Of a stretch of 64,000 nt of DNA, positions 1 to 64,000 are shown in pieces. Position numbers and translations under genes: made by a program. Positions within the stretch are counted from its first letter, which is position 1. Each line of letters starts with the position of its first letter. The notes under the pieces are model-generated. The model had not been told where the DNA came from, searched no databases, and was given only the letters and a program-made list of their open reading frames with translations. Source of the stretch: Glutamicibacter sp. JL.03c (GTDB lineage: Bacteria > Actinomycetota > Actinomycetes > Actinomycetales > Micrococcaceae); NCBI RefSeq assembly GCF_025854375.1, contig NZ_CP107575.1, forward strand, positions 1,116,001 through 1,180,000, written 5' to 3'.

Positions 1-2329
1 GATTCCACAGCGAATCCGCGCCGGCTACAACCGCCTGCTGGGCCAGGACCCGCAGGCACCGAAGCCTGCACGCCAGAGCACCCCGGCCGAATTGGATCCG
101 ACGCGCGAACAGCACGACCAGTCCTACCTCTATCCCGAGGACGAGCCGGTGGCCCCGGCCCCGAAGAAGAAGCCAGGATTCTTCGAACGCCGCGCCGCCG
201 CTGCCCGCCAGGTCACCGAGGTCTACGACGTGGACGGACGTGAAAGCACCGAGCGCCCAGGCGATGTCGCCTACGACAAGGCGGTCATCGGACCAGAAGA
301 CTTCTCCGAAGCCTCGACGACCTCGCTGCCGGTCAGCAACCGCAATTCCGGCAAGATCTTCGACGCCGATGAAGCGGCTACGCAGGCCATCGCCCGTCCG
401 GACTTCGATGGCCCCGACGCCAGCGAAGCAGCCACCCAGGCCATCCCGGCCGCGTCGACGCCCAAGCCTGCCGGCCCGCCTCCAGGGGTGAAGCGCCCCA
501 CCAAGGCCGAAAGCGACATGGCCGAGATCATGGCCAACATCGGCCTGAAGGCCGAGCCAGAGGCCACCACCTCCGCCATGGACCAGGTTTCCTCGCGGGC
601 CGCCGGCCTCTCGGCCAGCCCGCAGGCACCAATCCCGGCGCGCAGCGAGCAGCTGCAGCTCTCGGGCGACGTCACCTACACCCTGCCAGAAGACAGCTAC
701 CTGCCCGCCGGCCCGCCGGCCAAGGAAGCCTCGGAAGCCAACCAGGTGGTAGTCGACGCGCTGACCAACACCCTGCAGCAGTTCAAAGTCGACGCCCAGG
801 TCACCGGATTCTCCCGTGGCCCGACGGTGACACGCTACGAAATCGAGCTGTCCCCGGGCACCAAGGTGGAAAAGGTCACGGCCCTGGCCAAGAACATCTC
901 CTACGCGGTGGCCTCATCGGATGTCCGCATCCTTTCGCCGATCCCCGGCAAGTCCGCCATCGGCATCGAGATCCCGAACACCGACAAGGAAGTTGTCGCC
1001 CTCGGCGACGTGCTGCGCAGCAACAACGCCCGCAAGACCGAGCATCCGATGGTGATGGGCGTGGGCAAGGACGTGGAAGGCGGCTTTGTTGTCGCCAATC
1101 TTGCCAAGATGCCGCACCTGTTGGTGGCAGGCGCCACCGGTGCCGGCAAGTCCTCGTTCGTGAACTCGATGATCACCTCGATCCTGATGCGCGCCACCCC
1201 GGATGAGGTGCGCATGGTCATGGTCGACCCCAAGCGCGTGGAACTCACCGCCTATGAGGGCGTGCCGCACCTGATCACCCCGATCATCACCAACCCCAAG
1301 AAGGCCGCCGAAGCCCTGCAATGGGTGGTTCGCGAAATGGACACCCGCTACGACGATCTGGCGAACTTCGGGTACAAGCACATCGACGACTTCAACAAGG
1401 CCGTCAAGGCGGGCAAGGTCCATCCGCCTGAGGGCTCGCAGCGCGTGCTCAAGCCGTACCCGTACCTCTTGGTGATCGTGGACGAGCTCGCCGATTTGAT
1501 GATGGTCGCACCGCGCGATGTGGAAGAGTCGATCGTGCGCATCACCCAGCTGGCTCGTGCCGCCGGTATCCACCTGGTGCTCGCGACCCAGCGTCCATCG
1601 GTGGATGTTGTCACCGGTTTGATCAAGGCCAACGTGCCTTCGCGCATGGCCTTCGCGACCTCCTCGGTCACCGACTCCCGCGTGGTCCTGGACCAGCCGG
1701 GCGCCGAGAAGCTGCTGGGCCAGGGTGACGCCCTGTTCCTGCCCATGGGCACCTCCAAGCCGATGCGTGTGCAGGGCGCCTGGGTGACCGAGTCCGAGAT
1801 CCAGCGCGTGGTCGAACACGTCAAGACGCAGCTGGCCCCGGAATACCGCGAAGATGTCATTCCGGCCGCCGAGAAGAAGAAGCAGATCGACGAGGACATC
1901 GGAGACGATCTGGACCTGCTGCTGCAGGCCACCGAATTGGTGGTCACCAGCCAGTTCGGTTCCACCTCGATGCTGCAGCGCAAGCTGCGTGTCGGCTTCG
2001 CCAAGGCAGGACGCCTGATGGACTTGATGGAATCGCGCGGAGTCGTAGGACCTTCCGAGGGCTCCAAGGCCCGCGACGTGCTCATCCAGCCCGATGACCT
2101 GCCGATGGTGCTGGCCGCCATGCGCGGCGACGATCCTGCCACTACCGCGCCGTCAGCCACCGAAGCCGCGCTGGTGCAGGAAGCCAAGGTGAACCACGCG
2201 GATCCGGTGGCCGAGTACGCCGAAGACCTGGTGGCCAAGGATCTGGATGATCGCCCGCAAGCCGTTGACTACTTCGACGGCTCCGACGAACCCGGCGAAG
2301 ACGCCTGGGACCTGACAGGAAGAAACTAG
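1..2329 (+). CDS. ftsK: DNA translocase FtsK (3' part, truncated by window edge)
   Basis: FtsK is the septal DNA pump that moves chromosome termini through the closing division site and activates XerCD recombination. The reading frame is open from base 2 with no stop upstream, so the N-terminal membrane part lies outside the window. Visible parts are a charged, Ala/Pro-rich linker, the motor domain with Walker A GATGAGKS (about 1129-1152) and Walker [10 protein letters not shown] (about 1471-1497), and the C-terminal winged-helix gamma domain (about 1915-2100) that reads KOPS-type sites. The acidic tail ends in TAG at 2327-2329, 5 bases before pgsA, so the two are probably cotranscribed. Family assignment is secure. 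Confidence 0.97.
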
Positions 2330-2334
2330 AAACC

Positions 2335-2937
2335 ATGAGCGAGCAAGCTGGCCACGGCGCCCAGCCACCGGTACCGACGCTGAACATCGCCAATGTGCTC
2401 ACGACCATCCGCATCATCATAGTGCCTTTCTTCGTCTGGGCGCTGCTGGCCGATGATTCGCAGCAGGGCTTATGGCGCTGGGTTGCCCTGGTGCTGTTCG
2501 TCCTGGCCATGTACACGGACAAGCTGGATGGGGACCTGGCACGCAGCCGCGGGCTGATCACCAACTTCGGCAAGATCGCCGACCCGATCGCCGACAAGCT
2601 GCTCACTGGATCCGCGCTCGTCTGCTTCTCGATCCTGGCCGAGCTTCCATGGTGGGTCACCATCGTGATTCTGGTTCGGGAGTGGGGCATCACCCTGCTG
2701 CGCGTTGTGGTCATCCGTTATGGGGTCATTGCCGCGAATATGGGCGGCAAGGTCAAGACCGTTTTGCAGTCGGTCGTGATCGGCCTTTACCTGCTTCCAT
2801 ACACGCAGACCATCGAATGGCTGCACACTGTTGCCTGGTACCTGATGCTGCTGACCGTGGCGGTGACGGTAGTGACCGGTGTGGAGTACCTGATCAAGGC
2901 AGGCCAGCTGGTCGCCGCTTCCAAGAAGCAGAAGTAG
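2335..2937 (+). CDS. pgsA: CDP-diacylglycerol--glycerol-3-phosphate 3-phosphatidyltransferase
   Basis: Integral membrane enzyme, 200 residues, that makes phosphatidylglycerol-phosphate from CDP-diacylglycerol and glycerol-3-phosphate, the precursor of phosphatidylglycerol and cardiolipin. The complete CDP-alcohol phosphotransferase signature D-x2-DG-x2-AR-x8-G-x3-D-x3-D is present (DKLDGDLAR, then G, then DPIAD), with all metal-binding aspartates. Several hydrophobic helices flank it. The ATG at 2335 follows an AGGAAGAAA ribosome site lying in the end of ftsK. The substrate could in principle be inositol phosphate, but the neighbourhood (ftsK, cinA, clgR) is the usual pgsA position in Actinobacteria. 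Confidence 0.93.
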   Translation: MSEQAGHGAQPPVPTLNIANVLTTIRIIIVPFFVWALLADDSQQGLWRWVALVLFVLAMYTDKLDGDLARSRGLITNFGKIADPIADKLLTGSALVCFSILAELPWWVTIVILVREWGITLLRVVVIRYGVIAANMGGKVKTVLQSVVIGLYLLPYTQTIEWLHTVAWYLMLLTVAVTVVTGVEYLIKAGQLVAASKKQK

Positions 2938-2947
2938 GTTCCAGGCC

Positions 2948-3433
2948 ATGATGAAGCCGCAGGCTCCCATCGTCATTGCAACAGCTATCGAACGGGGCGT
3001 TCAGCTGGCCACGGCAGAGTCCCTCACGGCTGGGATGATCGCCGCCCGCTTGGCTGAAGTGCCTGGCGCATCGGCTGTGTTGCGCGGGGGAGTTGTCAGC
3101 TATTCCTCCGACGTGAAGCGGCAGCTGCTCGGCGTTGACGCGCAGCTGCTTGAAGCCCAGGGGTCGGTTGATCCCGAGGTCGCTCGGCAGATGGCGGTTG
3201 GCGCGCTGCAAGCTTGCGGTGCGGACCTGGCCGTCTCGGCCACGGGCGTCGCCGGACCGGATGCACACGACGGCAAGGCTGTTGGGACGGTCTACATCGG
3301 CTGGGCCACGGGCGAAGAATCGGGATCCAAAGTTCATCACTTTGTTGGTGACCGAGCCCAGATTCGCGAGCAAAGCGCCACGGCGGCACTTCAGCAGTTG
3401 GCTGCCATCTTGAATAAAGCTTCTTCACAGTAA
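2948..3433 (+). CDS. pncC: CinA C-terminal family protein / nicotinamide-nucleotide amidohydrolase PncC
   Basis: A stand-alone CinA C-terminal domain of 161 residues. Characterised members hydrolyse nicotinamide mononucleotide to nicotinic acid mononucleotide, recycling pyridine nucleotides. The family motifs AESLTAGMIAARL near the N-terminus, GGVVSYS, and SATGVAGPD are all present; the N-terminal MoaB-like domain of full-length CinA is missing, as is usual in Actinobacteria. It starts 10 bases after pgsA, at the first of two consecutive ATG codons, and is probably cotranscribed with it. NMN deamidase activity is inferred from the family. Confidence 0.9.
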   Translation: MMKPQAPIVIATAIERGVQLATAESLTAGMIAARLAEVPGASAVLRGGVVSYSSDVKRQLLGVDAQLLEAQGSVDPEVARQMAVGALQACGADLAVSATGVAGPDAHDGKAVGTVYIGWATGEESGSKVHHFVGDRAQIREQSATAALQQLAAILNKASSQ

Positions 3434-3721
3434 GACGCGCAAGACTATGATTCCCGAGATATTTCGCAAAAATCGTGCTTTATGTGGAATGTGTCTCATT
3501 TTTCAGATTAGGCTGAGGATCGGGGAACAAAATCGTATGACCCGCCGTTGTACGAATTACAGGGCCACAAGGATGGCCCCCGTATTAAACAGATCTTCGA
3601 GATGGACCTAGGAGCAAAGGCTAAATTTATGGTCAAGCAACCCGTTACTGTCAATGGTGTTGTCCGTTGGCGCGATATGGGAGAAGCCCATACGGTCCAG
3701 CCCGAGAAGGAGGAGCACAAA

Positions 3722-4042
3722 ATGGTAGTACTCCGTCATGAAATCGGCGATGTTCTGCGCGACGTCCGTCAGCGCCAAGGACGCACCCTTCGCGAGGTTT
3801 CACATAGCGCCCGAGTTTCCCTCGGATATCTTTCCGAAGTTGAACGCGGTCAGAAAGAAGCATCCTCGGAGCTGCTTTCCTCGATTTGCGTGGCGCTAGA
3901 AATCCCCCTGTCCCTGATGCTCCGTGAGGTATCCGAGCGTGTAGCACTGGCCGAAGGTATCGCCATCCCTGATACCGTGCCTACCGACATGGCCAACGAG
4001 TTCGCTGACAAGAGCGCCGGAAAGCCATTGGCTTCGGTCTAA
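3722..4042 (+). CDS. clgR: XRE-family transcriptional activator ClgR
   Basis: A 106-residue helix-turn-helix regulator closely resembling ClgR, the actinobacterial activator of clpP/clpC protease genes and other stress-response genes. The N-terminal HTH runs over about residues 8-62, with the family signature [31 protein letters not shown]. The ATG at 3722 is chosen because it follows a strong AGAAGGAGGAG site and gives the usual family length. The frame stays open upstream to 3548, but that stretch lacks family similarity and a ribosome site. In relatives ClgR ends in Ala residues and is itself degraded by Clp; here the end is ASV. The 288 bases upstream probably hold its promoter. Confidence 0.93.
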
Positions 4043-4096
4043 GTCCAAAAAATCTTATGGTGTCCGCTACTCAGTAATCGAGTTTTCCGGAACCGC

Positions 4097-4131
4097 ACAA
4101 GGAGCCCACGCTCACCGCGTGGGCTCCTTGT
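4097..4131 (+). terminator. Hairpin terminator after clgR
   Basis: A perfect 15-bp inverted repeat (4097-4111 with 4117-4131) around a 5-base loop, 55 bases after the clgR stop. The downstream T-run is weak. It separates clgR from the DUF3046 gene. Confidence 0.75.
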
Positions 4132-4154
4132 CTATGTCATGGGAGAATAACTAG

Positions 4155-4379
4155 GTGAAGATCAGCGATTTCTGGCGCAACATGGAGGCCGAGTTCGGGC
4201 CGCGGTACTCGCACGTCCTGGCCGACTCCATGGCGCTGACCGAACTTGAGAGCCTTACGCCTTCCGAGGCATTGAACAAGGGCATCAAGCCCAAGCAAAT
4301 CTGGGAAGCGCTATGCCGCGCCCAGGATGTTCCCGCAGAGCGCTGGCTCGGCGTGGATATCGAACCCAAGGATTCCTAG
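4155..4379 (+). CDS. DUF3046 family protein
   Basis: A 74-residue soluble protein of the DUF3046 family, which in Actinobacteria almost always lies just upstream of recA. It begins MKISDFWRNMEAEFG and contains the family pattern of a buried Trp, SHVLADSMAL and the C-terminal PAERWLG. The GTG start at 4155 has a GGGAGAA site 7 bases upstream. No catalytic motif is visible and no function is known to me. The conserved linkage suggests a link to recA expression or DNA repair, but the recA SOS box lies between the two genes. Confidence 0.85.
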   Translation: MKISDFWRNMEAEFGPRYSHVLADSMALTELESLTPSEALNKGIKPKQIWEALCRAQDVPAERWLGVDIEPKDS

Positions 4380-4432
4380 CCATACAACTCGAAAATTGTG
4401 TTTTCGAAACTTCGAAAATGCCGTGTTGGATT

Positions 4433-4448
4433 TCGAACATCTGTTCGG
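4433..4448. promoter_or_regulatory. LexA-binding SOS box upstream of recA
   Basis: TCGAACATCTGTTCGG matches the CGAACNNNNGTTCG operator of Actinobacteria and Firmicutes at every consensus base. A TATCCT -10 element at 4456-4461 lies just downstream, so the box overlaps the -35 region of the inferred recA promoter. Two further CGAAAA-type half-palindromes at about 4389-4419 may be weak extra sites. The recA leader is then about 150 bases long. Confidence 0.9.
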
Positions 4449-4619
4449 ATATGGTTATCCTAGAAACAACGCAGGAAACTGCACCAAAAACTTAAGCACT
4501 GAGATTGTCCACACTGGCGGGCTATCGGGGTCCAAAGTGTCGGTGGACGAGCATACTGTCTACAGCAGGACATAAATCATGAGCAGGTCGCTATCGGCTT
4601 GCACGAGCAAAGGTGAACC

Positions 4620-5672
4620 ATGGCAGCAAATAATGATCGAGAAAAGGCACTAGAGGCTGTCCTCGGCCAAATTGACAAGGCCTATGGCAAGGGCTCGGTC
4701 ATGCGCCTGGGCGATGAAACCCGTGCGCCTATTGAAGTGATCCCAACCGGTTCGGTCGCATTGGATGTCGCTCTGGGAATTGGCGGCCTGCCACGCGGAC
4801 GCGTCGTAGAAATCTACGGCCCGGAATCTTCGGGTAAGACCACCGTGGCACTTCATGCTGTTGCCAGCGCGCAGAAGGCTGGCGGCGTCGCCGCCTTCAT
4901 CGATGCTGAGCACGCCTTGGATCCGGAATACGCCAAGAAGCTCGGCGTAGATACCGATGCGCTTCTGGTTTCCCAGCCAGATACCGGTGAACAGGCACTG
5001 GAAATCATGGATATGCTCGTAGGCTCCGGCGCGTTGGACATCATCGTTATCGACTCCGTGGCAGCACTGGTACCACGTGCCGAAATCGAAGGCGAAATGG
5101 GCGATAGCCACGTCGGTCTTCAGGCTCGACTGATGTCGCAGGCTCTGCGCAAGATCACCGGTCGCCTGTCGGCATCCAAGACCACCGCGATCTTCATCAA
5201 CCAGCTGCGTGAAAAGATCGGCGTCTTCTTCGGCAGCCCTGAGACCACCACCGGTGGTAAGGCCCTGAAGTTCTACGCTTCGGTTCGTATCGATATTCGC
5301 CGTATTGAAACCCTGAAAGAGGGCACCAACCCGGTGGGTAACCGTACCCGCTGCAAGGTCGTCAAGAACAAGATGGCTCCTCCTTTCAAGCAGGCTGAAT
5401 TCGACATCCTCTACGGTCACGGAATCTCGCGCGAAGGCTCGCTGATTGACATGGGTGTTGAGCATAACCTGGTCAAGAAGTCCGGTGCATGGTTCACCTA
5501 CGATGGAGACCAGCTGGGCCAGGGCAAGGAAAATGCCCGTCGCTTCCTGCGCGATAACCCAGACCTGTCTGACGAACTCGAGCGTCAGATCTTGCAGAAG
5601 CTTGGCGTCCTGCCAAAGGACGAAGTTGAAGAAGACGAGACAGAACTGCGAGTTGTCGAGGGCGACAAGTAG
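4620..5672 (+). CDS. recA: Recombinase RecA
   Basis: RecA forms the nucleoprotein filament for homologous recombination and stimulates LexA self-cleavage. The 350-residue protein has Walker A GPESSGKT at residues 67-74, the second ATPase region ending in [11 protein letters not shown], loop L1/L2 sequences including [27 protein letters not shown], and a typical acidic C-terminal tail. The ATG at 4620 follows AAAGGTGAACC. The last base of its TAG is the first base of the recX start, so recA and recX are translationally coupled. An SOS box at 4433-4448 shows LexA control. Confidence 0.99.
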
Positions 5673-6541
5673 TGTCCTCAAACTTCCAACGACGTAGCGT
5701 CCGCCCCGGAAGCAAATCCGGGTCGGACGCTACGTCCGTTTCGAAAGAGTTTCAAGGAAGCTTTGACGACATGCCGGATTGGGCGAAGCCTGATCCACAA
5801 GAAATGCAGGACCGCGGTGAAAAGCCGAGAAGCGGTGGATCAACCGAATCGAGACTTCCTGAACACGGTAATCGCCGCATCATTATTCCTGCGCCGGCAG
5901 AGAGCAAAAAGCAGGAGAGCGTTGATGAACTGCGCGCGGCGATGGAACGCATCGTTGCCGCTCCGGCCCCAGAGAAGCCCTCGAAAAAGGAACGACGCGA
6001 GGCGCGCGAAGCCCGCAAGGTTGCCCGGGAATCTGGGGAGTCTGAAGAGCTGACTGGCGAGCAATGGCGGGAGAAGGCACGAGGCATCCTGCTGCGCCAG
6101 CTCACCGCAAGCGATAAGACCGCAAAGCAGCTCAAGGACAAGCTGCTGGAAAAAGACTGCCCGGAGGATATCGCCGACGAAGTCATCGAGCGATATGCAG
6201 AAATCAGCCTCGTTGACGACCAGCGTTTTGCCAAGTCCTGGGTCGTCACCCGGGCCCGCTCTCGAGGACTCGCACGTGGTGCAATCAAACATGAACTGCG
6301 TTCCAAAGGCGTAGACGATGAGCTCGCGGCCGAGGCCCTGGAACAAATTGATGATGAAGCCGAGGAACGGCGAGCCAGGGAACTGGTGCGCGCCAAGCTT
6401 CGTCCGGAATCAATGGGAGTGGACCGGGATAAGGCGCTGCGCCGCCTGGTCGGAATGCTGGGGCGCAAAGGCTATAACGGTTCTATGGCGTTCAAGGTAG
6501 CCCGTGAGGAGTGGGAAGAGCGATTCAGGTCTGTTGACTAG
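5672..6541 (+). CDS. recX: Regulatory protein RecX
   Basis: RecX binds the RecA filament and restrains its activity. Residues about 145-289 form the three-helix repeats of the family (LRQLTASDKTAKQLKDKL, YAEISLVDDQRFAKSW, GLARGAIKHELRSKG, and a last repeat in LVGMLGRKGYNGSMAFKV). The first 135 residues are charged, low-complexity and unlike most RecX proteins. The GTG at 5672 overlaps the recA stop by one base. An ATG at 5771 with AAGGAAG ten bases upstream is an alternative start that would place the large hairpin at 5691-5736 in the intergenic region. The end overlaps the convergent gene by four bases. Confidence 0.93.
   Translation: MSSNFQRRSVRPGSKSGSDATSVSKEFQGSFDDMPDWAKPDPQEMQDRGEKPRSGGSTESRLPEHGNRRIIIPAPAESKKQESVDELRAAMERIVAAPAPEKPSKKERREAREARKVARESGESEELTGEQWREKARGILLRQLTASDKTAKQLKDKLLEKDCPEDIADEVIERYAEISLVDDQRFAKSWVVTRARSRGLARGAIKHELRSKGVDDELAAEALEQIDDEAEERRARELVRAKLRPESMGVDRDKALRRLVGMLGRKGYNGSMAFKVAREEWEERFRSVD
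5691..5736 (+). promoter_or_regulatory. Large hairpin at the recA-recX junction
   Basis: A 13-bp perfect outer stem (5691-5703 with 5724-5736) and a 6-bp inner stem (5705-5710 with 5717-5722), separated by a single C-T mismatch and closed by an AGCAAA loop. It starts 19 bases after the recA stop, inside the annotated recX frame. No strong T-run follows. It looks like an attenuator or mRNA-stabilising structure that would set the recA:recX ratio. Confidence 0.7.
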
Positions 6542-6843
6542 CGTTTCTTCCGGCCTCGTGTCGGCCCCTTGCCCAGGCGGAATAGCCAGTCGTCGAAACT
6601 TTGGTATACCCATAGGCAGATCGCGGTAATTCCAACTAATGCAGAACCCACGCCAACGTTGAAAAGCAGATCATCTGTTTTGTAATCGATTGGCGGGATG
6701 ACGCCGATGATGATCGGAATGGCAAAGAGGAATAGGGCAGTGAGCGAAGCCATCCACCAGTGGAATACCTTCATTGAGCGCGACAGGGGAAGCGAAGCCC
6801 GCTTTGAAGGCCTGCTGGCTTGTCCTCCAGAGTTTTCTCCCAT
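6538..6843 (-). CDS. Small membrane protein of unknown function
   Basis: A 101-residue protein with a basic N-terminus, two hydrophobic helices (one from about ASLTALFLFAIPIIIGVI, one from VGVGSALVGITAICLWVY) separated by a short acidic loop, and a basic C-terminus rich in Lys and Arg. It probably sits in the cytoplasmic membrane with both ends inside. I do not recognise the family. The ATG at 6843 is preferred over a TTG at 6855; a third choice is the internal ATG at 6774 just before the first helix. It converges on recX, and the two stop codons share the bases CTAG (6538-6541). Confidence 0.7.
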   Translation of the reverse strand: MGENSGGQASRPSKRASLPLSRSMKVFHWWMASLTALFLFAIPIIIGVIPPIDYKTDDLLFNVGVGSALVGITAICLWVYQSFDDWLFRLGKGPTRGRKKR

Positions 6844-6999
6844 GGGGCAGCGCAATCCTTTGTATCATCAACAGGTGGAACAACTCGACTCTATCGGAAA
6901 TTGTCGACGACAGGCATGGGTTTATCCACGAGCATCAGGCTCCGATAGGAAAGCATTCTCCCTAGGGTTGCCTACATTTCAGCTCCTTGAAAATTTCGG

Positions 7000-7005
7000 T
7001 AATCT
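7000..7005 (+). promoter_or_regulatory. -10 element of a probable leaderless miaB promoter
   Basis: TAATCT lies exactly 6 bases before the miaB GTG, so transcription would start at or next to the start codon. The -35 region is not convincing. Confidence 0.5.
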
Positions 7006-7011
7006 TGAAGG

Positions 7012-8541
7012 GTGACTGAGCAACAAACCGTGAGCAACCCGGCAACTGAAGAATCGTCGCGTACCTATGAAGTACGCACCTTCGGCTGCCAGATGAACGT
7101 CCATGATTCCGAGCGTCTTTCGGGCCTTCTGGAAGACGCCGGGCTAAGCCGCAAGCCCGAAGAGCTCAAGGATGATGTTGCTGACGTTGTCGTCTTCAAC
7201 ACCTGCGCCGTTCGGGAAAATGCGGATAACAAGCTCTACGGAAACCTCGGTATCCTCAAGAACATCAAAGCCGAACGCCCCGGAATGCAGATCGCCGTCG
7301 GAGGCTGCCTGGCGCAGAAAGACCGAGACACCATCTTGAAAAAGGCCCCTTGGGTCGACGTGGTATTCGGTACACACAACATCGGCTCATTGCCTACCTT
7401 GCTGGCACGTTCCGAGCACAACAAGAAGGCAGAACTAGAGATCCTCGAGTCCCTGGATGTGTTCCCATCAACGTTGCCAACACGACGCGAGTCGGTATAC
7501 GCAGGCTGGGTATCCATCTCGGTGGGCTGCAACAACACCTGCACTTTCTGCATCGTCCCCTCCTTGCGAGGCAAGGAACGGGACCGCCGTCCCGGCGAGA
7601 TACTGGCTGAGATCCAAGCACTGGTTGATGACGGAGCCATCGAAGTAACCCTGCTGGGTCAGAACGTGAACTCATACGGCGTTGAATTCGGTGATCGACT
7701 AGCCTTCGGCAAGCTCCTGCGCGCTTGCGGCGAAATCGAAGGGCTCGAACGCGTTCGCTTCACCAGCCCGCACCCGGCTGCATTCACCGACGACGTCATT
7801 GAGACCATGGCCGAAACGCCCAATGTGATGCCGCAGCTGCATATGCCATTGCAGTCCGGCTCCGACAAGGTGCTCAAGGACATGCGCCGCTCCTACCGTT
7901 CCAAGAAGTTCCTGGGAATCCTGGACAAGGTGCGAGAGCGCATTCCCCATGCCGCGATCACCACCGACATCATTGTCGGTTTCCCTGGGGAAACCGAAGA
8001 AGACTTCCAGGCGACCTTGGATGTCGTTGAGGCTTCGCGCTTTTCCTCGGCATTCACCTTCCAGTACTCCAAGCGCCCTGGGACTCCAGCGGCCAGCCTT
8101 GAAGATCAGCTGCCAAAGGCTGTCGTCCAAGAGCGCTACGAGCGTCTTACCGCATTGCAGGATCGAATCGCCAAGGAAGAAAACGCGAGGCAACTGGGAC
8201 GCACCGTGGAGGTCATGGTGACCGAACAGTCCGGGCGCAAGGCTGAGGAAACCCATCGCCTCGCTGGCCGTGCGCAGGATCAGCGACTCGTGCATTTCTC
8301 TGTGCCTGAAGGCGCAGAAGCGCCGCGACCAGGCGATCTGGTGACGTTGCCGGTGACTGAGGTTGCGGCCTTCCACCTGATCTCGGATCCAAGCATTGAC
8401 CAATACTCGTTGCGCCGTTCCCGTGCCGGCGATGCGTGGGATCGATCCCAGGCAGAGAGCTGTGGCGTTCCAACTCCAGGAACCAGCAACGCAGCGGGGC
8501 GAACGAACCTTGGCATGCCGACCCTCAAGGTGCGCAGCTAA
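7012..8541 (+). CDS. miaB: tRNA-2-methylthio-N6-dimethylallyladenosine synthase MiaB
   Basis: Radical-SAM methylthiotransferase that adds the 2-methylthio group to i6A37 of tRNAs reading UNN codons, acting after MiaA. The N-terminal domain carries the three cysteines of the second iron-sulfur cluster ([20 protein letters not shown]). The radical-SAM cluster cysteines C173, C177 and C180 lie in GCNNTCTFC, and a TRAM RNA-binding domain lies near residues 385-460. The tail after [14 protein letters not shown] is extra but typical of Micrococcaceae. It precedes miaA by 4 bases, so both steps of the modification are made from one transcript. Confidence 0.97.
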
Positions 8542-8545
8542 CCCG

Positions 8546-9454
8546 ATGGCCGCTACTAACTTGCCGGTCATCGCCATCGTCGGGCCCACCGGAACCGGTA
8601 AATCGGACCTGGCGATTGCACTGGCCCAGGAACTGGGCGGGGAAATTGTCAATTCCGACGCACTGCAGTTCTATCGCGGAATGGATATCGGCACAGCGAA
8701 ACTGTCGGTCTCCGAACGCGGGGGCGTAGAGCACCATTTGATGGATATCCTGGACATTACGGAAGAGGCTTCAGTCGCTGCCTTCCAGGAGCAAGCGCGA
8801 GCACAATTCAGCCGCATTCGTGCTCGAGGCAAAATGCCGGTGATGGTTGGCGGGTCAGGGCTCTATGTCCGCGCAGCGCTGGATGTCATCGATTTTCCGC
8901 CTACTGATCCGGACGTCAGGAAGAAGCTGGAAGCAGAAGTGGAGCGGCAGGGCGATGGGGAGCTTCGCCGCCGCCTCGCCGCTGTGGACCCGGAGTCGGC
9001 GGCACGCAACCTGGATTTGCGCCGGGCCATCAGGGCGCTGGAAGTCTATGAAATCTCCGCGCGTCCGTTCAGCTCCTACATGCCACAGCGCGAGTACATC
9101 GCCCCGGCACTGCAGATCGGACTAAATTATGATCGTCCAGCGTTACATGAAGCATTGGAAGCACGTGTGTACAAAATGGATGCGATGGGACTGGCTGAAG
9201 AAGTAGCCGGATTGCTCGAACGCGGCTTGCGCGACGGCAAGACAGCCTCTCGTGCCATTGGATACCAGCAGTACACAGATTATCTAGACGGGACCATTAC
9301 CAGGGCTGAAGCCATCAGCCAGACGGTGATAGCTACCAGGAAATTTGCCCGACGCCAGATCACATGGTTCAACGCAGACCCACGGGTCAGCTGGTTGAAC
9401 CCCACCGAGCCGGACCTCATTGGCAAGGCACTTGCCTTGATCGGCAAGTCGTAA
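8546..9454 (+). CDS. miaA: tRNA dimethylallyltransferase MiaA
   Basis: Transfers the dimethylallyl group to A37 of tRNAs, making the substrate of MiaB. The protein has 302 residues, with the P-loop GPTGTGKS near residues 12-19, the [17 protein letters not shown] segment that binds the target adenine, and GGSGLYVRA. The frame is open further upstream to 8396 inside miaB, but the ATG at 8546 places the conserved start [13 protein letters not shown] correctly. It is followed after 11 bases by dapF and is probably in the same operon. Confidence 0.96.
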
Positions 9455-9465
9455 GAGGAACCACC

Positions 9466-10416
9466 ATGCAAGGAGCATCGATGTACAGCACCGAACTGGG
9501 CCAACTGGCGGGACAGACCTTCGCCAAGGGGCACGCCACCGGAAACGACTTCGTTTTGATAGCGGACCCGGAGGCCGCGGTTGAGCTGACCGCTGAGCAG
9601 GTCGCAGCGCTGTGCCATCGACGCTTCGGCATTGGCGGCGACGGGCTCATCCGCGCAGTTCCGACCGCCAAAGTGCCCGGATACGAACAGCAGGTGACCG
9701 AGAATCCTGAGGCCTACTGGTTCATGGACTACCGCAACAGCGATGGGTCCATCGCCGAAATGTGCGGCAATGGGGTGCGCGCCTTCGCCCATTTCCTGAT
9801 TGCTGAAGGCCTGGTGGATCTCCAGATTGGCCAGAGCATCTTCATCGGGAGCCGCGCTGGTGTCAAGACCATCACCAGGCTTGTCGAAGGCTACGCGGTG
9901 AATCTGGGGCCGTGGGGACTGATCTTCGAGGACAAGGCCGAAGCAGACTCCATCGATTCCATGGTCAAGCCTCGTGGCTGGGAGCAAGCCGTTCCAGCCT
10001 TGAGCATCACCATGGGCAACCCGCACACGGTAGTAGCCCTGCCCGATCTCGACATGCTTGAAAGCCTTGACCTGTTTGTCGAACCAGAAGTCGCGCCCAA
10101 GCCGGAGAATGGCACCAACGTCGAGTTCGTGGTTCCCAATGAGCCCCTGATCGAGGAAGACGGCGTGGCACAGGTGACGATGCGCGTTCACGAACGTGGC
10201 GTAGGGGAGACGCTGTCCTGCGGTACCGGTGCCTGTGCGGCAGCTGCTGCCGTTCGCTATTGGGCCCGTGGCACCGCGCTGATCAACCAGTGGGCCGTGT
10301 CGGTTCCAGGCGGCGTGGTCGGCGTTGAATTCCGCGCCAACGAACGTGGCGGCGAAGACACGATCCTTTCGGGTCCCGCGGAGATAGTGGCTCGGGGCGA
10401 TATTGGCTCCAAATAG
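9466..10416 (+). CDS. dapF: Diaminopimelate epimerase
   Basis: Converts LL- to meso-diaminopimelate, for lysine and peptidoglycan. The two catalytic cysteines are C100 in EMCGNGVRAF and C252 in LSCGTGACA, and the N-terminal FAKGHATGNDFVL motif is present. Length (316 residues) fits the family. There are two ATG candidates: 9466 with AAGAGGAACC upstream, and 9481 with AAGGAG five bases upstream, so the true protein may be five residues shorter. It ends an apparent miaB-miaA-dapF operon before a strong terminator. Confidence 0.96.
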   Translation: MQGASMYSTELGQLAGQTFAKGHATGNDFVLIADPEAAVELTAEQVAALCHRRFGIGGDGLIRAVPTAKVPGYEQQVTENPEAYWFMDYRNSDGSIAEMCGNGVRAFAHFLIAEGLVDLQIGQSIFIGSRAGVKTITRLVEGYAVNLGPWGLIFEDKAEADSIDSMVKPRGWEQAVPALSITMGNPHTVVALPDLDMLESLDLFVEPEVAPKPENGTNVEFVVPNEPLIEEDGVAQVTMRVHERGVGETLSCGTGACAAAAAVRYWARGTALINQWAVSVPGGVVGVEFRANERGGEDTILSGPAEIVARGDIGSK

Positions 10417-10431
10417 CAGGTAGAGCCAAAA

Positions 10432-10468
10432 ACTGCAGGCATCTGTCCTCTGGACGGATGCCTGCAGT
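10432..10468. terminator. Bidirectional terminator between dapF and the convergent methyltransferase
   Basis: A 17-bp stem (10432-10448 with 10452-10468) with one T-G pair and a 3-base loop, preceded by a run of five A and followed by TCTAAAA. It can serve both converging genes. Confidence 0.85.
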
Positions 10469-10483
10469 CGTCTAAAAGGTGAA

Positions 10484-11089
10484 CTAAGCGGGGCGCGAAA
10501 CCTTCAATACGCGGAAGGCCTTGGCCGTGGCCTCACGCGTCACGGACCAATCGGAGGGAAGCTGGCCGATCAGCCATTTCTGCAGCGAATCACTTCCCAG
10601 ATTCTTTTGCACGACCAGCCAAGCTTCTCCGCCGGCTGCAAGTCGAGGCAGCCAAAGCATCAGCAGCTCGTGCAAGGCTTCCTTGCCGATGCGGATGGGC
10701 GGATTGGACCAGATCGTATCGAATTCGAGTGCTGCATCTACGGAATCGGGGGCCCCGACAACGACGTTGTCCAGGCCCAGACGCCGAGCATTGAGCCGAG
10801 TCAACTCGATGGAACGTTCATTGACATCGACTCCATGGACCGTAGACGCCGGCGACTGTTCAGCGGCAGTCAAGGTGATGGGACCCCAACCGCACCCGAT
10901 ATCCAATACCCGTCCGCGGGGCGTCGGTACATGCTGCAGCAACACCGCGGTGCCTTTATCCAAACCGGCCGGCGAGAAAATCCCTGCGGCAGTTTCAACC
11001 TTGCGTACCGTGCCGTTGAGTTCTACGTCGATAATGCGTCGTTCGTCTGCCGAAGCCGGGCTGGCGGTGAAGTAGTGATCCGAGGTCAT
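10484..11089 (-). CDS. Class I SAM methyltransferase, RsmC/RlmG-like
   Basis: A 201-residue protein with one methyltransferase domain: motif I VLDIGCGWGPITL, GVDVNERS at the end of strand 2, and the NPPIRIGKEALHE motif typical of MTS-type methyltransferases acting on exocyclic amino groups of rRNA guanine (16S G1207 or 23S G1835 in E. coli). It lacks the degenerate N-terminal half of E. coli RsmC. The ATG at 11089 gives MTSDHYFTAS, matching the usual beginning (DHYFS-P). The exact rRNA target is not known. Confidence 0.85.
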   Translation of the reverse strand: MTSDHYFTASPASADERRIIDVELNGTVRKVETAAGIFSPAGLDKGTAVLLQHVPTPRGRVLDIGCGWGPITLTAAEQSPASTVHGVDVNERSIELTRLNARRLGLDNVVVGAPDSVDAALEFDTIWSNPPIRIGKEALHELLMLWLPRLAAGGEAWLVVQKNLGSDSLQKWLIGQLPSDWSVTREATAKAFRVLKVSRPA

Positions 11090-11208
11090 AGCCAAAGTTT
11101 ATCCTTGTGCATCCCGAGGCCAAAGACCAGTGCAATCAACGTGAGCAAAGCGATATAGGCAGCTAAGGCCATGACTGATAGAGTTTTCCCTATGACTTTC
11201 GTTTTCGT

Positions 11209-11412
11209 CTAATCCGTAACCGCCGTGGTTACCACGAGATCTTCTGCGCCGGCGCGCCATTTTGCCGTGCCCGCCTTGAACGATCCATAGGCAGCGAAGT
11301 CATTTTTAATTTCTGCAAGTCGTGCATCACACACTTGCCATTCGCCTTTGCTCCTCGGTAACCCCGCATTCACCTGCCTGCCTGTAGTTTTGAGCGCCGT
11401 CAAAAGGACCAC
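11209..11412 (-). CDS. Possible small hypothetical protein
   Basis: A 67-residue frame with a GTG start and no ribosome site. The C-terminal two thirds (ARLAEIKNDFAAYGSFKAG onward) look protein-like, but I do not recognise a family and codon use is mixed. It is transcribed away from hflX and is the only candidate in the 418 bases between the methyltransferase and hflX. The remainder of that gap probably holds the promoters of both flanking genes. Confidence 0.25.
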   Translation of the reverse strand: MVLLTALKTTGRQVNAGLPRSKGEWQVCDARLAEIKNDFAAYGSFKAGTAKWRAGAEDLVVTTAVTD

Positions 11413-11507
11413 GAATGTTTGATGAACCGACTGAACCCCATCGCGTCACGTCGCGAACTGGGGGTCACCCGCACTATTCTGGAATGCGAAGTACTTCTAA
11501 GGAGACC

Positions 11508-13076
11508 ATGACTAACTCCGAGTCACACGAGCACGATTCGGCATCAATGGATGATGCCCAGATCCAGGCCGCAATCGACCGGATCCTCGAAGCTGATGAA
11601 GCCCAAAGCCCGCAAGTGCAACATTTCGGAGAAGAAGATTCCTCGATCTTCTCCGGACAAGCCACCGCACTGAACCGCTTCTCCTCAGGTTTCACCCAAT
11701 ACGATGGGGACCAAGACGACCTCGCGGAACGCCGCGCTCTTCGTCGTGTTGCCGGTTTATCCACCGAGCTGGAAGACGTTACCGAAGTCGAATACCGCCA
11801 GCTTCGCCTTGAACGCGTTGTCTTGGCTGGCATCTGGAGCGAAGGTACCGTCACGGACGCGGAAAATTCCCTGCGTGAGCTTGCCGCTTTGGCAGAAACC
11901 GCAGGTTCCGAGGTTCTCGACGGCGTCGTTCAGCGACGCAGCAAGCCGGATCCATCCACATTCCTGGGATCAGGCAAAGCCGAGGAGCTGCGAGGAATCG
12001 TTGCCTCCAACGGTGCCGATACTGTGGTGGTTGATGCCGAATTGGCACCCTCACAACGTCGTGCCCTCGAAGATATCGTGAAGGTCAAGGTCATTGACCG
12101 CACCAGCTTGATCCTGGATATTTTCGCCCAGCATGCGAAGTCCCGTGAAGGTAAAGCACAGGTCGAGCTAGCCCAGCTTGAATACCTCCTGCCACGTCTT
12201 CGTGGTTGGGGTGAATCGATGTCCCGTCAGGCTGGTGGACGCGTCGGTGCGGCCGGTGGCGGTATCGGTTCGCGTGGTCCCGGTGAAACCAAGATCGAAA
12301 TGGACCGTCGTCGCATTCGTGACCGCATGGCGAAGCTGCGTCGTGAAATCAAGGCCATGAAGCCTGCGCGTGAAGCAAAACGAGCCAATCGCAAGCGCAA
12401 TGAAGTACCTGCCGTGGCTATCGCCGGGTATACCAACGCTGGCAAGTCCTCTTTGCTCAACCGCCTGACCAACGCCGGCGTGCTGGTGGAAAACGCATTG
12501 TTCGCAACGCTGGATCCGACCGTGCGCCAGTCCTCGACTGAAGACGGGCTGACCTACACGCTGGCGGACACCGTCGGGTTCGTTTCGAACCTTCCCACTC
12601 AGTTGGTCGAAGCCTTCCGTTCAACTTTGGAAGAAATCGCCGATTCGGATCTCATCTTGCACGTCGTGGATGCCTCGCACCCCGACCCAGAGGGACAGAT
12701 CCAGGCTGTTCGAACAGTACTTGGCGAAGTCGATGCATTGAATATCCCTGAAATCATCGTCCTGAACAAGGCAGATGTTGCGGATCCATGCGTCATTGAG
12801 CGCATCCGTAATCGCGAATCGAATACCTCAGTAGTGTCCGCGCACACGGGTGAGGGTATCGAAGAGCTGCTGGAGAAGATCAGCACTTCGATTCCACGCC
12901 CTGGCATTCAGCTGGAGGTCCTCATCCCGTATAACCGCGGGGATCTGATCGCCAAGTTGCACCAGAGCGAATCTGAGATCTTGCAGAGCGAACACCTGGA
13001 AAACGGCACTCGACTGATCGTGAAGGTTCGCGATTCACTCGCTGCAGAGTTGGAGACTTTCAACATTCATGGATAA
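11508..13076 (+). CDS. hflX: GTPase HflX
   Basis: Ribosome-associated GTPase that splits or rescues stalled ribosomes under stress. The 522-residue protein has the HflX N-terminal nucleotide-binding domain (from about TFLGSGKAEEL), the linker with the glycine-rich GGRVGAAGGGIGSRGPGE motif and following coiled coil, then the G domain: G1 GYTNAGKS, G3 DTVGFV, G4 NKAD. The ATG at 11508 follows AAGGAG. The frame opens earlier at 11415, but that part is unlikely to be translated. The last 8 bases overlap the helicase gene, so the two are coupled. Confidence 0.95.
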   Translation: MTNSESHEHDSASMDDAQIQAAIDRILEADEAQSPQVQHFGEEDSSIFSGQATALNRFSSGFTQYDGDQDDLAERRALRRVAGLSTELEDVTEVEYRQLRLERVVLAGIWSEGTVTDAENSLRELAALAETAGSEVLDGVVQRRSKPDPSTFLGSGKAEELRGIVASNGADTVVVDAELAPSQRRALEDIVKVKVIDRTSLILDIFAQHAKSREGKAQVELAQLEYLLPRLRGWGESMSRQAGGRVGAAGGGIGSRGPGETKIEMDRRRIRDRMAKLRREIKAMKPAREAKRANRKRNEVPAVAIAGYTNAGKSSLLNRLTNAGVLVENALFATLDPTVRQSSTEDGLTYTLADTVGFVSNLPTQLVEAFRSTLEEIADSDLILHVVDASHPDPEGQIQAVRTVLGEVDALNIPEIIVLNKADVADPCVIERIRNRESNTSVVSAHTGEGIEELLEKISTSIPRPGIQLEVLIPYNRGDLIAKLHQSESEILQSEHLENGTRLIVKVRDSLAAELETFNIHG

Positions 13077-15066
13077 GCAAGAGCAGGCCCTTGAGCTTCT
13101 TGAGGCCGCGGTAACTTCCATGGGCGGTGCCATGCGCACCGGCCAGCAGGAAATGGTCAAGCACGTGGTGACTGCCCTGGAAGACGAAGAGCATTTGCTG
13201 GTTCAAGCCGGTACCGGAACGGGAAAGTCCATGGGCTATCTCATTCCAGCGCTCGCGCATGCGCAAACTAGCGCCAAGCCGGTCATTGTTTCCACCGCAA
13301 CTCTCGCATTGCAATCGCAGATTGTCGGTCGCGATGTGCCGCGGTTACTTGAATCGCTCAAGGGCAAGCTCTCCCGGCCCATGGATGTTGCCCTGCTTAA
13401 GGGCCGCTCCAACTACCTGTGCCAATACAAGCTCGGCGGGGGATACCCCGACGATGAAGGCACATTGTTCTCGATGGACGAGCCAGCGGTCCCCGCAAGC
13501 ACGACGTATTCGCCACTGGCAAGCGAAGTGATGAAGCTTCGAGACTGGGCTGAGCGCACGGATACCGGTGACCGGGACGAGCTGGTGCCCGGCGTCAGCG
13601 ACAAAGCGTGGAAGCAAGTCTCGGTATCCGCGATGGAGTGCTTGGGTTCTCAAAAGTGCCCCATGGCCGACGAATGCTTTTCGGAGATGGCACGCGCTCG
13701 TGCGGCAGAATCCGATGTGGTGATCACGAATCACGCATTGCTGGCGGTTTCTGCCTTTGAGGGGTTGTCGGTACTGCCTGATTTTGATGTCGCGATTATT
13801 GACGAGGCCCATGAGCTTCAGGATCGTGTGACCAGTTCCGTATCTGGTGCTCTGTCCGCGCGAACGGTGATGACTGCTGCTGGTGGCGCCAAACGGCACT
13901 GCGGTGTGAACGTTGATGAAATGGTCAAGGCAGCGAACCGACTGGAGAAGTCCCTGACTGGGATTCCTACTGGGTTGTTGGAACATGGCCTGCGTGAAGA
14001 TATGGGAATCGCGCTTAACGACATCGTTGAACAGGCGCGGCTGGCCTTGGCCTTGTCCAAGCCAGAAGCCAATGCGCCTGCTGACGGCGGACGTCAGACG
14101 GCACGCTCCCAGCTGCAGGCCGTCATGGATGACGCCATTCGAATGCTTGAATCCGAAGAACGACGAGAAGTTCTCTATACGACGCGCCCTCGGGAATTTG
14201 TCGAAGGCCGTGGCTATGTTGAGGCGGAAGAGTCCCAACCTGCAACGTTGAACGTAGCACCGCTATCGGTGGCAGGAAAACTCCGCGAAGGCCTTTTTGA
14301 TGGCCGTACCGTGGTGCTCACCAGCGCGACCTTGGCCATCGGATCCCAGTTTGATGCGGTGGCCGGTTCGCTAGGGCTGATGGGGGCCGGCGCTCCGTCA
14401 TGGACCGGTGTTGATGTGGGCAGCCCATTTGATTATCCGAAGCAGGGCATCTTGTACGTCGCCAAGCACCTGCCAAAACCGGGCCGCCAACTCGCAGCCG
14501 AGACGCTGGACGAAATTGAAGATCTGATCAAAGCGTCCGGTGGTGGAGCTTTGGCGCTCTTCACATCGAAGCGTTCGGCTGAAGAAGCTGCAAGCATTTT
14601 GCGGGAGCGCCTGGACGTAGACATCTTGTGCCAGGGCGAAGCGAGCATGAAATCCTTGGTGGAGCAGTTTGCGGCCGAGCGCGATACCTGTCTTTTCGGC
14701 ACGATGACGCTGTGGCAGGGAGTCGATGTTCCAGGGGATTCCTGCCGTTTGGTCATCATCGACAAGATTCCATTCCCGAGACCTGACGATCCAATTTCGA
14801 AGGCTCGAACCGAGGACGTCGCCAAACATGGTGGCAATGGATTCATGCAGGTCTCTGCCACGCATGCCGCGATTCGCTTAGCTCAGGGAGCCGGTCGATT
14901 GATCCGTTCGGTCAACGACCGTGGCGTGGTTGCCATCCTTGATTCGCGAATGGCTACGGCGCGTTATGGCAGCTTCCTGAAGGCTACTCTGCCTCCGATG
15001 TGGCCGACCGTGGACAAGAAGGTTATCTCCGGGGTTCTGGAGCGGTTGAAGCCCGCTGAAAAGTAG
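13069..15066 (+). CDS. ATP-dependent helicase, DinG/XPD-like with Fe-S cluster
   Basis: A 665-residue superfamily-2 DNA helicase of the iron-sulfur XPD/DinG/YoaA group. It has Walker A AGTGTGKS, motif II IIDEAHELQD, the C-terminal motifs TSATLA, LFTSKRSAEE, FGTMTLWQGVDVPG and QGAGRLIR, and four cysteines (NYLCQY, then ECLGSQKCPMADEC) placed to bind a 4Fe-4S cluster. It probably unwinds branched or damaged DNA, 5' to 3'. It overlaps hflX by 8 bases, and no SOS box was seen in front. The E. coli DinG exonuclease variants do not apply, since no nuclease domain is present. Confidence 0.92.
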   Translation: MDKQEQALELLEAAVTSMGGAMRTGQQEMVKHVVTALEDEEHLLVQAGTGTGKSMGYLIPALAHAQTSAKPVIVSTATLALQSQIVGRDVPRLLESLKGKLSRPMDVALLKGRSNYLCQYKLGGGYPDDEGTLFSMDEPAVPASTTYSPLASEVMKLRDWAERTDTGDRDELVPGVSDKAWKQVSVSAMECLGSQKCPMADECFSEMARARAAESDVVITNHALLAVSAFEGLSVLPDFDVAIIDEAHELQDRVTSSVSGALSARTVMTAAGGAKRHCGVNVDEMVKAANRLEKSLTGIPTGLLEHGLREDMGIALNDIVEQARLALALSKPEANAPADGGRQTARSQLQAVMDDAIRMLESEERREVLYTTRPREFVEGRGYVEAEESQPATLNVAPLSVAGKLREGLFDGRTVVLTSATLAIGSQFDAVAGSLGLMGAGAPSWTGVDVGSPFDYPKQGILYVAKHLPKPGRQLAAETLDEIEDLIKASGGGALALFTSKRSAEEAASILRERLDVDILCQGEASMKSLVEQFAAERDTCLFGTMTLWQGVDVPGDSCRLVIIDKIPFPRPDDPISKARTEDVAKHGGNGFMQVSATHAAIRLAQGAGRLIRSVNDRGVVAILDSRMATARYGSFLKATLPPMWPTVDKKVISGVLERLKPAEK

Positions 15067-15158
15067 GCTTCAGCTTGTGGGCCCCGAATCTGGTGTCCAT
15101 GGCTAGCTGAGTGTACTAATGTCTGTGCCACGGGGAAGTCCGAGAACCGGAAGGCAAG

Positions 15159-16205
15159 ATGAAGTCCATGAAGGAGCTGGCGCGTGCCGCGGCCGAAGAT
15201 ACGCACGCCCGTTTTGGCCATAGGCTATTTAGCCTGCCAGGTACGTGGATCGGCCGTCCGTATAGTCTTCGGCACCAGTTGCGCGACGGAAGCATGCTCA
15301 GCGATATCAACGGTTTTTCGCATCCGTTTGTTGAGTGGAACTACTGGTGGCAGGCCCACTACTTGGATGCCATAATCGATGACGGGTTGGCTTATTTGGC
15401 CGATGGCGACCACGGTGCTGCCCAGAACGAATTACGCCGGGCCAAAGACTTGCTGGCTGGCATCCGAGTGCGGAACTTCGGGGTACTCCCCAACTATTTC
15501 TTTGACGATATGGCATGGCTGGCTTTGGCTTGCCAACGGCTGGTTGGTTTTTCGCGACAGGTTGAAGGACGCAGCCATCGCCGTGCCAAACAGGCCGTGA
15601 CAACCTTGCGCAAGCAACTCGAAGGCGGCATTGATGACGTCTTGGACGGTGGCCTGTACTGGTCGCGTAAGCGAGACTTCAAGAATGTTCCGGCCAATGC
15701 TCCGGCCGCGCTATTTTTCGCGCGCAGCGGTGACCGCGATCAGTCCCGAAGGCTCCTCGACTGGATGCGGACTAAGCTTTTTAGCGGCCACCAGGGACTG
15801 TATTTGGACGGACTGCGAATTACTTCCTCAGGGCACAAGATGGAAGAAGCGCTGTACACCTACAACCAGGGGCCAATACTTGGAGCGTTGCTTGAGCTGG
15901 GCACTGCCGTCGATTTGGACCACGCCGCAACGCTGGTTCGGGCTACTCGTCGGCACCTGGCTGATGAATCCGGGATTCTGCCGGTAAACGGAGGAGGAGA
16001 CGGTAATCTGTTTGCCGGAATTCTCTGCCGCTATTTGGCCCTGTGCGTGAATGACGAGCGCTTGGATCATGAAGTTCGAGATATGGCTCAGCAGATGATT
16101 TCGTCAACCGCAGGCAGTCTTGTCGATGACGAGCCCCGGCGGCTCTCAGCAGCAGTTCAGCGATGGATGGTCTTCAGCGCTGCGGATCGATGCGATTCGA
16201 AGTGA
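15159..16205 (+). CDS. Glycoside hydrolase family 76 protein (alpha-1,6-mannanase-like)
   Basis: A 348-residue single-domain protein of the GH76 fold, an (alpha/alpha)6 barrel that cleaves alpha-1,6-linked mannan. The catalytic-type Asp pair is seen as FFDDMAWLALA (D116-D117), with DGGLYW, PANAPAALFFAR and EALYTYNQGPILGA as further family motifs. There is no signal peptide, so it should be cytosolic, unusual for a polysaccharide hydrolase. A ribosome site GGAAGG precedes the ATG; a second Met lies at residue 4. It ends at a strong bidirectional terminator shared with lexA. Confidence 0.85.
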   Translation: MKSMKELARAAAEDTHARFGHRLFSLPGTWIGRPYSLRHQLRDGSMLSDINGFSHPFVEWNYWWQAHYLDAIIDDGLAYLADGDHGAAQNELRRAKDLLAGIRVRNFGVLPNYFFDDMAWLALACQRLVGFSRQVEGRSHRRAKQAVTTLRKQLEGGIDDVLDGGLYWSRKRDFKNVPANAPAALFFARSGDRDQSRRLLDWMRTKLFSGHQGLYLDGLRITSSGHKMEEALYTYNQGPILGALLELGTAVDLDHAATLVRATRRHLADESGILPVNGGGDGNLFAGILCRYLALCVNDERLDHEVRDMAQQMISSTAGSLVDDEPRRLSAAVQRWMVFSAADRCDSK

Positions 16206-16228
16206 AAACCTGTAGATAGCAAACACGG

Positions 16229-16262
16229 AAACGGCGCCGATGCTCATGCATCGGCGCCGTTT
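16229..16262. terminator. Bidirectional terminator between the GH76 gene and lexA
   Basis: A perfect 15-bp stem (16229-16243 with 16248-16262) with a TCAT loop; the arms end in AAA and TTT, giving T-runs in both directions. Confidence 0.88.
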
Positions 16263-16272
16263 TGAGATGTGG

Positions 16273-16992
16273 TTAGAGCGAGCGCATCACGGAAACAACA
16301 CGACCCATGATCTTTGCAGCATCGCCAAGAATCGGCTCGTAGCGCGAGTTCTGCGGAAGCAGCCAGGTGTGCCCATCGCGCTGCCGGAAGGTCTTGACGG
16401 TAGCTTCCTCATCGAGCAGCGCAGCGACGATATCACCGTTCTCTGCATTTTGCTGACGTCGGACGACCACCCAGTCCCCATCACAGATGGCTGCATCAAC
16501 CATGGAATCACCAGAAACCTTGAGCATGAATAGTTCGCCGTGTCCGACCAACTGGCGAGGCAACGAGAAAACATCTTCAACGGACTGATCGGCAAGGATC
16601 GGACCACCGGCGGCGATTCGTCCTACCAGTGGGACCATCGTGGTGTCAGCGGACGTGCTGAGCTCGATCACCATCGCATCCTCGGCGGCCTTGGTGTCAG
16701 CAGCCTCTGCGGTCGCCGGATTCTCTGCATCATCCGCGAGCTGTAGTGGCAACAGAATTTCCATGGCGCGCGGACGGCGTGGATCTCGGCGAATGTATCC
16801 AAGCTTTTCGAGCTGGCTCAACTGGTGAGTGACGCTTGAGAGGCTCTTGAGTCCTACAGAGTCGCCAATCTCACGCATGGATGGTGGATAGCCGTTCTTG
16901 CCGATTGCTCGCTGGATGGTTTCCAGGATCTTCTTTTGGCGAATCGTCAGCGAGCGTGCATTCGATCGGGGAGTGCGTTGTGAAGCTGACAT
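16273..16992 (-). CDS. lexA: SOS repressor LexA
   Basis: Represses DNA-damage genes until RecA filaments trigger self-cleavage. The 239-residue protein has an N-terminal winged helix-turn-helix (residues about 13-77, with [26 protein letters not shown]), a variable acidic linker, and the S24 peptidase domain. The scissile bond A128-G129 lies in GRIAAGGPI, the nucleophile S163 in GDSM, and the general base K200 in ATVKTF. It is divergent from the LysM gene, and the 258-base region between them contains SOS boxes, so it is probably autoregulated. Confidence 0.98.
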
Positions 16993-17158
16993 GAGATTTT
17001 GCCTTCCCTAGCTATCTGACGAAAGTTCAGTGGTCCAAACTGTCGGAGCCAGATGGTGTGATGTTTTCATTGCTCGTCTACTTCGAAATCTTAGTGGATA
17101 AGCGAGCTTCTTTCAAAGATTTGTTCGAAAACTTCTGGACAAGTCGGACGAAGCTCTG

Positions 17159-17194
17159 TTAGAACAGATGTACTAGTTTCGAACACTTCTTCGA
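17159..17194. promoter_or_regulatory. Two SOS boxes in the lexA/LysM divergent region
   Basis: The better box, 17179-17194 (TCGAACACTTCTTCGA), differs from the palindromic operator at one base. A weaker one at 17159-17176 has the core GAACAGATGTAC, with one mismatch in GAACNNNNGTTC. A third partial element, TTGTTCGAAAAC, lies near 17120-17132. The arrangement would let LexA repress both itself and the LysM gene. Confidence 0.8.
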
Positions 17195-17250
17195 AGCGTA
17201 GATATCGAATACAACTTCGCACCACTCGATAAACTTGAGGAGATAAGGTC

Positions 17251-17604
17251 ATGGCAACTGTCGCGCTTGACTCAAATCAAACCCGGACTCCAATGAAGAT
17301 CCGCATCAACCGCCGTGGTTGGGCGGTATTGGTAGGCATTCCCGTATTTGCACTCACTGTTGCAGCCGCATTCTTCTTCTCGATGTTTGCCTCCAATGCT
17401 CACGCATCCTCTGAACTGCCAACGGGTGTCGAAACAATTGACGTGACTGTTATTCCTGGTGACACCGTCTGGAGCCTTGCCAAGGAGTACTCGCAGGGCT
17501 ATGACGTCACTTCGGCAGTCAACCACATCTCGGAACTCAATTCCCTGCAGGGGAGCGAAATCCACGTGGGCGACTCGCTGTCGATTCCAGTCCTCGCTGG
17601 CTAA
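17251..17604 (+). CDS. LysM-domain membrane protein, probable SOS-induced division inhibitor
   Basis: A 117-residue protein with a basic cytosolic tail, one membrane helix (about residues 25-48) and an extracytoplasmic LysM domain (about residues 63-115: TVIPGDTVWSLAKEYSQG ... IHVGDSLSIPV) that binds peptidoglycan. Size, topology and position next to lexA match the SOS-induced division inhibitors YneA (Bacillus), DivS (Corynebacterium) and ChiZ (Mycobacterium). The GAGGAG ribosome site and LexA boxes upstream fit induction by DNA damage. There is no separate hydrolase domain, so inhibition by binding is likelier than wall cleavage. The role is inferred from context. Confidence 0.85.
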   Translation: MATVALDSNQTRTPMKIRINRRGWAVLVGIPVFALTVAAAFFFSMFASNAHASSELPTGVETIDVTVIPGDTVWSLAKEYSQGYDVTSAVNHISELNSLQGSEIHVGDSLSIPVLAG

Positions 17605-17674
17605 GGACTCGAAGTGAGTCGGGGGATTGTTACCTTCACTCGTAGCGGATTCACCCGCGAAGCTGGTCCCCACG

Positions 17675-17680
17675 TAGACT
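17675..17680 (+). promoter_or_regulatory. -10 element of a probable leaderless hisC promoter
   Basis: TAGACT lies exactly 6 bases before the hisC GTG and no ribosome-binding site is present, which indicates a leaderless transcript for the his operon. Confidence 0.6.
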
Positions 17681-17686
17681 AATTGC

Positions 17687-18793
17687 GTGAATGACCGCAG
17701 TGAACTTTTGAGTCAGCTGCCCTTGCGTGAGAATCTCCGCGGGCTATCCCCATATGGCGCACCGCAAATCGACGTGCCCATCCAGCTGAATGTCAACGAG
17801 AACACCCATCCGCTTCCTCAAACTGTCGTAGAAGCCATTGCGCAGGAAGTCGCTAAAGCGGCGACTAGCCTGAACAGATATCCAGATCGTGAATTCACCG
17901 AACTGCGAGAACTTCTTGCCGATTATCTCGGTCATTCCCTGACCGCCGAGAATATCTGGGCGGCGAACGGATCCAATGAAATCCTGCAGCAGATCCTACA
18001 AGCCTTTGGCGGACCTGGGCGGAGCCTCATGAGCTTCGGCCCTACCTATTCCATGTATCCGTTGCTCGCTAGCGGGACTGATACGGCTTACATCGCCGGC
18101 GAACGTTCAGAGGACTTCACCCTCTCCGCAGAATCAGCCGCGCAACAGGTCCGCGAACACAAGCCGAACATCGTCTTCCTGTGTTCCCCCAACAACCCCA
18201 CAGGTACTGCGCTCGGCCTCGACGTGATCACCGCTGTCTACGATGCCATGAGCGAGCACAACGGCATGGTCATTGTGGATGAGGCCTACGCCGAATTTTC
18301 CCTGTCGAGCACAAAATCAGCGCTGACCCTGCTTGAAGGACGGCAGCGCCTGATCGTCTCGCGGACCATGTCCAAGGCCTTCGGCCTGGCCGGCGCCCGC
18401 GTTGGATACCTCGCAGCAGCGCCCGAAGTCACCGATGCGATCCGCCTCGTGCGATTGCCTTACCACCTGTCGGCTGTCACCCAGGCAACAGCAATTGCGG
18501 CGCTGAAAAACATTGATCTTTTGCTGGCCCAGGTAGAAGACATTAAGTCCCAGCGAGACCGAATTGTTGTCCGTCTCAAAGAGCTGGGGCTCAATCCTTC
18601 AGTCTCAGACTCCAATTTCGTCTTCTTCAGCGGGCTGGAGAACCCTCACGCGGTATGGGAAGGCCTATTGGAAGCTGGCATTATTGTCCGCGACAATGGG
18701 ATCCCGGGGACTCTGCGTGTAACTGCCGGAACCGAATCAGAAACTACTGCGTTCTTGAATCGCCTAGCCGAGCTGCTCGGCGCGGAAAAGTAA
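17687..18793 (+). CDS. hisC: Histidinol-phosphate aminotransferase
   Basis: PLP enzyme that transaminates imidazole-acetol phosphate to histidinol phosphate. It has 368 residues of the class I/II aminotransferase fold, with the motifs [27 protein letters not shown] and the PLP-binding lysine K230 in [12 protein letters not shown]. It starts with a GTG with no ribosome site, 6 bases after a TAGACT element. First gene of hisC-hisB-hisH-ORF-priA; hisD, which often precedes hisC in Actinobacteria, is not next to it here. Confidence 0.97.
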
Positions 18794-18815
18794 GCAAGAA
18801 CAAGCGAAGGAAGAC

Positions 18816-19436
18816 ATGTCTGCCGAATTGATTGGCGCACGTCGCGCCCGCATGGAACGCGTCACCAGCGAATCGTCTGTATTCGTGGAACTAGATCTCG
18901 ACGGCACCGGCGTGTCAGAGATCAGCACTTCGGTGCCGTTCTACGACCACATGCTCACCGCGCTGTCGAAGCACTCCCTGATCGACCTGACAGTCCGAGC
19001 CACGGGTGATACCCACATCGACGTGCACCACACCGTCGAAGACACCGCGATCACTATTGGCGAAGTGCTGCGCGTAGCCCTGGGCAACAAGGCGGGAATC
19101 CGACGCTTCGGCACCGCATACGCTCCTTTGGATGAAGCGCTCGCGCGCTCGGTCGTGGACGTTTCGGGCCGCCCATACCTGGTTCACTCCGGTGAACCGG
19201 CAGGGCAGGAATACCATTTGATCGGCGGCCACTTCACTGGCTCGATGACTCGCCACGTCTTCGAAGCCATCACCTTCCACGCACAAATTTGTGCACATAT
19301 CGAGGTGCTATCGGGCCGCGATCCTCATCATATTGTCGAGGCCCAATTCAAGTCCTTTGCACGAGCACTGCGCGAAGCTGTCGAGTTCGACGAACGCATG
19401 GGCGACAAGATTCCATCCACGAAAGGTGCACTGTAA
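18816..19436 (+). CDS. hisB: Imidazoleglycerol-phosphate dehydratase
   Basis: Catalyses the dehydration of imidazole glycerol phosphate to imidazole acetol phosphate, the step before HisC. The 206-residue monofunctional enzyme carries the metal-binding motifs [21 protein letters not shown] and [18 protein letters not shown]. The phosphatase domain of the E. coli bifunctional HisB is absent, as expected for Actinobacteria. The ribosome site GAAGGAAG precedes the ATG, and hisH starts directly after its stop. Confidence 0.97.
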
Positions 19437-20072
19437 GTGGGACAGAAGAATGTAGTTGTTTTCGACTACGGTTCGGGCAACGTCCGTTCTGCGGTACGAG
19501 CGCTCGAAGCCGCAGGTGCCTCGGTTGAACTGACCGCGGACCCAGAGAAGGTCATGAATGCGGATGGGCTCGTTGTCCCCGGCGTTGGCGCCTACGCTTC
19601 GGTGATGGAACAGCTGACCAAGATCGGCGCACTGCGCTGGATCGGCCGCCGCATTGCTGGTGGGCAACCGGTATTGGGAATCTGCGTTGGCCACCAGGTC
19701 TTCTTCGAGGAAGGCGTTGAGCACGGAGTCAAGACCGCCGGTATCGGCGAATGGCCCGGCACCGTGGAGCGTCTGAAGTCCGATGTCATCCCGCATATGG
19801 GATGGAATACCGTTCAGCCGCCAGAAAGCAGCAAGCTATTCGCCGGCGTTGAGAACGAGCGTTTTTACTTTGTGCACTCCTACGCCGTGCAGAAGTGGGA
19901 ATTCGATGTGACTCAGCCAGCGATGACTCCACCGCAAGTTACGTGGAGCACCCATGGGACGCCTTTTGTCGCGGCAGTGGAAAACGGCCCGCTCTCGGCG
20001 GTGCAGTTCCATCCGGAAAAATCCGGGGAAGCCGGCGCGCAGCTTCTGCGCAACTGGTTGGGCACCTTGTAA
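19437..20072 (+). CDS. hisH: Imidazole glycerol phosphate synthase, glutaminase subunit
   Basis: Class I glutamine amidotransferase that feeds ammonia to HisF. The 211-residue protein has the nucleophile C83 in [10 protein letters not shown] and the His-Glu pair in [11 protein letters not shown]. Its GTG start immediately follows the hisB stop with zero spacing, so translation is coupled. The partner hisF is not in this window. Confidence 0.97.
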
Positions 20073-20074
20073 GC

Positions 20075-20224
20075 ATGTGGACCATCGTGCTTGGGTTCGT
20101 CGGCGCATTTCTGGCAGGTGGAGCGATCTCGCTCAAAAGCCAGAAGGCCCATATTTCATGGGTTATCGCGCTATGGGTACTCGCGGCTATGAGCATTATT
20201 GCCGCATGGGTCTTGACCCTCTAA
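20075..20224 (+). CDS. Small two-helix membrane protein within the his operon
   Basis: A 49-residue protein starting at an ATG two bases after the hisH stop. It consists almost wholly of two hydrophobic helices ([17 protein letters not shown] and [21 protein letters not shown]) joined by a short SQKAH turn. It is in the his operon by position, and I do not know its function. The tight spacing makes translation likely. It may be a small membrane protein that simply hitch-hikes, or one affecting transport. Confidence 0.65.
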
Positions 20225-20249
20225 AAATCATTACTTCACTAAGGACATC

Positions 20250-20987
20250 ATGAGCGAGCAACCAATTCTCGAACTATTGCCTGCAGTAGACATCGCCGGG
20301 GGACAAGCCGTTCGACTGGTACAGGGCGAGGCCGGATCCGAAACCGGCTACGGCGACCCGCTGGAAGCGGCGCTTTCCTGGCAGAACGCCGGTGCCGAAT
20401 GGCTTCACCTCGTTGACTTGGACGCGGCGTTCGACCGCGGCAGCAACGTCGAGATCGTGCAGCGTATCGCCAAAGAACTGAATATCAAGGTGGAACTCTC
20501 CGGTGGCATCCGCGACGATGCCTCCCTGGACCGCGCCTTGGAATTTGGCGCCACCCGGGTCAACTTGGGCACCGCTGCGCTGGAGAATCCAGAATGGACC
20601 AAGCAGGCTATTGCCCGGCACGGCGACAAGATCGCAGTGGGCCTGGACGTTCGCGGCACCACGTTGTCAGGTCACGGCTGGACCAAAGACGGCGGAGACC
20701 TGTGGGATGTTCTCGCCCGTCTGGAAGATGCCGGTTGCGCACGCTATGTCGTCACCGACGTGACCAAAGATGGCACCCTTCGCGGGCCGAACGTGGATCT
20801 GCTGCGCGAAATCGCCGCCAAGACCAACAAGCCTGTTGTCGCCTCCGGCGGCATCTCATCGCTCGAGGATCTCCGTGTCCTGCGTGAACTTGTGCCTGAA
20901 GGAATCGAAGGAGCCATTATGGGCAAGGCTCTGTACTCGGGTCAATTCACCTTGCAAGAAGCATTGGACGTCGCTGGGCGTCGCTAG
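20250..20987 (+). CDS. priA: Bifunctional HisA/TrpF isomerase PriA
   Basis: TIM-barrel isomerase of 245 residues converting ProFAR to PRFAR in histidine synthesis. In Actinobacteria lacking a separate trpF this enzyme (PriA) also isomerises phosphoribosyl anthranilate. It has the catalytic aspartates in [10 protein letters not shown] and [15 protein letters not shown] and the phosphate sites SGGIRDD and VASGGISSL. The PriA reading follows from the lineage and the sequence style; the dual activity was not tested. A strong terminator follows. Confidence 0.93.
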
Positions 20988-21005
20988 ATTCGCCAAGCCA
21001 CACAA

Positions 21006-21043
21006 TTGACGGCTTGAAAGCCCAACGGCTTTCAAGCCGTCAA
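21006..21043 (+). terminator. Rho-independent terminator of the his operon
   Basis: A perfect 17-bp stem (21006-21022 with 21027-21043) with a CAAC loop, followed by CTGTTTTCTG, starting 19 bases after the priA stop. Confidence 0.92.
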
Positions 21044-21195
21044 CTGTTTTCTGAAGCAGGAACAACGTCCAACCGTTACCGATTCCGCTGTTCCCTGCAG
21101 AATGACGCAAAAAAGATCTGAAACACCTTGACGGTGGTGTTCAAGCTCATGAGAGAAGAATCAACTCTTCCCTCCACCAGACCCAAAACCACCGA

Positions 21196-21201
21196 TAGCA
21201 T
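21196..21201 (+). promoter_or_regulatory. -10 element of a probable leaderless promoter for the SseB-like gene
   Basis: TAGCAT lies 6 bases before the ATG at 21208 and there is no ribosome-binding site. A clear -35 element is not seen. Confidence 0.55.
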
Positions 21202-21207
21202 GGATGT

Positions 21208-22089
21208 ATGAGTACGGAGCATTCTGAATCAGCGCCAAAACGCCACCTGCCAGGACATATTGTCGCGGCACTGGCTCAGGCCGGTTCACCCGCCGACTCT
21301 GCAGGACAGAGTTGGGATGGCCGCGACCTCAGCGGCGAAGGCAACCCGCTGCACAACTTCGACAAGGACGACGGCAGCGCCGACGCTCCAACCATGGCCG
21401 CCCTCGCGCGACTGCGCGAAGGCAAAGGCTCTGAAACCGAAGTCCACAAGGCCCTGGCCACCGCGCGAGTATTCGTTGCCGTCGTGGCGCAATTGGGTGA
21501 AGAAGCTATGACCGATCACGGATTCGCCTCGGACAAGGAAGCCGACATGGCGCTGGTGAAAATCAAGGCACCGGACGGACGCATGGCGCTCCCGGTCTTT
21601 ACCACCGTCGAACGCCTGCAAGCCTGGCACAAGGAAGCTCGTCCAGTGGCGGTCTTCGCTCCGCGAGCCGCGCTGTCGGCAGTCAGCGAAGAATGCCAGC
21701 TGCTGGTACTCGACCCGGGCAGCGACTTCACCTTTGTCCTGCGACGACCGGGGGTCTGGAACCTCGCCAAACAGGTCGACTGGATTCCGAGCTATCAGAA
21801 CCAGCAGATCGCCAATCTCGTGCACGATGCCACCGAAGGCTTTAGCCAACTGCAGGCCGTGCAGCTAGCCCCCGGCAGGGGAGTAGGGTCAAGATCACGT
21901 GACGGCCAGATGGTTCCAGGCGGTGGCTCCGGACCGGAACTTAATTTGCAGTTTGTTTTCGCACCGGGAACAAGCCAGAACCAAGCGCAGGAAATTACCA
22001 GCGCAATTCAGGGACGCTTGTCCCAGAACACTGAATTCACTGAAGCAGTGGATTCTCTAGAACTCAGTTTGCACAGCGCGCCAAGTTGA
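21208..22089 (+). CDS. SseB-family protein
   Basis: A 293-residue soluble protein with an SseB N-terminal domain (about residues 65-170: RVFVAVVAQLG ... MALPVFTTVERLQAWHKEARPVAV) and a C-terminal SseB-like half ending in a LELSLHSAPS tail. The name comes from enhanced serine sensitivity in E. coli, and the biochemical role is unknown. The first 60 residues are polar and disordered. It lies between the his terminator and an MFS gene 40 bases downstream, and both may be transcribed together. Confidence 0.8.
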   Translation: MSTEHSESAPKRHLPGHIVAALAQAGSPADSAGQSWDGRDLSGEGNPLHNFDKDDGSADAPTMAALARLREGKGSETEVHKALATARVFVAVVAQLGEEAMTDHGFASDKEADMALVKIKAPDGRMALPVFTTVERLQAWHKEARPVAVFAPRAALSAVSEECQLLVLDPGSDFTFVLRRPGVWNLAKQVDWIPSYQNQQIANLVHDATEGFSQLQAVQLAPGRGVGSRSRDGQMVPGGGSGPELNLQFVFAPGTSQNQAQEITSAIQGRLSQNTEFTEAVDSLELSLHSAPS

Positions 22090-22129
22090 TCTCGGCGGGC
22101 TCCTTGAAACAGTAAGGAACAGTTCGGGC

Positions 22130-23467
22130 ATGAAAAGCTATTGGCAGATTTTGCGTCAGCCGCAGATCGCGATGCTGCTGCTTATCGGCATGATTGCCCG
22201 CCTTCCGCACTCCGCGCTGAGCATGCTCCTGCTGCTTCATCTGGTCAACCACCTCGACCAGAGCTGGGTCTCGGCCGGCTTGGTGACCGCGCTGATGACC
22301 CTCGGTATCGCCATTGGCGCCCCGTGGCGTGGAGCGCGCGTTGACTCCTGGGGATTGCGCAGGGCTATGCTGCCCTCGGTCGTCGTTGAAACCTTCGTAT
22401 GGTGCACCATTCCGCACGTACCACTCGTATGGGTCTATCCGCTGGCCTTCGTCGGAGGCCTCTTCGCTCTGCCGGTATTCTCCGTGGTGCGCACGGCGCT
22501 TGGCATCATGACCACCGGTGAGCAACGTCGAACCGCATTCGCCTTGGATGCCACGGCCACGGAGCTGGTGTTCATTGTCGGACCGGCCACAGCTGGCATT
22601 GTCGCCACGCAGATCAGCAGCGTCATCGGACTGAGCGTCATCGGCGTCACCGCCTCACTGGCCGGCTTGGCCTTGATGCTTCTGAACCCGCCCACGCGCA
22701 GCGATGACCCTAAAGCCATCGCCATGCAGGCCAACGCCCACGAAGAACGCCTGGGCGCGGAGGCAAGCTTCATCGCTGCCGCGCCGATTGGCGTGCAGGA
22801 AGTCGAAGGCGAACTGATTGTCGCCGGCTGGAAATCAGCCCGCGCCAGGATCAAGAAACGAGGCCGGGCATTCAAAAGCCGGTTCAGCTGGATCAGCGCC
22901 TCCGTCTTGGCGGTATTCATTGCTTCGGCCGGGGCCGGCATGTTGCTCACCGGTACCGAGGTGGCGATTGTCGCGGAGCTTGATGCGGCCATGCAAAGCC
23001 ACCGGCTGGGGCTGGTGTTCTTCTTCTGGTGCGGCGCATCGCTGATCGGCGGTCTGATCTACGGCTCCATGAAGCGTGTCATTTCGCCACTGCTCCTGTT
23101 GTTGTTCATGGCGATCTTGACGATCCCGATGTACTTCGCCTGGGATACCTGGTCGCTGGCCCTGTTCTCCGCCCTGCCAGGTTTCCTCTGCGCGCCAACG
23201 CTCTCGGCCGCCTCGGAATGGCTCACCGATCTGGTGGCTGAGAAGCGCCGCGGCGAGGCCATGGGCTGGTACGGATCGGCGATGACTGCCGGCACCGCCT
23301 TGGGTTCGCCGGTCACCGGGTTGTTCGTAGACAACGTGGGTCCGGCTTATGCCTTTGTCGGTATTGGCATCATGGCGGCCATCGTGGTGTTGTCAGCCTT
23401 GGTGGCGCAGCAAATTCGCCGTCGCGTGCGCCGCTCGCGCCGCCAGCGCTGGGAAACCACTGCCTAG
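22130..23467 (+). CDS. MFS transporter
   Basis: A 445-residue major facilitator superfamily protein with about 12 membrane helices and a long basic central loop (about residues 185-250, rich in Lys/Arg near KKRGRAFKSRF). The pattern GAPWRGARVDSWGLRRAM fits the conserved loop between helices 2 and 3. The substrate is not predictable; drug or sugar efflux are both possible. The ATG at 22130 follows AAGGAACAG. Its TAG overlaps the stop of the convergent acetyltransferase (CTAG at 23464-23467). Confidence 0.85.
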   Translation: MKSYWQILRQPQIAMLLLIGMIARLPHSALSMLLLLHLVNHLDQSWVSAGLVTALMTLGIAIGAPWRGARVDSWGLRRAMLPSVVVETFVWCTIPHVPLVWVYPLAFVGGLFALPVFSVVRTALGIMTTGEQRRTAFALDATATELVFIVGPATAGIVATQISSVIGLSVIGVTASLAGLALMLLNPPTRSDDPKAIAMQANAHEERLGAEASFIAAAPIGVQEVEGELIVAGWKSARARIKKRGRAFKSRFSWISASVLAVFIASAGAGMLLTGTEVAIVAELDAAMQSHRLGLVFFFWCGASLIGGLIYGSMKRVISPLLLLLFMAILTIPMYFAWDTWSLALFSALPGFLCAPTLSAASEWLTDLVAEKRRGEAMGWYGSAMTAGTALGSPVTGLFVDNVGPAYAFVGIGIMAAIVVLSALVAQQIRRRVRRSRRQRWETTA

Positions 23468-24015
23468 TTCTGCACCCGCTGGGCGATGCGCGAGTACATG
23501 TACATGTCCTTTGGCTCGTTGCCGATCAGCTCCCACCGGCGCAACAACCCTTCGCGTTGGAACCCGCAGCGTTCGGCAGCGCGCCAGGACCCTACGTTCC
23601 ACGGTTCGACGTACAACTCGACACGATGGATGCCTGGATATTCCAGAGCCCAATCCGCGAGGATGCCCAGGGCGCAGCTGGCAATGCCTTGCCGGCGATG
23701 CCCCGGTCCCACCCAGTAGCCGATGCTTGCCCGTCCGTGGCGGGCGTCGTGGAACCATAGCCCCATCTGCCCGACGGCCTGTTCAGTGGCCGAATCCGCT
23801 ATGGAGAAGGAGTATCCGGTCCCATCCGTGGTCCGGCTCCATTGGCGGTGGATGAAGTCAACGCATTGTTGATGCTCGCCCTGTGGAGGCACGGTGGTGA
23901 TCTGCGTGATGTAGGGATCCGTCGAAGCCTGCTTGATGAGCGGGATGTCCTGAAGGGAAAACGGGCGCAAATAATAGGGCGTTGCGTTCAAGACAGGCTG
24001 CTCGATCAGTTCCAT
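23464..24015 (-). CDS. GNAT acetyltransferase, RimJ/RimL type
   Basis: A 183-residue acetyl-CoA-dependent N-acetyltransferase. It has the RimJ/RimL fold: YYLRPFSLQDIPLIKQAS at the start, ASIGYWVGPGHRRQGIASCAL with the pyrophosphate-binding Q/RxxGxG/A loop, and the closing VELYVEPWNVGSWRAAERCGFQREGL. Substrates of such genes include ribosomal protein N-termini and small amines; this one is unassigned. The ATG at 24015 is preferred over a GTG at 24021 because a TAATGT element ends 7 bases before it and no ribosome site exists. Confidence 0.85.
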   Translation of the reverse strand: MELIEQPVLNATPYYLRPFSLQDIPLIKQASTDPYITQITTVPPQGEHQQCVDFIHRQWSRTTDGTGYSFSIADSATEQAVGQMGLWFHDARHGRASIGYWVGPGHRRQGIASCALGILADWALEYPGIHRVELYVEPWNVGSWRAAERCGFQREGLLRRWELIGNEPKDMYMYSRIAQRVQN

Positions 24016-24022
24016 GGGCACA

Positions 24023-24028
24023 ACATTA
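24023..24028 (-). promoter_or_regulatory. -10 element of a probable leaderless GNAT promoter
   Basis: On the minus strand TAATGT is 7 bases before the ATG at 24015; no ribosome site is present. This decides the start against the GTG at 24021. Confidence 0.5.
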
Positions 24029-24080
24029 GCCCGAAGAAGCCTGTTTGCCGGACAGCCGGGAACTGTGTGATCTCAACAAC

Positions 24081-24113
24081 CATGGGCCCGCTCCCGAAGG
24101 AGTCGAGCCCATG
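24081..24113 (-). terminator. Hairpin after the DUF1844 gene
   Basis: A 7-bp outer stem (24081-24087 with 24107-24113) and a 4-bp inner stem with a CGAA loop, downstream of the minus-strand DUF1844 gene. The T-run is poor, so termination is plausible rather than certain. Confidence 0.5.
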
Positions 24114-24145
24114 ATGTTAATCTCTTAAGAAACTAGGATGATTGC

Positions 24146-24511
24146 TTAGTTGACAGCGCCGGTGAACTTTTCGCCTGGGCCCTTGCCGGGTGCGTCAGGA
24201 ATCAACGAGGCTTCGCGGAATGCCAGCTGCAGGCTGCGCAGGCCATCGCGCAGCGGTGCTGCGTGCTGCGAACCGATCTCAGGTGCGCCCGCGGTGACTA
24301 GGCCTGCAAGGGCGGTGATGAGCTTGCGTGCTTCGTCCAGATCTTTCAGCTCAGCAGCGTCTTCGCCCTCGGCCAGACCACATTTGACGGCGGCCGCGCT
24401 CATCAGGTGAACAGCTGCGGTGGTGATGATTTCTACTGCCGGAACTTCGGCGATGTCGCGCACCTGCTGGTCGACGAGGTGCTGATGCGAGTTGGTGTCT
24501 TCGGTACTCAT
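24146..24511 (-). CDS. DUF1844 family protein
   Basis: A 121-residue soluble protein of the DUF1844 family: an acidic start, then EIITTAAVHLMSAAAVKCGL and DEARKLITALAGLVTA, predicted to form a short all-alpha domain, and a Gly/Pro-rich end. Genes of this family often sit beside infC in Actinobacteria, as here, divergently. Its function is unknown. The ATG at 24511 gives the family start MSTEDT; the frame extends to 24556 without support. Confidence 0.8.
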   Translation of the reverse strand: MSTEDTNSHQHLVDQQVRDIAEVPAVEIITTAAVHLMSAAAVKCGLAEGEDAAELKDLDEARKLITALAGLVTAGAPEIGSQHAAPLRDGLRSLQLAFREASLIPDAPGKGPGEKFTGAVN

Positions 24512-24565
24512 ACTGCTAAGCTTGTCACAGACCGACTCGATGCCGGTACTTCTCATGACGTCCAG

Positions 24566-24807
24566 TTAGCTCTGGGCAAGGGATTCGTACTAGTATTGAG
24601 CCATGCAAGTGGAGGCCAACTCCCACCCGCTGTCGCCGTTTCCAGGCTTCCGGGTAATTCGGCAGGAACTCCTTCGGGTGCTCCCCAGATGCAGGCGCAA
24701 TGATTTTGCGCCTTTCGTCGTGTCGTTTCTCTTTGGCCTTCGCCTGCAATCGCAGACGGGGGCCTTCTTCGTTTGCGGTTATGGATTACGAATTTCAGGA
24801 GTGACAC
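24566..24807 (+). promoter_or_regulatory. infC promoter and structured leader
   Basis: The 296 bases between the DUF1844 and infC starts contain a possible promoter (TTAGCT at 24566-24571; TACTAG or TAGTAT at 24588-24596) and a leader with two hairpins. The first, near 24693-24713, is an 8-bp stem AGGCGCAA/TTGCGCCT followed by a T-rich stretch. The second, near 24737-24766, pairs GGCCTTCG with CGGGGGCC (two G-T pairs) around an inner CTGC/GCAG stem, followed by TTCTTCGTTT. The second resembles an attenuator terminator 40 bases before the infC ribosome site. Ribosomal-protein or IF3 operons are commonly controlled this way; no family name is claimed. Confidence 0.55.
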
Positions 24808-25491
24808 ATCAGCGATCCACGCATTAATGAGCGCATTCGCGTGCCAGAGGTACGTCTCGTCGGCCCCAATGGTGAGCAGGTAGGCATCGTCCGCATCGAG
24901 GACGCGCTTCGTTTGGCTCACGAGTCCGATCTGGACTTGGTCGAGGTGGCACCCAACGCCAAGCCTCCAGTGTGCAAACTGATGGACTTCGGCAAGTACA
25001 AGTACGAAGCCGCTGTCAAGGCTCGCGAGGCTCGTAAGAACCAGACCAACACGGTCTTGAAGGAAGTTCGCTTCCGCCTGAAGATTGATACTCACGACTA
25101 CGAGACCAAGGTCGGGCACGCATTGCGCTTCCTGGGCGCTGGCGACAAGGTGAAAGCCATGATCCAGTTCCGCGGTCGTGAACAGCAGCGTCCAGAGATG
25201 GGTATCCGCTTGCTGGAAAAGTTTGCAGCAGACGTAGCTGAGGTTGGAATCATCGAGTCCAGCCCGCGCATCGATGGCCGGAATATGGTCATGGTTGTTG
25301 GTCCGCTGAAGAACAAGGCAGAGGCTCGCCGCGAACAGCAGCAGAAGTCCGGTGGCCGCAACTCGGCCAAGCGCAAGATCCGCACCGACGCTCCAGCTGA
25401 GACCGAGGGCCAGAACGTCGCAGCAGCCATGGATGACGAAGCCCGCGCCAAGTTGGAGCAGGCTCGCCAAGCAGCTGAAGGCGACGCCTAG
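24808..25491 (+). CDS. infC: Translation initiation factor IF-3, apparent AUC start
   Basis: IF3 prevents subunit joining and checks start-codon pairing on the 30S. The frame carries the complete IF3 N-domain ([20 protein letters not shown] ... DFGKYKYEA), the linker and the C-domain ([17 protein letters not shown] ... RFRGRE ... MVMVVGP), then a polar tail. The conserved N-terminus begins at ATC 24808, six bases after AGGAG (24797-24801); an in-frame TGA at 24802 excludes any earlier start. No ATG lies in the right place, and the GTG at 24841 would cut off conserved residues. A non-AUG, IF3-discriminated start would give the autoregulation known for infC in E. coli. Confidence 0.93.
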
Positions 25492-25517
25492 CCAAGCCTG
25501 TTGGGCTTTCGAGCCCG

Positions 25518-25635
25518 TCACCGTTTACGGTGAAGGATCTTCTCGCAAGGAAGATCCAACTACAAGAGAACAACAGCGGTCACCTTGAATGGGGCCCGCT
25601 TCGGATGATCCCCACGCGGTACTTTCGCCGCGTGG
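25518..25635 (+). promoter_or_regulatory. Hairpin-rich infC-rpmI intergenic region
   Basis: Three perfect small stems: 25518-25523 with 25528-25533 (6 bp), 25535-25542 with 25550-25557 (8 bp) and 25612-25619 with 25628-25635 (8 bp). The last ends just before the rpmI ribosome site AAGGAGA. In Bacillus and E. coli L20 represses rpmI-rplT by binding mRNA structures in this position; a similar role here is inferred from place only. Confidence 0.45.
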
Positions 25636-25658
25636 AGCACGTAAGGAGAACGGCAGCT

Positions 25659-25853
25659 ATGCCGAAGTTCAAGACTCACAGTGGCGCCAAGAAGCGCTTC
25701 AAGCTCACCGGTAGCGGTAAGCTCGCTCGCCAGCAGGCCAACCGTCGCCACTACCTGGAGCACAAGTCCTCGCGCGTTACCCGTCGCCTGGCTTCTGACC
25801 AGATCGTCGCTAAGGCCGATGTAAAGACCATCAAGCGGATGCTGGGCCTCTAA
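25659..25853 (+). CDS. rpmI: 50S ribosomal protein L35
   Basis: A 64-residue basic ribosomal protein; the start [21 protein letters not shown] and the end KTIKRMLGL are the complete L35 pattern. The ATG at 25659 has AAGGAGA ten bases upstream; the longer open frame is not used. It stands between infC and rplT as in nearly all bacteria. Confidence 0.97.
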
Positions 25854-25957
25854 GCTCTCCCTTTCGCAATTCGGGGAAGCAATACCCCACCACCCATAGA
25901 TTTCTCCCATCTCGCAAAACCGCGAGCACTGGGGAACCGACTTGAAGGAGTACACAC

Positions 25958-26620
25958 GTGGCACGTGTGAAGCGGGCAGTAAACGCCCACAAGAAGCGTC
26001 GCGTCGTTCTGGAACGCGCAAAGGGTTACCGCGGTCAGCGTTCGCGCCTGTACCGTAAGGCCAAGGAGCAGCTGCTCCACTCGTTCGTTTACAGCTTCAA
26101 CGACCGCCGTAAGCGCAAGGGTGACTTCCGTCGCCTGTGGATCCAGCGCATCAACGCTGCATCCCGCGCCAACGGCATGACCTACAACCGTCTGATCCAG
26201 GGCCTGAAGGCTGCTGAGATCGAGGTTGACCGCCGCATGCTGGCCGAGCTGGCTGTATCGGACTCCAACGCATTCGCAACCTTGGTTAAGGTTGCAAAGG
26301 AAGCTCTTCCAGCTGACGTCAACGCTCCACGCGCTGCTGCTGAGGTTGCTGCTCCAAAGGCTGCCAAGGCTCCTAAGGCTGCCGCTCCAAAGGCTGCTGA
26401 AAAGGCCATCGAGGGCGAAGGCGTAATCAAGGCTGTTGAAGGCGAAGACGCTCCTGAGGGCTTCATCATCAAGGGCAACGCTGGCTCGAACAAGTACCAC
26501 GTTCCAGGCTCGACCTGGTACGAGCAGACCGAAGCCGAATACTGGTTCAACTCGGTTGAAGCAGCCAAGGCTGCCGGCTTCGAGCCAGCTGGCGGGGAAT
26601 CCCGCCAGCAGATGAAGTAA
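25958..26620 (+). CDS. rplT: 50S ribosomal protein L20 with C-terminal extra domain
   Basis: Residues 1-120 are a normal L20 ([39 protein letters not shown]), which assembles early onto 23S rRNA and can repress its own operon. The protein then continues for about 100 residues: a Lys/Ala/Pro linker (about 121-152), an acidic piece, and a compact domain at 167-211 ([28 protein letters not shown] split over [25 protein letters not shown]). Such small domains occur on other actinobacterial proteins (I know it as the sunset domain). The GTG start follows GAAGGAG. Ordinary L20 has about 120 residues, so this is nearly double. Confidence 0.95.
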
Positions 26621-26667
26621 ATCTTTTCTCCCTTTGAGCTAAAGCTCAGGTAGGACAGATCACACCG

Positions 26668-26703
26668 ATGGGTGGGTCCCGCGATCACGCGGAACCCACC
26701 CAT
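26668..26703 (+). terminator. Terminator of infC-rpmI-rplT
   Basis: A 16-bp stem (26668-26683 with 26688-26703) with one mismatch and an ATCA loop, followed by TAGTGTTTCT, 47 bases after rplT. Confidence 0.88.
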
Positions 26704-26718
26704 TAGTGTTTCTACCGG

Positions 26719-26724
26719 TATTCT
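26719..26724 (+). promoter_or_regulatory. -10 element of a probable leaderless methyltransferase promoter
   Basis: TATTCT lies 6 bases before the ATG at 26731 and there is no ribosome site. Confidence 0.55.
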
Positions 26725-26730
26725 CGAAGT

Positions 26731-27630
26731 ATGAGCAGTTTTTCCGCTGAAGTGATGACCAACCCACGTGCCGAACGAGTCAAGTCGGTCGCCCGGCTTG
26801 CCAACCGCAAGGGCCGTGAAGCCACAGGGGAATTCCTCGTCGAAGGCCCGCAGGCCGTGCGCGAAGCGCTCAAGGCGCACCTGGACGACGACAACCTCGT
26901 GCAGGCCGTCTACGTTGTCGGCGGATTCCTCGAAAGCCACGACGAGTTCGCGGAACTGCTCGATCAAACACAGGTGCCAACACGCATCGTCACCGGCGAA
27001 GTGCTGCATGCCATGGCCGACACCCAGACCCCGCAGGGGATTCTCGCCGTTGCCGCGATCGCCCAGCCGCAACTGAGCGAAGTGCTCGCCGCCAAGCCGC
27101 GGCTCATCGCGGTCCTGTGCCGGGTCCAGGACCCCGGAAACGCGGGCACGGTGCTCCGCGCCGCAGACGCCGCCGGAGCTGATGCCGTCATCCTGACCAA
27201 GGGCAGCGTCGACATCTATAACCCGAAGGCCGTGCGCTCCACGGTCGGATCGCTATTCCACCTGCCGGTGCTTAACAACCTCGAATTCGACCACCTGATC
27301 GAGGCGGCGAAAACCACCGGAAACCAAATCCTCGCCGCCGACGGCTACGGGGCCTTGAACCTGGACTCGTTGCAGGATGCCGCGGTTTTGCGCGCCCACC
27401 AGCCGGCCGCCGACGCACCGGCCCCCGAAGGCCAGCCGGTCCTTGAAGCGCCCACGCTATGGCTCTTCGGCAATGAAGGACAGGGCCTGGACGAACACGA
27501 AAAACAGGCGGCTGACCATGCAGTGGCTGTTCCGCTCTACGGCGTAGCCGAGTCGCTGAATGTTGGCACCGCCGCAACCGTGTGCCTCTACGCCTCGGCA
27601 CGAGCCCAGCACACGGCAAAGCAGGGCTAG
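26731..27630 (+). CDS. SpoU/TrmH-family RNA 2'-O-ribose methyltransferase
   Basis: A 299-residue RNA methyltransferase with an N-terminal L7Ae-like substrate-binding part (SVARLANRKGREATGEFLVEGPQAVREAL) and a C-terminal SPOUT knot domain with all three motifs: NAGTVLRAADAAGADAVI, LFGNEGQGLDE and VPLYGVAESLNVGTAATV. An insert of about 30 Ala/Pro-rich residues precedes motif 2. The likely target is a ribose in 23S rRNA or tRNA. An ATG eight codons in is an alternative start, but the TATTCT element supports 26731. The Nudix gene follows after 3 bases. Confidence 0.92.
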   Translation: MSSFSAEVMTNPRAERVKSVARLANRKGREATGEFLVEGPQAVREALKAHLDDDNLVQAVYVVGGFLESHDEFAELLDQTQVPTRIVTGEVLHAMADTQTPQGILAVAAIAQPQLSEVLAAKPRLIAVLCRVQDPGNAGTVLRAADAAGADAVILTKGSVDIYNPKAVRSTVGSLFHLPVLNNLEFDHLIEAAKTTGNQILAADGYGALNLDSLQDAAVLRAHQPAADAPAPEGQPVLEAPTLWLFGNEGQGLDEHEKQAADHAVAVPLYGVAESLNVGTAATVCLYASARAQHTAKQG

Positions 27631-27633
27631 CCC

Positions 27634-28080
27634 GTGGCTGAAGCATCAGTCCTGAAGCAAATTGTGGCCGTAGCGATCGTCGATGATCTGGCAGCTCCCG
27701 CCAAGCTCTTGGCCGCCCGGCGCAACCGGCCTGCGGCCCTCGCCGGATTGTGGGAATTCCCCGGAGGGAAGGTCGAGCCGGGGGAGAGCGAAATTGCCGC
27801 GGTGCACCGTGAACTCAGCGAAGAGCTGGGCGTGGCCGTCACCCTGGGCGCAATGATCCCCGGGCCGCACCCGCAAGGATGGCCGCTGAACGAGAAAGCC
27901 GCCATGCGCATGTGGTTCGCCCAGATCACCGAGGGCGAACCGGATACCCTGGACGGCCACGACCAGCTGGCCTGGCTCGACCTCGACGACTCGCTGCCCG
28001 GGATCGTCGAATGGATTCCGGCCGACGCGCCCATCGTCGCGGCATGCCTTGAACAGGTACATGCAGGATCGGCCCATTAA
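27634..28080 (+). CDS. Nudix hydrolase, MutT-like
   Basis: A 148-residue hydrolase of nucleoside diphosphate-linked substrates. The Nudix box GX5EX7REUXEEXGU is complete: GKVEPGE, seven residues, RELSEELGV. Overall form (AVAIVDD ... LLAARRNRPAALAGLWEFPGGK) is that of 8-oxo-dGTP-cleaving MutT proteins, so removal of oxidised nucleotides is likely. GTG start 3 bases after the methyltransferase stop; the two are probably one operon. Confidence 0.9.
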   Translation: MAEASVLKQIVAVAIVDDLAAPAKLLAARRNRPAALAGLWEFPGGKVEPGESEIAAVHRELSEELGVAVTLGAMIPGPHPQGWPLNEKAAMRMWFAQITEGEPDTLDGHDQLAWLDLDDSLPGIVEWIPADAPIVAACLEQVHAGSAH

Positions 28081-28161
28081 AGACGCGTAAGCTTGAAGCA
28101 GCGCCTTTTGAGGCTTGGCACCATTATTTGCACCCGAACACTTTTTGAGGAGCCCTTTTCC

Positions 28162-28803
28162 GTGAAGCGACTTTTGAGCGTGATCGCACTGGCCTTTGCC
28201 GCCGTCCTAGCGTTGTCCGGCTGCGTCAACATGAACGCAGACGTCAACGTCCAGGGCCCTGACAAGACAACCGGTTCGGTAGAAGTCACCATCAACAAGG
28301 AGAACCTCCAAGGCATGAGCCTCGACGAGCTTCTGGCAACCCAGGTCGACACCGCGGCCATGGAACAGCAGCTTGATGGCAAGTGGACCTACTCGAAGAT
28401 CGAAGAGGGCGAGAACGTCGGACTGCGCTTCGACACCGATGGCGTGAAGACCTACACCCAGCTCAAGGACGCCTTCAAGGTCTTCGGCTTCGAGATCAAC
28501 CTCGCCGACGATGGCAAGGAAGTGACCTTCTCCATGCCAGGGGACAAGGCTGCCGTTGATTCCTCCTTCACCGAAGCGAACCTGCACGTGAACTTCCCGG
28601 GTGAAGTCACCTCGCACGCTCCGGGCGAAGTCGAGCACCACTCGGTCACCTTTGACATGATCAAGGGCGCCCAGGTCTACCAGGCCACCGGCAAGTTCGA
28701 CCACACGCTGTTCTACGCCTCGATCTTCGGCGGCGCACTGCTCGTGCTGACCCTGGTCTTCGTGCTGGCCTTCGCCCCCAAGGGAGCCAAAGAAGAGCAC
28801 TAA
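28162..28803 (+). CDS. Lipoprotein with LppM-like domain and C-terminal membrane helix
   Basis: A 213-residue exported protein. The GTG at 28162 follows TTTGAGGAG and gives a short basic start, a hydrophobic core and the lipobox LSGC (acyl-cysteine at residue 20). An LppM/DUF3153-type domain (about residues 28-170) follows, with mostly beta pattern, and a single helix at about 184-206 plus a short basic-acidic tail. LppM of Mycobacterium is linked to envelope and phagosome traits, but the function here is unknown. The frame runs open upstream to 28093 without a signal-like sequence. Confidence 0.85.
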   Translation: MKRLLSVIALAFAAVLALSGCVNMNADVNVQGPDKTTGSVEVTINKENLQGMSLDELLATQVDTAAMEQQLDGKWTYSKIEEGENVGLRFDTDGVKTYTQLKDAFKVFGFEINLADDGKEVTFSMPGDKAAVDSSFTEANLHVNFPGEVTSHAPGEVEHHSVTFDMIKGAQVYQATGKFDHTLFYASIFGGALLVLTLVFVLAFAPKGAKEEH

Positions 28804-28838
28804 GCAGCAATAACCAGCTTCGAGGTAAGAAGCTTCAC

Positions 28839-28880
28839 GCCAAGGGCCCGTCATCGGTGAAACGATCACGGGCCCTTGGC
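28839..28880 (+). terminator. Terminator after the LppM-like gene
   Basis: A 13-bp perfect stem (28839-28851 with 28868-28880) continuing, after a C-C mismatch, into a 4-bp inner stem with a GTGAAA loop. The T-run is weak. It lies 36 bases after the stop and 65 before pheS. Confidence 0.75.
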
Positions 28881-28944
28881 AATAGAATGGAACCAAAGTG
28901 TTCTACGCGTAAGTACAAGATAAGAGTAAGGATCGATCGATCCC

Positions 28945-30024
28945 ATGTCTGATCAGACAACTGGACAAGCTCCCGACGGGGAGTCCAACGTTCCGCACCC
29001 AACCGACGAAGCAGGCATCCAGGCGGCCGTTGGCGCCGCCTTGGCCGCCATCGAGGCTGCCGGAGACCTGAACGAGCTGAAGGATGCCCGACTAGCGCAC
29101 ACCGGCGAAAAGTCGGCCCTGTCATTGGCCAACCGGCAGATCGGCAAGCTCGACAAATCGGACAAGGCCATCGCCGGCAAGCTGGTCGGCTCGGCTCGCG
29201 GCCGCGTCAACAAGGCCCTCGCGGCCCGCACCACGGTGCTGGAAGAAGCCGAAGCAGCCCGCATCCTCATCGAAGAGACCGTTGATGTCACCGCGGCCCC
29301 ACGCCGCCGCCCGGTCGGCGCTCGCCACCCGCTCTCGGTCCTGCAGGACCGCGTAGCCGACATTTTCGTCGGCATGGGCTGGGAAATTGCAGAAGGCCCG
29401 GAAGTCGAATCCGAATGGTTCAACTTCGACGCGCTGAACTTCAAGCCGGACCACCCGGCCCGCGAAATGCAGGACACCTTCTTCATCGAGCCTGCCGACG
29501 CCCACCTCGTGCTGCGCACCCACACCTCCCCGGTGCAGGTCCGCTCCCTGCTCGAACGCGACCTGCCGGTCTACGTGCTGTGCCCTGGACGCACCTTCCG
29601 CACCGATGAGCTCGATGCCACCCACACCCCGGTCTTCCACCAGTTCGAAGGCCTGGCCGTGGACAAGGGCCTGACCATGGCCGACCTGCGCGGCACCCTG
29701 GAGCACTTCGCCCGCCAGATGTTCGGCGAAGAAGCCCAGATCCGCTTGCGCCCAGCCTACTTCCCGTTCACCGAGCCATCCGCCGAGCTGGATATCTGGC
29801 ACCCGGGTGCCAAGGGCGGCCCGCGCTGGATCGAATGGGGCGGCTGCGGCATGATCAACCCGAACGTGCTGCGCGCTGCCGGCATCGACCCGGATGAGTA
29901 CTCCGGCTTTGCCTTCGGCATGGGCATCGAGCGCACGCTCATGTTCCGCAACGACGTCCCGGACATGCACGACATGATCGAGGGCGACATCCGTTTCAGC
30001 CAGCACTTCGGGATGGAGATCTAA
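28945..30024 (+). CDS. pheS: Phenylalanine--tRNA ligase alpha subunit
   Basis: The catalytic subunit of the (alpha-beta)2 synthetase that charges tRNA-Phe. The 359 residues hold an N-terminal coiled coil (about 15-110) and the class II core with motif 2 (PVYVLCPGRTFRTDELDATHTPVFHQFEGLAVDKG) and motif 3 (GFAFGMGIERTLMFRNDVPDMHDMIEGDIRF). The phenylalanine-pocket residues around FFIEPADAHLVLRTHTS are conserved. An AAGGA site precedes the ATG; pheT starts 3 bases after its stop. No T-box or attenuator was recognised in the 65-base leader. Confidence 0.98.
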   Translation: MSDQTTGQAPDGESNVPHPTDEAGIQAAVGAALAAIEAAGDLNELKDARLAHTGEKSALSLANRQIGKLDKSDKAIAGKLVGSARGRVNKALAARTTVLEEAEAARILIEETVDVTAAPRRRPVGARHPLSVLQDRVADIFVGMGWEIAEGPEVESEWFNFDALNFKPDHPAREMQDTFFIEPADAHLVLRTHTSPVQVRSLLERDLPVYVLCPGRTFRTDELDATHTPVFHQFEGLAVDKGLTMADLRGTLEHFARQMFGEEAQIRLRPAYFPFTEPSAELDIWHPGAKGGPRWIEWGGCGMINPNVLRAAGIDPDEYSGFAFGMGIERTLMFRNDVPDMHDMIEGDIRFSQHFGMEI

Positions 30025-30027
30025 GTT

Positions 30028-32568
30028 ATGCGTATTCCACTATCTTGGCTGCGCGAGTACGCGCAGGTACCAGCCGACGCCTCGGCTGAAGACGTGATGG
30101 CGGACCTGGTCAAGGTCGGCCTCGAAGAAGAAGACGTGCACCGTCCCTCCGATGAGCTTTCAGGCCCGATCGTGGTGGGCCAGGTGCTCTCCTTGGAAAA
30201 GGAGGTCGCCTCCAACGGCAAGACCATCAACTGGTGCCAGGTCCGCGTGGTCCCGGAAGGCGCCGAGCAGACCCTGGCCGGCAAGGGCATCGACCCCTCC
30301 GGCGTGCAGGGCATCGTGTGCGGTGCGCACAACTTCGTTGAGGGCGACAAAGTTGTTGTCACCCTGCCCGGCGCCGTGCTGCCCGGGGACTTCAAGATCT
30401 CCCCGCGCAAGACCTACGGCCACACCTCGGCCGGCATGATCGCCTCCTCGCGCGAACTGGGCATCGGCGATGACCACGACGGCATCATCGTGCTCTCCAA
30501 CTACGGGCTGGACCCGGAACTGGGCACCGATATCTTCGAGCTCTTCGGACTCGATGACCAGGCCGCGGAGATCAACGTGACCCCGGACCGCGGCTACTGC
30601 TTCTCGATCCGCGGCGTGGCCCGCGAGTACGCGCTGGCTACCGGAACCTCCTTCACCGACCCGGCCACCACCGTTGCGGTCTCCGAAGCCACCGAGGCCG
30701 GCCACGACGTGGTCCTGGCTGACCAGTCACCGATCTACGATGTTCCAGGCTGCACCCGCTTCGTGACCCGCGAGGTCACCGGCATCAACCCGTGCCTGCC
30801 GACCCCGCGCTGGATGGCTTCGCGCCTGCAGCTGGCCGGCATGCGCTCCATCTCGCTGCCCGTGGACATCTCGAACTACGTGATGCTGGAACTCGGCGCG
30901 CCGCTGCACTTCTACGACGCTGACAAGCTCACCGGTGCCATCACCGTGCGCCGCGCCCACGCCGGCGAGAAGTTGACGACTTTGGACGACAAGGAACGCG
31001 AACTGTCGGTCGAAGACCTGCTGATCACCGACGAGTCAGGTGCCCTGGGCATCGCCGGCGTCATGGGCGGAGCCGCCACCGAAGTCACCGATTCGACCAC
31101 CCGCGTGCTGATCGAAGCAGCGCACTTCGATGCGGTATCCATCGGCCGTTCGCGCCGCCGCCACAAGCTGCCGTCCGAAGCCTCTAAGCGCTTCGAACGC
31201 GGCGTGGATCCGCAGATCATGCAGATCGCGGCCCAGCGTGCGGTGAACCTGCTCGTCGAGCTGGCCGGCGGTACCGAAACCACCAAGATCACCGATACCG
31301 GCGCCCAGCCAGCTGATACCCAGATCCAGCTGCCATCGGGTTTCGCCAGCTCCCTGATCGGCGTGGACTACACCGACGAGCAGACCGTCGCGTCGCTGGA
31401 AGGCATCGGCGCGAGCGTCGAGCAGAACGGCACCGGCTTCCTGGTCACCGCGCCAGGCTGGCGTCCGGACCTGGCCATCAAGGAAGACCTGGTCGAAGAA
31501 GTAGCCCGAGTCGTCGGCTACGACAAGATCCCGGCTACCTTGCCGGTGGCTCCTCCGGGCCGCGGCTTGACCCGCGTCCAGTCCCAGCGCCGCCGCCTGC
31601 TCCAGGGCTTGGCCGACGCGGGATTGACCGAGATCCTCTCCTACCCGTTTGTCTCCGAGCTGCAGAACAGCACCTTCGGCGCAGCCCAGGCCGGCACCGA
31701 GGTCAAGGCCATTTCCCTGGCCAATCCGATCTCCAAGGAATTCCGCTTCCTGCGCACCAGCCTGCTGCCAGGCCTGCTGGAAACCGCGCGCCGCAACATC
31801 GGACGCGGCTTCCGCGATCTGGCCCTCTACGAGGGCGGACTGGTCTTCCAGCCAGGCGAGCAGCTGGGTTCCAGCGTGCTCCCTCCACTGGGCGCCAAGC
31901 CAAGTGACGAGGTGCTGGCCGAACTGTTCAACGGAGTTCCGAACCAGCCGTGGCATTTGGCTGCTGTGCTGACCGGCAACGAGGCTTCCGCCGCTGCCGG
32001 CTTTGCGCCGCGTGCCTGGGATTGGGCCGACGCACTGGAGGCAGCACGTACGGTTGCCGGTATCCTCGGCGTCGAGCTGGAGATCGCCCAGGGCAGCCAC
32101 CAGGCGTTCCACCCTGGCCGTGCCGCGACCTTGAAGGTTGCCGGGGAAGTCGTCGGCTACGCCGGTGAACTGCACCCGCAGCTGCTCAAGGACCAGGACC
32201 TGCCAGCGCGCACCGTGGCCATGGAGCTGAACGCTGCGGCCCTGATGGTCGCGGCTCCTGCCGTGGTCGTTGCCGAGCACCTGTCCACCCAGCCAGTGGC
32301 CACCCAGGACGTCGCCCTGGTCGTGGATCAGGATGTTGTCGCCGGCGACGTCCTGGCGGCTCTGCGCGAAGGTGCCGGAGACCTGCTGGAAGACATTGCA
32401 CTCTTCGATGTGTACCAGGGCAAGGGCATCGAGGATGGCAAGAAGTCGCTGGCCTTCGGCCTGCGCTTCCGCGCCACCGACCGCACCCTGACCGCTGACG
32501 AGGCCTCCGAGGCGCGCGCCGCGGCAGTCGCCGTGGCTGCCGAGAAGTTTGGCGCCACCCAGCGCTAG
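30028..32568 (+). CDS. pheT: Phenylalanine--tRNA ligase beta subunit
   Basis: An 846-residue partner of PheS. It has the EMAP-II-like tRNA-binding domain (about residues 40-150), the B1/B5 domains (MASRLQLAGMRSISLPVDISNYVMLELG and TPDRGYCFSIRGVAREYA), the editing B3/B4 domain (about 210-400), the inactive synthetase-like core and the C-terminal anticodon-binding domain (about 750-846: LSTQPVATQDVALVVDQDV). Editing clears Tyr-tRNA-Phe. Tight operon with pheS; a hairpin follows the stop. Confidence 0.98.
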   Translation: MRIPLSWLREYAQVPADASAEDVMADLVKVGLEEEDVHRPSDELSGPIVVGQVLSLEKEVASNGKTINWCQVRVVPEGAEQTLAGKGIDPSGVQGIVCGAHNFVEGDKVVVTLPGAVLPGDFKISPRKTYGHTSAGMIASSRELGIGDDHDGIIVLSNYGLDPELGTDIFELFGLDDQAAEINVTPDRGYCFSIRGVAREYALATGTSFTDPATTVAVSEATEAGHDVVLADQSPIYDVPGCTRFVTREVTGINPCLPTPRWMASRLQLAGMRSISLPVDISNYVMLELGAPLHFYDADKLTGAITVRRAHAGEKLTTLDDKERELSVEDLLITDESGALGIAGVMGGAATEVTDSTTRVLIEAAHFDAVSIGRSRRRHKLPSEASKRFERGVDPQIMQIAAQRAVNLLVELAGGTETTKITDTGAQPADTQIQLPSGFASSLIGVDYTDEQTVASLEGIGASVEQNGTGFLVTAPGWRPDLAIKEDLVEEVARVVGYDKIPATLPVAPPGRGLTRVQSQRRRLLQGLADAGLTEILSYPFVSELQNSTFGAAQAGTEVKAISLANPISKEFRFLRTSLLPGLLETARRNIGRGFRDLALYEGGLVFQPGEQLGSSVLPPLGAKPSDEVLAELFNGVPNQPWHLAAVLTGNEASAAAGFAPRAWDWADALEAARTVAGILGVELEIAQGSHQAFHPGRAATLKVAGEVVGYAGELHPQLLKDQDLPARTVAMELNAAALMVAAPAVVVAEHLSTQPVATQDVALVVDQDVVAGDVLAALREGAGDLLEDIALFDVYQGKGIEDGKKSLAFGLRFRATDRTLTADEASEARAAAVAVAAEKFGATQR

Positions 32569-32580
32569 CTGAAACCCGCG

Positions 32581-32624
32581 ATGCCCCGCTGCGTGCCTTG
32601 ACCCCAAGGCGATCAGCGGGGCAT
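32581..32624 (+). terminator. Terminator of pheST
   Basis: An outer 11-bp stem (32581-32591 with 32614-32624) and an inner 6-bp stem GCCTTG/CAAGGC, 12 bases after pheT. The T-run is weak. Confidence 0.7.
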
Positions 32625-32718
32625 TGCTGCATAGTCGCAACGTCGAACTCCCGAAGGGCGACTACACTTGTTTCTGGGATTCCTCAATAACTAATGACGA
32701 TCAGGGAAGTGGTGAGCC

Positions 32719-32946
32719 GTGAAGGGACTGCGATCTTGCGGCGCTGTGCTGTTGGTGTTATTCCTTGGCTTCCTGGCTGTCGCTGCCTTGATTGCAGCAG
32801 GTTGGGGAGTGATTGTCTTCATCGAACGCGGCGCCGGAGCGCATTTGCAAGATGAGCCTACCCCGACCTACCAGCCAGAAGAGGAAGCACCGGATCCCAT
32901 GCGGCCAAGCAGCTTCGGGCTGCCGCAGGAAGCGACTGCAGCCTAG
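32719..32946 (+). CDS. Small single-pass membrane protein
   Basis: A 75-residue protein with one long hydrophobic helix (about residues 8-34, AVLLVLFLGFLAVAALIAAGWGVIVFI) and an acidic, proline-rich exterior tail. I do not recognise the family. The GTG at 32719 has GGGAAG upstream. It converges on an acetyltransferase gene; the stops share CTAG at 32943-32946. Confidence 0.6.
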   Translation: MKGLRSCGAVLLVLFLGFLAVAALIAAGWGVIVFIERGAGAHLQDEPTPTYQPEEEAPDPMRPSSFGLPQEATAA

Positions 32947-33404
32947 GCCTGCGGTGTTGCCCGGGTCAGGGTCACCAGCGCTGCATCGTGGCTTTGGCGG
33001 ATGAATCCGTGCCGCTCCAGGACTTTGAGTGATGCGATATTTTCTGGTGCCACCCTGGCCATGAGATCCGTGATTCCGGATTCTTGCAGATGCTGCAATC
33101 CTTGGGCGACGATGGCCTTGGCCAAGCCCTGGCCCCACATTGCGGGCGCAAGCCAATAGCCGATCTCTGTGGCATGGGCACGGTCCGTGGCAGTGAACAA
33201 GCCTATTCGCACGCCATCGAGCCATACGATGAACCATGAAATCCCATTGCTGTCGATCGCTTGATTTACTCGCTGTAGCGCGTATTCGCGGCTCCATGGC
33301 TGGCCATCGCCAATGAACGCGGTGACGCGCTCATCCGCGCTGAGACCCACGATGAAATCCGTATCGGTTCCGTCAATTGCCCTTAGTTGTACTGAGGAAC
33401 TCAT
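32943..33404 (-). CDS. GNAT acetyltransferase, RimJ/RimL type
   Basis: A 153-residue acetyltransferase (SSSVQLRAIDGTDTDFIVGL start, EIGYWLAPAMWGQGLAKAIV with the acetyl-CoA pyrophosphate loop, NIASLKVLERHGFIRQ end). The substrate is unknown. On the minus strand a TAGGCT element is 6 bases before the ATG at 33404 and there is no ribosome site, suggesting a leaderless transcript. It is unlike the paralog at 23464-24015 apart from the shared fold. Confidence 0.85.
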   Translation of the reverse strand: MSSSVQLRAIDGTDTDFIVGLSADERVTAFIGDGQPWSREYALQRVNQAIDSNGISWFIVWLDGVRIGLFTATDRAHATEIGYWLAPAMWGQGLAKAIVAQGLQHLQESGITDLMARVAPENIASLKVLERHGFIRQSHDAALVTLTRATPQA

Positions 33405-33410
33405 ACCATC

Positions 33411-33416
33411 AGCCTA
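33411..33416 (-). promoter_or_regulatory. -10 element of a probable leaderless GNAT promoter
   Basis: TAGGCT on the minus strand, 6 bases before the start codon at 33404; no ribosome site. Confidence 0.5.
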
Positions 33417-33483
33417 TGGGATGAACTCAGCCCACTAAAAAATCTGTGTCTGATCAAACGAACGGCGCCAAAAGGGCAAACAA

Positions 33484-33515
33484 CAGCGGGAAACGATTCG
33501 CATCGTTCCCCGCTG
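33484..33515 (-). terminator. Terminator of the phosphoribosyltransferase gene
   Basis: A 14-bp stem (33484-33497 with 33502-33515) with one A-C mismatch and a TCGC loop; on the minus strand it is followed by TTGTTTGCCCTTTT. Confidence 0.8.
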
Positions 33516-33527
33516 AAGAATGATAAT

Positions 33528-34049
33528 TTACTTTGCTCCGCCTGCGGTGACAGGTGGAAGATCGGACCATGGGAAGGTGATCCACTTGTCGGTGCGGCGC
33601 CATTCGTAGTCCGGGACCATGATGGTGCGTGGCTTGGTGTAGAGGCAAACGGTCTTGACATCCGCGCCCCATGCCGAAACCAGGTCGACGACCTTTTCCA
33701 AGGTGCGGCCCGAGTCGGAAACGTCGTCAACGATCAGGATCTTCTTGTCGCGCAGGTGGCCGTCATCCAGCATCGGTGGCAGCACAACTGGCTCCGGGAG
33801 AACGGTGCCGATCCCGGTGTAGAACTCGACGTTCAGGGCGCCGCAAGCCTTGACACCCAGTGCGTAGGAGATCGATCCGGCCAAGAGCAGGCCGCCGCGT
33901 GCTACCGCCAAGACGATGTCGGGCTCGAAGCCGCTGTCTACGATGGTCTGTGCAAGTTCGCGGGAGGCTTCACCGAAGGTGTCCCAGGTGAGAATTTCGC
34001 GCTCTGGCTCTGAAAGGACGGATGCCCCGGAATCGTCAATGCTAGTCAT
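33528..34049 (-). CDS. Purine phosphoribosyltransferase (Gpt/Hpt-like)
   Basis: A 173-residue type I phosphoribosyltransferase. The PRPP-binding motif IVDDVSDSGRTLEKVV, the acidic pair followed by SDSG, and the upstream DIVLAVARGGLLLAG hood are intact. The form resembles xanthine/guanine or hypoxanthine transferases of Actinobacteria, which salvage purines with PRPP; the base is not fixed by the sequence. On the minus strand TAAAAT is 6 bases before the ATG, so it too may be leaderless. It stands alone with its own terminator. Confidence 0.88.
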   Translation of the reverse strand: MTSIDDSGASVLSEPEREILTWDTFGEASRELAQTIVDSGFEPDIVLAVARGGLLLAGSISYALGVKACGALNVEFYTGIGTVLPEPVVLPPMLDDGHLRDKKILIVDDVSDSGRTLEKVVDLVSAWGADVKTVCLYTKPRTIMVPDYEWRRTDKWITFPWSDLPPVTAGGAK

Positions 34050-34055
34050 TCTGCA

Positions 34056-34061
34056 ATTTTA
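34056..34061 (-). promoter_or_regulatory. -10 element of a probable leaderless phosphoribosyltransferase promoter
   Basis: TAAAAT on the minus strand, 6 bases before the start codon at 34049. Confidence 0.55.
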
Positions 34062-34373
34062 CCGCCGTTTTCGGCGTAGTCGTGCAGGAAGCAATGACCT
34101 GGTCCTGTTTTACATCACTAGTCTGGAGCGTTTAACGCTTATTGATCAGGCAAGAATCCGAGAAGAGACCCCTAGTCTGAGCAATTCATCACGTCATCGA
34201 CACCTCTGCCGAAGGCAAGGAACTCGAAGAACTGCGTTGGAAAAGCTAACGCAGTGATGGTGGGCTGCACGACAGGTCACTACCGGTTGCGCCAAAAAAT
34301 CACTTTTGATCGATAAACTGGTGCGAGCAGTCGTTCACCAGCCATCCAGCATCGGTCCCGAGGAGAAGCGAAC
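34062..34373. other. 312-base intergenic region, divergent promoters only
   Basis: No credible gene, RNA gene or long repeat was seen. It lies between the divergent phosphoribosyltransferase and TPM-domain genes. A GATAAACT stretch near 34311-34318 could be the -10 of the downstream gene, which has a GAGGAG ribosome site before its ATG. Confidence 0.5.
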
Positions 34374-35888
34374 ATGGCACGAAGCAATCTGTCCAGGCGA
34401 GTGGTCAGCGCAGCAGCGGTCCTGTCCTTCGGCCTGTTGAACGTGGTAGTCCCGGCCCAGGCGGTGTCGGGAGCGCAGATCCACGCAGGTGAGAATCTGG
34501 GGGAGGTCAGCATTGACGACACGGCGGGCGTGATCAATCGCGACCGGCTCATGGACGCCTTGGATGAACTGGATTTCAACGAACCGACCAACATCGCGGT
34601 GTATACACGCGACGGCGAGTATTCCGATGACATCAATACCAAAACGCTCGAATTCGCGCGCAAGAGCCATCCAGAATGGATCTCGGCAGAGGCCGAGGAC
34701 TATGGCGACTATTGGGCCGACGGGATGCTGATCATCACCTTGTCGGTCGAAGGCAGCGGGGACGGTCAAATTGGCACGTATTTTGGCGAGGATCGCAAAG
34801 TGACCACTAGCCAGATGGAAAGCATCCACGAGGCAGGGTATGACGACTTCAACCTGTCGCGGTGGACCGACGGCGTGATCGCGGTTGCCGACAAGGCATC
34901 GGCAATCATGAATCGGCCGTGGTACAAAAGTCCCGCCCTATGGTGGACCGTTGCGGCAGGTGGCGGCGGCACCGGTGTTGTCCTGGCGGCCACCGCCGCA
35001 GTGCGGTCTTCGCGACGCAAGAATTTTGCCAAGGATTTTTACGCGGGACGAGAGCATCTGACCAATGTCACGATGGACTTGGAAGAAACCGAGCTCGCCG
35101 CTAAGACGCTGCCCACCGGGTCAACCCACGCCGCGGAACTTGAACGCCGATTTGCCGACTTCATGTCGAAGTATCGTGAATCCTTCGATTCGCAAGCCAA
35201 GCTTGAAGCAGCGGAGAAGAAATACCGTTCCTCTAGCCGTGGCGTGGACGCCGCCAAGGAGTTCAAGGCCGAAGCGCAAAACCTTGATCTCACCGATGAC
35301 GCCATCATCGCTGCCGCCGCGCTCTACACCCGTTCAGCCTCGTGGGAAGAGGCCTGGCGCGCGCAGACGAAGCCGCTGGCAGGCGATCTCGCCCAAATCT
35401 CCACGCTGATCGATGACGTGGAGCCTGAGCTGATGGGCAGCGCGGCGGCGCTCGCCTCGTACCGTGAGTCGGCAACACAATCGCTGGAATCGCTGGGAAC
35501 CCAATTGAAGGCCGGACAAATCGACGTCGATGCGGCCTTGGATGAGCTCTCCGATCTTCGACGCGGGCTGACAGAGCGCTTGGACGACTTTGCCAAGGCC
35601 CAGATCGAAGCCTACGCGGAGAACGATGAAGAGAAGGAGCAGATGCGCAGGGAAATGGAACGCTCCCGCTATTCCACGGCGGGCCAGGGCCCGCGAGGAG
35701 GGACCATCCTGGACGTTGTGAATCCCGCATCGCTGTACTGGAGCGTGGGCGGCTACAACGCTGGCTACACTGCGGGAACCAACTCGGTGGATCAATCCCG
35801 CGCGTCCTCTAGTTCGTCCGGGTCGGTCTCAACCGGATACTCCGGTGGCGGCAGCTTCTCGGGCTCCGGCGGATCGTCGCGGTTCTAA
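34374..35888 (+). CDS. Exported membrane protein with TPM domain (DUF5129-like)
   Basis: A 504-residue envelope protein. A signal peptide ends near residue 29 (VVVPAQA). A TPM-type extracellular domain follows (about 40-175: NIAVYTRDGEYSDDINTKTLEFAR, DGMLIITLSVEGSGDGQIGTYFG), then one membrane helix (about 185-210), a long helical, coiled-coil-like cytosolic part (about 220-430) and a C-terminal Ser/Gly-rich tail, as in related proteins ending in GGSF/SGGGSSRF. TPM proteins are linked to membrane protein complexes or repair; the role here is unknown. It lies 10 bases before the phosphopantetheinyl transferase gene and is probably cotranscribed with it. Confidence 0.85.
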   Translation: MARSNLSRRVVSAAAVLSFGLLNVVVPAQAVSGAQIHAGENLGEVSIDDTAGVINRDRLMDALDELDFNEPTNIAVYTRDGEYSDDINTKTLEFARKSHPEWISAEAEDYGDYWADGMLIITLSVEGSGDGQIGTYFGEDRKVTTSQMESIHEAGYDDFNLSRWTDGVIAVADKASAIMNRPWYKSPALWWTVAAGGGGTGVVLAATAAVRSSRRKNFAKDFYAGREHLTNVTMDLEETELAAKTLPTGSTHAAELERRFADFMSKYRESFDSQAKLEAAEKKYRSSSRGVDAAKEFKAEAQNLDLTDDAIIAAAALYTRSASWEEAWRAQTKPLAGDLAQISTLIDDVEPELMGSAAALASYRESATQSLESLGTQLKAGQIDVDAALDELSDLRRGLTERLDDFAKAQIEAYAENDEEKEQMRREMERSRYSTAGQGPRGGTILDVVNPASLYWSVGGYNAGYTAGTNSVDQSRASSSSSGSVSTGYSGGGSFSGSGGSSRF

Positions 35889-35898
35889 ACGGAAACCC

Positions 35899-36570
35899 AT
35901 GCAGATTTTTTCCAAACTCCTGCCCGGGGCCGTACGCGTGGCCGAGACGCGTACCGAGCTTGATGACGGGCCTAGATTCTGGCAAGAGGATCAGTATGTG
36001 GCCGACGCGGTCCAATCCCGTCAACGGGAGTTCCGCACCGTGCGCATTTGCGCCCGTCAAGCGCTCGCCGAATTCGGGTACGGCGATTACATCCTCGTTC
36101 CCGATGAGCACCGTGCGCCGGTGTGGCCCCCGAATATCGTGGGCAGCATGACGCATGCAGTCGGACTGCGAGCCTCCGCCGTGGCCAGCACCGGTGATTT
36201 CAGCGGTATCGGCATCGACGCAGAGCCGCATCAGGCGTTGCCAGCAGAAGTGGCCGGCCTGATCCTGTTGCCGGAAGAACAGCGCTTGGCCGCTCGCCTC
36301 CAAGCAGAAGATCCCGGCATCGCTTGGGACAAACTGATGTTCAGCGCCAAGGAGAGCGTCTTCAAAACGTGGTATCCGCTGGCCCGGCGCTGGCTTGATT
36401 TTCTTGAATGCGAGATTACGGTCGGCCACGAGCCAGGAGCCTTCACCGCCCGGATCCTGCAGGCCAGCCCCGTGCACGGCGGCGTTGACCTGTCAGTGCT
36501 CTGCGGGACATGGATGAGCGAATCCCCAGTGGGCCGTGGCCTGCTGGCCACGGCGATCACCGTGCGATGA
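35899..36570 (+). CDS. 4'-phosphopantetheinyl transferase (EntD/PptT type)
   Basis: Moves the phosphopantetheine arm of CoA to a serine of carrier proteins. The 223-residue protein has the metal-binding Asp/Glu of GIGIDAEP (D107, E109) and the FSAKESVFKTW motif (K151-E152 ... K156), with the early motif RICARQALAEFG. The ATG at 35899 is favoured over an earlier in-frame start because conserved sequence begins there. It lies 2.3 kb from the large carrier-containing synthetase gene (38869-42819), its most probable target, and converges on ppk2 with 13 bases between the stops. Confidence 0.9.
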   Translation: MQIFSKLLPGAVRVAETRTELDDGPRFWQEDQYVADAVQSRQREFRTVRICARQALAEFGYGDYILVPDEHRAPVWPPNIVGSMTHAVGLRASAVASTGDFSGIGIDAEPHQALPAEVAGLILLPEEQRLAARLQAEDPGIAWDKLMFSAKESVFKTWYPLARRWLDFLECEITVGHEPGAFTARILQASPVHGGVDLSVLCGTWMSESPVGRGLLATAITVR

Positions 36571-36583
36571 AACTCGTAACGCC

Positions 36584-37480
36584 CTAGAACTCTTCGCCGT
36601 GGGTGATGACGTTTGCAGCGCGTCCCACGATTTGGGGATCGGGGGATCCGATCAGCTCATGATCCTTGCCCTTGTAGTCAAACAGGTTCAGCACGTGGCG
36701 CATCGCCTGAAGCCGGGCGCGCTTCTTGTCATTGGACTTCACCACTGTCCACGGAGCGTGATCGGTGTCGGTCTTGAGGAACATTTCCTTCTTGGCTTCC
36801 GTGTACTTCTCCCATTTATCCAGGGACTCGAGATCCATCGGGGAGAGCTTCCACTGGCGCACCGGGTCGATTCGCCGAATGGTGAAGCGGGTGAGCTGCT
36901 CGCTAGCAGAGACAGAGAACCAGAACTTCACCAAATCGATGCCCTCATCGACCACGAGCTTTTCGAAGAGCGGGGTCTGGTCCAGGAAGTGGTCCACCTG
37001 TTCCGGGGAGCAAAAGCCCATGACCCGTTCCACGCCGGCACGGTTGTACCAGGAACGGTCGAAGAGCACGATTTCCCCGGCTGAGGGGAAGTGCTGCACA
37101 TAGCGCTGGTAGTACCACTGGGAGGATTCGCGTTCGCTGGGTTTTTCCAACGCGACAACGCGGGCGCCACGAGGGTTCAGATGCTCGGTGAAGCGCTTGA
37201 TCGTTCCCCCCTTGCCTGCGGCATCACGGCCCTCGAAAACGATCATGATGCGCCGGCCGTTGGCCTTGACCCATTTCTGGAGCTTCAGGAGCTCGATCTG
37301 CAGGGCCCGCTTTTCAATCTCGTAGGTTTCGCGGTCGAGTTTCAGGGCGTAGGGGTAGTCTTCGCGCCAGGTGTCAACGACGGTGCCATCGGCGCGCAGC
37401 AGCAACGGATCATCGTCATCATCGTCGAGCACCGAATAGCCGCGGAAGGCATCATCGAGCAGGGGCATTTCTACACTCAT
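36584..37480 (-). CDS. ppk2: Polyphosphate kinase 2
   Basis: A 298-residue PPK2-family kinase that transfers phosphate between polyphosphate and nucleotides (class I acts mainly on ADP or GDP). It has Walker A GRDAAGKGG (residues 84-92), Walker B FDRSWYNRAGVE (D141) and the lid QWYYQRY. An acidic stretch DDDDDD near residue 18 is unusual. It is third in the minus-strand series synthetase, M1 peptidase, ppk2, 74 bases after the peptidase, which suggests ATP supply for polymer synthesis. That link is inferred from order. Confidence 0.93.
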   Translation of the reverse strand: MSVEMPLLDDAFRGYSVLDDDDDDPLLLRADGTVVDTWREDYPYALKLDRETYEIEKRALQIELLKLQKWVKANGRRIMIVFEGRDAAGKGGTIKRFTEHLNPRGARVVALEKPSERESSQWYYQRYVQHFPSAGEIVLFDRSWYNRAGVERVMGFCSPEQVDHFLDQTPLFEKLVVDEGIDLVKFWFSVSASEQLTRFTIRRIDPVRQWKLSPMDLESLDKWEKYTEAKKEMFLKTDTDHAPWTVVKSNDKKRARLQAMRHVLNLFDYKGKDHELIGSPDPQIVGRAANVITHGEEF

Positions 37481-37554
37481 GGTGGCAAGCCTAAATTTCG
37501 TGGATGAACTGATAATGAATGGATCGTGAACTGGACAACAGGCCAGCCGAACTC

Positions 37555-38856
37555 TTAGGCCGGGAAGCCCGGCAGTTCAAGATCGGTGAGCCAGGATTGC
37601 AGAATCTGATCCACATCGATGCCAGAAGCATGCTTCTTCAGATGGCTCGTGAACTTCTTCGTATCAACGCTGCCGTGCGCGTAGCTCGCCGTCCAATCGC
37701 GCAGCATCTCGTAGAAGGCCTCTTCGCCTAGCGCAATGAGCAATGCGTACAGGGTCAGCGCCCCGCGCTTGTAGACCCGATCGTCGAACATGTCCTTCGG
37801 GCCGGGGTCCCCGATCTGCAGATCCTGGGGCAGGGACTTGAGCTTCTCCCAGGCCGCGCGGGCTCGCTGCTTGATCGGCATGACCCCGGCGTGTTCCGAG
37901 TACACCCACTCGCTGAAGCAGGCGAAGCCCTCGTTCAGCCAGATGTCCTGCCATTGTGAGGGAGTCAGCGAATTGCCGAACCACTGGTGCGCGAACTCAT
38001 GGGCGATCAGGCGCTGGGCCTCCCACTGAAGCGAGAGATGATTGCGCCCGAAAATGCTCATTCCCTGGGCTTCCAGCGGAATCTCCAATTCGTCGTCGAC
38101 CACGACGATCTTGTAATTCCCGAAGGGGTAGGGGCCGAATTTGCGCTCGAAGATCTCGGCCATCTGGCTTTGCTTCGCGAAGGCTCCGCGCACCGGCAGA
38201 TCATTGCCTGGAACCGAGTAGGCCAGCAGGTGGTGCCCGCGGTCAAAGGCGATTTCGATGTAGCGCCCGATCTGCAAGGTCGCCAGATAGGTGGCCATGG
38301 GCTCGCGCTGTTCGTACACCCAGGTATTGCGGCTGGCCGAGCGGCTGTGCGAGATCAAGTCTCCATTGGCCACCACGCGGTAGCCCGCATCGGTGGATAC
38401 CTCGAAACGGTAGGAGGACTTGTGGCTTGGATGGTCATTGCAGGGGAACCAGGTCGAAGCTCCCACCGGCTGGCCCGAAACGAGGATGCCGTCGGTGAGC
38501 TCTTCCCAGCCCACCTCGCCCCATTGCCCGTTATCGACGCTGGGATTTCCACCGTAGCGCAGGTTCAATTCGATATAATCCCCGGCTTGGATCCGGTTCG
38601 GGGTCGAGATGACCACACGGTGGTGCTTTTTGCTGACCGAGACCTTGCGTCCCTGGCAAGTGGCCTTCATGATCTTCAGCCCATTGAGGTTCAGCGGGAT
38701 CTCGTTGAGATCTTCGAGCGCGCGAATGCGCAGCATGGCTCGGCCATCGAGGTGGTTGCTCGCGAGCTTCACCACGAGGTTCACATCGTAATGTTCCACG
38801 GTGTAGGTCGGGGAGCCGTAGTGCTTGGTGTACTCATCCAGTATGCGATGGTGCAT
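37555..38856 (-). CDS. M1-family zinc metallopeptidase
   Basis: A 433-residue gluzincin. The zinc ligands H286, H290 (HEFAH) and E309 (NEGF, 18 residues later) and the catalytic E287 are present; the N-terminal beta saddle runs over about residues 1-200. The exopeptidase GAMEN motif is not canonical (EAQGMS at 262-267), and the C-terminal helical domain is short or absent (usual M1 enzymes have about 850 residues). No signal peptide is seen. It starts 13 bases after the synthetase stop with a GAGGC site, so the two form an operon. It may degrade or trim the product, as the poly-lysine-degrading aminopeptidases do in Streptomyces. Confidence 0.88.
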   Translation of the reverse strand: MHHRILDEYTKHYGSPTYTVEHYDVNLVVKLASNHLDGRAMLRIRALEDLNEIPLNLNGLKIMKATCQGRKVSVSKKHHRVVISTPNRIQAGDYIELNLRYGGNPSVDNGQWGEVGWEELTDGILVSGQPVGASTWFPCNDHPSHKSSYRFEVSTDAGYRVVANGDLISHSRSASRNTWVYEQREPMATYLATLQIGRYIEIAFDRGHHLLAYSVPGNDLPVRGAFAKQSQMAEIFERKFGPYPFGNYKIVVVDDELEIPLEAQGMSIFGRNHLSLQWEAQRLIAHEFAHQWFGNSLTPSQWQDIWLNEGFACFSEWVYSEHAGVMPIKQRARAAWEKLKSLPQDLQIGDPGPKDMFDDRVYKRGALTLYALLIALGEEAFYEMLRDWTASYAHGSVDTKKFTSHLKKHASGIDVDQILQSWLTDLELPGFPA

Positions 38857-38868
38857 CGGTGCGTTGCC

Positions 38869-41800
38869 TCAGGCTTCCTGTGCGATGGGCTTCGTACATT
38901 GTGTATCCGGGGTGGTGTTCCAGCGTACTGCCGGATTGCCGCGCCAGTAGGTATTGGCAGGCAGAACCTCGCCGCGAAGGACCAAGCTGGCCGGGCCGGT
39001 GGTGGTGCCCTCGGAGATCCGCGCCGCTGGCAGGATCACGCTATGCGGGCCGAGCGTCGCCCCTGCTCCCAGGGTGACCGCGTCAATGGACATGATGCGG
39101 TCGTGGAACAGGTGGGTTTGCAGCACCGAGCCGCGGTTGACCGTGGAGTGATCCTCCAGGGTGACCAGGTCGGCCTCCGGCAGCCAGTAGCTTTCGCACC
39201 ACACTCCATGGCCGATCGTGGCGCCCTGGGCGCGCAGGAACCAGACCAAGGCCGGGGTTCCGCTAGCGAGGCGGGCGAACCACTGGGCGCACACCAGTTC
39301 GGTGAAGGAATCGACCATTTCGGTGCGCCAGATGAACGAGCTCCACAGGGTGTGCTCGCCGGGGCGGATCGCGCCGACCACCAGCCATTTGGCGGCGACC
39401 GCGATGACGGCAGCCAACGCGCCGGCAAGCACCAGCACCGCGCCGGAGAGCAGCATGCTGGCCCACACGCCGGCGTAGGTGGCCAGGGCGGCAAGGGCCC
39501 ACAGCACGCCACCGGCGATGGCCACGGTCGTGAAGACCGCCAGGGAACGGGCCAGCTCCCAGAAGGAACGCATGATCTTCAATTTCGGGGCCGGACGGTA
39601 GGTGCGCTCCGACTCGGCTTCCACCGTGGTGCGGCGCAGCTTGTTCGGCGGGGAACCGATCCACGACGTCCCGGCCTTCATCTTCTTCGGCGTGGCCGAG
39701 AGCACCGCAATCAGCGATCGCTTTGGCACGCGGCGTCCTGCATGCAGGATGCCGGAGTTGCCCAAAAAGGCCTTCTTGCCCACGCGCACCGGCGCGATAT
39801 GCATCCATCCGCCGCCCAGTTCGTAGGAGGCCACCATGGTGTCATCGGCCAGGAAGGCGCCGGAGGAGATGGTGGTCATCTTCGGGATCAGCAGGACCGT
39901 GGAAATTTCCACATCGCGTCCCACCTTGGCTCCCAAGAGGCGAAGCCAGATCGGGGTGAACAGCGAAGCGTAGAGCGGGAAGAGCTGATCGCGGGCGGCA
40001 TCCAGGACCCGCTCGGTCGCCCAGGCCTGCCAGCCCACGCGCGAGGTGACCGGATGCCATCCTTCGACCAAGCCGATCGACAGCAAGCGCACCACGATGA
40101 CCGTCAGGATCATGCTCGACAGGAACCAGACCATTGCCGCCACGATCACCGCCGGGATGAAACGCCAGCCGATTTCTGCCAGCGACTGGGCCGGCCGCAG
40201 GATCGGGGTGACCGAGAGGAAAGCGAGAACCACCGGGATCCACTGCCACAGGTTCAGCAGGATCGAGGCGAAGCCGGCGAGCACGCGAGGCATCCTGCGG
40301 TAGGCCGGTTCTGCTTCGGGCCACTTGGGCTTGGCCTTGGACTGCCGGGTCGCAGGGGAGCCGGCGTACCGGGAGCTGCCGCGGGCACTTCCGTAGACGG
40401 CCGAACCGGCCTCGACGATCGTGCCCTCGCCGATCACCGCTCCGGGGGCCAAGGTGCTGCGCGCGCCGATCGATGCGCGGGCGCCAACCTCGATGGCCCC
40501 CACGTGCACCTTGTCGCCGTCAATCCAGTAACCGCTGACATCCACCTCGGGCTCGATGGTGGCGCCCGGGCCCACGGTGAGCATTCCGGTCACCGGCGGC
40601 AGGGTGTGCAAGGTGGCTGTGCGGTCGATCTTCGCGCCAAGCATGCGTGCGTACCACGGCAGCAGCGGCGCGCTGGAGAGCGAAATCGGATCCACTACAT
40701 CGGCTGCGTGCTGCGCCAGCCACAGGCGCAGGTGGACCGAACCAGAGCGCGGATAGACCCCGGGCTCCAGCCCGCGCAGCAGCAGCCTCGTGGCCAGGAT
40801 GGACAGCGCCATGCGCCCGAGCGGGGTGGCGAAGAGAAGCCATAATCCGGCGATCACGTACCACGGGGTGGGCAATGGGTCGTCAAAAATTCCCATGGCC
40901 GCCAGGGCCACGTGCCCGATCATCAAATAGGTGAACCAGCGCAGCCCCGAAAGGATGAACAGCGGGAAAGCCACCAGGGTCTGCGCCACTTGGGTGATGC
41001 GCTTGGTGCGCGCCACGGTCCGCGGTTCCACCGGCTCGCTCGTGGCTTGCTGGCCGCCGAGGAATTCAACCAGGGCTCCGAAGCGCGGGTAGTCATAGAG
41101 TTCGGCCACCGTCAGATCCGGATAGCGCACGCGCAAGGCGGAGACGAGCTGGGCGGCCGAGAGGGAACCGCCGCCGGCGGCGAAGAAGTCGGCGTCTACC
41201 CCGGATACAGGTGCGCCGAGCGCTCCCTGCCATGCTTCGGCAATGAATTCTCCCACCTCATCCAGTGGCGGCAGCTCGCCGGAGGATTCATTCTGCTCGG
41301 CACCGGGCAGTGGCCAGGGCAGGGCATTGCGGTCGACCTTGCCGCTGGTTTTCATCGGCAGGTTGTCCATGACGGCCAGGATCGGCACCATGGGCGCCGG
41401 CAGGTCCTCCAGCAAGGCGGTGCGGGCCGCGGACAAGTCGTAGTCTTCAGGCGCCTGGAGGTAGCCGACCAGGATCTTGTTTCCGGTGGCGGTTTCGCGC
41501 ACGGCCACCGCGCCGGCGGTAACCCCGGCCAGCGAGTTGAGCGCGGCATCGATTTCGCCCAGCTCGATCCGTCGGCCGCCGATCTTCACCTGGTCGTCAA
41601 CACGGCCGATGAAGATCAGGCCTTGGCTGTCGTTGACCACCATGTCGCCGGAGCGGTAGGCGCGCTCCCAGCCCAGGGTGGGCATCGGCGCGTACTTTTC
41701 GGCATCCTTTTCTGGATCCAGGTAGCGGGCCAAGCCCACGCCGCCGATGATCAGCTCGCCGGATTCGCCCTCGGCCACCGGAATGCCCTGGGGGTCGACC

Positions 41801-42819
41801 ACGGCCAGATCCCAGCCGGCCAGCGGCAATCCGATGCGCACCGGCAGGCTGCCGTCCATGGTGGCTCCGCAGGCCACTACGGTCGCTTCGGTTGGCCCGT
41901 AGGTATTCCAGACTTCGCGGCCCTCGGTAGCCAGGCGGCCGGCCAGTTCTGGCGGGCAGGCCTCGCCACCGAAAATGAGCAGGCGCACCGAGTCCAGGGC
42001 CTGGGCTGGCCACAGGGCCGCCAAGGTGGGGACGGTGGAGACCGCGGTGATCGAGCGGGCAATCAGCCAAGGGCCGAGGTCCATGCCGCTGCGCACCAGG
42101 GCGCGCGGGGCGGGTACCAGGCAGGCGCCATTGCGCCAGGCGATCCACATTTCCTCGCAGGAGGCGTCGAAGGCGACCGAGAGCCCGGCCAGGACCCGGT
42201 CGGTGGTGTTCAGCGGGTCGCTGGCCAGGAACATCTGCGCTTCGGCATCGACGAAGGCCGCCGCGGAACGATGGGAGACCGCGACGCCCTTGGGTTTGCC
42301 GGTGGAGCCGGAGGTGAAGATGATCCAGGCGTCATCGGACAGGTTCGGCAGGCGCGGGGACGCGAACGGCTTGGGCCGTGCGGCATCCACCACGATGGTA
42401 TCGATGCCCTTGACGATGCCGGCCACTTCGGCTTCGGTGAACACCGTTTTGGCTCGCTCGTCGGGATCGTCCGCATCCACCGGGACATAGGCGGCGCCGA
42501 CCCAGATGATGGCCAGGATCCACTCGTAGAGGTGGCGCGTGCCCGATTCAACGCGCACGCCGATGCGGTCGCCGGCACCGAGGCCGTGCTCGTGCAGGCG
42601 GCGGGCCTTGGCCTTGACCTCTTCGATTAGCTCGGCGTAGCTTTCTGCGCGCTCGCCGTCATCGATGGCGGGCGCGTCAGGGTGGGCCTCGGCGGTGGCC
42701 TGCAGGATGTCTACCAGCGTGCGGGCGGCCGGGGCCAGAGCGCCGGAAGGAAACTGGGGGGCGTAGATTTCTCGATCCGGCGCAAGAGTTTGATCGTTGT
42801 CCATGATGAACGGATCCAT
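38869..42819 (-). CDS. Pls/PosA-type membrane nonribosomal peptide synthetase
   Basis: A 1,316-residue single-module synthetase. Residues about 30-500 form an adenylation domain (FTSGSTGKPKG at 168-178, YGPTE at 307-311, GRVDDQVKIGGRRIELGEI); about 515-590 a carrier domain with phosphopantetheine serine S552 in FFAAGGGSLS. The rest has about six membrane helices around three soluble parts with left-handed beta-helix hexapeptide repeats (VGPGATIEPEVDV, ASIGARSTLAPGAVIGEG, GATLGPHSVILPAARI). The layout and length match epsilon-poly-lysine synthetase. Specificity residues D218 A219 E222 S261 I282 G284 T306 V314 V315 K494 resemble lysine codes. The ATG at 42819 abuts a GAAGGG; ATG 42804 is possible, TTG 42873 unlikely. 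Confidence 0.9.
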   Translation of the reverse strand: MDPFIMDNDQTLAPDREIYAPQFPSGALAPAARTLVDILQATAEAHPDAPAIDDGERAESYAELIEEVKAKARRLHEHGLGAGDRIGVRVESGTRHLYEWILAIIWVGAAYVPVDADDPDERAKTVFTEAEVAGIVKGIDTIVVDAARPKPFASPRLPNLSDDAWIIFTSGSTGKPKGVAVSHRSAAAFVDAEAQMFLASDPLNTTDRVLAGLSVAFDASCEEMWIAWRNGACLVPAPRALVRSGMDLGPWLIARSITAVSTVPTLAALWPAQALDSVRLLIFGGEACPPELAGRLATEGREVWNTYGPTEATVVACGATMDGSLPVRIGLPLAGWDLAVVDPQGIPVAEGESGELIIGGVGLARYLDPEKDAEKYAPMPTLGWERAYRSGDMVVNDSQGLIFIGRVDDQVKIGGRRIELGEIDAALNSLAGVTAGAVAVRETATGNKILVGYLQAPEDYDLSAARTALLEDLPAPMVPILAVMDNLPMKTSGKVDRNALPWPLPGAEQNESSGELPPLDEVGEFIAEAWQGALGAPVSGVDADFFAAGGGSLSAAQLVSALRVRYPDLTVAELYDYPRFGALVEFLGGQQATSEPVEPRTVARTKRITQVAQTLVAFPLFILSGLRWFTYLMIGHVALAAMGIFDDPLPTPWYVIAGLWLLFATPLGRMALSILATRLLLRGLEPGVYPRSGSVHLRLWLAQHAADVVDPISLSSAPLLPWYARMLGAKIDRTATLHTLPPVTGMLTVGPGATIEPEVDVSGYWIDGDKVHVGAIEVGARASIGARSTLAPGAVIGEGTIVEAGSAVYGSARGSSRYAGSPATRQSKAKPKWPEAEPAYRRMPRVLAGFASILLNLWQWIPVVLAFLSVTPILRPAQSLAEIGWRFIPAVIVAAMVWFLSSMILTVIVVRLLSIGLVEGWHPVTSRVGWQAWATERVLDAARDQLFPLYASLFTPIWLRLLGAKVGRDVEISTVLLIPKMTTISSGAFLADDTMVASYELGGGWMHIAPVRVGKKAFLGNSGILHAGRRVPKRSLIAVLSATPKKMKAGTSWIGSPPNKLRRTTVEAESERTYRPAPKLKIMRSFWELARSLAVFTTVAIAGGVLWALAALATYAGVWASMLLSGAVLVLAGALAAVIAVAAKWLVVGAIRPGEHTLWSSFIWRTEMVDSFTELVCAQWFARLASGTPALVWFLRAQGATIGHGVWCESYWLPEADLVTLEDHSTVNRGSVLQTHLFHDRIMSIDAVTLGAGATLGPHSVILPAARISEGTTTGPASLVLRGEVLPANTYWRGNPAVRWNTTPDTQCTKPIAQEA

Positions 42820-43007
42820 CCCTTCACTTAACTGCGTAAATGGTCTTCGGGGCGCTGGGGGAGCGCGGCCCAAAAAAGGAAATGGATGCTGGAGGGGCGG
42901 ATCGGGGATCCGATAGCTATTTAATACGGAATCGGTGAATCGCAGGGGCTGTCTTGGCTGAATTGTCGGCTAAGTCTCATAGATTTCGCTACTGCTACGC
43001 CGCAGGC

Positions 43008-43038
43008 CCGGGGCACCGTGCTCGATGTTGTGCCCCGG
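43008..43038 (-). terminator. Hairpin downstream of the quinone reductase gene
   Basis: A 9-bp perfect stem (43008-43016 with 43030-43038), 16 bases after the minus-strand qor stop. No T-run, so termination is tentative. Confidence 0.45.
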
Positions 43039-43053
43039 ACATGTAACTGCTAG

Positions 43054-44022
43054 TTAGGGCAGCAAAATGACCTTGCCGGTGGTGGCACGCGATTCCAGCG
43101 CGGCGTGGGCGGCACCTGCCTCGGCCAGCGGGTATTGGGCGCCGATGCGCACATCGATCTTTCCGGTGGCCACCCAGCCGACCATATCCCCGAAGCGCCA
43201 ATGCATCTCCTGCTGCGAGGTGAGGAAGTCCGCGAGCTTCGGACGGGTGACCGTCAACGATCCGCCGGCGTTCAGGCGCTGCAGGTCGAAAGGCGGCACC
43301 TGGCCGCTGGCTCCGCCGAAGAGCACCAGCGTGCCGCGGCGGCGCAGGGCCGCCAGCGAGGTTTCGAAGGTGTCCTTGCCGATGCCGTCGTAGACCGCGT
43401 TGACGCCTTGGCCGCCGGTGACCTTCTCGACGGTCTCGGCGACCTGCTCGTAGTCCACCACGTAGTCGGCCCCGGCTGCCTTGGCCAGGTCCTTCTTCTC
43501 CTGGGTGGAGGCTGTGGTGATGACGGTAGCTCCCTTGAGCTTGAGCAGCTGGGTGAGGATCAGCCCAACGCCGCCGGCGCCGGCGTAGGTGAGGATGACA
43601 TCGCCGTCGTGCACCATGTAGCTGGAGTGGACCAGATAGTGGGCGGTCATCCCCTGCAGCGGCAAGGCGGCGGCGATGTGCAGGTTCACGGAGTCGGGGA
43701 CCTTGGCGGTCAGGTCGGCATCCACCAGGGCATACTGCGAGTAGCCGGCCTCGCCGGAGGCGGTGGCCACCCGATCGCCCAGCTTGAAGTTCTGGACGCC
43801 TTCGCCAATCTGCTCCACCACTCCGGCGAATTCGGAGCCCGGGACGAAGGGGTAGTCCACGGTGTAGACGCCGCTGCGCTGATAGGTTTCGATGAAGTTC
43901 ACGCCGGTGGCCGCGACCTTGACCAGCAGCTGGCCGGGGCCCGGGGTGGGGACCGGGAGGCGGGTTGGCTGCAATCCGGTGGCGTCGGTGGGTTCGTTGA
44001 CCACGATGGCTTGTTGCTGCAT
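43054..44022 (-). CDS. qor: NADPH:quinone oxidoreductase, zeta-crystallin-like
   Basis: A 322-residue medium-chain reductase lacking zinc-binding residues. Motifs are TGVNFIETYQRSGVY, PGSEFAGVVEQIG, the Rossmann AGAGGVGLILTQLLK that binds NADPH, and PRTRP-like ending VTRPKLADFLTSQQE. It reduces quinones one electron at a time or other enones, protecting against oxidative stress. AGGAG lies nine bases before the ATG. It stands alone between the synthetase gene and argC and is divergent from argC. Confidence 0.92.
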   Translation of the reverse strand: MQQQAIVVNEPTDATGLQPTRLPVPTPGPGQLLVKVAATGVNFIETYQRSGVYTVDYPFVPGSEFAGVVEQIGEGVQNFKLGDRVATASGEAGYSQYALVDADLTAKVPDSVNLHIAAALPLQGMTAHYLVHSSYMVHDGDVILTYAGAGGVGLILTQLLKLKGATVITTASTQEKKDLAKAAGADYVVDYEQVAETVEKVTGGQGVNAVYDGIGKDTFETSLAALRRRGTLVLFGGASGQVPPFDLQRLNAGGSLTVTRPKLADFLTSQQEMHWRFGDMVGWVATGKIDVRIGAQYPLAEAGAAHAALESRATTGKVILLP

Positions 44023-44144
44023 GATGCGGTGCTCCTGAAATACGCGGTGTCCCGGGGTCTTCGGGCGGGTCTCTATCGCCAGTTTAGGACTTCGCCCGCC
44101 AAGGTGGGGGAAGGGCCGGATGGATGTCGGGTTACGTGACGAAG

Positions 44145-44191
44145 TATTTTATGAATATTTATTAGCGTGCGTGAATATTTCGCGATAGAAT
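44145..44191 (+). promoter_or_regulatory. argC promoter and tandem ARG boxes
   Basis: Two AT-rich imperfect palindromes with a GAATATT centre, at about 44148-44165 (ATGAATATTTAT at 44151-44162) and 44168-44185, are 20 bp apart, the usual spacing for one ArgR hexamer. They overlap a promoter with TTAGCG (44162-44167) and TAGAAT (44186-44191). The -10 ends 6 bases before the argC ATG and there is no ribosome site, so the transcript should be leaderless and repressible by ArgR. Confidence 0.75.
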
Positions 44192-44197
44192 CTGGTC

Positions 44198-45229
44198 ATG
44201 ACGATTTCAGTAGCTGTCTCCGGCGCCAGCGGATACGCCGGCGGTGAGGTCCTTCGCATCCTTGCGGCCCATCCAGAAGTAGAGATTGGCGCGATCACCG
44301 CGCACTCCCAGGCCGGGCAGCGACTCGGTTCGATCGCACCGCACCTGCACGCGCTCGCCGACCGCGTCCTGGTCGACACGACCGTGGAAAACCTCGCCGG
44401 GCATGACGTCGTGTTCCTGGCCCTGCCGCACGGCGCCTCGGCCGCCGTTGCCGCGGCCCTGCCGGAAAACACCCTGGTCATCGACGCCGGTGCGGACCAC
44501 CGTCTTGAATCAGCCGCCGCCTGGGAAAAGTTCTATGGTTCGGAGCATGCCGGATTCTGGCCCTATGGCTTGCCCGAGCTTCCTGGCCAGCGCGAGAAGC
44601 TGGTCGGCACCAAGCGTGTTGCCGTCCCAGGCTGCTACCCAACCGGTGGCCAGCTGGCCCTGGCCCCGGGCTTCGGCGCGGGATTGCTCGAAGCCGACGA
44701 CGTGGTCATCGTTTCAGCCTCCGGCACCTCCGGGGCCGGCAAGTCGCTGAAGCCCAACCTGCTGGGCAGTGAAGTCATGGGCTCGATGAGTACCTACGGC
44801 GTGGGCGGCATCCACCGGCACATCCCGGAAATGGAGCAGGGATTCTCCAAGCTCGCCGGCGAACCGGTCACCGTCTCCTTCACCCCGACCCTGGCCCCGA
44901 TGCCCCGCGGCATCCTCACCACCGCCACCGCGAAGGCCAAGGCCGGCGTGAGCGAAGCGCAGTTGCGCGCCGCCTGGGAACAGGCCTACGCCGATGAGCA
45001 ATTTGTGCACCTGCTGCCCGAGGGCCAATGGCCAACCACCAGCGCGGTCCAAGGCTCCAACCACGTCCAGCTCCAGCTGGCCTTCGATACCCACGCCAAC
45101 CGCGTGATCGTCACCGCCGCGCTGGATAACCTCACCAAAGGCACCGCAGGTGCCGCAGTCCAGTCGATGAACATCGCCTTGGGCCTGGAAGAAAATACCG
45201 GATTGCTCATGCAAGGAGTCGCACCGTGA
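44198..45229 (+). CDS. argC: N-acetyl-gamma-glutamyl-phosphate reductase
   Basis: NADPH-dependent reduction of N-acetylglutamyl phosphate, third step to arginine. The 343-residue protein begins with the Rossmann [13 protein letters not shown] and has the active-site [13 protein letters not shown] cysteine and [12 protein letters not shown]. It opens argCJBDFR, a leaderless ATG under the ARG boxes at 44145-44191. Its stop overlaps the argJ start in GTGA. Confidence 0.97.
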
Positions 45230-46440
45230 GTCTCGCCTACACCCCCGCCCACCCGTCGGCCGCCGCAACCGGCGTCACCGCGCCGGCAGGATTCACCGCG
45301 GCCGGCGTGCCGGCAGGCCTGAAATCCACCGGCAAGAACGATGTCGTCCTGGTGAAGAACCTCGGCCCGCAGTTCACCGCCGCCGGGGTTTTCACCTCCA
45401 ACCGCGTCGCCGCCGCCCCGGTGCACTGGTCCAGGCAGGTGCTCGCCGACGGCCGTGTTGACGCGGTGTTGCTGAACTCCGGCGGAGCTAATGCCTGCAC
45501 CGGCGCCGAAGGATTTGGCAACACCCACCGCAGCGCCGAATATGCCGCTGAGCTGCTGGGCGTCTCCGCTTCGGACGTGGCTGTAGCCTCCACCGGGCTG
45601 ATCGGCGTGCAGCTGCCCATGGACAAGCTGCTGCCCGGCATGAAAGCCGCCGCCGAGCTGATGGCCGACGACCAGAACGCCGCCGACCAGGCTGCCGCCG
45701 GCATCATGACCACCGACACCGTGCCGAAGCTGGTCTCGCGCCTGGTGGGCCCCGATGGCTCCGATCAGGTCGCCATCGGCGGCATGGCCAAGGGCGCGGG
45801 CATGCTCGCCCCGGCGCTGGCCACCATGCTCGTTGTGCTTACCACCGACGCCGTGCTCTCCAAAGAGCAGGCCGACACCGCACTGCGTGCGGCCACCGCC
45901 ATGAGCTTTGACCGCGCCGACTCCGATGGCTGCATGTCCACCAACGACACGGTGCTGCTGCTGGCCTCCGGCGCCTCGGGTGCCACCCCGGATATCGGCG
46001 AATTCACCGCTGCGCTCACCGACGCCTGCTGCGAACTGGCCGCCAAGCTCATCGAGGATGCCGAAGGGGCCGATCACACCATCGCGATCCGCACCTACAA
46101 CGCCGCCACCGAAGCCGACGCCCTGGAAGTCTCCAAGGCCGTCTCCCGCTCCAACCTGGTGAAGACCGCGGTGTTCGGCAAGGATCCGAACTGGGGACGC
46201 GTGCTCTCCGAAGTGGGCACCACCAAGGCCGCCTTCGAAGCCGATGAGCTCAACGTGTCGATCAACTCCGTGATGGTCTGCAAGAACGGCGGGGTCGGGG
46301 AAGACCGCAACCTGGTCAGCCTCGAAGAACGCAACGTCGTGATCGAGATCGACCTGAACGCGGGCAGCGAGGAAGCCACCGTGCTGACCAACGACCTGAC
46401 CCACGACTACGTCCACGAAAACTCCGCCTACTCCAGCTAG
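45226..46440 (+). CDS. argJ: Bifunctional ornithine acetyltransferase / N-acetylglutamate synthase
   Basis: Recycles the acetyl group from N-acetylornithine to glutamate (cyclic arginine pathway) and may also use acetyl-CoA. The 404-residue precursor cleaves itself before T200 in [14 protein letters not shown], which then acts as nucleophile. Further motifs are [12 protein letters not shown] and [13 protein letters not shown] start overlapping argC by 4 bases. With argJ the pathway does not need argE. Confidence 0.97.
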
Positions 46441-46462
46441 GCAGCACTTGAGGAATCACCCC

Positions 46463-47401
46463 ATGGCCCAAACCATCCGCACCAATCTGGACATCGCCCA
46501 AGCCAAGGCCGAAGCGCTGATCGAAGCATTGCCGTGGATCCAGCGCTTCGCCGGAACCACAATGGTCATCAAATACGGCGGCAATGCCATGGTCAACGAC
46601 GAGCTGCGCCGCGCCTTCGCCGAAGACATCGTGTTCCTGCGCCATGCCGGGGTCAACCCGGTGGTCGTGCATGGCGGCGGACCGCAAATCAACAAGATGC
46701 TCGACACCCTGGGGATCAACTCCGAATTCCGCGGCGGGCTGCGCGTGACCACCCCCGAGGCCATGGACGTGGTGCGCATGGTGCTCACTGGCCAGGTGCA
46801 GCGCGATCTGGTCGGCCTGATCAACTCGCACGGCCCCTACTCCGTGGGCATGTCAGGAGAAGACGGCGCCACCTTGCAGGCCATCCGCACCGGCACCGTG
46901 GTCGACGGGCTGCCGGTGGATCTGGGACTGGTCGGCGAGGTCACCCGGGTGCGCACCGACCAGGTGGACTCGCTGGTGGAGGCCGGCATGATCCCGGTCA
47001 TCTCCACCGTCGCCCCGGAATTCGACGCACACGGCGATCCCACCGGCGCGGTGCTCAACGTCAACGCGGATACCGCAGCGGCCGCGCTGGCCAGCGCGCT
47101 GGGCGCCACCAAGCTGGTGATCCTCACGGATGTGGAGGGCCTGTACGCTGCCTGGCCGGACAAGTCCTCGCTGATCAGCTCGATCACCAACGACGAGCTG
47201 CGCGGCATGCTGCCCAGCCTCGAATCGGGCATGATCCCCAAGATGGGGGCCTGCCTCAAAGCCGTGGACGAAGGCGTGGCACAGGCCCACATCGTCGATG
47301 GCCGGGCCCCGCACTCGATGCTGCTGGAAATCTTCACCACCGCCGGCGTGGGCACCCAGGTGCTCCCGGCGTCCCACACCGACTCGAAGGACATCAAGTG
47401 A
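46463..47401 (+). CDS. argB: Acetylglutamate kinase
   Basis: Phosphorylates N-acetylglutamate, normally the arginine-feedback step. The 312-residue amino-acid kinase has [16 protein letters not shown] and [12 protein letters not shown] motifs. The N-terminal helix [24 protein letters not shown] is the extension found in hexameric, arginine-inhibited enzymes. The ATG at 46463 has GAGGA eight bases upstream; the TTG at 46448 is not needed. The stop overlaps the argD GTG. Confidence 0.97.
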
Positions 47402-48663
47402 GCGAGCAGACCGCGCACACCGCAGAAACCACCGGCGCTTCCGAGCTGGCCACCGACGAGGTGCAAGAGCTCGCGCAGCTCTCCTCCTCGGCGCTGTCCG
47501 AGCGCTACCAGCAATCCCTGCTGGGCGTTTTCGGCGCCCCGCAGCGTGTTCTGGTGCGCGGGGCCGGCTGCCACGTCTGGGATGCCGATGGCCACCAGTA
47601 TCTGGATCTGCTCGGCGGCATCGCGGTGAATACCCTGGGCCACGCCAACCCGCTGCTGACCTCGGTGATCACCAGCCAGCTGGCCACCTTGGGGCACGTG
47701 TCGAACTTCTTCACCTCCCCGAGCCAGATCGCCCTGGCCGAAAAGCTGCTGGAAATCTCCGCCGCCCCGGCCGGGTCCAAGGTCTTTTTCGCCAACTCCG
47801 GCACCGAAGCCAATGAGGCCGCGCTGAAGCTCACCCGCCGCAACGCCGGCACCGAAGCTGCCCCGCGAACCCGCGTGATCGCACTGGAGCACGCCTTCCA
47901 CGGCCGCACCCTGGGCGCGCTGTCGCTGACCTACAAGGAAAAGTACCGGACGCCTTTTGCGCCGCTGCCGCAGAATGTCACCTGGATTCCGGCCGGCGAT
48001 ATCGACGCCTTGCGCAACGCGGTGGACGATACCGTCTCGGCCGTATTCATCGAGCCGATCCAGGGCGAAGCCGGGGTGAAGATGCTCTCCGCGCAGTATC
48101 TGCAGGCCGCACGCGAGATCACGGCTCAGGCCGGCGCCCTGCTGGTCTTCGACGAGGTGCAGACCGGCATGGGCCGCACCGGCTCCTTCTTCGCCTCCGC
48201 ACCGGTGATTCCCGATGTGATGACCCTGGCCAAGGGCCTGGGAGGCGGCTTCCCGATCGGCGCGATGATCGTCTTCGGTGAAGCGAACACCGCGTGGCTG
48301 ACCCCGGGCGATCACGGCACCACCTTCGGCGGCAACCCGGTGGCCTGCGCCGCCGGACTGGCCGTCATCCACACCATCGAATCGCAGAACCTGCTCGACA
48401 AGGTCCGGGAGAACGGCATCTGGCTGCGCGAACAGCTCTCCGGCATCGCCGGGGTCAGCCAGGTGCGCGGGGCAGGCATGCTCACCGCCTTCGAACTGGC
48501 CGAAGCGAACGCGCCGAAACTGGTGGCCGCCGCCCTGGATGCCGGGTTCATCGTCAACGCCACCGATGAGAAGACCATCCGCCTGGCCCCGCCACTGGTG
48601 ATCACCCAAGAGCAACTGGGCAGCTTCCTGGCCGCCCTGCCGCAGCTGATCGCCGCCGCCTAG
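47398..48663 (+). CDS. argD: Acetylornithine aminotransferase
   Basis: PLP aminotransferase making N-acetylornithine. The 421-residue class III enzyme has [38 protein letters not shown] and PLP-lysine K279 in [14 protein letters not shown]. It starts at GTG 47398, overlapping the argB stop by 4 bases. The first 25 residues, rich in Thr, Ala and Glu, are an extra N-terminal extension. Members of this family may also use succinyl-diaminopimelate. Confidence 0.96.
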
Positions 48664-48692
48664 AACTTCGCACAACTCTAAGGAACCAACTG

Positions 48693-49652
48693 ATGAGCGC
48701 AACCCGCCACTTCCTGACCGACCTGGATTTCACCCCCGACGAGCAGTCCAAGGTGCTCGATCTGGCCGCCGCCATGAAAGCCGACAAGTTCGGCTACCAG
48801 CCCTACGCAGGCCCGCAGACCGTCGCGGTCTTCTTCGACAAGACCAGCACCCGTACCCGCGTTTCCTTCCACGCCGGCATCGCCGAGCTCGGCGGTTCCC
48901 CGCTGGTCATCAACTCCGGCGAATCCCAGCTGGGCCACAAGGAATCCATCGCCGACTCCGCCAAGGTGCTCGAACGCATGGTCTCCACCATCGTCTGGCG
49001 CACCTATGCACAGTCCGGGCTGGAGGACATGGCCGCGAATTCCTCGGTGCCGGTGATCAACGCATTGAGCGATGACTACCACCCGTGCCAGCTGATCGCC
49101 GATCTGCTCACCGTGCGCGAGCACAAGGGAGCCACCCAGGGGCTGACCATGAGCTACCTGGGCGATGCGGCCAACAACATGGCCAACTCCTACCTGCTTG
49201 CAGGCGTGACCGCCGGCATGCACGTGCGCATCGCCGGCCCCGAAGGCTACCTGCCGGCCGAATCGATCATTGCCGCAGCGCAAGAGCGGGCGAAGCTCAC
49301 CGGGGGATCGGTCACCATCACCACCGATGCCGCCGCCGCGTTGAACAACGCCGATGTGGTGGTCACCGACACCTGGGTATCCATGGGCCAGGAAGATGAA
49401 AAGGAAGCACGGCTGAAGCTGTTCACCGACTACTCGGTAACTTCCGAGGCGATGAAGCTGGCCAAGGAGGATGCGATCGTGCTGCATTGCCTTCCTGCCT
49501 ACCGCGGCTACGAAATTTCCGCCGAGGTCATTGATGGTCCGCAGTCGGTAGTCTTCGACGAAGCCGAGAACCGCGTCCACGCCCAGAAGGCCATCATGAC
49601 CTGGCTCATGGTCGCCTCCGGGCTTGCCGAAGATCCACGAGTGGAGCTCTAG
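48693..49652 (+). CDS. argF: Ornithine carbamoyltransferase
   Basis: Makes citrulline from ornithine and carbamoyl phosphate. The 319 residues show the carbamoyl-phosphate motif STRTRVSF, the YHPCQLIAD motif and VLHCLPAYRG, all intact. An AAGGAA site precedes the ATG. It is 29 bases after argD and 1 base before argR. Confidence 0.97.
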   Translation: MSATRHFLTDLDFTPDEQSKVLDLAAAMKADKFGYQPYAGPQTVAVFFDKTSTRTRVSFHAGIAELGGSPLVINSGESQLGHKESIADSAKVLERMVSTIVWRTYAQSGLEDMAANSSVPVINALSDDYHPCQLIADLLTVREHKGATQGLTMSYLGDAANNMANSYLLAGVTAGMHVRIAGPEGYLPAESIIAAAQERAKLTGGSVTITTDAAAALNNADVVVTDTWVSMGQEDEKEARLKLFTDYSVTSEAMKLAKEDAIVLHCLPAYRGYEISAEVIDGPQSVVFDEAENRVHAQKAIMTWLMVASGLAEDPRVEL

Positions 49653-49653
49653 C

Positions 49654-50157
49654 ATGTCCTCGCAGCCAAGCACCAAAACCGCCCGCCAGGCCCGCATCCG
49701 CGCATTTTTGGGCAACAACTCGGTCAAATCCCAGGCCGAACTGCTCGGGCTGCTCAAGGATGACGGGCTGGAAGTCACCCAGGCCACGCTCTCGCGCGAC
49801 CTGGTGGAAATCGGTGCGGTGCGCATCCGCGACCACTCCGGCCAGCTGATCTACGCGGTGCGCCAGGAGGGCGGGGACCGTTCCCCGCAGACCGTCATCA
49901 CCCAGGAGGTGCTCGACGCGCGCCTGGCGAAGATCTGCGCCGAACAGCTGGTCACCGCCGAAGCCTCCGGGAATATCGTGGTGCTGCGCACCCCGCCGGG
50001 TGCAGCGAACCTGCTGGCCCTGGCCATCGACCATTCGCAGATGCCCTCGATCCTGGGCTGCATCGCGGGAGATGACACCATCATGGTCACCACCCGCGAG
50101 GTCGACGGCGGCGCGGAAGTCGCCGCCCGCTTCCTGCAGCTGGCCGAGCCGCGCTAA
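49654..50157 (+). CDS. argR: Arginine repressor ArgR
   Basis: Hexameric repressor that binds ARG boxes with L-arginine as corepressor. The 167-residue protein has an N-terminal winged helix (TARQARIRAFLGNNSVKSQAELLGLL ... TQATLSRDLVEIGAVRI) and a C-terminal oligomerisation and arginine-binding domain (IVVLRTPPGAANLLALAIDH, IAGDDTIMV). The ATG is one base after the argF stop. Likely targets in the window are the boxes before argC and argH. The argG gene normally following argR is missing. Confidence 0.96.
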   Translation: MSSQPSTKTARQARIRAFLGNNSVKSQAELLGLLKDDGLEVTQATLSRDLVEIGAVRIRDHSGQLIYAVRQEGGDRSPQTVITQEVLDARLAKICAEQLVTAEASGNIVVLRTPPGAANLLALAIDHSQMPSILGCIAGDDTIMVTTREVDGGAEVAARFLQLAEPR

Positions 50158-50251
50158 CCGCATACCGCCCCTGCCCCGCACCGCCACGCGCTTTTCCACA
50201 GAGCGTGGCGGTGCCGTGCCCAAGCCCTTGGCGGCGGCGCATGATCGATCC

Positions 50252-52021
50252 ATGGATCTCCAGCAGCTCGCGCACTCGCTCACCGCGCTGGCCGGCCACA
50301 TGGCCGATCAGGGCTCCGGTGAGCCTGCCCCCAGCACGCCGCAACTGCTGCAGGCCCAAGCCATCCTCCTGCAACTGATCGGGAATCTGTCCCGGCAGGC
50401 CGAACAGCTGACCGACCCGCGGGCCGCCGTGGCCAATGCGCAGTTCGCGGAAGCCCTGGGCCGCCAGGCCACCCGCGGGACCGTCATTGCTGCCAGCCTC
50501 GTGGAAACCACCGGCGCCCACGCGCTGCACCTGGATGAACTCGACGATCTGCGCGCGGGCCGCACCGACTTCAGCGCCGAACCGCGCCTCGCCGCCGGCC
50601 GCACGGTTTACCCCGACGCCGCCAGCCTCCTGGCCGCGGTACTCGATCTGAACTACTTTGACGCCGCGCGCCGCGTCGAGGATGCGCACCTGGTCCACGC
50701 CCGGCGCGATAGCTCCGGCACCGCCTGCGCTCCGCGTTTCACCGCATTGGCCGGGCATTTTGCCGCCGCTGCCGACCCGCTCGACGCTGCCCGTTGCGCG
50801 TCCGCGCCCTGGGCTCCACCGGACCTGCATCATGTGCGCGACCCCCGCGAAGTGCTGAAAACCGCCCGGGCATTGAACAAGTTCGAACCGGCAGACACCA
50901 CCTTCGACGGCATCCCCACCTCGGCGACCGCCACGGCTGCCGATGGCACGCTGCTGGAGGAGCAAGCCGCAGCGCTGCTGGCCGAAACACCGTTGCGAAC
51001 CCGCCAAAAGCAGCTGAACACGCTGGTCAAGGACTACAAAGAGGCGCATAGCGAAACCCGCACGCCTCCGTTGGGCCTTTTCCGCGGCCGCGTCGTCAAT
51101 GGCGTCCACGAATTCATTGTCCGTGTGCGTGCCCTGGACGCCGAGCTGTGGAACTCGTTGATCGCCCAGGCTGACAACAAGCGCACCCGGGCTGGCGCAG
51201 CCGCCCGCCAAGCCGCCCACAGTGCACCACCTGATGAGCCGGAGCGGTCTGATGACCCGGAGCCTTCCGATGAGCCGGAGCGGACCGGCCGCGAATCGTC
51301 CCGCGCCGAAACCTGCACCGATGAGCCGGTACAAGACGATCTTTGGCATAGCGACGAGCCGATTCCTGACTGGGCCCGGGGTCCGCAGCCGGCGGGCGAA
51401 GGAACAAGTGCTTCGCCTAGCGCCCCACCGGAAGCTTCGGTGCCCATCGTGCCAACGACATGCACCGTTCCGGAACGAAGGCTCAACGCGCTCAATGCCA
51501 TCCTGCGAAATATCGATCCGAACAACAGCGCCAAGCGCATTACCCCGGAAATAGTGGTGCATGCCAGCTACCAGGACCTCGCCGACCTCGCTTCGATCAG
51601 CGGGATCACCGCACATGGGGTCAAGCTCTCCGCACCTGAACTACGCACGATGCTCTGCGAGGCGAAAGTCCTCAGCCCGATCTACAACGCCGACGGGGTG
51701 ATCATGGACATCGGCCGGGATGCCAGGTTGTTCCCGCGCTGGATGAAACTCGCCGCGCGCGACCGCGACGGCGGCTGTCTGGTGCCAGGCTGCACCGAGG
51801 AACCGGCCCTGCTCGAATACCACCACTTCATGCCGTGGTCCAAAGGCGGGCACACGCGATTGCAGGACTGCTGTCCGCTATGCACCGCACATCATGTCAT
51901 GGTTCATGCCGGGCATCTGAAAATGGTGAAGATCAGGAAACTGCCGTACGTCATTCTGCCCAAGCACCTGGATCCCGATCAACGGCCACAGCGCAATACC
52001 TACTTCGCGCGGTCCGGCTGA
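50252..52021 (+). CDS. DUF222 / HNH endonuclease-domain protein
   Basis: A 589-residue protein with an N-terminal DUF222 (13E12-repeat) region over about residues 1-290, a Pro/Asp/Glu-rich, Ser-rich spacer (about 325-410) and a C-terminal HNH domain with paired metal cysteines and histidines (DGGCLVPGC, EYHHFMPWSKGGHT, CCPLCTAHHVMVHAG). Such proteins are abundant, often as multiple copies, in Actinobacteria, and their job is unknown; nuclease activity is inferred. The ATG at 50252 gives the common family start. It sits where argG is expected, after argR and before a 46-base palindrome. Confidence 0.88.
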   Translation: MDLQQLAHSLTALAGHMADQGSGEPAPSTPQLLQAQAILLQLIGNLSRQAEQLTDPRAAVANAQFAEALGRQATRGTVIAASLVETTGAHALHLDELDDLRAGRTDFSAEPRLAAGRTVYPDAASLLAAVLDLNYFDAARRVEDAHLVHARRDSSGTACAPRFTALAGHFAAAADPLDAARCASAPWAPPDLHHVRDPREVLKTARALNKFEPADTTFDGIPTSATATAADGTLLEEQAAALLAETPLRTRQKQLNTLVKDYKEAHSETRTPPLGLFRGRVVNGVHEFIVRVRALDAELWNSLIAQADNKRTRAGAAARQAAHSAPPDEPERSDDPEPSDEPERTGRESSRAETCTDEPVQDDLWHSDEPIPDWARGPQPAGEGTSASPSAPPEASVPIVPTTCTVPERRLNALNAILRNIDPNNSAKRITPEIVVHASYQDLADLASISGITAHGVKLSAPELRTMLCEAKVLSPIYNADGVIMDIGRDARLFPRWMKLAARDRDGGCLVPGCTEEPALLEYHHFMPWSKGGHTRLQDCCPLCTAHHVMVHAGHLKMVKIRKLPYVILPKHLDPDQRPQRNTYFARSG

Positions 52022-52062
52022 GCGCCGACACGATCCGCCGTGCCCAGCTGTCCCCAGCCAGG

Positions 52063-52108
52063 GCATGAGTCTGCCGCGCCCGTAATTACGGGCGCGGCAG
52101 ACTCATGC
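52063..52108. terminator. 46-base perfect palindrome, bidirectional terminator
   Basis: A perfect 23-bp inverted repeat with no loop (52063-52085 with 52086-52108), centred on TAATTA, between the DUF222-HNH gene and the convergent macro-domain gene. It has no T-run, but the GC-rich stem is strong and the position fits two-way termination. Confidence 0.75.
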
Positions 52109-52125
52109 GTTCTGGTCTCGTCTGA

Positions 52126-52677
52126 TTAAGCGGCGATGTCCTGAACAGCGTCGAGGTTGAAGGCCTTTTCAAAGGCAGCCTGGACCTCGTTGGTATGCGC
52201 CACCATGACGATCTTGTGAATCGGCGAAATGTGCTTGTTGGTCTCGATCCACCGGTCGATCGCTTCGCGGGCAATATCGGCCACCTGCTGTGGGTCCCAG
52301 CCGAAAGCGCCCGCGCCAACGGCGGGGAAGGCGATCGAGTGGGCATCGTGGCGAGCGGCTACGTAGAGCGAATTCACAAAGCAGTCGCTCAAAATTTTTG
52401 GGTTTGGCTTGATCAGCGCTAGATTTGGCGCAGCCGTATGGATGACCCACTTTGCGTCGAGCTCGCCGGCTTTCGTTGCTACGGCAATGCCCGATGGGAT
52501 TCCGTCCGGATAGCGCTGCGCGCGGACTTCCCGGCATGCGGCCAGCAGGCTGGGACCGGCGGCTTCATGAATCGCTCCATCAACACCGCCGCCACCTAAA
52601 AGTGAAGGATTGGCAGCGTTCACAATGGCATCTACGTGCAGGGTGGTGATGTCACCACGGTACAACTGGATTTCCAT
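52126..52677 (-). CDS. Macro-domain protein (O-acetyl-ADP-ribose deacetylase-like)
   Basis: A 183-residue single macro domain that binds ADP-ribose. It has the motifs VDAIVNAANPSLLGGGGVDGAIHEAAG, IHTAAPN and the phosphate loop AFPAVGAGAFGWDPQQVA. The YmdB/MacroD group removes ADP-ribose or acetyl groups from modified proteins or O-acetyl-ADP-ribose. The ATG at 52677 has GGAGG six bases upstream. It is divergent from argH and convergent with the DUF222-HNH gene. No ADP-ribosyltransferase partner is next to it. Confidence 0.93.
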   Translation of the reverse strand: MEIQLYRGDITTLHVDAIVNAANPSLLGGGGVDGAIHEAAGPSLLAACREVRAQRYPDGIPSGIAVATKAGELDAKWVIHTAAPNLALIKPNPKILSDCFVNSLYVAARHDAHSIAFPAVGAGAFGWDPQQVADIAREAIDRWIETNKHISPIHKIVMVAHTNEVQAAFEKAFNLDAVQDIAA

Positions 52678-52801
52678 TTCGTACCTCCGAAGATAGTTCC
52701 GATTCGGTTATGGCAACACCATACGCCCGGGCGCCGTGGACTGGAAGAGGTTAATCTTCGAGTTTCCCGCGGGTCGCTTGCCCTGGGCTTGTGACGCGGA
52801 A

Positions 52802-52863
52802 ATGCATGAATCGACACAACAATGAATATTTATGAGCAACATTGCATAAACCTTTGCTAGAGT
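52802..52863 (+). promoter_or_regulatory. argH promoter with ARG box
   Basis: The 12-mer ATGAATATTTAT at 52822-52833 is identical to that before argC (44151-44162); a second GAAT half-site, CATGAATCG, lies at about 52805-52813. TAGAGT at 52858-52863 is the likely -10. The pattern indicates that ArgR controls argH separately from argCJBDFR. Confidence 0.7.
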
Positions 52864-52865
52864 AG

Positions 52866-54320
<1,455 letters not shown>

Positions 54321-54364
54321 GCTTCTGGGCCAGATAGCCATCTGGCTTCAAATCTGCCTGCCTT

Positions 54365-54402
54365 AGCGGCCGCCGCGCGGAAGAATCAGCGCGGCGGCCG
54401 CT
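54365..54402 (+). terminator. Terminator after argH
   Basis: A 14-bp stem (54365-54378 with 54389-54402), nearly all GC, with a 10-base loop and TGCGCGTT following, 44 bases after the stop. Confidence 0.75.
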
Positions 54403-54426
54403 TGCGCGTTAACCGGACATCCGCGC

Positions 54427-54432
54427 TAAAGT
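54427..54432 (+). promoter_or_regulatory. -10 element of a probable leaderless promoter
   Basis: TAAAGT lies 7 bases before the ATG at 54440 with no ribosome site in between. Confidence 0.45.
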
Positions 54433-54439
54433 GTGTGCT

Positions 54440-55180
54440 ATGGCACAACTTCTGGCTCCGGCGCAGCTGATCGCGCAAGTCACCACCGCATTGGACGAGC
54501 TGTCCGAACAGCTGCGCCGGGTCCCGCTGACCGAATACTCCAAGCCCAGTTCACTGCCGGGGTGGAGCACCGCCCAGCTGATCGCGCATCTGGCATCCCT
54601 TGCCAAGGCGGCGGTACGCCAGTTCGAGAACGCAGGCGCTGCTAATCTGCCGCCCATGTACGACGGGGGAGCCGAGGGGCGGATCGAGGCGATCAACATG
54701 ACCGCATTGATGCGGCCTCAGTCGCTGCAGGCACTTGTCCTCGACGCGCTGGCGAAGCTGCGGGCTTCGCTGCCCGCCGCCGCGGCTAATTGGGAAGCAG
54801 CCGTCGGCTACCGCCCCGGCGCGAAGGCCGCCGACATGATGTATGCCACGTGGCGGGAAATGCTGATCCACGCCACGGACCTCGACCAGATGGCGCGTCC
54901 GCCAGCTTCCTGGCCGGCCGAATTTTGCGCCCATCTCTTCCGCGCCCTGGAAGCCCGCGTGCCGCGAGGGACCCGGCTGGTTCTGCAACCACATGGAAAA
55001 ACCCGCACTGTCTTGGGCCAAGGCGAGAAGTCGTGGGTCTTGTCGGGTACGGATTTCGAGTTGGCGGCCTGGCTTGCCGGGCGGGGGATCCCCGGATCGA
55101 TCCGCGTGACTGCGGCTGCCGATGGGGCCGCCGACCCGCAATTGCTGCCGTGGCCCAGCGACCGATTGATGCCACGTTAA
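54440..55180 (+). CDS. Maleylpyruvate isomerase-family protein (mycothiol-dependent fold)
   Basis: A 246-residue DinB/MDMPI-fold protein. It has the N-terminal four-helix segment with SLPGWSTAQLIAHLASLAKAAVR, where the His after LIA is a metal ligand, a WREMLIHATDLD segment with a further ligand pattern, and a C-terminal SCP2-like part (FELAAWLAGRG). Relatives are mycothiol S-transferases or isomerases acting on thiol conjugates; Actinobacteria use mycothiol. The actual substrate is unknown. ATG at 54440 with a TAAAGT element 7 bases upstream suggests a leaderless mRNA. Confidence 0.75.
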   Translation: MAQLLAPAQLIAQVTTALDELSEQLRRVPLTEYSKPSSLPGWSTAQLIAHLASLAKAAVRQFENAGAANLPPMYDGGAEGRIEAINMTALMRPQSLQALVLDALAKLRASLPAAAANWEAAVGYRPGAKAADMMYATWREMLIHATDLDQMARPPASWPAEFCAHLFRALEARVPRGTRLVLQPHGKTRTVLGQGEKSWVLSGTDFELAAWLAGRGIPGSIRVTAAADGAADPQLLPWPSDRLMPR

Positions 55181-55263
55181 CCTCCCGCGTGCATGGCCTG
55201 CACCCAAAGTGTGCTCATGATTATGCACGCTGGCGCATCATCAGGCGGTCAAAAGGACTAAAA

Positions 55264-55812
55264 TTGCTAGGCGTGAGTACTTCTGAGAGCATTAGCGACC
55301 TGCTGGACCGACTGAGCAAGATCGTCCCCGACTATCCGCAGCCCGGGATCTCCTTCAAGGACCTGACCCCGGTCTTCGCCGATCCGGTGGGCCTGCGCCG
55401 CATGGTTGACGAATTGATCGCCCCCTTTGAAGGGCAATTCGACATTGTCGCCGGCCTGGAAGCCCGCGGCTTCGTGCTGGCCGCGGCCGCGGCCTACGCT
55501 TCGGGCAAGGGCATGCTCACCATCCGCAAGGCCGGCAAGCTGCCGCGCGAGGTGTACCGGGATGAGTACACCCTGGAGTACGGGACCAGCTGCCTGGAAG
55601 TGCACAAGAACGAGATCGCCCCGGACACGCGAGTGCTGATCCTCGACGACGTGCTTGCCACCGGCGGCACGGTCGGCTCCTCGGTGCGCTTGATCGAGAA
55701 AACCGGCGCCGTGGTGGCCGGGGTCGGCGTGGTTCTGGAGCTTGACGGGCTTGATGGCCGCGGAAAGCTCGAAGGGCATCGCGTGCACTGCCTGCAGGTC
55801 GTCCACTCCTGA
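55264..55812 (+). CDS. apt: Adenine phosphoribosyltransferase
   Basis: Salvages adenine to AMP. The 182-residue protein has DYPQPGISFKDLTPVFADP, GLEARGFVLAAAAAYASGKG and the PRPP loop LILDDVLATGGTVGSS. I chose the TTG at 55264 because AAAGGA lies six bases upstream; a GTG at 55273 would be 15 bases away and shorten the protein by three residues. The frame is open far upstream, but that is not coding. The helicase gene follows 174 bases downstream. Confidence 0.95.
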   Translation: MLGVSTSESISDLLDRLSKIVPDYPQPGISFKDLTPVFADPVGLRRMVDELIAPFEGQFDIVAGLEARGFVLAAAAAYASGKGMLTIRKAGKLPREVYRDEYTLEYGTSCLEVHKNEIAPDTRVLILDDVLATGGTVGSSVRLIEKTGAVVAGVGVVLELDGLDGRGKLEGHRVHCLQVVHS

Positions 55813-55986
55813 AATTTGCCGCGGATCGCGTTGCCCGCGCGGTAATAGTGCGCAGTGTTTCACGCCGCTGGCGAACAACGGGCACGGCCAGCCCCGGGAC
55901 GCGGGGTCCGGCAACCGGAGGATTACCTCGGCACGGTCAAAGGCGCGTATCATTGTCTGTCCTGTGATTTTGCGCAGGAGCAGATT

Positions 55987-58260
55987 GTGAGCGCGAGGGG
56001 GACCAGGGTGACCGAGACGATCGAACGCGACTTGTTGGCTGAATCCGAGTATGTCGGGCGCTTGTACCAGCGGCTCGATGAGCTGCGCGCAGAAAAGGTC
56101 GAGCAGCTGGAGCGCACCCGGGCCCAAGGCGCCGTGGGAACCTTCCAGAACATGTCCGAGCGCGATTCCTTCGCCACCTTGTATGAGGACCGGATTGCCC
56201 AATTGGATGCGGTCCAGGACCGGCTGGTGTTCGGCCGTCTCGACATGGCCGGCAAGGACCAGGAGCAGGGACCACGCTACATCGGGCGCATCGGCTTGTC
56301 CGACGAGGACCTGAACCGGCTGATGATCGACTGGCGGGCCACCGAGGCCGCCCCGTTCTACCAGGCCACCGCGCTGAATCCGCGCGGGGTGCGCCGTCGC
56401 CGCCACTTGATGCTCAAGGGCCGTTCGGTTGCCGGCATCGAAGACGACGTGCTCGATGAGACTTGGCTCGACGAGGGCCACACCCATCATGGCGAGGGCG
56501 CCCTGATGGCTGCCCTGCGGGAAAAGCGCACGGGCCGCATGGGCGATATCGTCGGCACCATCCAAGCCGAGCAGGATGCGATCATCCGTGCCGAACTTCC
56601 AGGTGCGGTGGTGGTCCAGGGCGGTCCGGGCACCGGCAAGACCGCGGTCGCCCTGCACCGCGCCGCCTTCCTGCTCTACGAGTACCGCGAACGGCTGAAG
56701 AACGCCGGCGTGCTGATCGTCGGCCCTTCCAACTCCTTCATGCGCTACATCGAGCGCGTGCTCCCGTCGCTGGGCGAAACCGGCGTGGTGATGTCCTCGG
56801 TGGGCGATCTCTACCACGGGGTGCATGCCGTGCCGGAATCCAATCGCACTGTGGCCCGGCTCAAGGGCCAGCTGTCCATGGCCAAGGTCATCGCCAACGC
56901 AGTGCGCAACCGCCAGCGTTTGATCCCGGATGATCGCACCGTGGTGGTTGAGGGCACGCGCCTGACGCTCACCCCCAAGATGGTCAAGAACGCCCGGGAG
57001 CGCGCCCGCCATGCGCACAAGCCCTACAACGAGGCCCGCGAAACCTTCGTGAAGGTCCTCGTCGGAGACCTGGCGGAGCAGCTGCGCCGCAAGCTGGAGG
57101 AATCCGCAGGCCAGTCTTCGACCACCGATCGTTCCTACCTGCCGCAGGAAGTCCGCGAATCCCAGGATGTGCGCGTGCTGCTGAACCTGTGCTGGATGCC
57201 CATGAGCCCGCAGCAGCTGGTCGCCGAGCTTTTCGCCAAGCCGCACCTGCTGGCAGCCGCCGCGCCGCATTTGAAGGAAGCCGAGCGCGACGCGCTCTAC
57301 CGCCGGGCCGGCGCACCGTTCACCGAGGCCGATGTGCCGCTGCTCGATGAGGCAGCCCAGCTGCTGGGCGAGTTCGCCGACCCGAATGCCGCAGCCCATA
57401 CCGCCCAATACGAAGCGGATGTCGAAAATGCCAAGGCGGCATTGCGCAATATGCACACCATGCTGGAGAACGCCGGCATCGATGGGGTGATCACCGCCGA
57501 GCAGGTGGCCGGGGTGAACCAGGAAACCGCTGCGAAGCTCACCGCCGCAGAACGGGCGGTCGCCGATCGCACCTGGGCCTATGGCCACATCGTTGTTGAC
57601 GAGGCCCAGGAGCTATCACCGATGCAGTGGCGCCTGCTGGTGCGTCGCTGCCCGATGAAGTCCTTCACCATTGTCGGTGATATCGCGCAGACTTCGGCCG
57701 CATCGGGCGCCAGCAGCTGGTCGCAGGCCCTGGAACCATTCTTCGGGGAGCGTTTTGAGCTTGAAGAGCTGACGGTGAACTACCGCACCCCGGCCCAGAT
57801 CGCCGATGCCGCGGCGCGGGTCGCCCAGGCTGCGGGGCTGCGCATCACCACCCCTCGGGCGGTACGCGAGGGCGATTGGCCGCCGGTGATGACCAGCGCC
57901 GCACAGGAGAATATCGATGCGGCCCTGCTGTCAGCGCTCGATCAGGAACTGGAGCATTCGGCTGGTGGCTTGCAAGCGGTGATCGTCCCGCAGCAGGATC
58001 TTCCGCGGGTCCGCTCGGCGGTGGCAGAGGTCTATGGCGATCGCGTGGGGTCCGGATCGGGCGGCTTGAGCCAGGACATCGTGGTGATTTCCGCCCGGGA
58101 GTCCAAGGGCCTGGAATTCGACGGCGTGCTGATTCTCGAACCGGCGCAGCTGGTGGCGGAGGTCGATGGCGGCGTGGGCGATTTGTATGTGGCCATGACC
58201 CGTACGACCCAGCGCTTGCATGTGGTCCACAGCCAGCCGCTGCCGCAGGGCCTGGGCTAA
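55987..58260 (+). CDS. HelD/HelR-like RNA polymerase-associated ATPase
   Basis: A 757-residue UvrD-like protein. The N-terminal helical arm (LLAESEYVGRLYQRLDELRAEKVEQL) and the nearby ERDSFATLYEDRIAQLDAVQDRLVFGRLD typify HelD, which enters the RNA polymerase secondary channel and main cleft and releases stalled polymerase. Walker A is QGGPGTGKTAVALHRA, Walker B IVVDEAQELSPMQW, and C-terminal motifs include GDIAQTS, VNYRTPAQIA and VAMTRTTQRLHV. In mycobacteria and Streptomyces the HelR subset gives rifamycin resistance; the PWW loop of that subset was not recognised. GTG at 55987 with AGGAG six bases upstream. Confidence 0.9.
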   Translation: MSARGTRVTETIERDLLAESEYVGRLYQRLDELRAEKVEQLERTRAQGAVGTFQNMSERDSFATLYEDRIAQLDAVQDRLVFGRLDMAGKDQEQGPRYIGRIGLSDEDLNRLMIDWRATEAAPFYQATALNPRGVRRRRHLMLKGRSVAGIEDDVLDETWLDEGHTHHGEGALMAALREKRTGRMGDIVGTIQAEQDAIIRAELPGAVVVQGGPGTGKTAVALHRAAFLLYEYRERLKNAGVLIVGPSNSFMRYIERVLPSLGETGVVMSSVGDLYHGVHAVPESNRTVARLKGQLSMAKVIANAVRNRQRLIPDDRTVVVEGTRLTLTPKMVKNARERARHAHKPYNEARETFVKVLVGDLAEQLRRKLEESAGQSSTTDRSYLPQEVRESQDVRVLLNLCWMPMSPQQLVAELFAKPHLLAAAAPHLKEAERDALYRRAGAPFTEADVPLLDEAAQLLGEFADPNAAAHTAQYEADVENAKAALRNMHTMLENAGIDGVITAEQVAGVNQETAAKLTAAERAVADRTWAYGHIVVDEAQELSPMQWRLLVRRCPMKSFTIVGDIAQTSAASGASSWSQALEPFFGERFELEELTVNYRTPAQIADAAARVAQAAGLRITTPRAVREGDWPPVMTSAAQENIDAALLSALDQELEHSAGGLQAVIVPQQDLPRVRSAVAEVYGDRVGSGSGGLSQDIVVISARESKGLEFDGVLILEPAQLVAEVDGGVGDLYVAMTRTTQRLHVVHSQPLPQGLG

Positions 58261-58423
58261 GCCTGGCCGGATGTGACCAAGGGCGAAGAGGCCCAACTGG
58301 CACTTGTCCATGGCCAAGCGATAATCTGGAACCTGCGCGCCGGGAAGGCAACCCCGACTCACGGCGCCAAAGCATCAGCGCGTGAATTTATTGCGCGCGC
58401 CAGGGGCAGAACGAAGACAGAAA

Positions 58424-59758
58424 ATGGTCACAGTGAGCATGTCTGATACCAAGCAGAATCCCGTCATTGCGGGACAGAGCAACGACGCATCTTTCGAGAA
58501 CGTCTGGCAGGAACTGAAGTGGCGCGGCCTGGTGCACGTTTCCACCGACGAAACCGAGCTGGAGCGAGCCCTGTCTGAAGAGACTGTGACCTACTATTGC
58601 GGGTTCGACCCCACCGCACCTTCCCTGCACCTGGGCAACCTGGTGCAGCTGCTGAATATGCGCCGACTCCAGTTGGCCGGCCACAAGCCCCTGGCCCTGG
58701 TCGGCGGTTCCACCGGCTTGATCGGCGATCCGCGCCAGACCGCCGAGCGCACCTTGAACACCAAGGAGACCGTCAACGAATGGGTCTCCAAGCTGCAGGC
58801 CCAGGTTTCGCGTTTCCTTTCGGCTGAGGGGCAGAACGCGGTGCGCCTGGTCAACAACCTGGATTGGACCCAGCAATTGTCCGCGCTGGACTTCCTTCGC
58901 GATGTGGGCAAGTACTTCCGCGTGGGCACCATGGTCAAGAAGGAGATTGTCGCCGCGCGCCTGAACTCGGACGAAGGCATCAGCTACACGGAGTTCTCCT
59001 ACCAGGTGCTGCAGGGCTACGACTTCCTGGAGCTGAACCGCCAGTACGGCTGCACCCTGCAAACCGGCGGTTCGGACCAGTGGGGCAACCTGACCAGCGG
59101 CGCCGACCTGATCCGCAAGGTCCAGGGCAATTCGGTGCACGCCTACGGCACCCCGCTGATCACCAATTCGGATGGCACCAAGTTCGGCAAGTCCGAAGGA
59201 AATGCCATCTGGCTGGATGCCGACATGTGCAGCCCGTACACCTTCTACCAGTTCTGGCTGAACACTGCCGACGCCGACGTGATCGACCGCTTGAAGGTGT
59301 TCACCTTCTTGACCCGCGAACAGATCGCGCAGCTGGAGATCGAGGTAGCCGAGAGCCCATTCAAGCGTGTCGCCCAGCGCACCTTGGCTTGGGAAGTCAC
59401 CGCGCTGGTTCACGGTGAGCAGGCAACCGAGCAGGTTATCGCCGCTTCGGCTGCGGTATTCGGCAATGGCGATCTGAGCGCGATCGACCTTTCTACGTTG
59501 GAATCGGTGATTGCTGAACTGCCAACCGCCAAGGTGTCTGCAGAAGATCTAGGAATCCTGAACGTTTTGCAGGCTTCCGGACTGAGCAAGTCGCAGTCCG
59601 AGGCCCGGCGCACGGTAAACGAGGGCGGCGCCTACGTCAATAACGAAAAGGTCGAGGGTATCGACACTTTACTCAGCGAGTCTGATTTCCTGCATGGCCG
59701 ATACGCCATCGTGCGTCGCGGTAAGAAGAATATGGCAGTGATCGAACTGGCCCAGTAG
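58424..59758 (+). CDS. tyrS: Tyrosine--tRNA ligase
   Basis: Charges tRNA-Tyr. The class I core has the HIGH-like PSLHLGNLV after GFDPTAP, the tyrosine pocket (YYCGFD, SYTEFSYQVLQGYDFLELN, QTGGSDQWGN) and KMSKS-like KFGKSEGN; the C-terminal S4 RNA-binding domain begins near SGLSKSQSEARRTVNEGGAYVNNEKV. The start is uncertain among ATG 58424, GTG 58433 and ATG 58439, none with a good ribosome site. A GATAAT at 58320-58325 may belong to its promoter. No T-box was recognised. It lies just upstream of the rrn operon. Confidence 0.95.
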   Translation: MVTVSMSDTKQNPVIAGQSNDASFENVWQELKWRGLVHVSTDETELERALSEETVTYYCGFDPTAPSLHLGNLVQLLNMRRLQLAGHKPLALVGGSTGLIGDPRQTAERTLNTKETVNEWVSKLQAQVSRFLSAEGQNAVRLVNNLDWTQQLSALDFLRDVGKYFRVGTMVKKEIVAARLNSDEGISYTEFSYQVLQGYDFLELNRQYGCTLQTGGSDQWGNLTSGADLIRKVQGNSVHAYGTPLITNSDGTKFGKSEGNAIWLDADMCSPYTFYQFWLNTADADVIDRLKVFTFLTREQIAQLEIEVAESPFKRVAQRTLAWEVTALVHGEQATEQVIAASAAVFGNGDLSAIDLSTLESVIAELPTAKVSAEDLGILNVLQASGLSKSQSEARRTVNEGGAYVNNEKVEGIDTLLSESDFLHGRYAIVRRGKKNMAVIELAQ

Positions 59759-59782
59759 GCCTGAAAACCGACGCACTACACG

Positions 59783-59828
59783 AAACCACCAAAAAATGTT
59801 GTGAAGCAGCACACTTTTTTGGTGGTTT
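59783..59828. terminator. Terminator of tyrS
   Basis: A 14-bp stem of AAACCACCAAAAAA with its complement (59783-59796 with 59815-59828) whose A-rich and T-rich arms can give U-runs in either direction, 25 bases after the tyrS stop. Confidence 0.85.
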
Positions 59829-59899
59829 TGTTGTACTCGCCGAAGGAAACCCCAAGTCAAGCAGCAAATGCGCGCACGCATGCGACTTGTTTGCCGATT

Positions 59900-60033
59900 T
59901 TGCGTCTGGTGGGAACCCGTGTAAAGTTTTATCTCGCGCCGCTGATCCGGACGGGCCGAAAGAGCCCGGAAGAAGCAGCGGGGTGAACAAGCGGAAAACA
60001 TCGAGTTGACTTTGGTTGACTTGGTGGTAAGCT
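59900..60033 (+). promoter_or_regulatory. Tandem rrn promoters
   Basis: P1: TTGCGT (59900-59905), 16 bases, TAAAGT (59922-59927). P2: TTGACT (60006-60011), 16 bases, TAAGCT (60028-60033); a second TTGACT at 60016-60021 lies inside the P2 spacer. This arrangement is typical for actinobacterial rrn operons. Between them lies a GC-rich stem (near 59940-59980). Confidence 0.7.
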
Positions 60034-60277
60034 TGAAAAGTTGCTCCGGAGCGAAGCAGTCACCGTGTTGTGGTGGTTGTGGTGTCGAGAGTGTTTGTTG
60101 TTTGAGAACTCAATAGTGTGCCAAGTTTGTTGATACCGAATTATTTTATTTGGTGAATACATAACATTTGCTTGAGGCATTGCACCCCCGTGCAGTGTTC
60201 TTGAGTGTTTTTTATTCGCCAGGATTTTTTCATTGATTCTCCCTTATTTTCCGAGGGGTTTCGGTGGCTTTTTGTTT
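60034..60277 (+). promoter_or_regulatory. rrn leader with boxA-like antitermination/processing element
   Basis: The transcribed leader between P2 and 16S. TTTGAGAACTCAATAGTG at 60101-60118 is the conserved actinobacterial leader element, and an 18-base copy with three changes lies before 23S (62233-62250). Near 60178-60200 GCATTGCAC pairs with GTGCAGTGT around CCCC. The remainder is AT-rich pre-16S flank that should pair with sequence after 16S for RNase III cutting. Confidence 0.65.

Positions 60278-64000
<3,723 letters not shown>

Follow-up and report, generated by a model that had tools for sequence, protein, structure and literature searches.

A putative epsilon-poly-L-lysine operon of Glutamicibacter with a polyphosphate kinase and a phosphopantetheinyl transferase as neighbours

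What would be the role of a polyphosphate kinase gene found right behind a gene pair, Pls-like synthetase and metallopeptidase, that resembles a polylysine operon? The locus lies in the window, a stretch of 64,000 nucleotides (G000:C1:1116001-1180000) within the 3.59 Mb genome of Glutamicibacter sp. JL.03c, and has the following layout:

38869..42819, minus strand: pls-like gene of a putative epsilon-poly-L-lysine synthetase (P0001), 1,316 aa; adenylation domain (A), carrier domain (T), then six TM helices with three intervening domains
37555..38856, minus strand: pld, M1 zinc peptidase (P0002), putative PldII-type partner, 433 aa
36584..37480, minus strand: ppk2, class-I-type polyphosphate kinase 2 (P0003) of the Pls-linked lineage, 298 aa
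37409..37426, minus strand: acidic run DDDDDD, residues 19-24 of the PPK2; members of the linked lineage share an acidic run in this position
35845..36570, plus strand: pptA, PptT/Npt/EntD-like 4'-phosphopantetheinyl transferase (P0005), convergent with ppk2
43054..44022, minus strand: qor, flanking quinone-oxidoreductase-like gene, which served as synteny control
34374..35888, plus strand: flanking DUF5129 gene, at the other edge of the site

The genes pls, pld and ppk2 follow each other on the minus strand with gaps of 12 and 74 bases; the open reading frames reproduce exactly the genes, coordinates, strand and gaps given in an earlier note on this DNA. All three products belong to curated families and are complete or nearly complete, so the locus is not a chance assembly of frames. 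The note had left out pptA, which lies 13 bases past the ppk2 stop on the opposite strand and whose true start is likely the ATG at 35899. A promoter scan of the locus found nothing and the interval between pld and ppk2 has no terminator-like site on the minus strand, both weak evidence in either direction. We consider it rather probable from sequence comparison that the locus is an epsilon-poly-L-lysine operon which brings its own activating enzyme and recycles ATP at the expense of polyphosphate.

The synthetase frame is intact and P0001 matches the Pls/PosA model TIGR02353 over its full length with 636 bits (cut-off 423). Pfam finds AMP-binding, PP-binding and Hexapep domains at E <= 0.001, with a single carrier domain and neither a condensation nor a thioesterase domain at that threshold, confirming the architecture that the earlier note had read from the letters. 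The roughly six membrane helices that it proposed correspond to six hydropathy peaks (residues 608-626, 656-674, 850-868, 891-909, 1093-1111 and 1123-1141), in agreement with an AlphaFold2 model of residues 596-1316 (19 sequences; pLDDT 84, pTM 0.85) in which helix pairs alternate with beta-strand-rich stretches. TIGR02353, hydropathy and AlphaFold2 together give the arrangement of Pls, six TM helices separating three tandem domains C1-C3. The 50 hits listed from a Foldseek search of the PDB with the C-terminal model are all poor matches to acyltransferases of the hexapeptide type, with query TM-scores of 0.15 or less.

The closest solved chain to P0001 is 7wew (614 bits), which we take to come from S. 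albulus. The substrate pocket, with positions mapped from the PheA numbering onto the P0001-7wew alignment, is identical at 10/10 residues (DAESIGTVVK). Since 7wew is the adenylation domain of S. albulus Pls (PMC10522769), this identity makes epsilon-poly-L-lysine very likely the product of P0001. The same pocket occurs in 158/165 synthetase matches of the fetched loci, some genes being counted repeatedly; five of the other seven differ at one position, and two, which belong to one distant synthetase, at four. A second synthetase type, 47-49% identical (L052, L053, L054), has no pld nearby. The alignment with S. albulus Pls and with Pls/PosA models, proposed earlier as a check, places P0001 in the Pls family with a lysine pocket. 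The earlier note's proposal of a cationic or other homopoly(amino acid) is narrowed in this way: the cationic polymer stands, with epsilon-polylysine favoured by the lysine pocket, and another homopolymer is unlikely given the pocket residues. A non-polymerising A-T-hexapeptide protein is ruled out by the TIGR02353 score, the 7wew match and the pocket.

P0002 is an M1 peptidase with both Pfam domains. Its zinc site, read in the sequence as HEFAH...E, follows the HExxH-x18-E motif of M1 enzymes; its nearest solved relative is 6a8z and no N-terminal signal peptide is obvious by eye. A relative of this peptidase is found downstream of pls in 80/80 named loci (best 80 of 584 relatives), 2.2 kb away in L129 and closer in the other 79. 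The pls-peptidase operon of Streptomyces and Corynebacterium is already published, as are pls homologues in Glutamicibacter, Arthrobacter and other coryneforms (PMC8117764), and PldII is called translationally coupled to pls (PMC9223678). The placing of such peptidases near pls in the earlier note is in print and holds in these 80 named loci. The peptidase also bears on whether the synthetase could make a different cationic isopeptide (delta-poly-ornithine, poly-DAB, poly-DAP) or be inactive. The Pls/PosA family does include such synthetases (PMC8117764, PMC10522769), but the pocket is that of S. albulus Pls, a peptidase as partner is, in the available text of PMC8117764, a usual feature of Pls that the other three synthetases do not share, and the intact frame argues against inactivity; we regard this alternative as very improbable.

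The convergent gene provides a candidate enzyme for activating the carrier domain of Pls. P0005 scores 83.5 bits with Pfam 4PPT_N (cut-off 27) and 49.9 with ACPS (cut-off 25) and stays below the NCBIfam cut-offs for PptT (158/365 bits), Npt (147/370) and EntD (44/169); it is a relative of these named enzymes and not one of them. Two ACPS-type genes are found in the genome, the other one in a 142-residue frame taken as AcpS, and likewise two carrier domains, that of Pls and a 108-residue frame taken as the fatty-acid carrier protein. With one gene of each kind in the cluster, PptA probably serves Pls. Among the 14 Glutamicibacter genomes with pls, a second PPTase gene adjoins ppk2 in ten and lies elsewhere in the other four; G008 has one elsewhere and another about 4 kb beyond ppk2, and G014 a further one elsewhere. 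Three of the four genus genomes without pls show only an AcpS-like match. In the named loci (best 80 of 584), a PPTase match at E <= 1e-5 lies in the flank, not always adjacent, in 25/29 Micrococcaceae, 5/8 Microbacteriaceae, 1/1 Intrasporangiaceae and 0/42 others, six of these loci having been in the profile seed. In three Glutamicibacter-clade loci the PPTase is matched by P0005 and missed by the profile of the others, indicating two kinds of PPTase beside pls.

The kinase P0003 reaches 382 bits with TIGR03707 (cut-off 302) and has the Walker A (FEGRDAAGKGG) and Walker B (FDRSWYNR) motifs of a class I PPK2. The asparagine after Walker B, a class signature (PMC8776046), is Asn146 of P0003 in the alignment with 3czq. 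It is present in 41/46 members of the lineage that we call linked, the others having Thr (4) or Ser (1). The nearest solved relatives of P0003 are 4yeg and 3czq, the class I PPK2s of F. tularensis and S. meliloti, which are listed as NDP phosphorylators (PMC8776046). The genome also codes for PPK1 and, elsewhere, for a second, class-III-like PPK2.

In a tree of 76 PPK2 sequences the label 'linked' takes 4 changes versus a shuffled mean of 24. The topology test does not reject a single linked lineage with 46 members (p-AU 0.54), yet this lineage appears in 12% of 200 bootstrap trees, the far outgroup having been left out of this test and the G218 copy added after the first tree was seen; descent of the linked PPK2s from one lineage is accordingly compatible with the data and not demonstrated. 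Near the N-terminus an acidic run, made of three or more D/E and followed by a proline, is found in 46/46 of the linked lineage and in 1/30 other PPK2s (L229), for some of which the aligned segment begins later, with upstream parts that also lack the run. The idea that a general Micrococcaceae PPK2 lies here by coincidence is not favoured, the linked sequences standing apart from two unlinked lineages of the tree. Because the match of G150 (L217), at 70% identity, falls in an unlinked lineage, membership was set by the tree and not by identity of at least 70%, and this assignment extends to the PPK2s whose sequence was fetched.

Within Glutamicibacter, 14/18 genomes have pls, and the identical 14 carry the linked PPK2 downstream of pld, at no more than 161 bases in 13/14; in G005 it lies 2.8 kb from pld, with an apparent ABC transporter gene in between. 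In the four Glutamicibacter genomes that lack pls (G003, G009, G015, G017) there is neither a linked PPK2 nor a close pld. No trace of the cluster is left between the flanking genes of G003, G009 and G017. G015 shows a scar in which pptA residues 17-193 abut pls residues 2-88; it looks like one deletion, so the joint absence of pls, pld and ppk2 there is not independent, which weakens the evidence for co-loss.

The association extends to other genera. In a family set of 295 genomes, sampled evenly from a bigger group, a Pls-type match at 1e-150 occurs in 159, the second synthetase type included, and a PPK2 match at 1e-60 in 220. The tallies per genome are complete for genomes with a match, and the places listed may miss short or weak matches. 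The linked lineage occurs in 45/295, all 45 with a Pls-type match, among the matches listed. All but one of these PPK2s are near-complete (44 of 45), the copy of G168 having a stop. In 44/45 they lie on the same strand as pls and within 8.5 kb of it, in 41/45 at 3 kb or less. The 44 pls-near copies (the window, 13 Glutamicibacter loci and 30 other loci) span nine genus groups (g1, g23, g34, g35, g37, g38, g40, g41, g44), and in G218 (group g24) the linked PPK2 is on a different contig from pls.

Most pls loci do without this gene. The linked lineage is beside pls in 0/16 other fetched Micrococcaceae pls loci, including that of G218 and four (G078, G100, G154, G211) fetched since their genus groups otherwise carry it; in L208 a PPK2 from a different lineage lies 2.6 kb from pls on the opposite strand. 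Among the named loci (best 80 of 584 relatives), with flanks of up to 10 kb and some shorter, a PPK2 is found in 7/29 from Micrococcaceae and in 0/51 from outside; a wider linkage of pls and PPK2 in Actinomycetota is not seen in these 51. Pls-pld loci from other families of the order likewise have none (0/4; L033, L034, L036, L038). The gene order varies: ppk2 is downstream of pld in five of the seven named loci, and in Arthrobacter rhizosphaerae (L120) and an Arthrobacter MAG (L139) the ppk2 match ends 61 bases upstream of the pls match. The conservation of the three genes together on which the earlier note's operon depended is accordingly not general, a PPK2 being present in 7/80 named loci and the linked PPK2 in 45/159 Pls-type family genomes: PPK2 is an optional partner of pls. 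An opposite-strand PPTase gene between pld and ppk2 in several genus groups means that a single transcript is not general either.

Could ppk2 then be an inherited neighbour of an epsilon-polylysine operon, serving nucleotide or polyphosphate balance in general and having no tie to Pls? The many pls genes without a PPK2 beside them would agree with this, and so would the case of G015, where one deletion apparently removed pls, pld and ppk2 together. The qor control is also instructive. This gene is an even commoner neighbour, within 5 kb of pls in 21/29 named Micrococcaceae loci (best 80 of 584 relatives) and in 13/13 fetched Glutamicibacter loci; being frequent beside pls though unrelated, it makes adjacency by itself weak evidence. 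The two genes behave differently, however, once pls is absent: qor is kept in 4/4 Glutamicibacter genomes without pls and the linked PPK2 in 0/4. In the family set the linked lineage is carried by 0/136 genomes without a Pls-type match, among the matches listed and compared by eye. L120 and L139, with ppk2 just upstream of pls, have no qor in the flank, and in Paeniglutamicibacter terrestris (L100) ppk2 adjoins pld with qor 6.5 kb off. We think an inherited neighbour without function in the pathway unlikely.

The preferred reading, an operon that recycles its ATP, could work as follows. PptA would load phosphopantetheine onto the carrier domain of Pls, which would adenylate L-lysine (ATP to AMP and PPi); its membrane-bound domain may then link lysines through the epsilon-amine and export the chain. 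The M1 peptidase could cleave the polymer for self-protection or length control. The class-I PPK2 would rephosphorylate a nucleoside diphosphate from polyphosphate, a direction suggested by its relatives, and the ATP lost as AMP could be regained with ADP supplied by an adenylate kinase, which we assume, or by the class-III-like PPK2. Co-transcription of pls, pld and ppk2 is presumed here, as is the tie of PPK2 to Pls. Pls spends ATP to AMP for each lysine and a class I PPK2 needs ADP, AMP not being preferred, which counts against ATP recycling; the absence of PPK2 beside most pls loci marks it as dispensable and counts against the operon reading too. In favour of that reading we count the recurrent linkage of PPK2 and pls, its two gene orders, the acidic motif and the presence of PPK1 in the genome.

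An additional reason to think of energy supply comes from Streptomyces. ATP is reported to limit epsilon-PL (PMC10157215, PMC10012588); overexpression of ppk in S. albulus brought 28.9% more ATP and about 15% more epsilon-PL, and still more with polyP6 (PMC10157215), and PPK2 plus PAP gave +21% (PMC10012588). Expression of ppk2, pap and pls together brought no significant gain versus ppk2 and pap or pls alone (PMC11274744). C. variabile did not produce epsilon-PL in culture, though its gene is functional in S. coelicolor (PMC8117764), and the operon described here may be silent too.

The PPK2 could instead make or trim polyphosphate, as a polyanion that neutralises an intracellular polycation or feeds an acid-stress response during production. 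Class I PPK2s vary in direction and the C. glutamicum enzyme strongly prefers polyphosphate synthesis (PMC8776046); the polycationic product and the acidic tail of the linked PPK2 also fit such a role. Yet 4yeg and 3czq are listed as phosphorylating NDPs in the same source, and polyphosphate synthesis is already served by PPK1, so that we rate this role as quite improbable. ATP recycling remains favoured over both hitchhiking and a role in polyphosphate balance. More speculatively, and as a tentative possibility, the lineage may have specialised in Micrococcaceae as the energy partner of the epsilon-polylysine synthetase, its acidic N-terminal run tethering PPK2 to Pls or the nascent polycation, so that a polycation would be built and balanced at the membrane at the cost of a polyanion store.

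The locus shares with the pls-pldII operon of S. albulus and C. variabile (PMC8117764, PMC9223678) the synthetase architecture, the lysine pocket and a peptidase directly downstream, and differs from it, as described in the available text, by the class-I-type PPK2 after the peptidase and the convergent PPTase gene. Its pls is very probably a member or an orthologue of the published Glutamicibacter/Arthrobacter/coryneform set, for which the text available describes the peptidase neighbour and not a PPK2 or PPTase (PMC8117764). PosA, the delta-poly-L-ornithine synthetase of Acinetobacter baumannii, belongs to the same family, and the six bent helices and three beta-helices of its C-terminal model match the secondary structure modelled here for P0001; its substrate pocket is different and its operon has a single gene (PMC10522769). 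The idea of polyphosphate-driven ATP recycling for epsilon-PL is that of engineered S. albulus with PPK2/PAP (PMC10012588, PMC10157215, PMC11274744), a system built by hand from foreign genes, whereas the PPK2 described here occurs naturally near pls in nine genus groups. We found no description of a natural pls-ppk2 or pls-PPTase neighbourhood in the literature searched, which covers few subscription papers, and within that scope the kinase link looks undescribed, as the earlier note had supposed. The pls homologues of Glutamicibacter and the pls-peptidase operon are already known, and the PPK2 and PPTase neighbours are what we found no description of.

The locus extends a known operon and does not represent a system of a new kind. 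Epsilon-polylysine is used commercially to preserve food, and several genus groups naturally keep beside pls a PPK2 lineage of the sort of enzyme that engineers added by hand. The PPK2, often accompanied by a carrier-activating enzyme, offers a ready gene set to test. Since no further secondary carrier domain was found in the genome, the locus also suggests which enzyme loads Pls. The gene set suggests a self-contained, polyphosphate-fuelled version of the known polylysine pathway, and the biological role of the polymer becomes testable in unicellular hosts.

In the PPK2 lineage that recurs beside the ε-poly-L-lysine synthetase gene pls, members of genus group g40 (loci L200, L201, L202, L205 and L206) have threonine or serine where class I enzymes carry an asparagine after Walker B. 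Their nucleotide preference may differ. At L206 (G168:C1:636000-653999) stops lie within both the pls and the ppk2 matches, and the match to the M1 peptidase gene pld is also short in this genome; the cluster of G168 is either decaying jointly or affected by sequencing errors. Genome G260 carries two pls-pld loci, one of which (L208, G260:C1:3749000-3767999) has a PPK2 of an unlinked lineage 2.6 kb upstream on the opposite strand. Between pld and ppk2 of genome G005 (L050, 13485-15091) there are two frames, ABC-transporter-like by eye (ATPase and permease), which possibly add an export or self-resistance function.

A second Pls-type synthetase (47-49% identity) is encoded at L052, L053 and L054 in genomes G022, G005 and G010, with the adenylation pocket DAESIGTVIK and no pld nearby. 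G005 and G010 also have a normal pls operon at another site. L055 (2692-6624) codes for a distant synthetase of the Pls/PosA family, with 32% identity and the unusual pocket DFEYNGTVTK.

The Glutamicibacter genome G015 lacks pls and retains remnants at L242 (G015:C6:172000-183000), positions 5222-6023. A truncated match to the PPTase gene pptA and a match to Pls residues 2-88 are separated there by 10 bases and enclosed by the usual flanking genes (quinone-oxidoreductase-like and DUF5129). The arrangement resembles what a single deletion of the cluster would leave behind.

The PPTases encoded near pls are of two different types according to genus, one found in the window (35845-36570, plus strand) and the other at L105, L177, L200 and further loci. 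This distribution suggests that the PPTase was replaced under selection for keeping such an enzyme beside pls.
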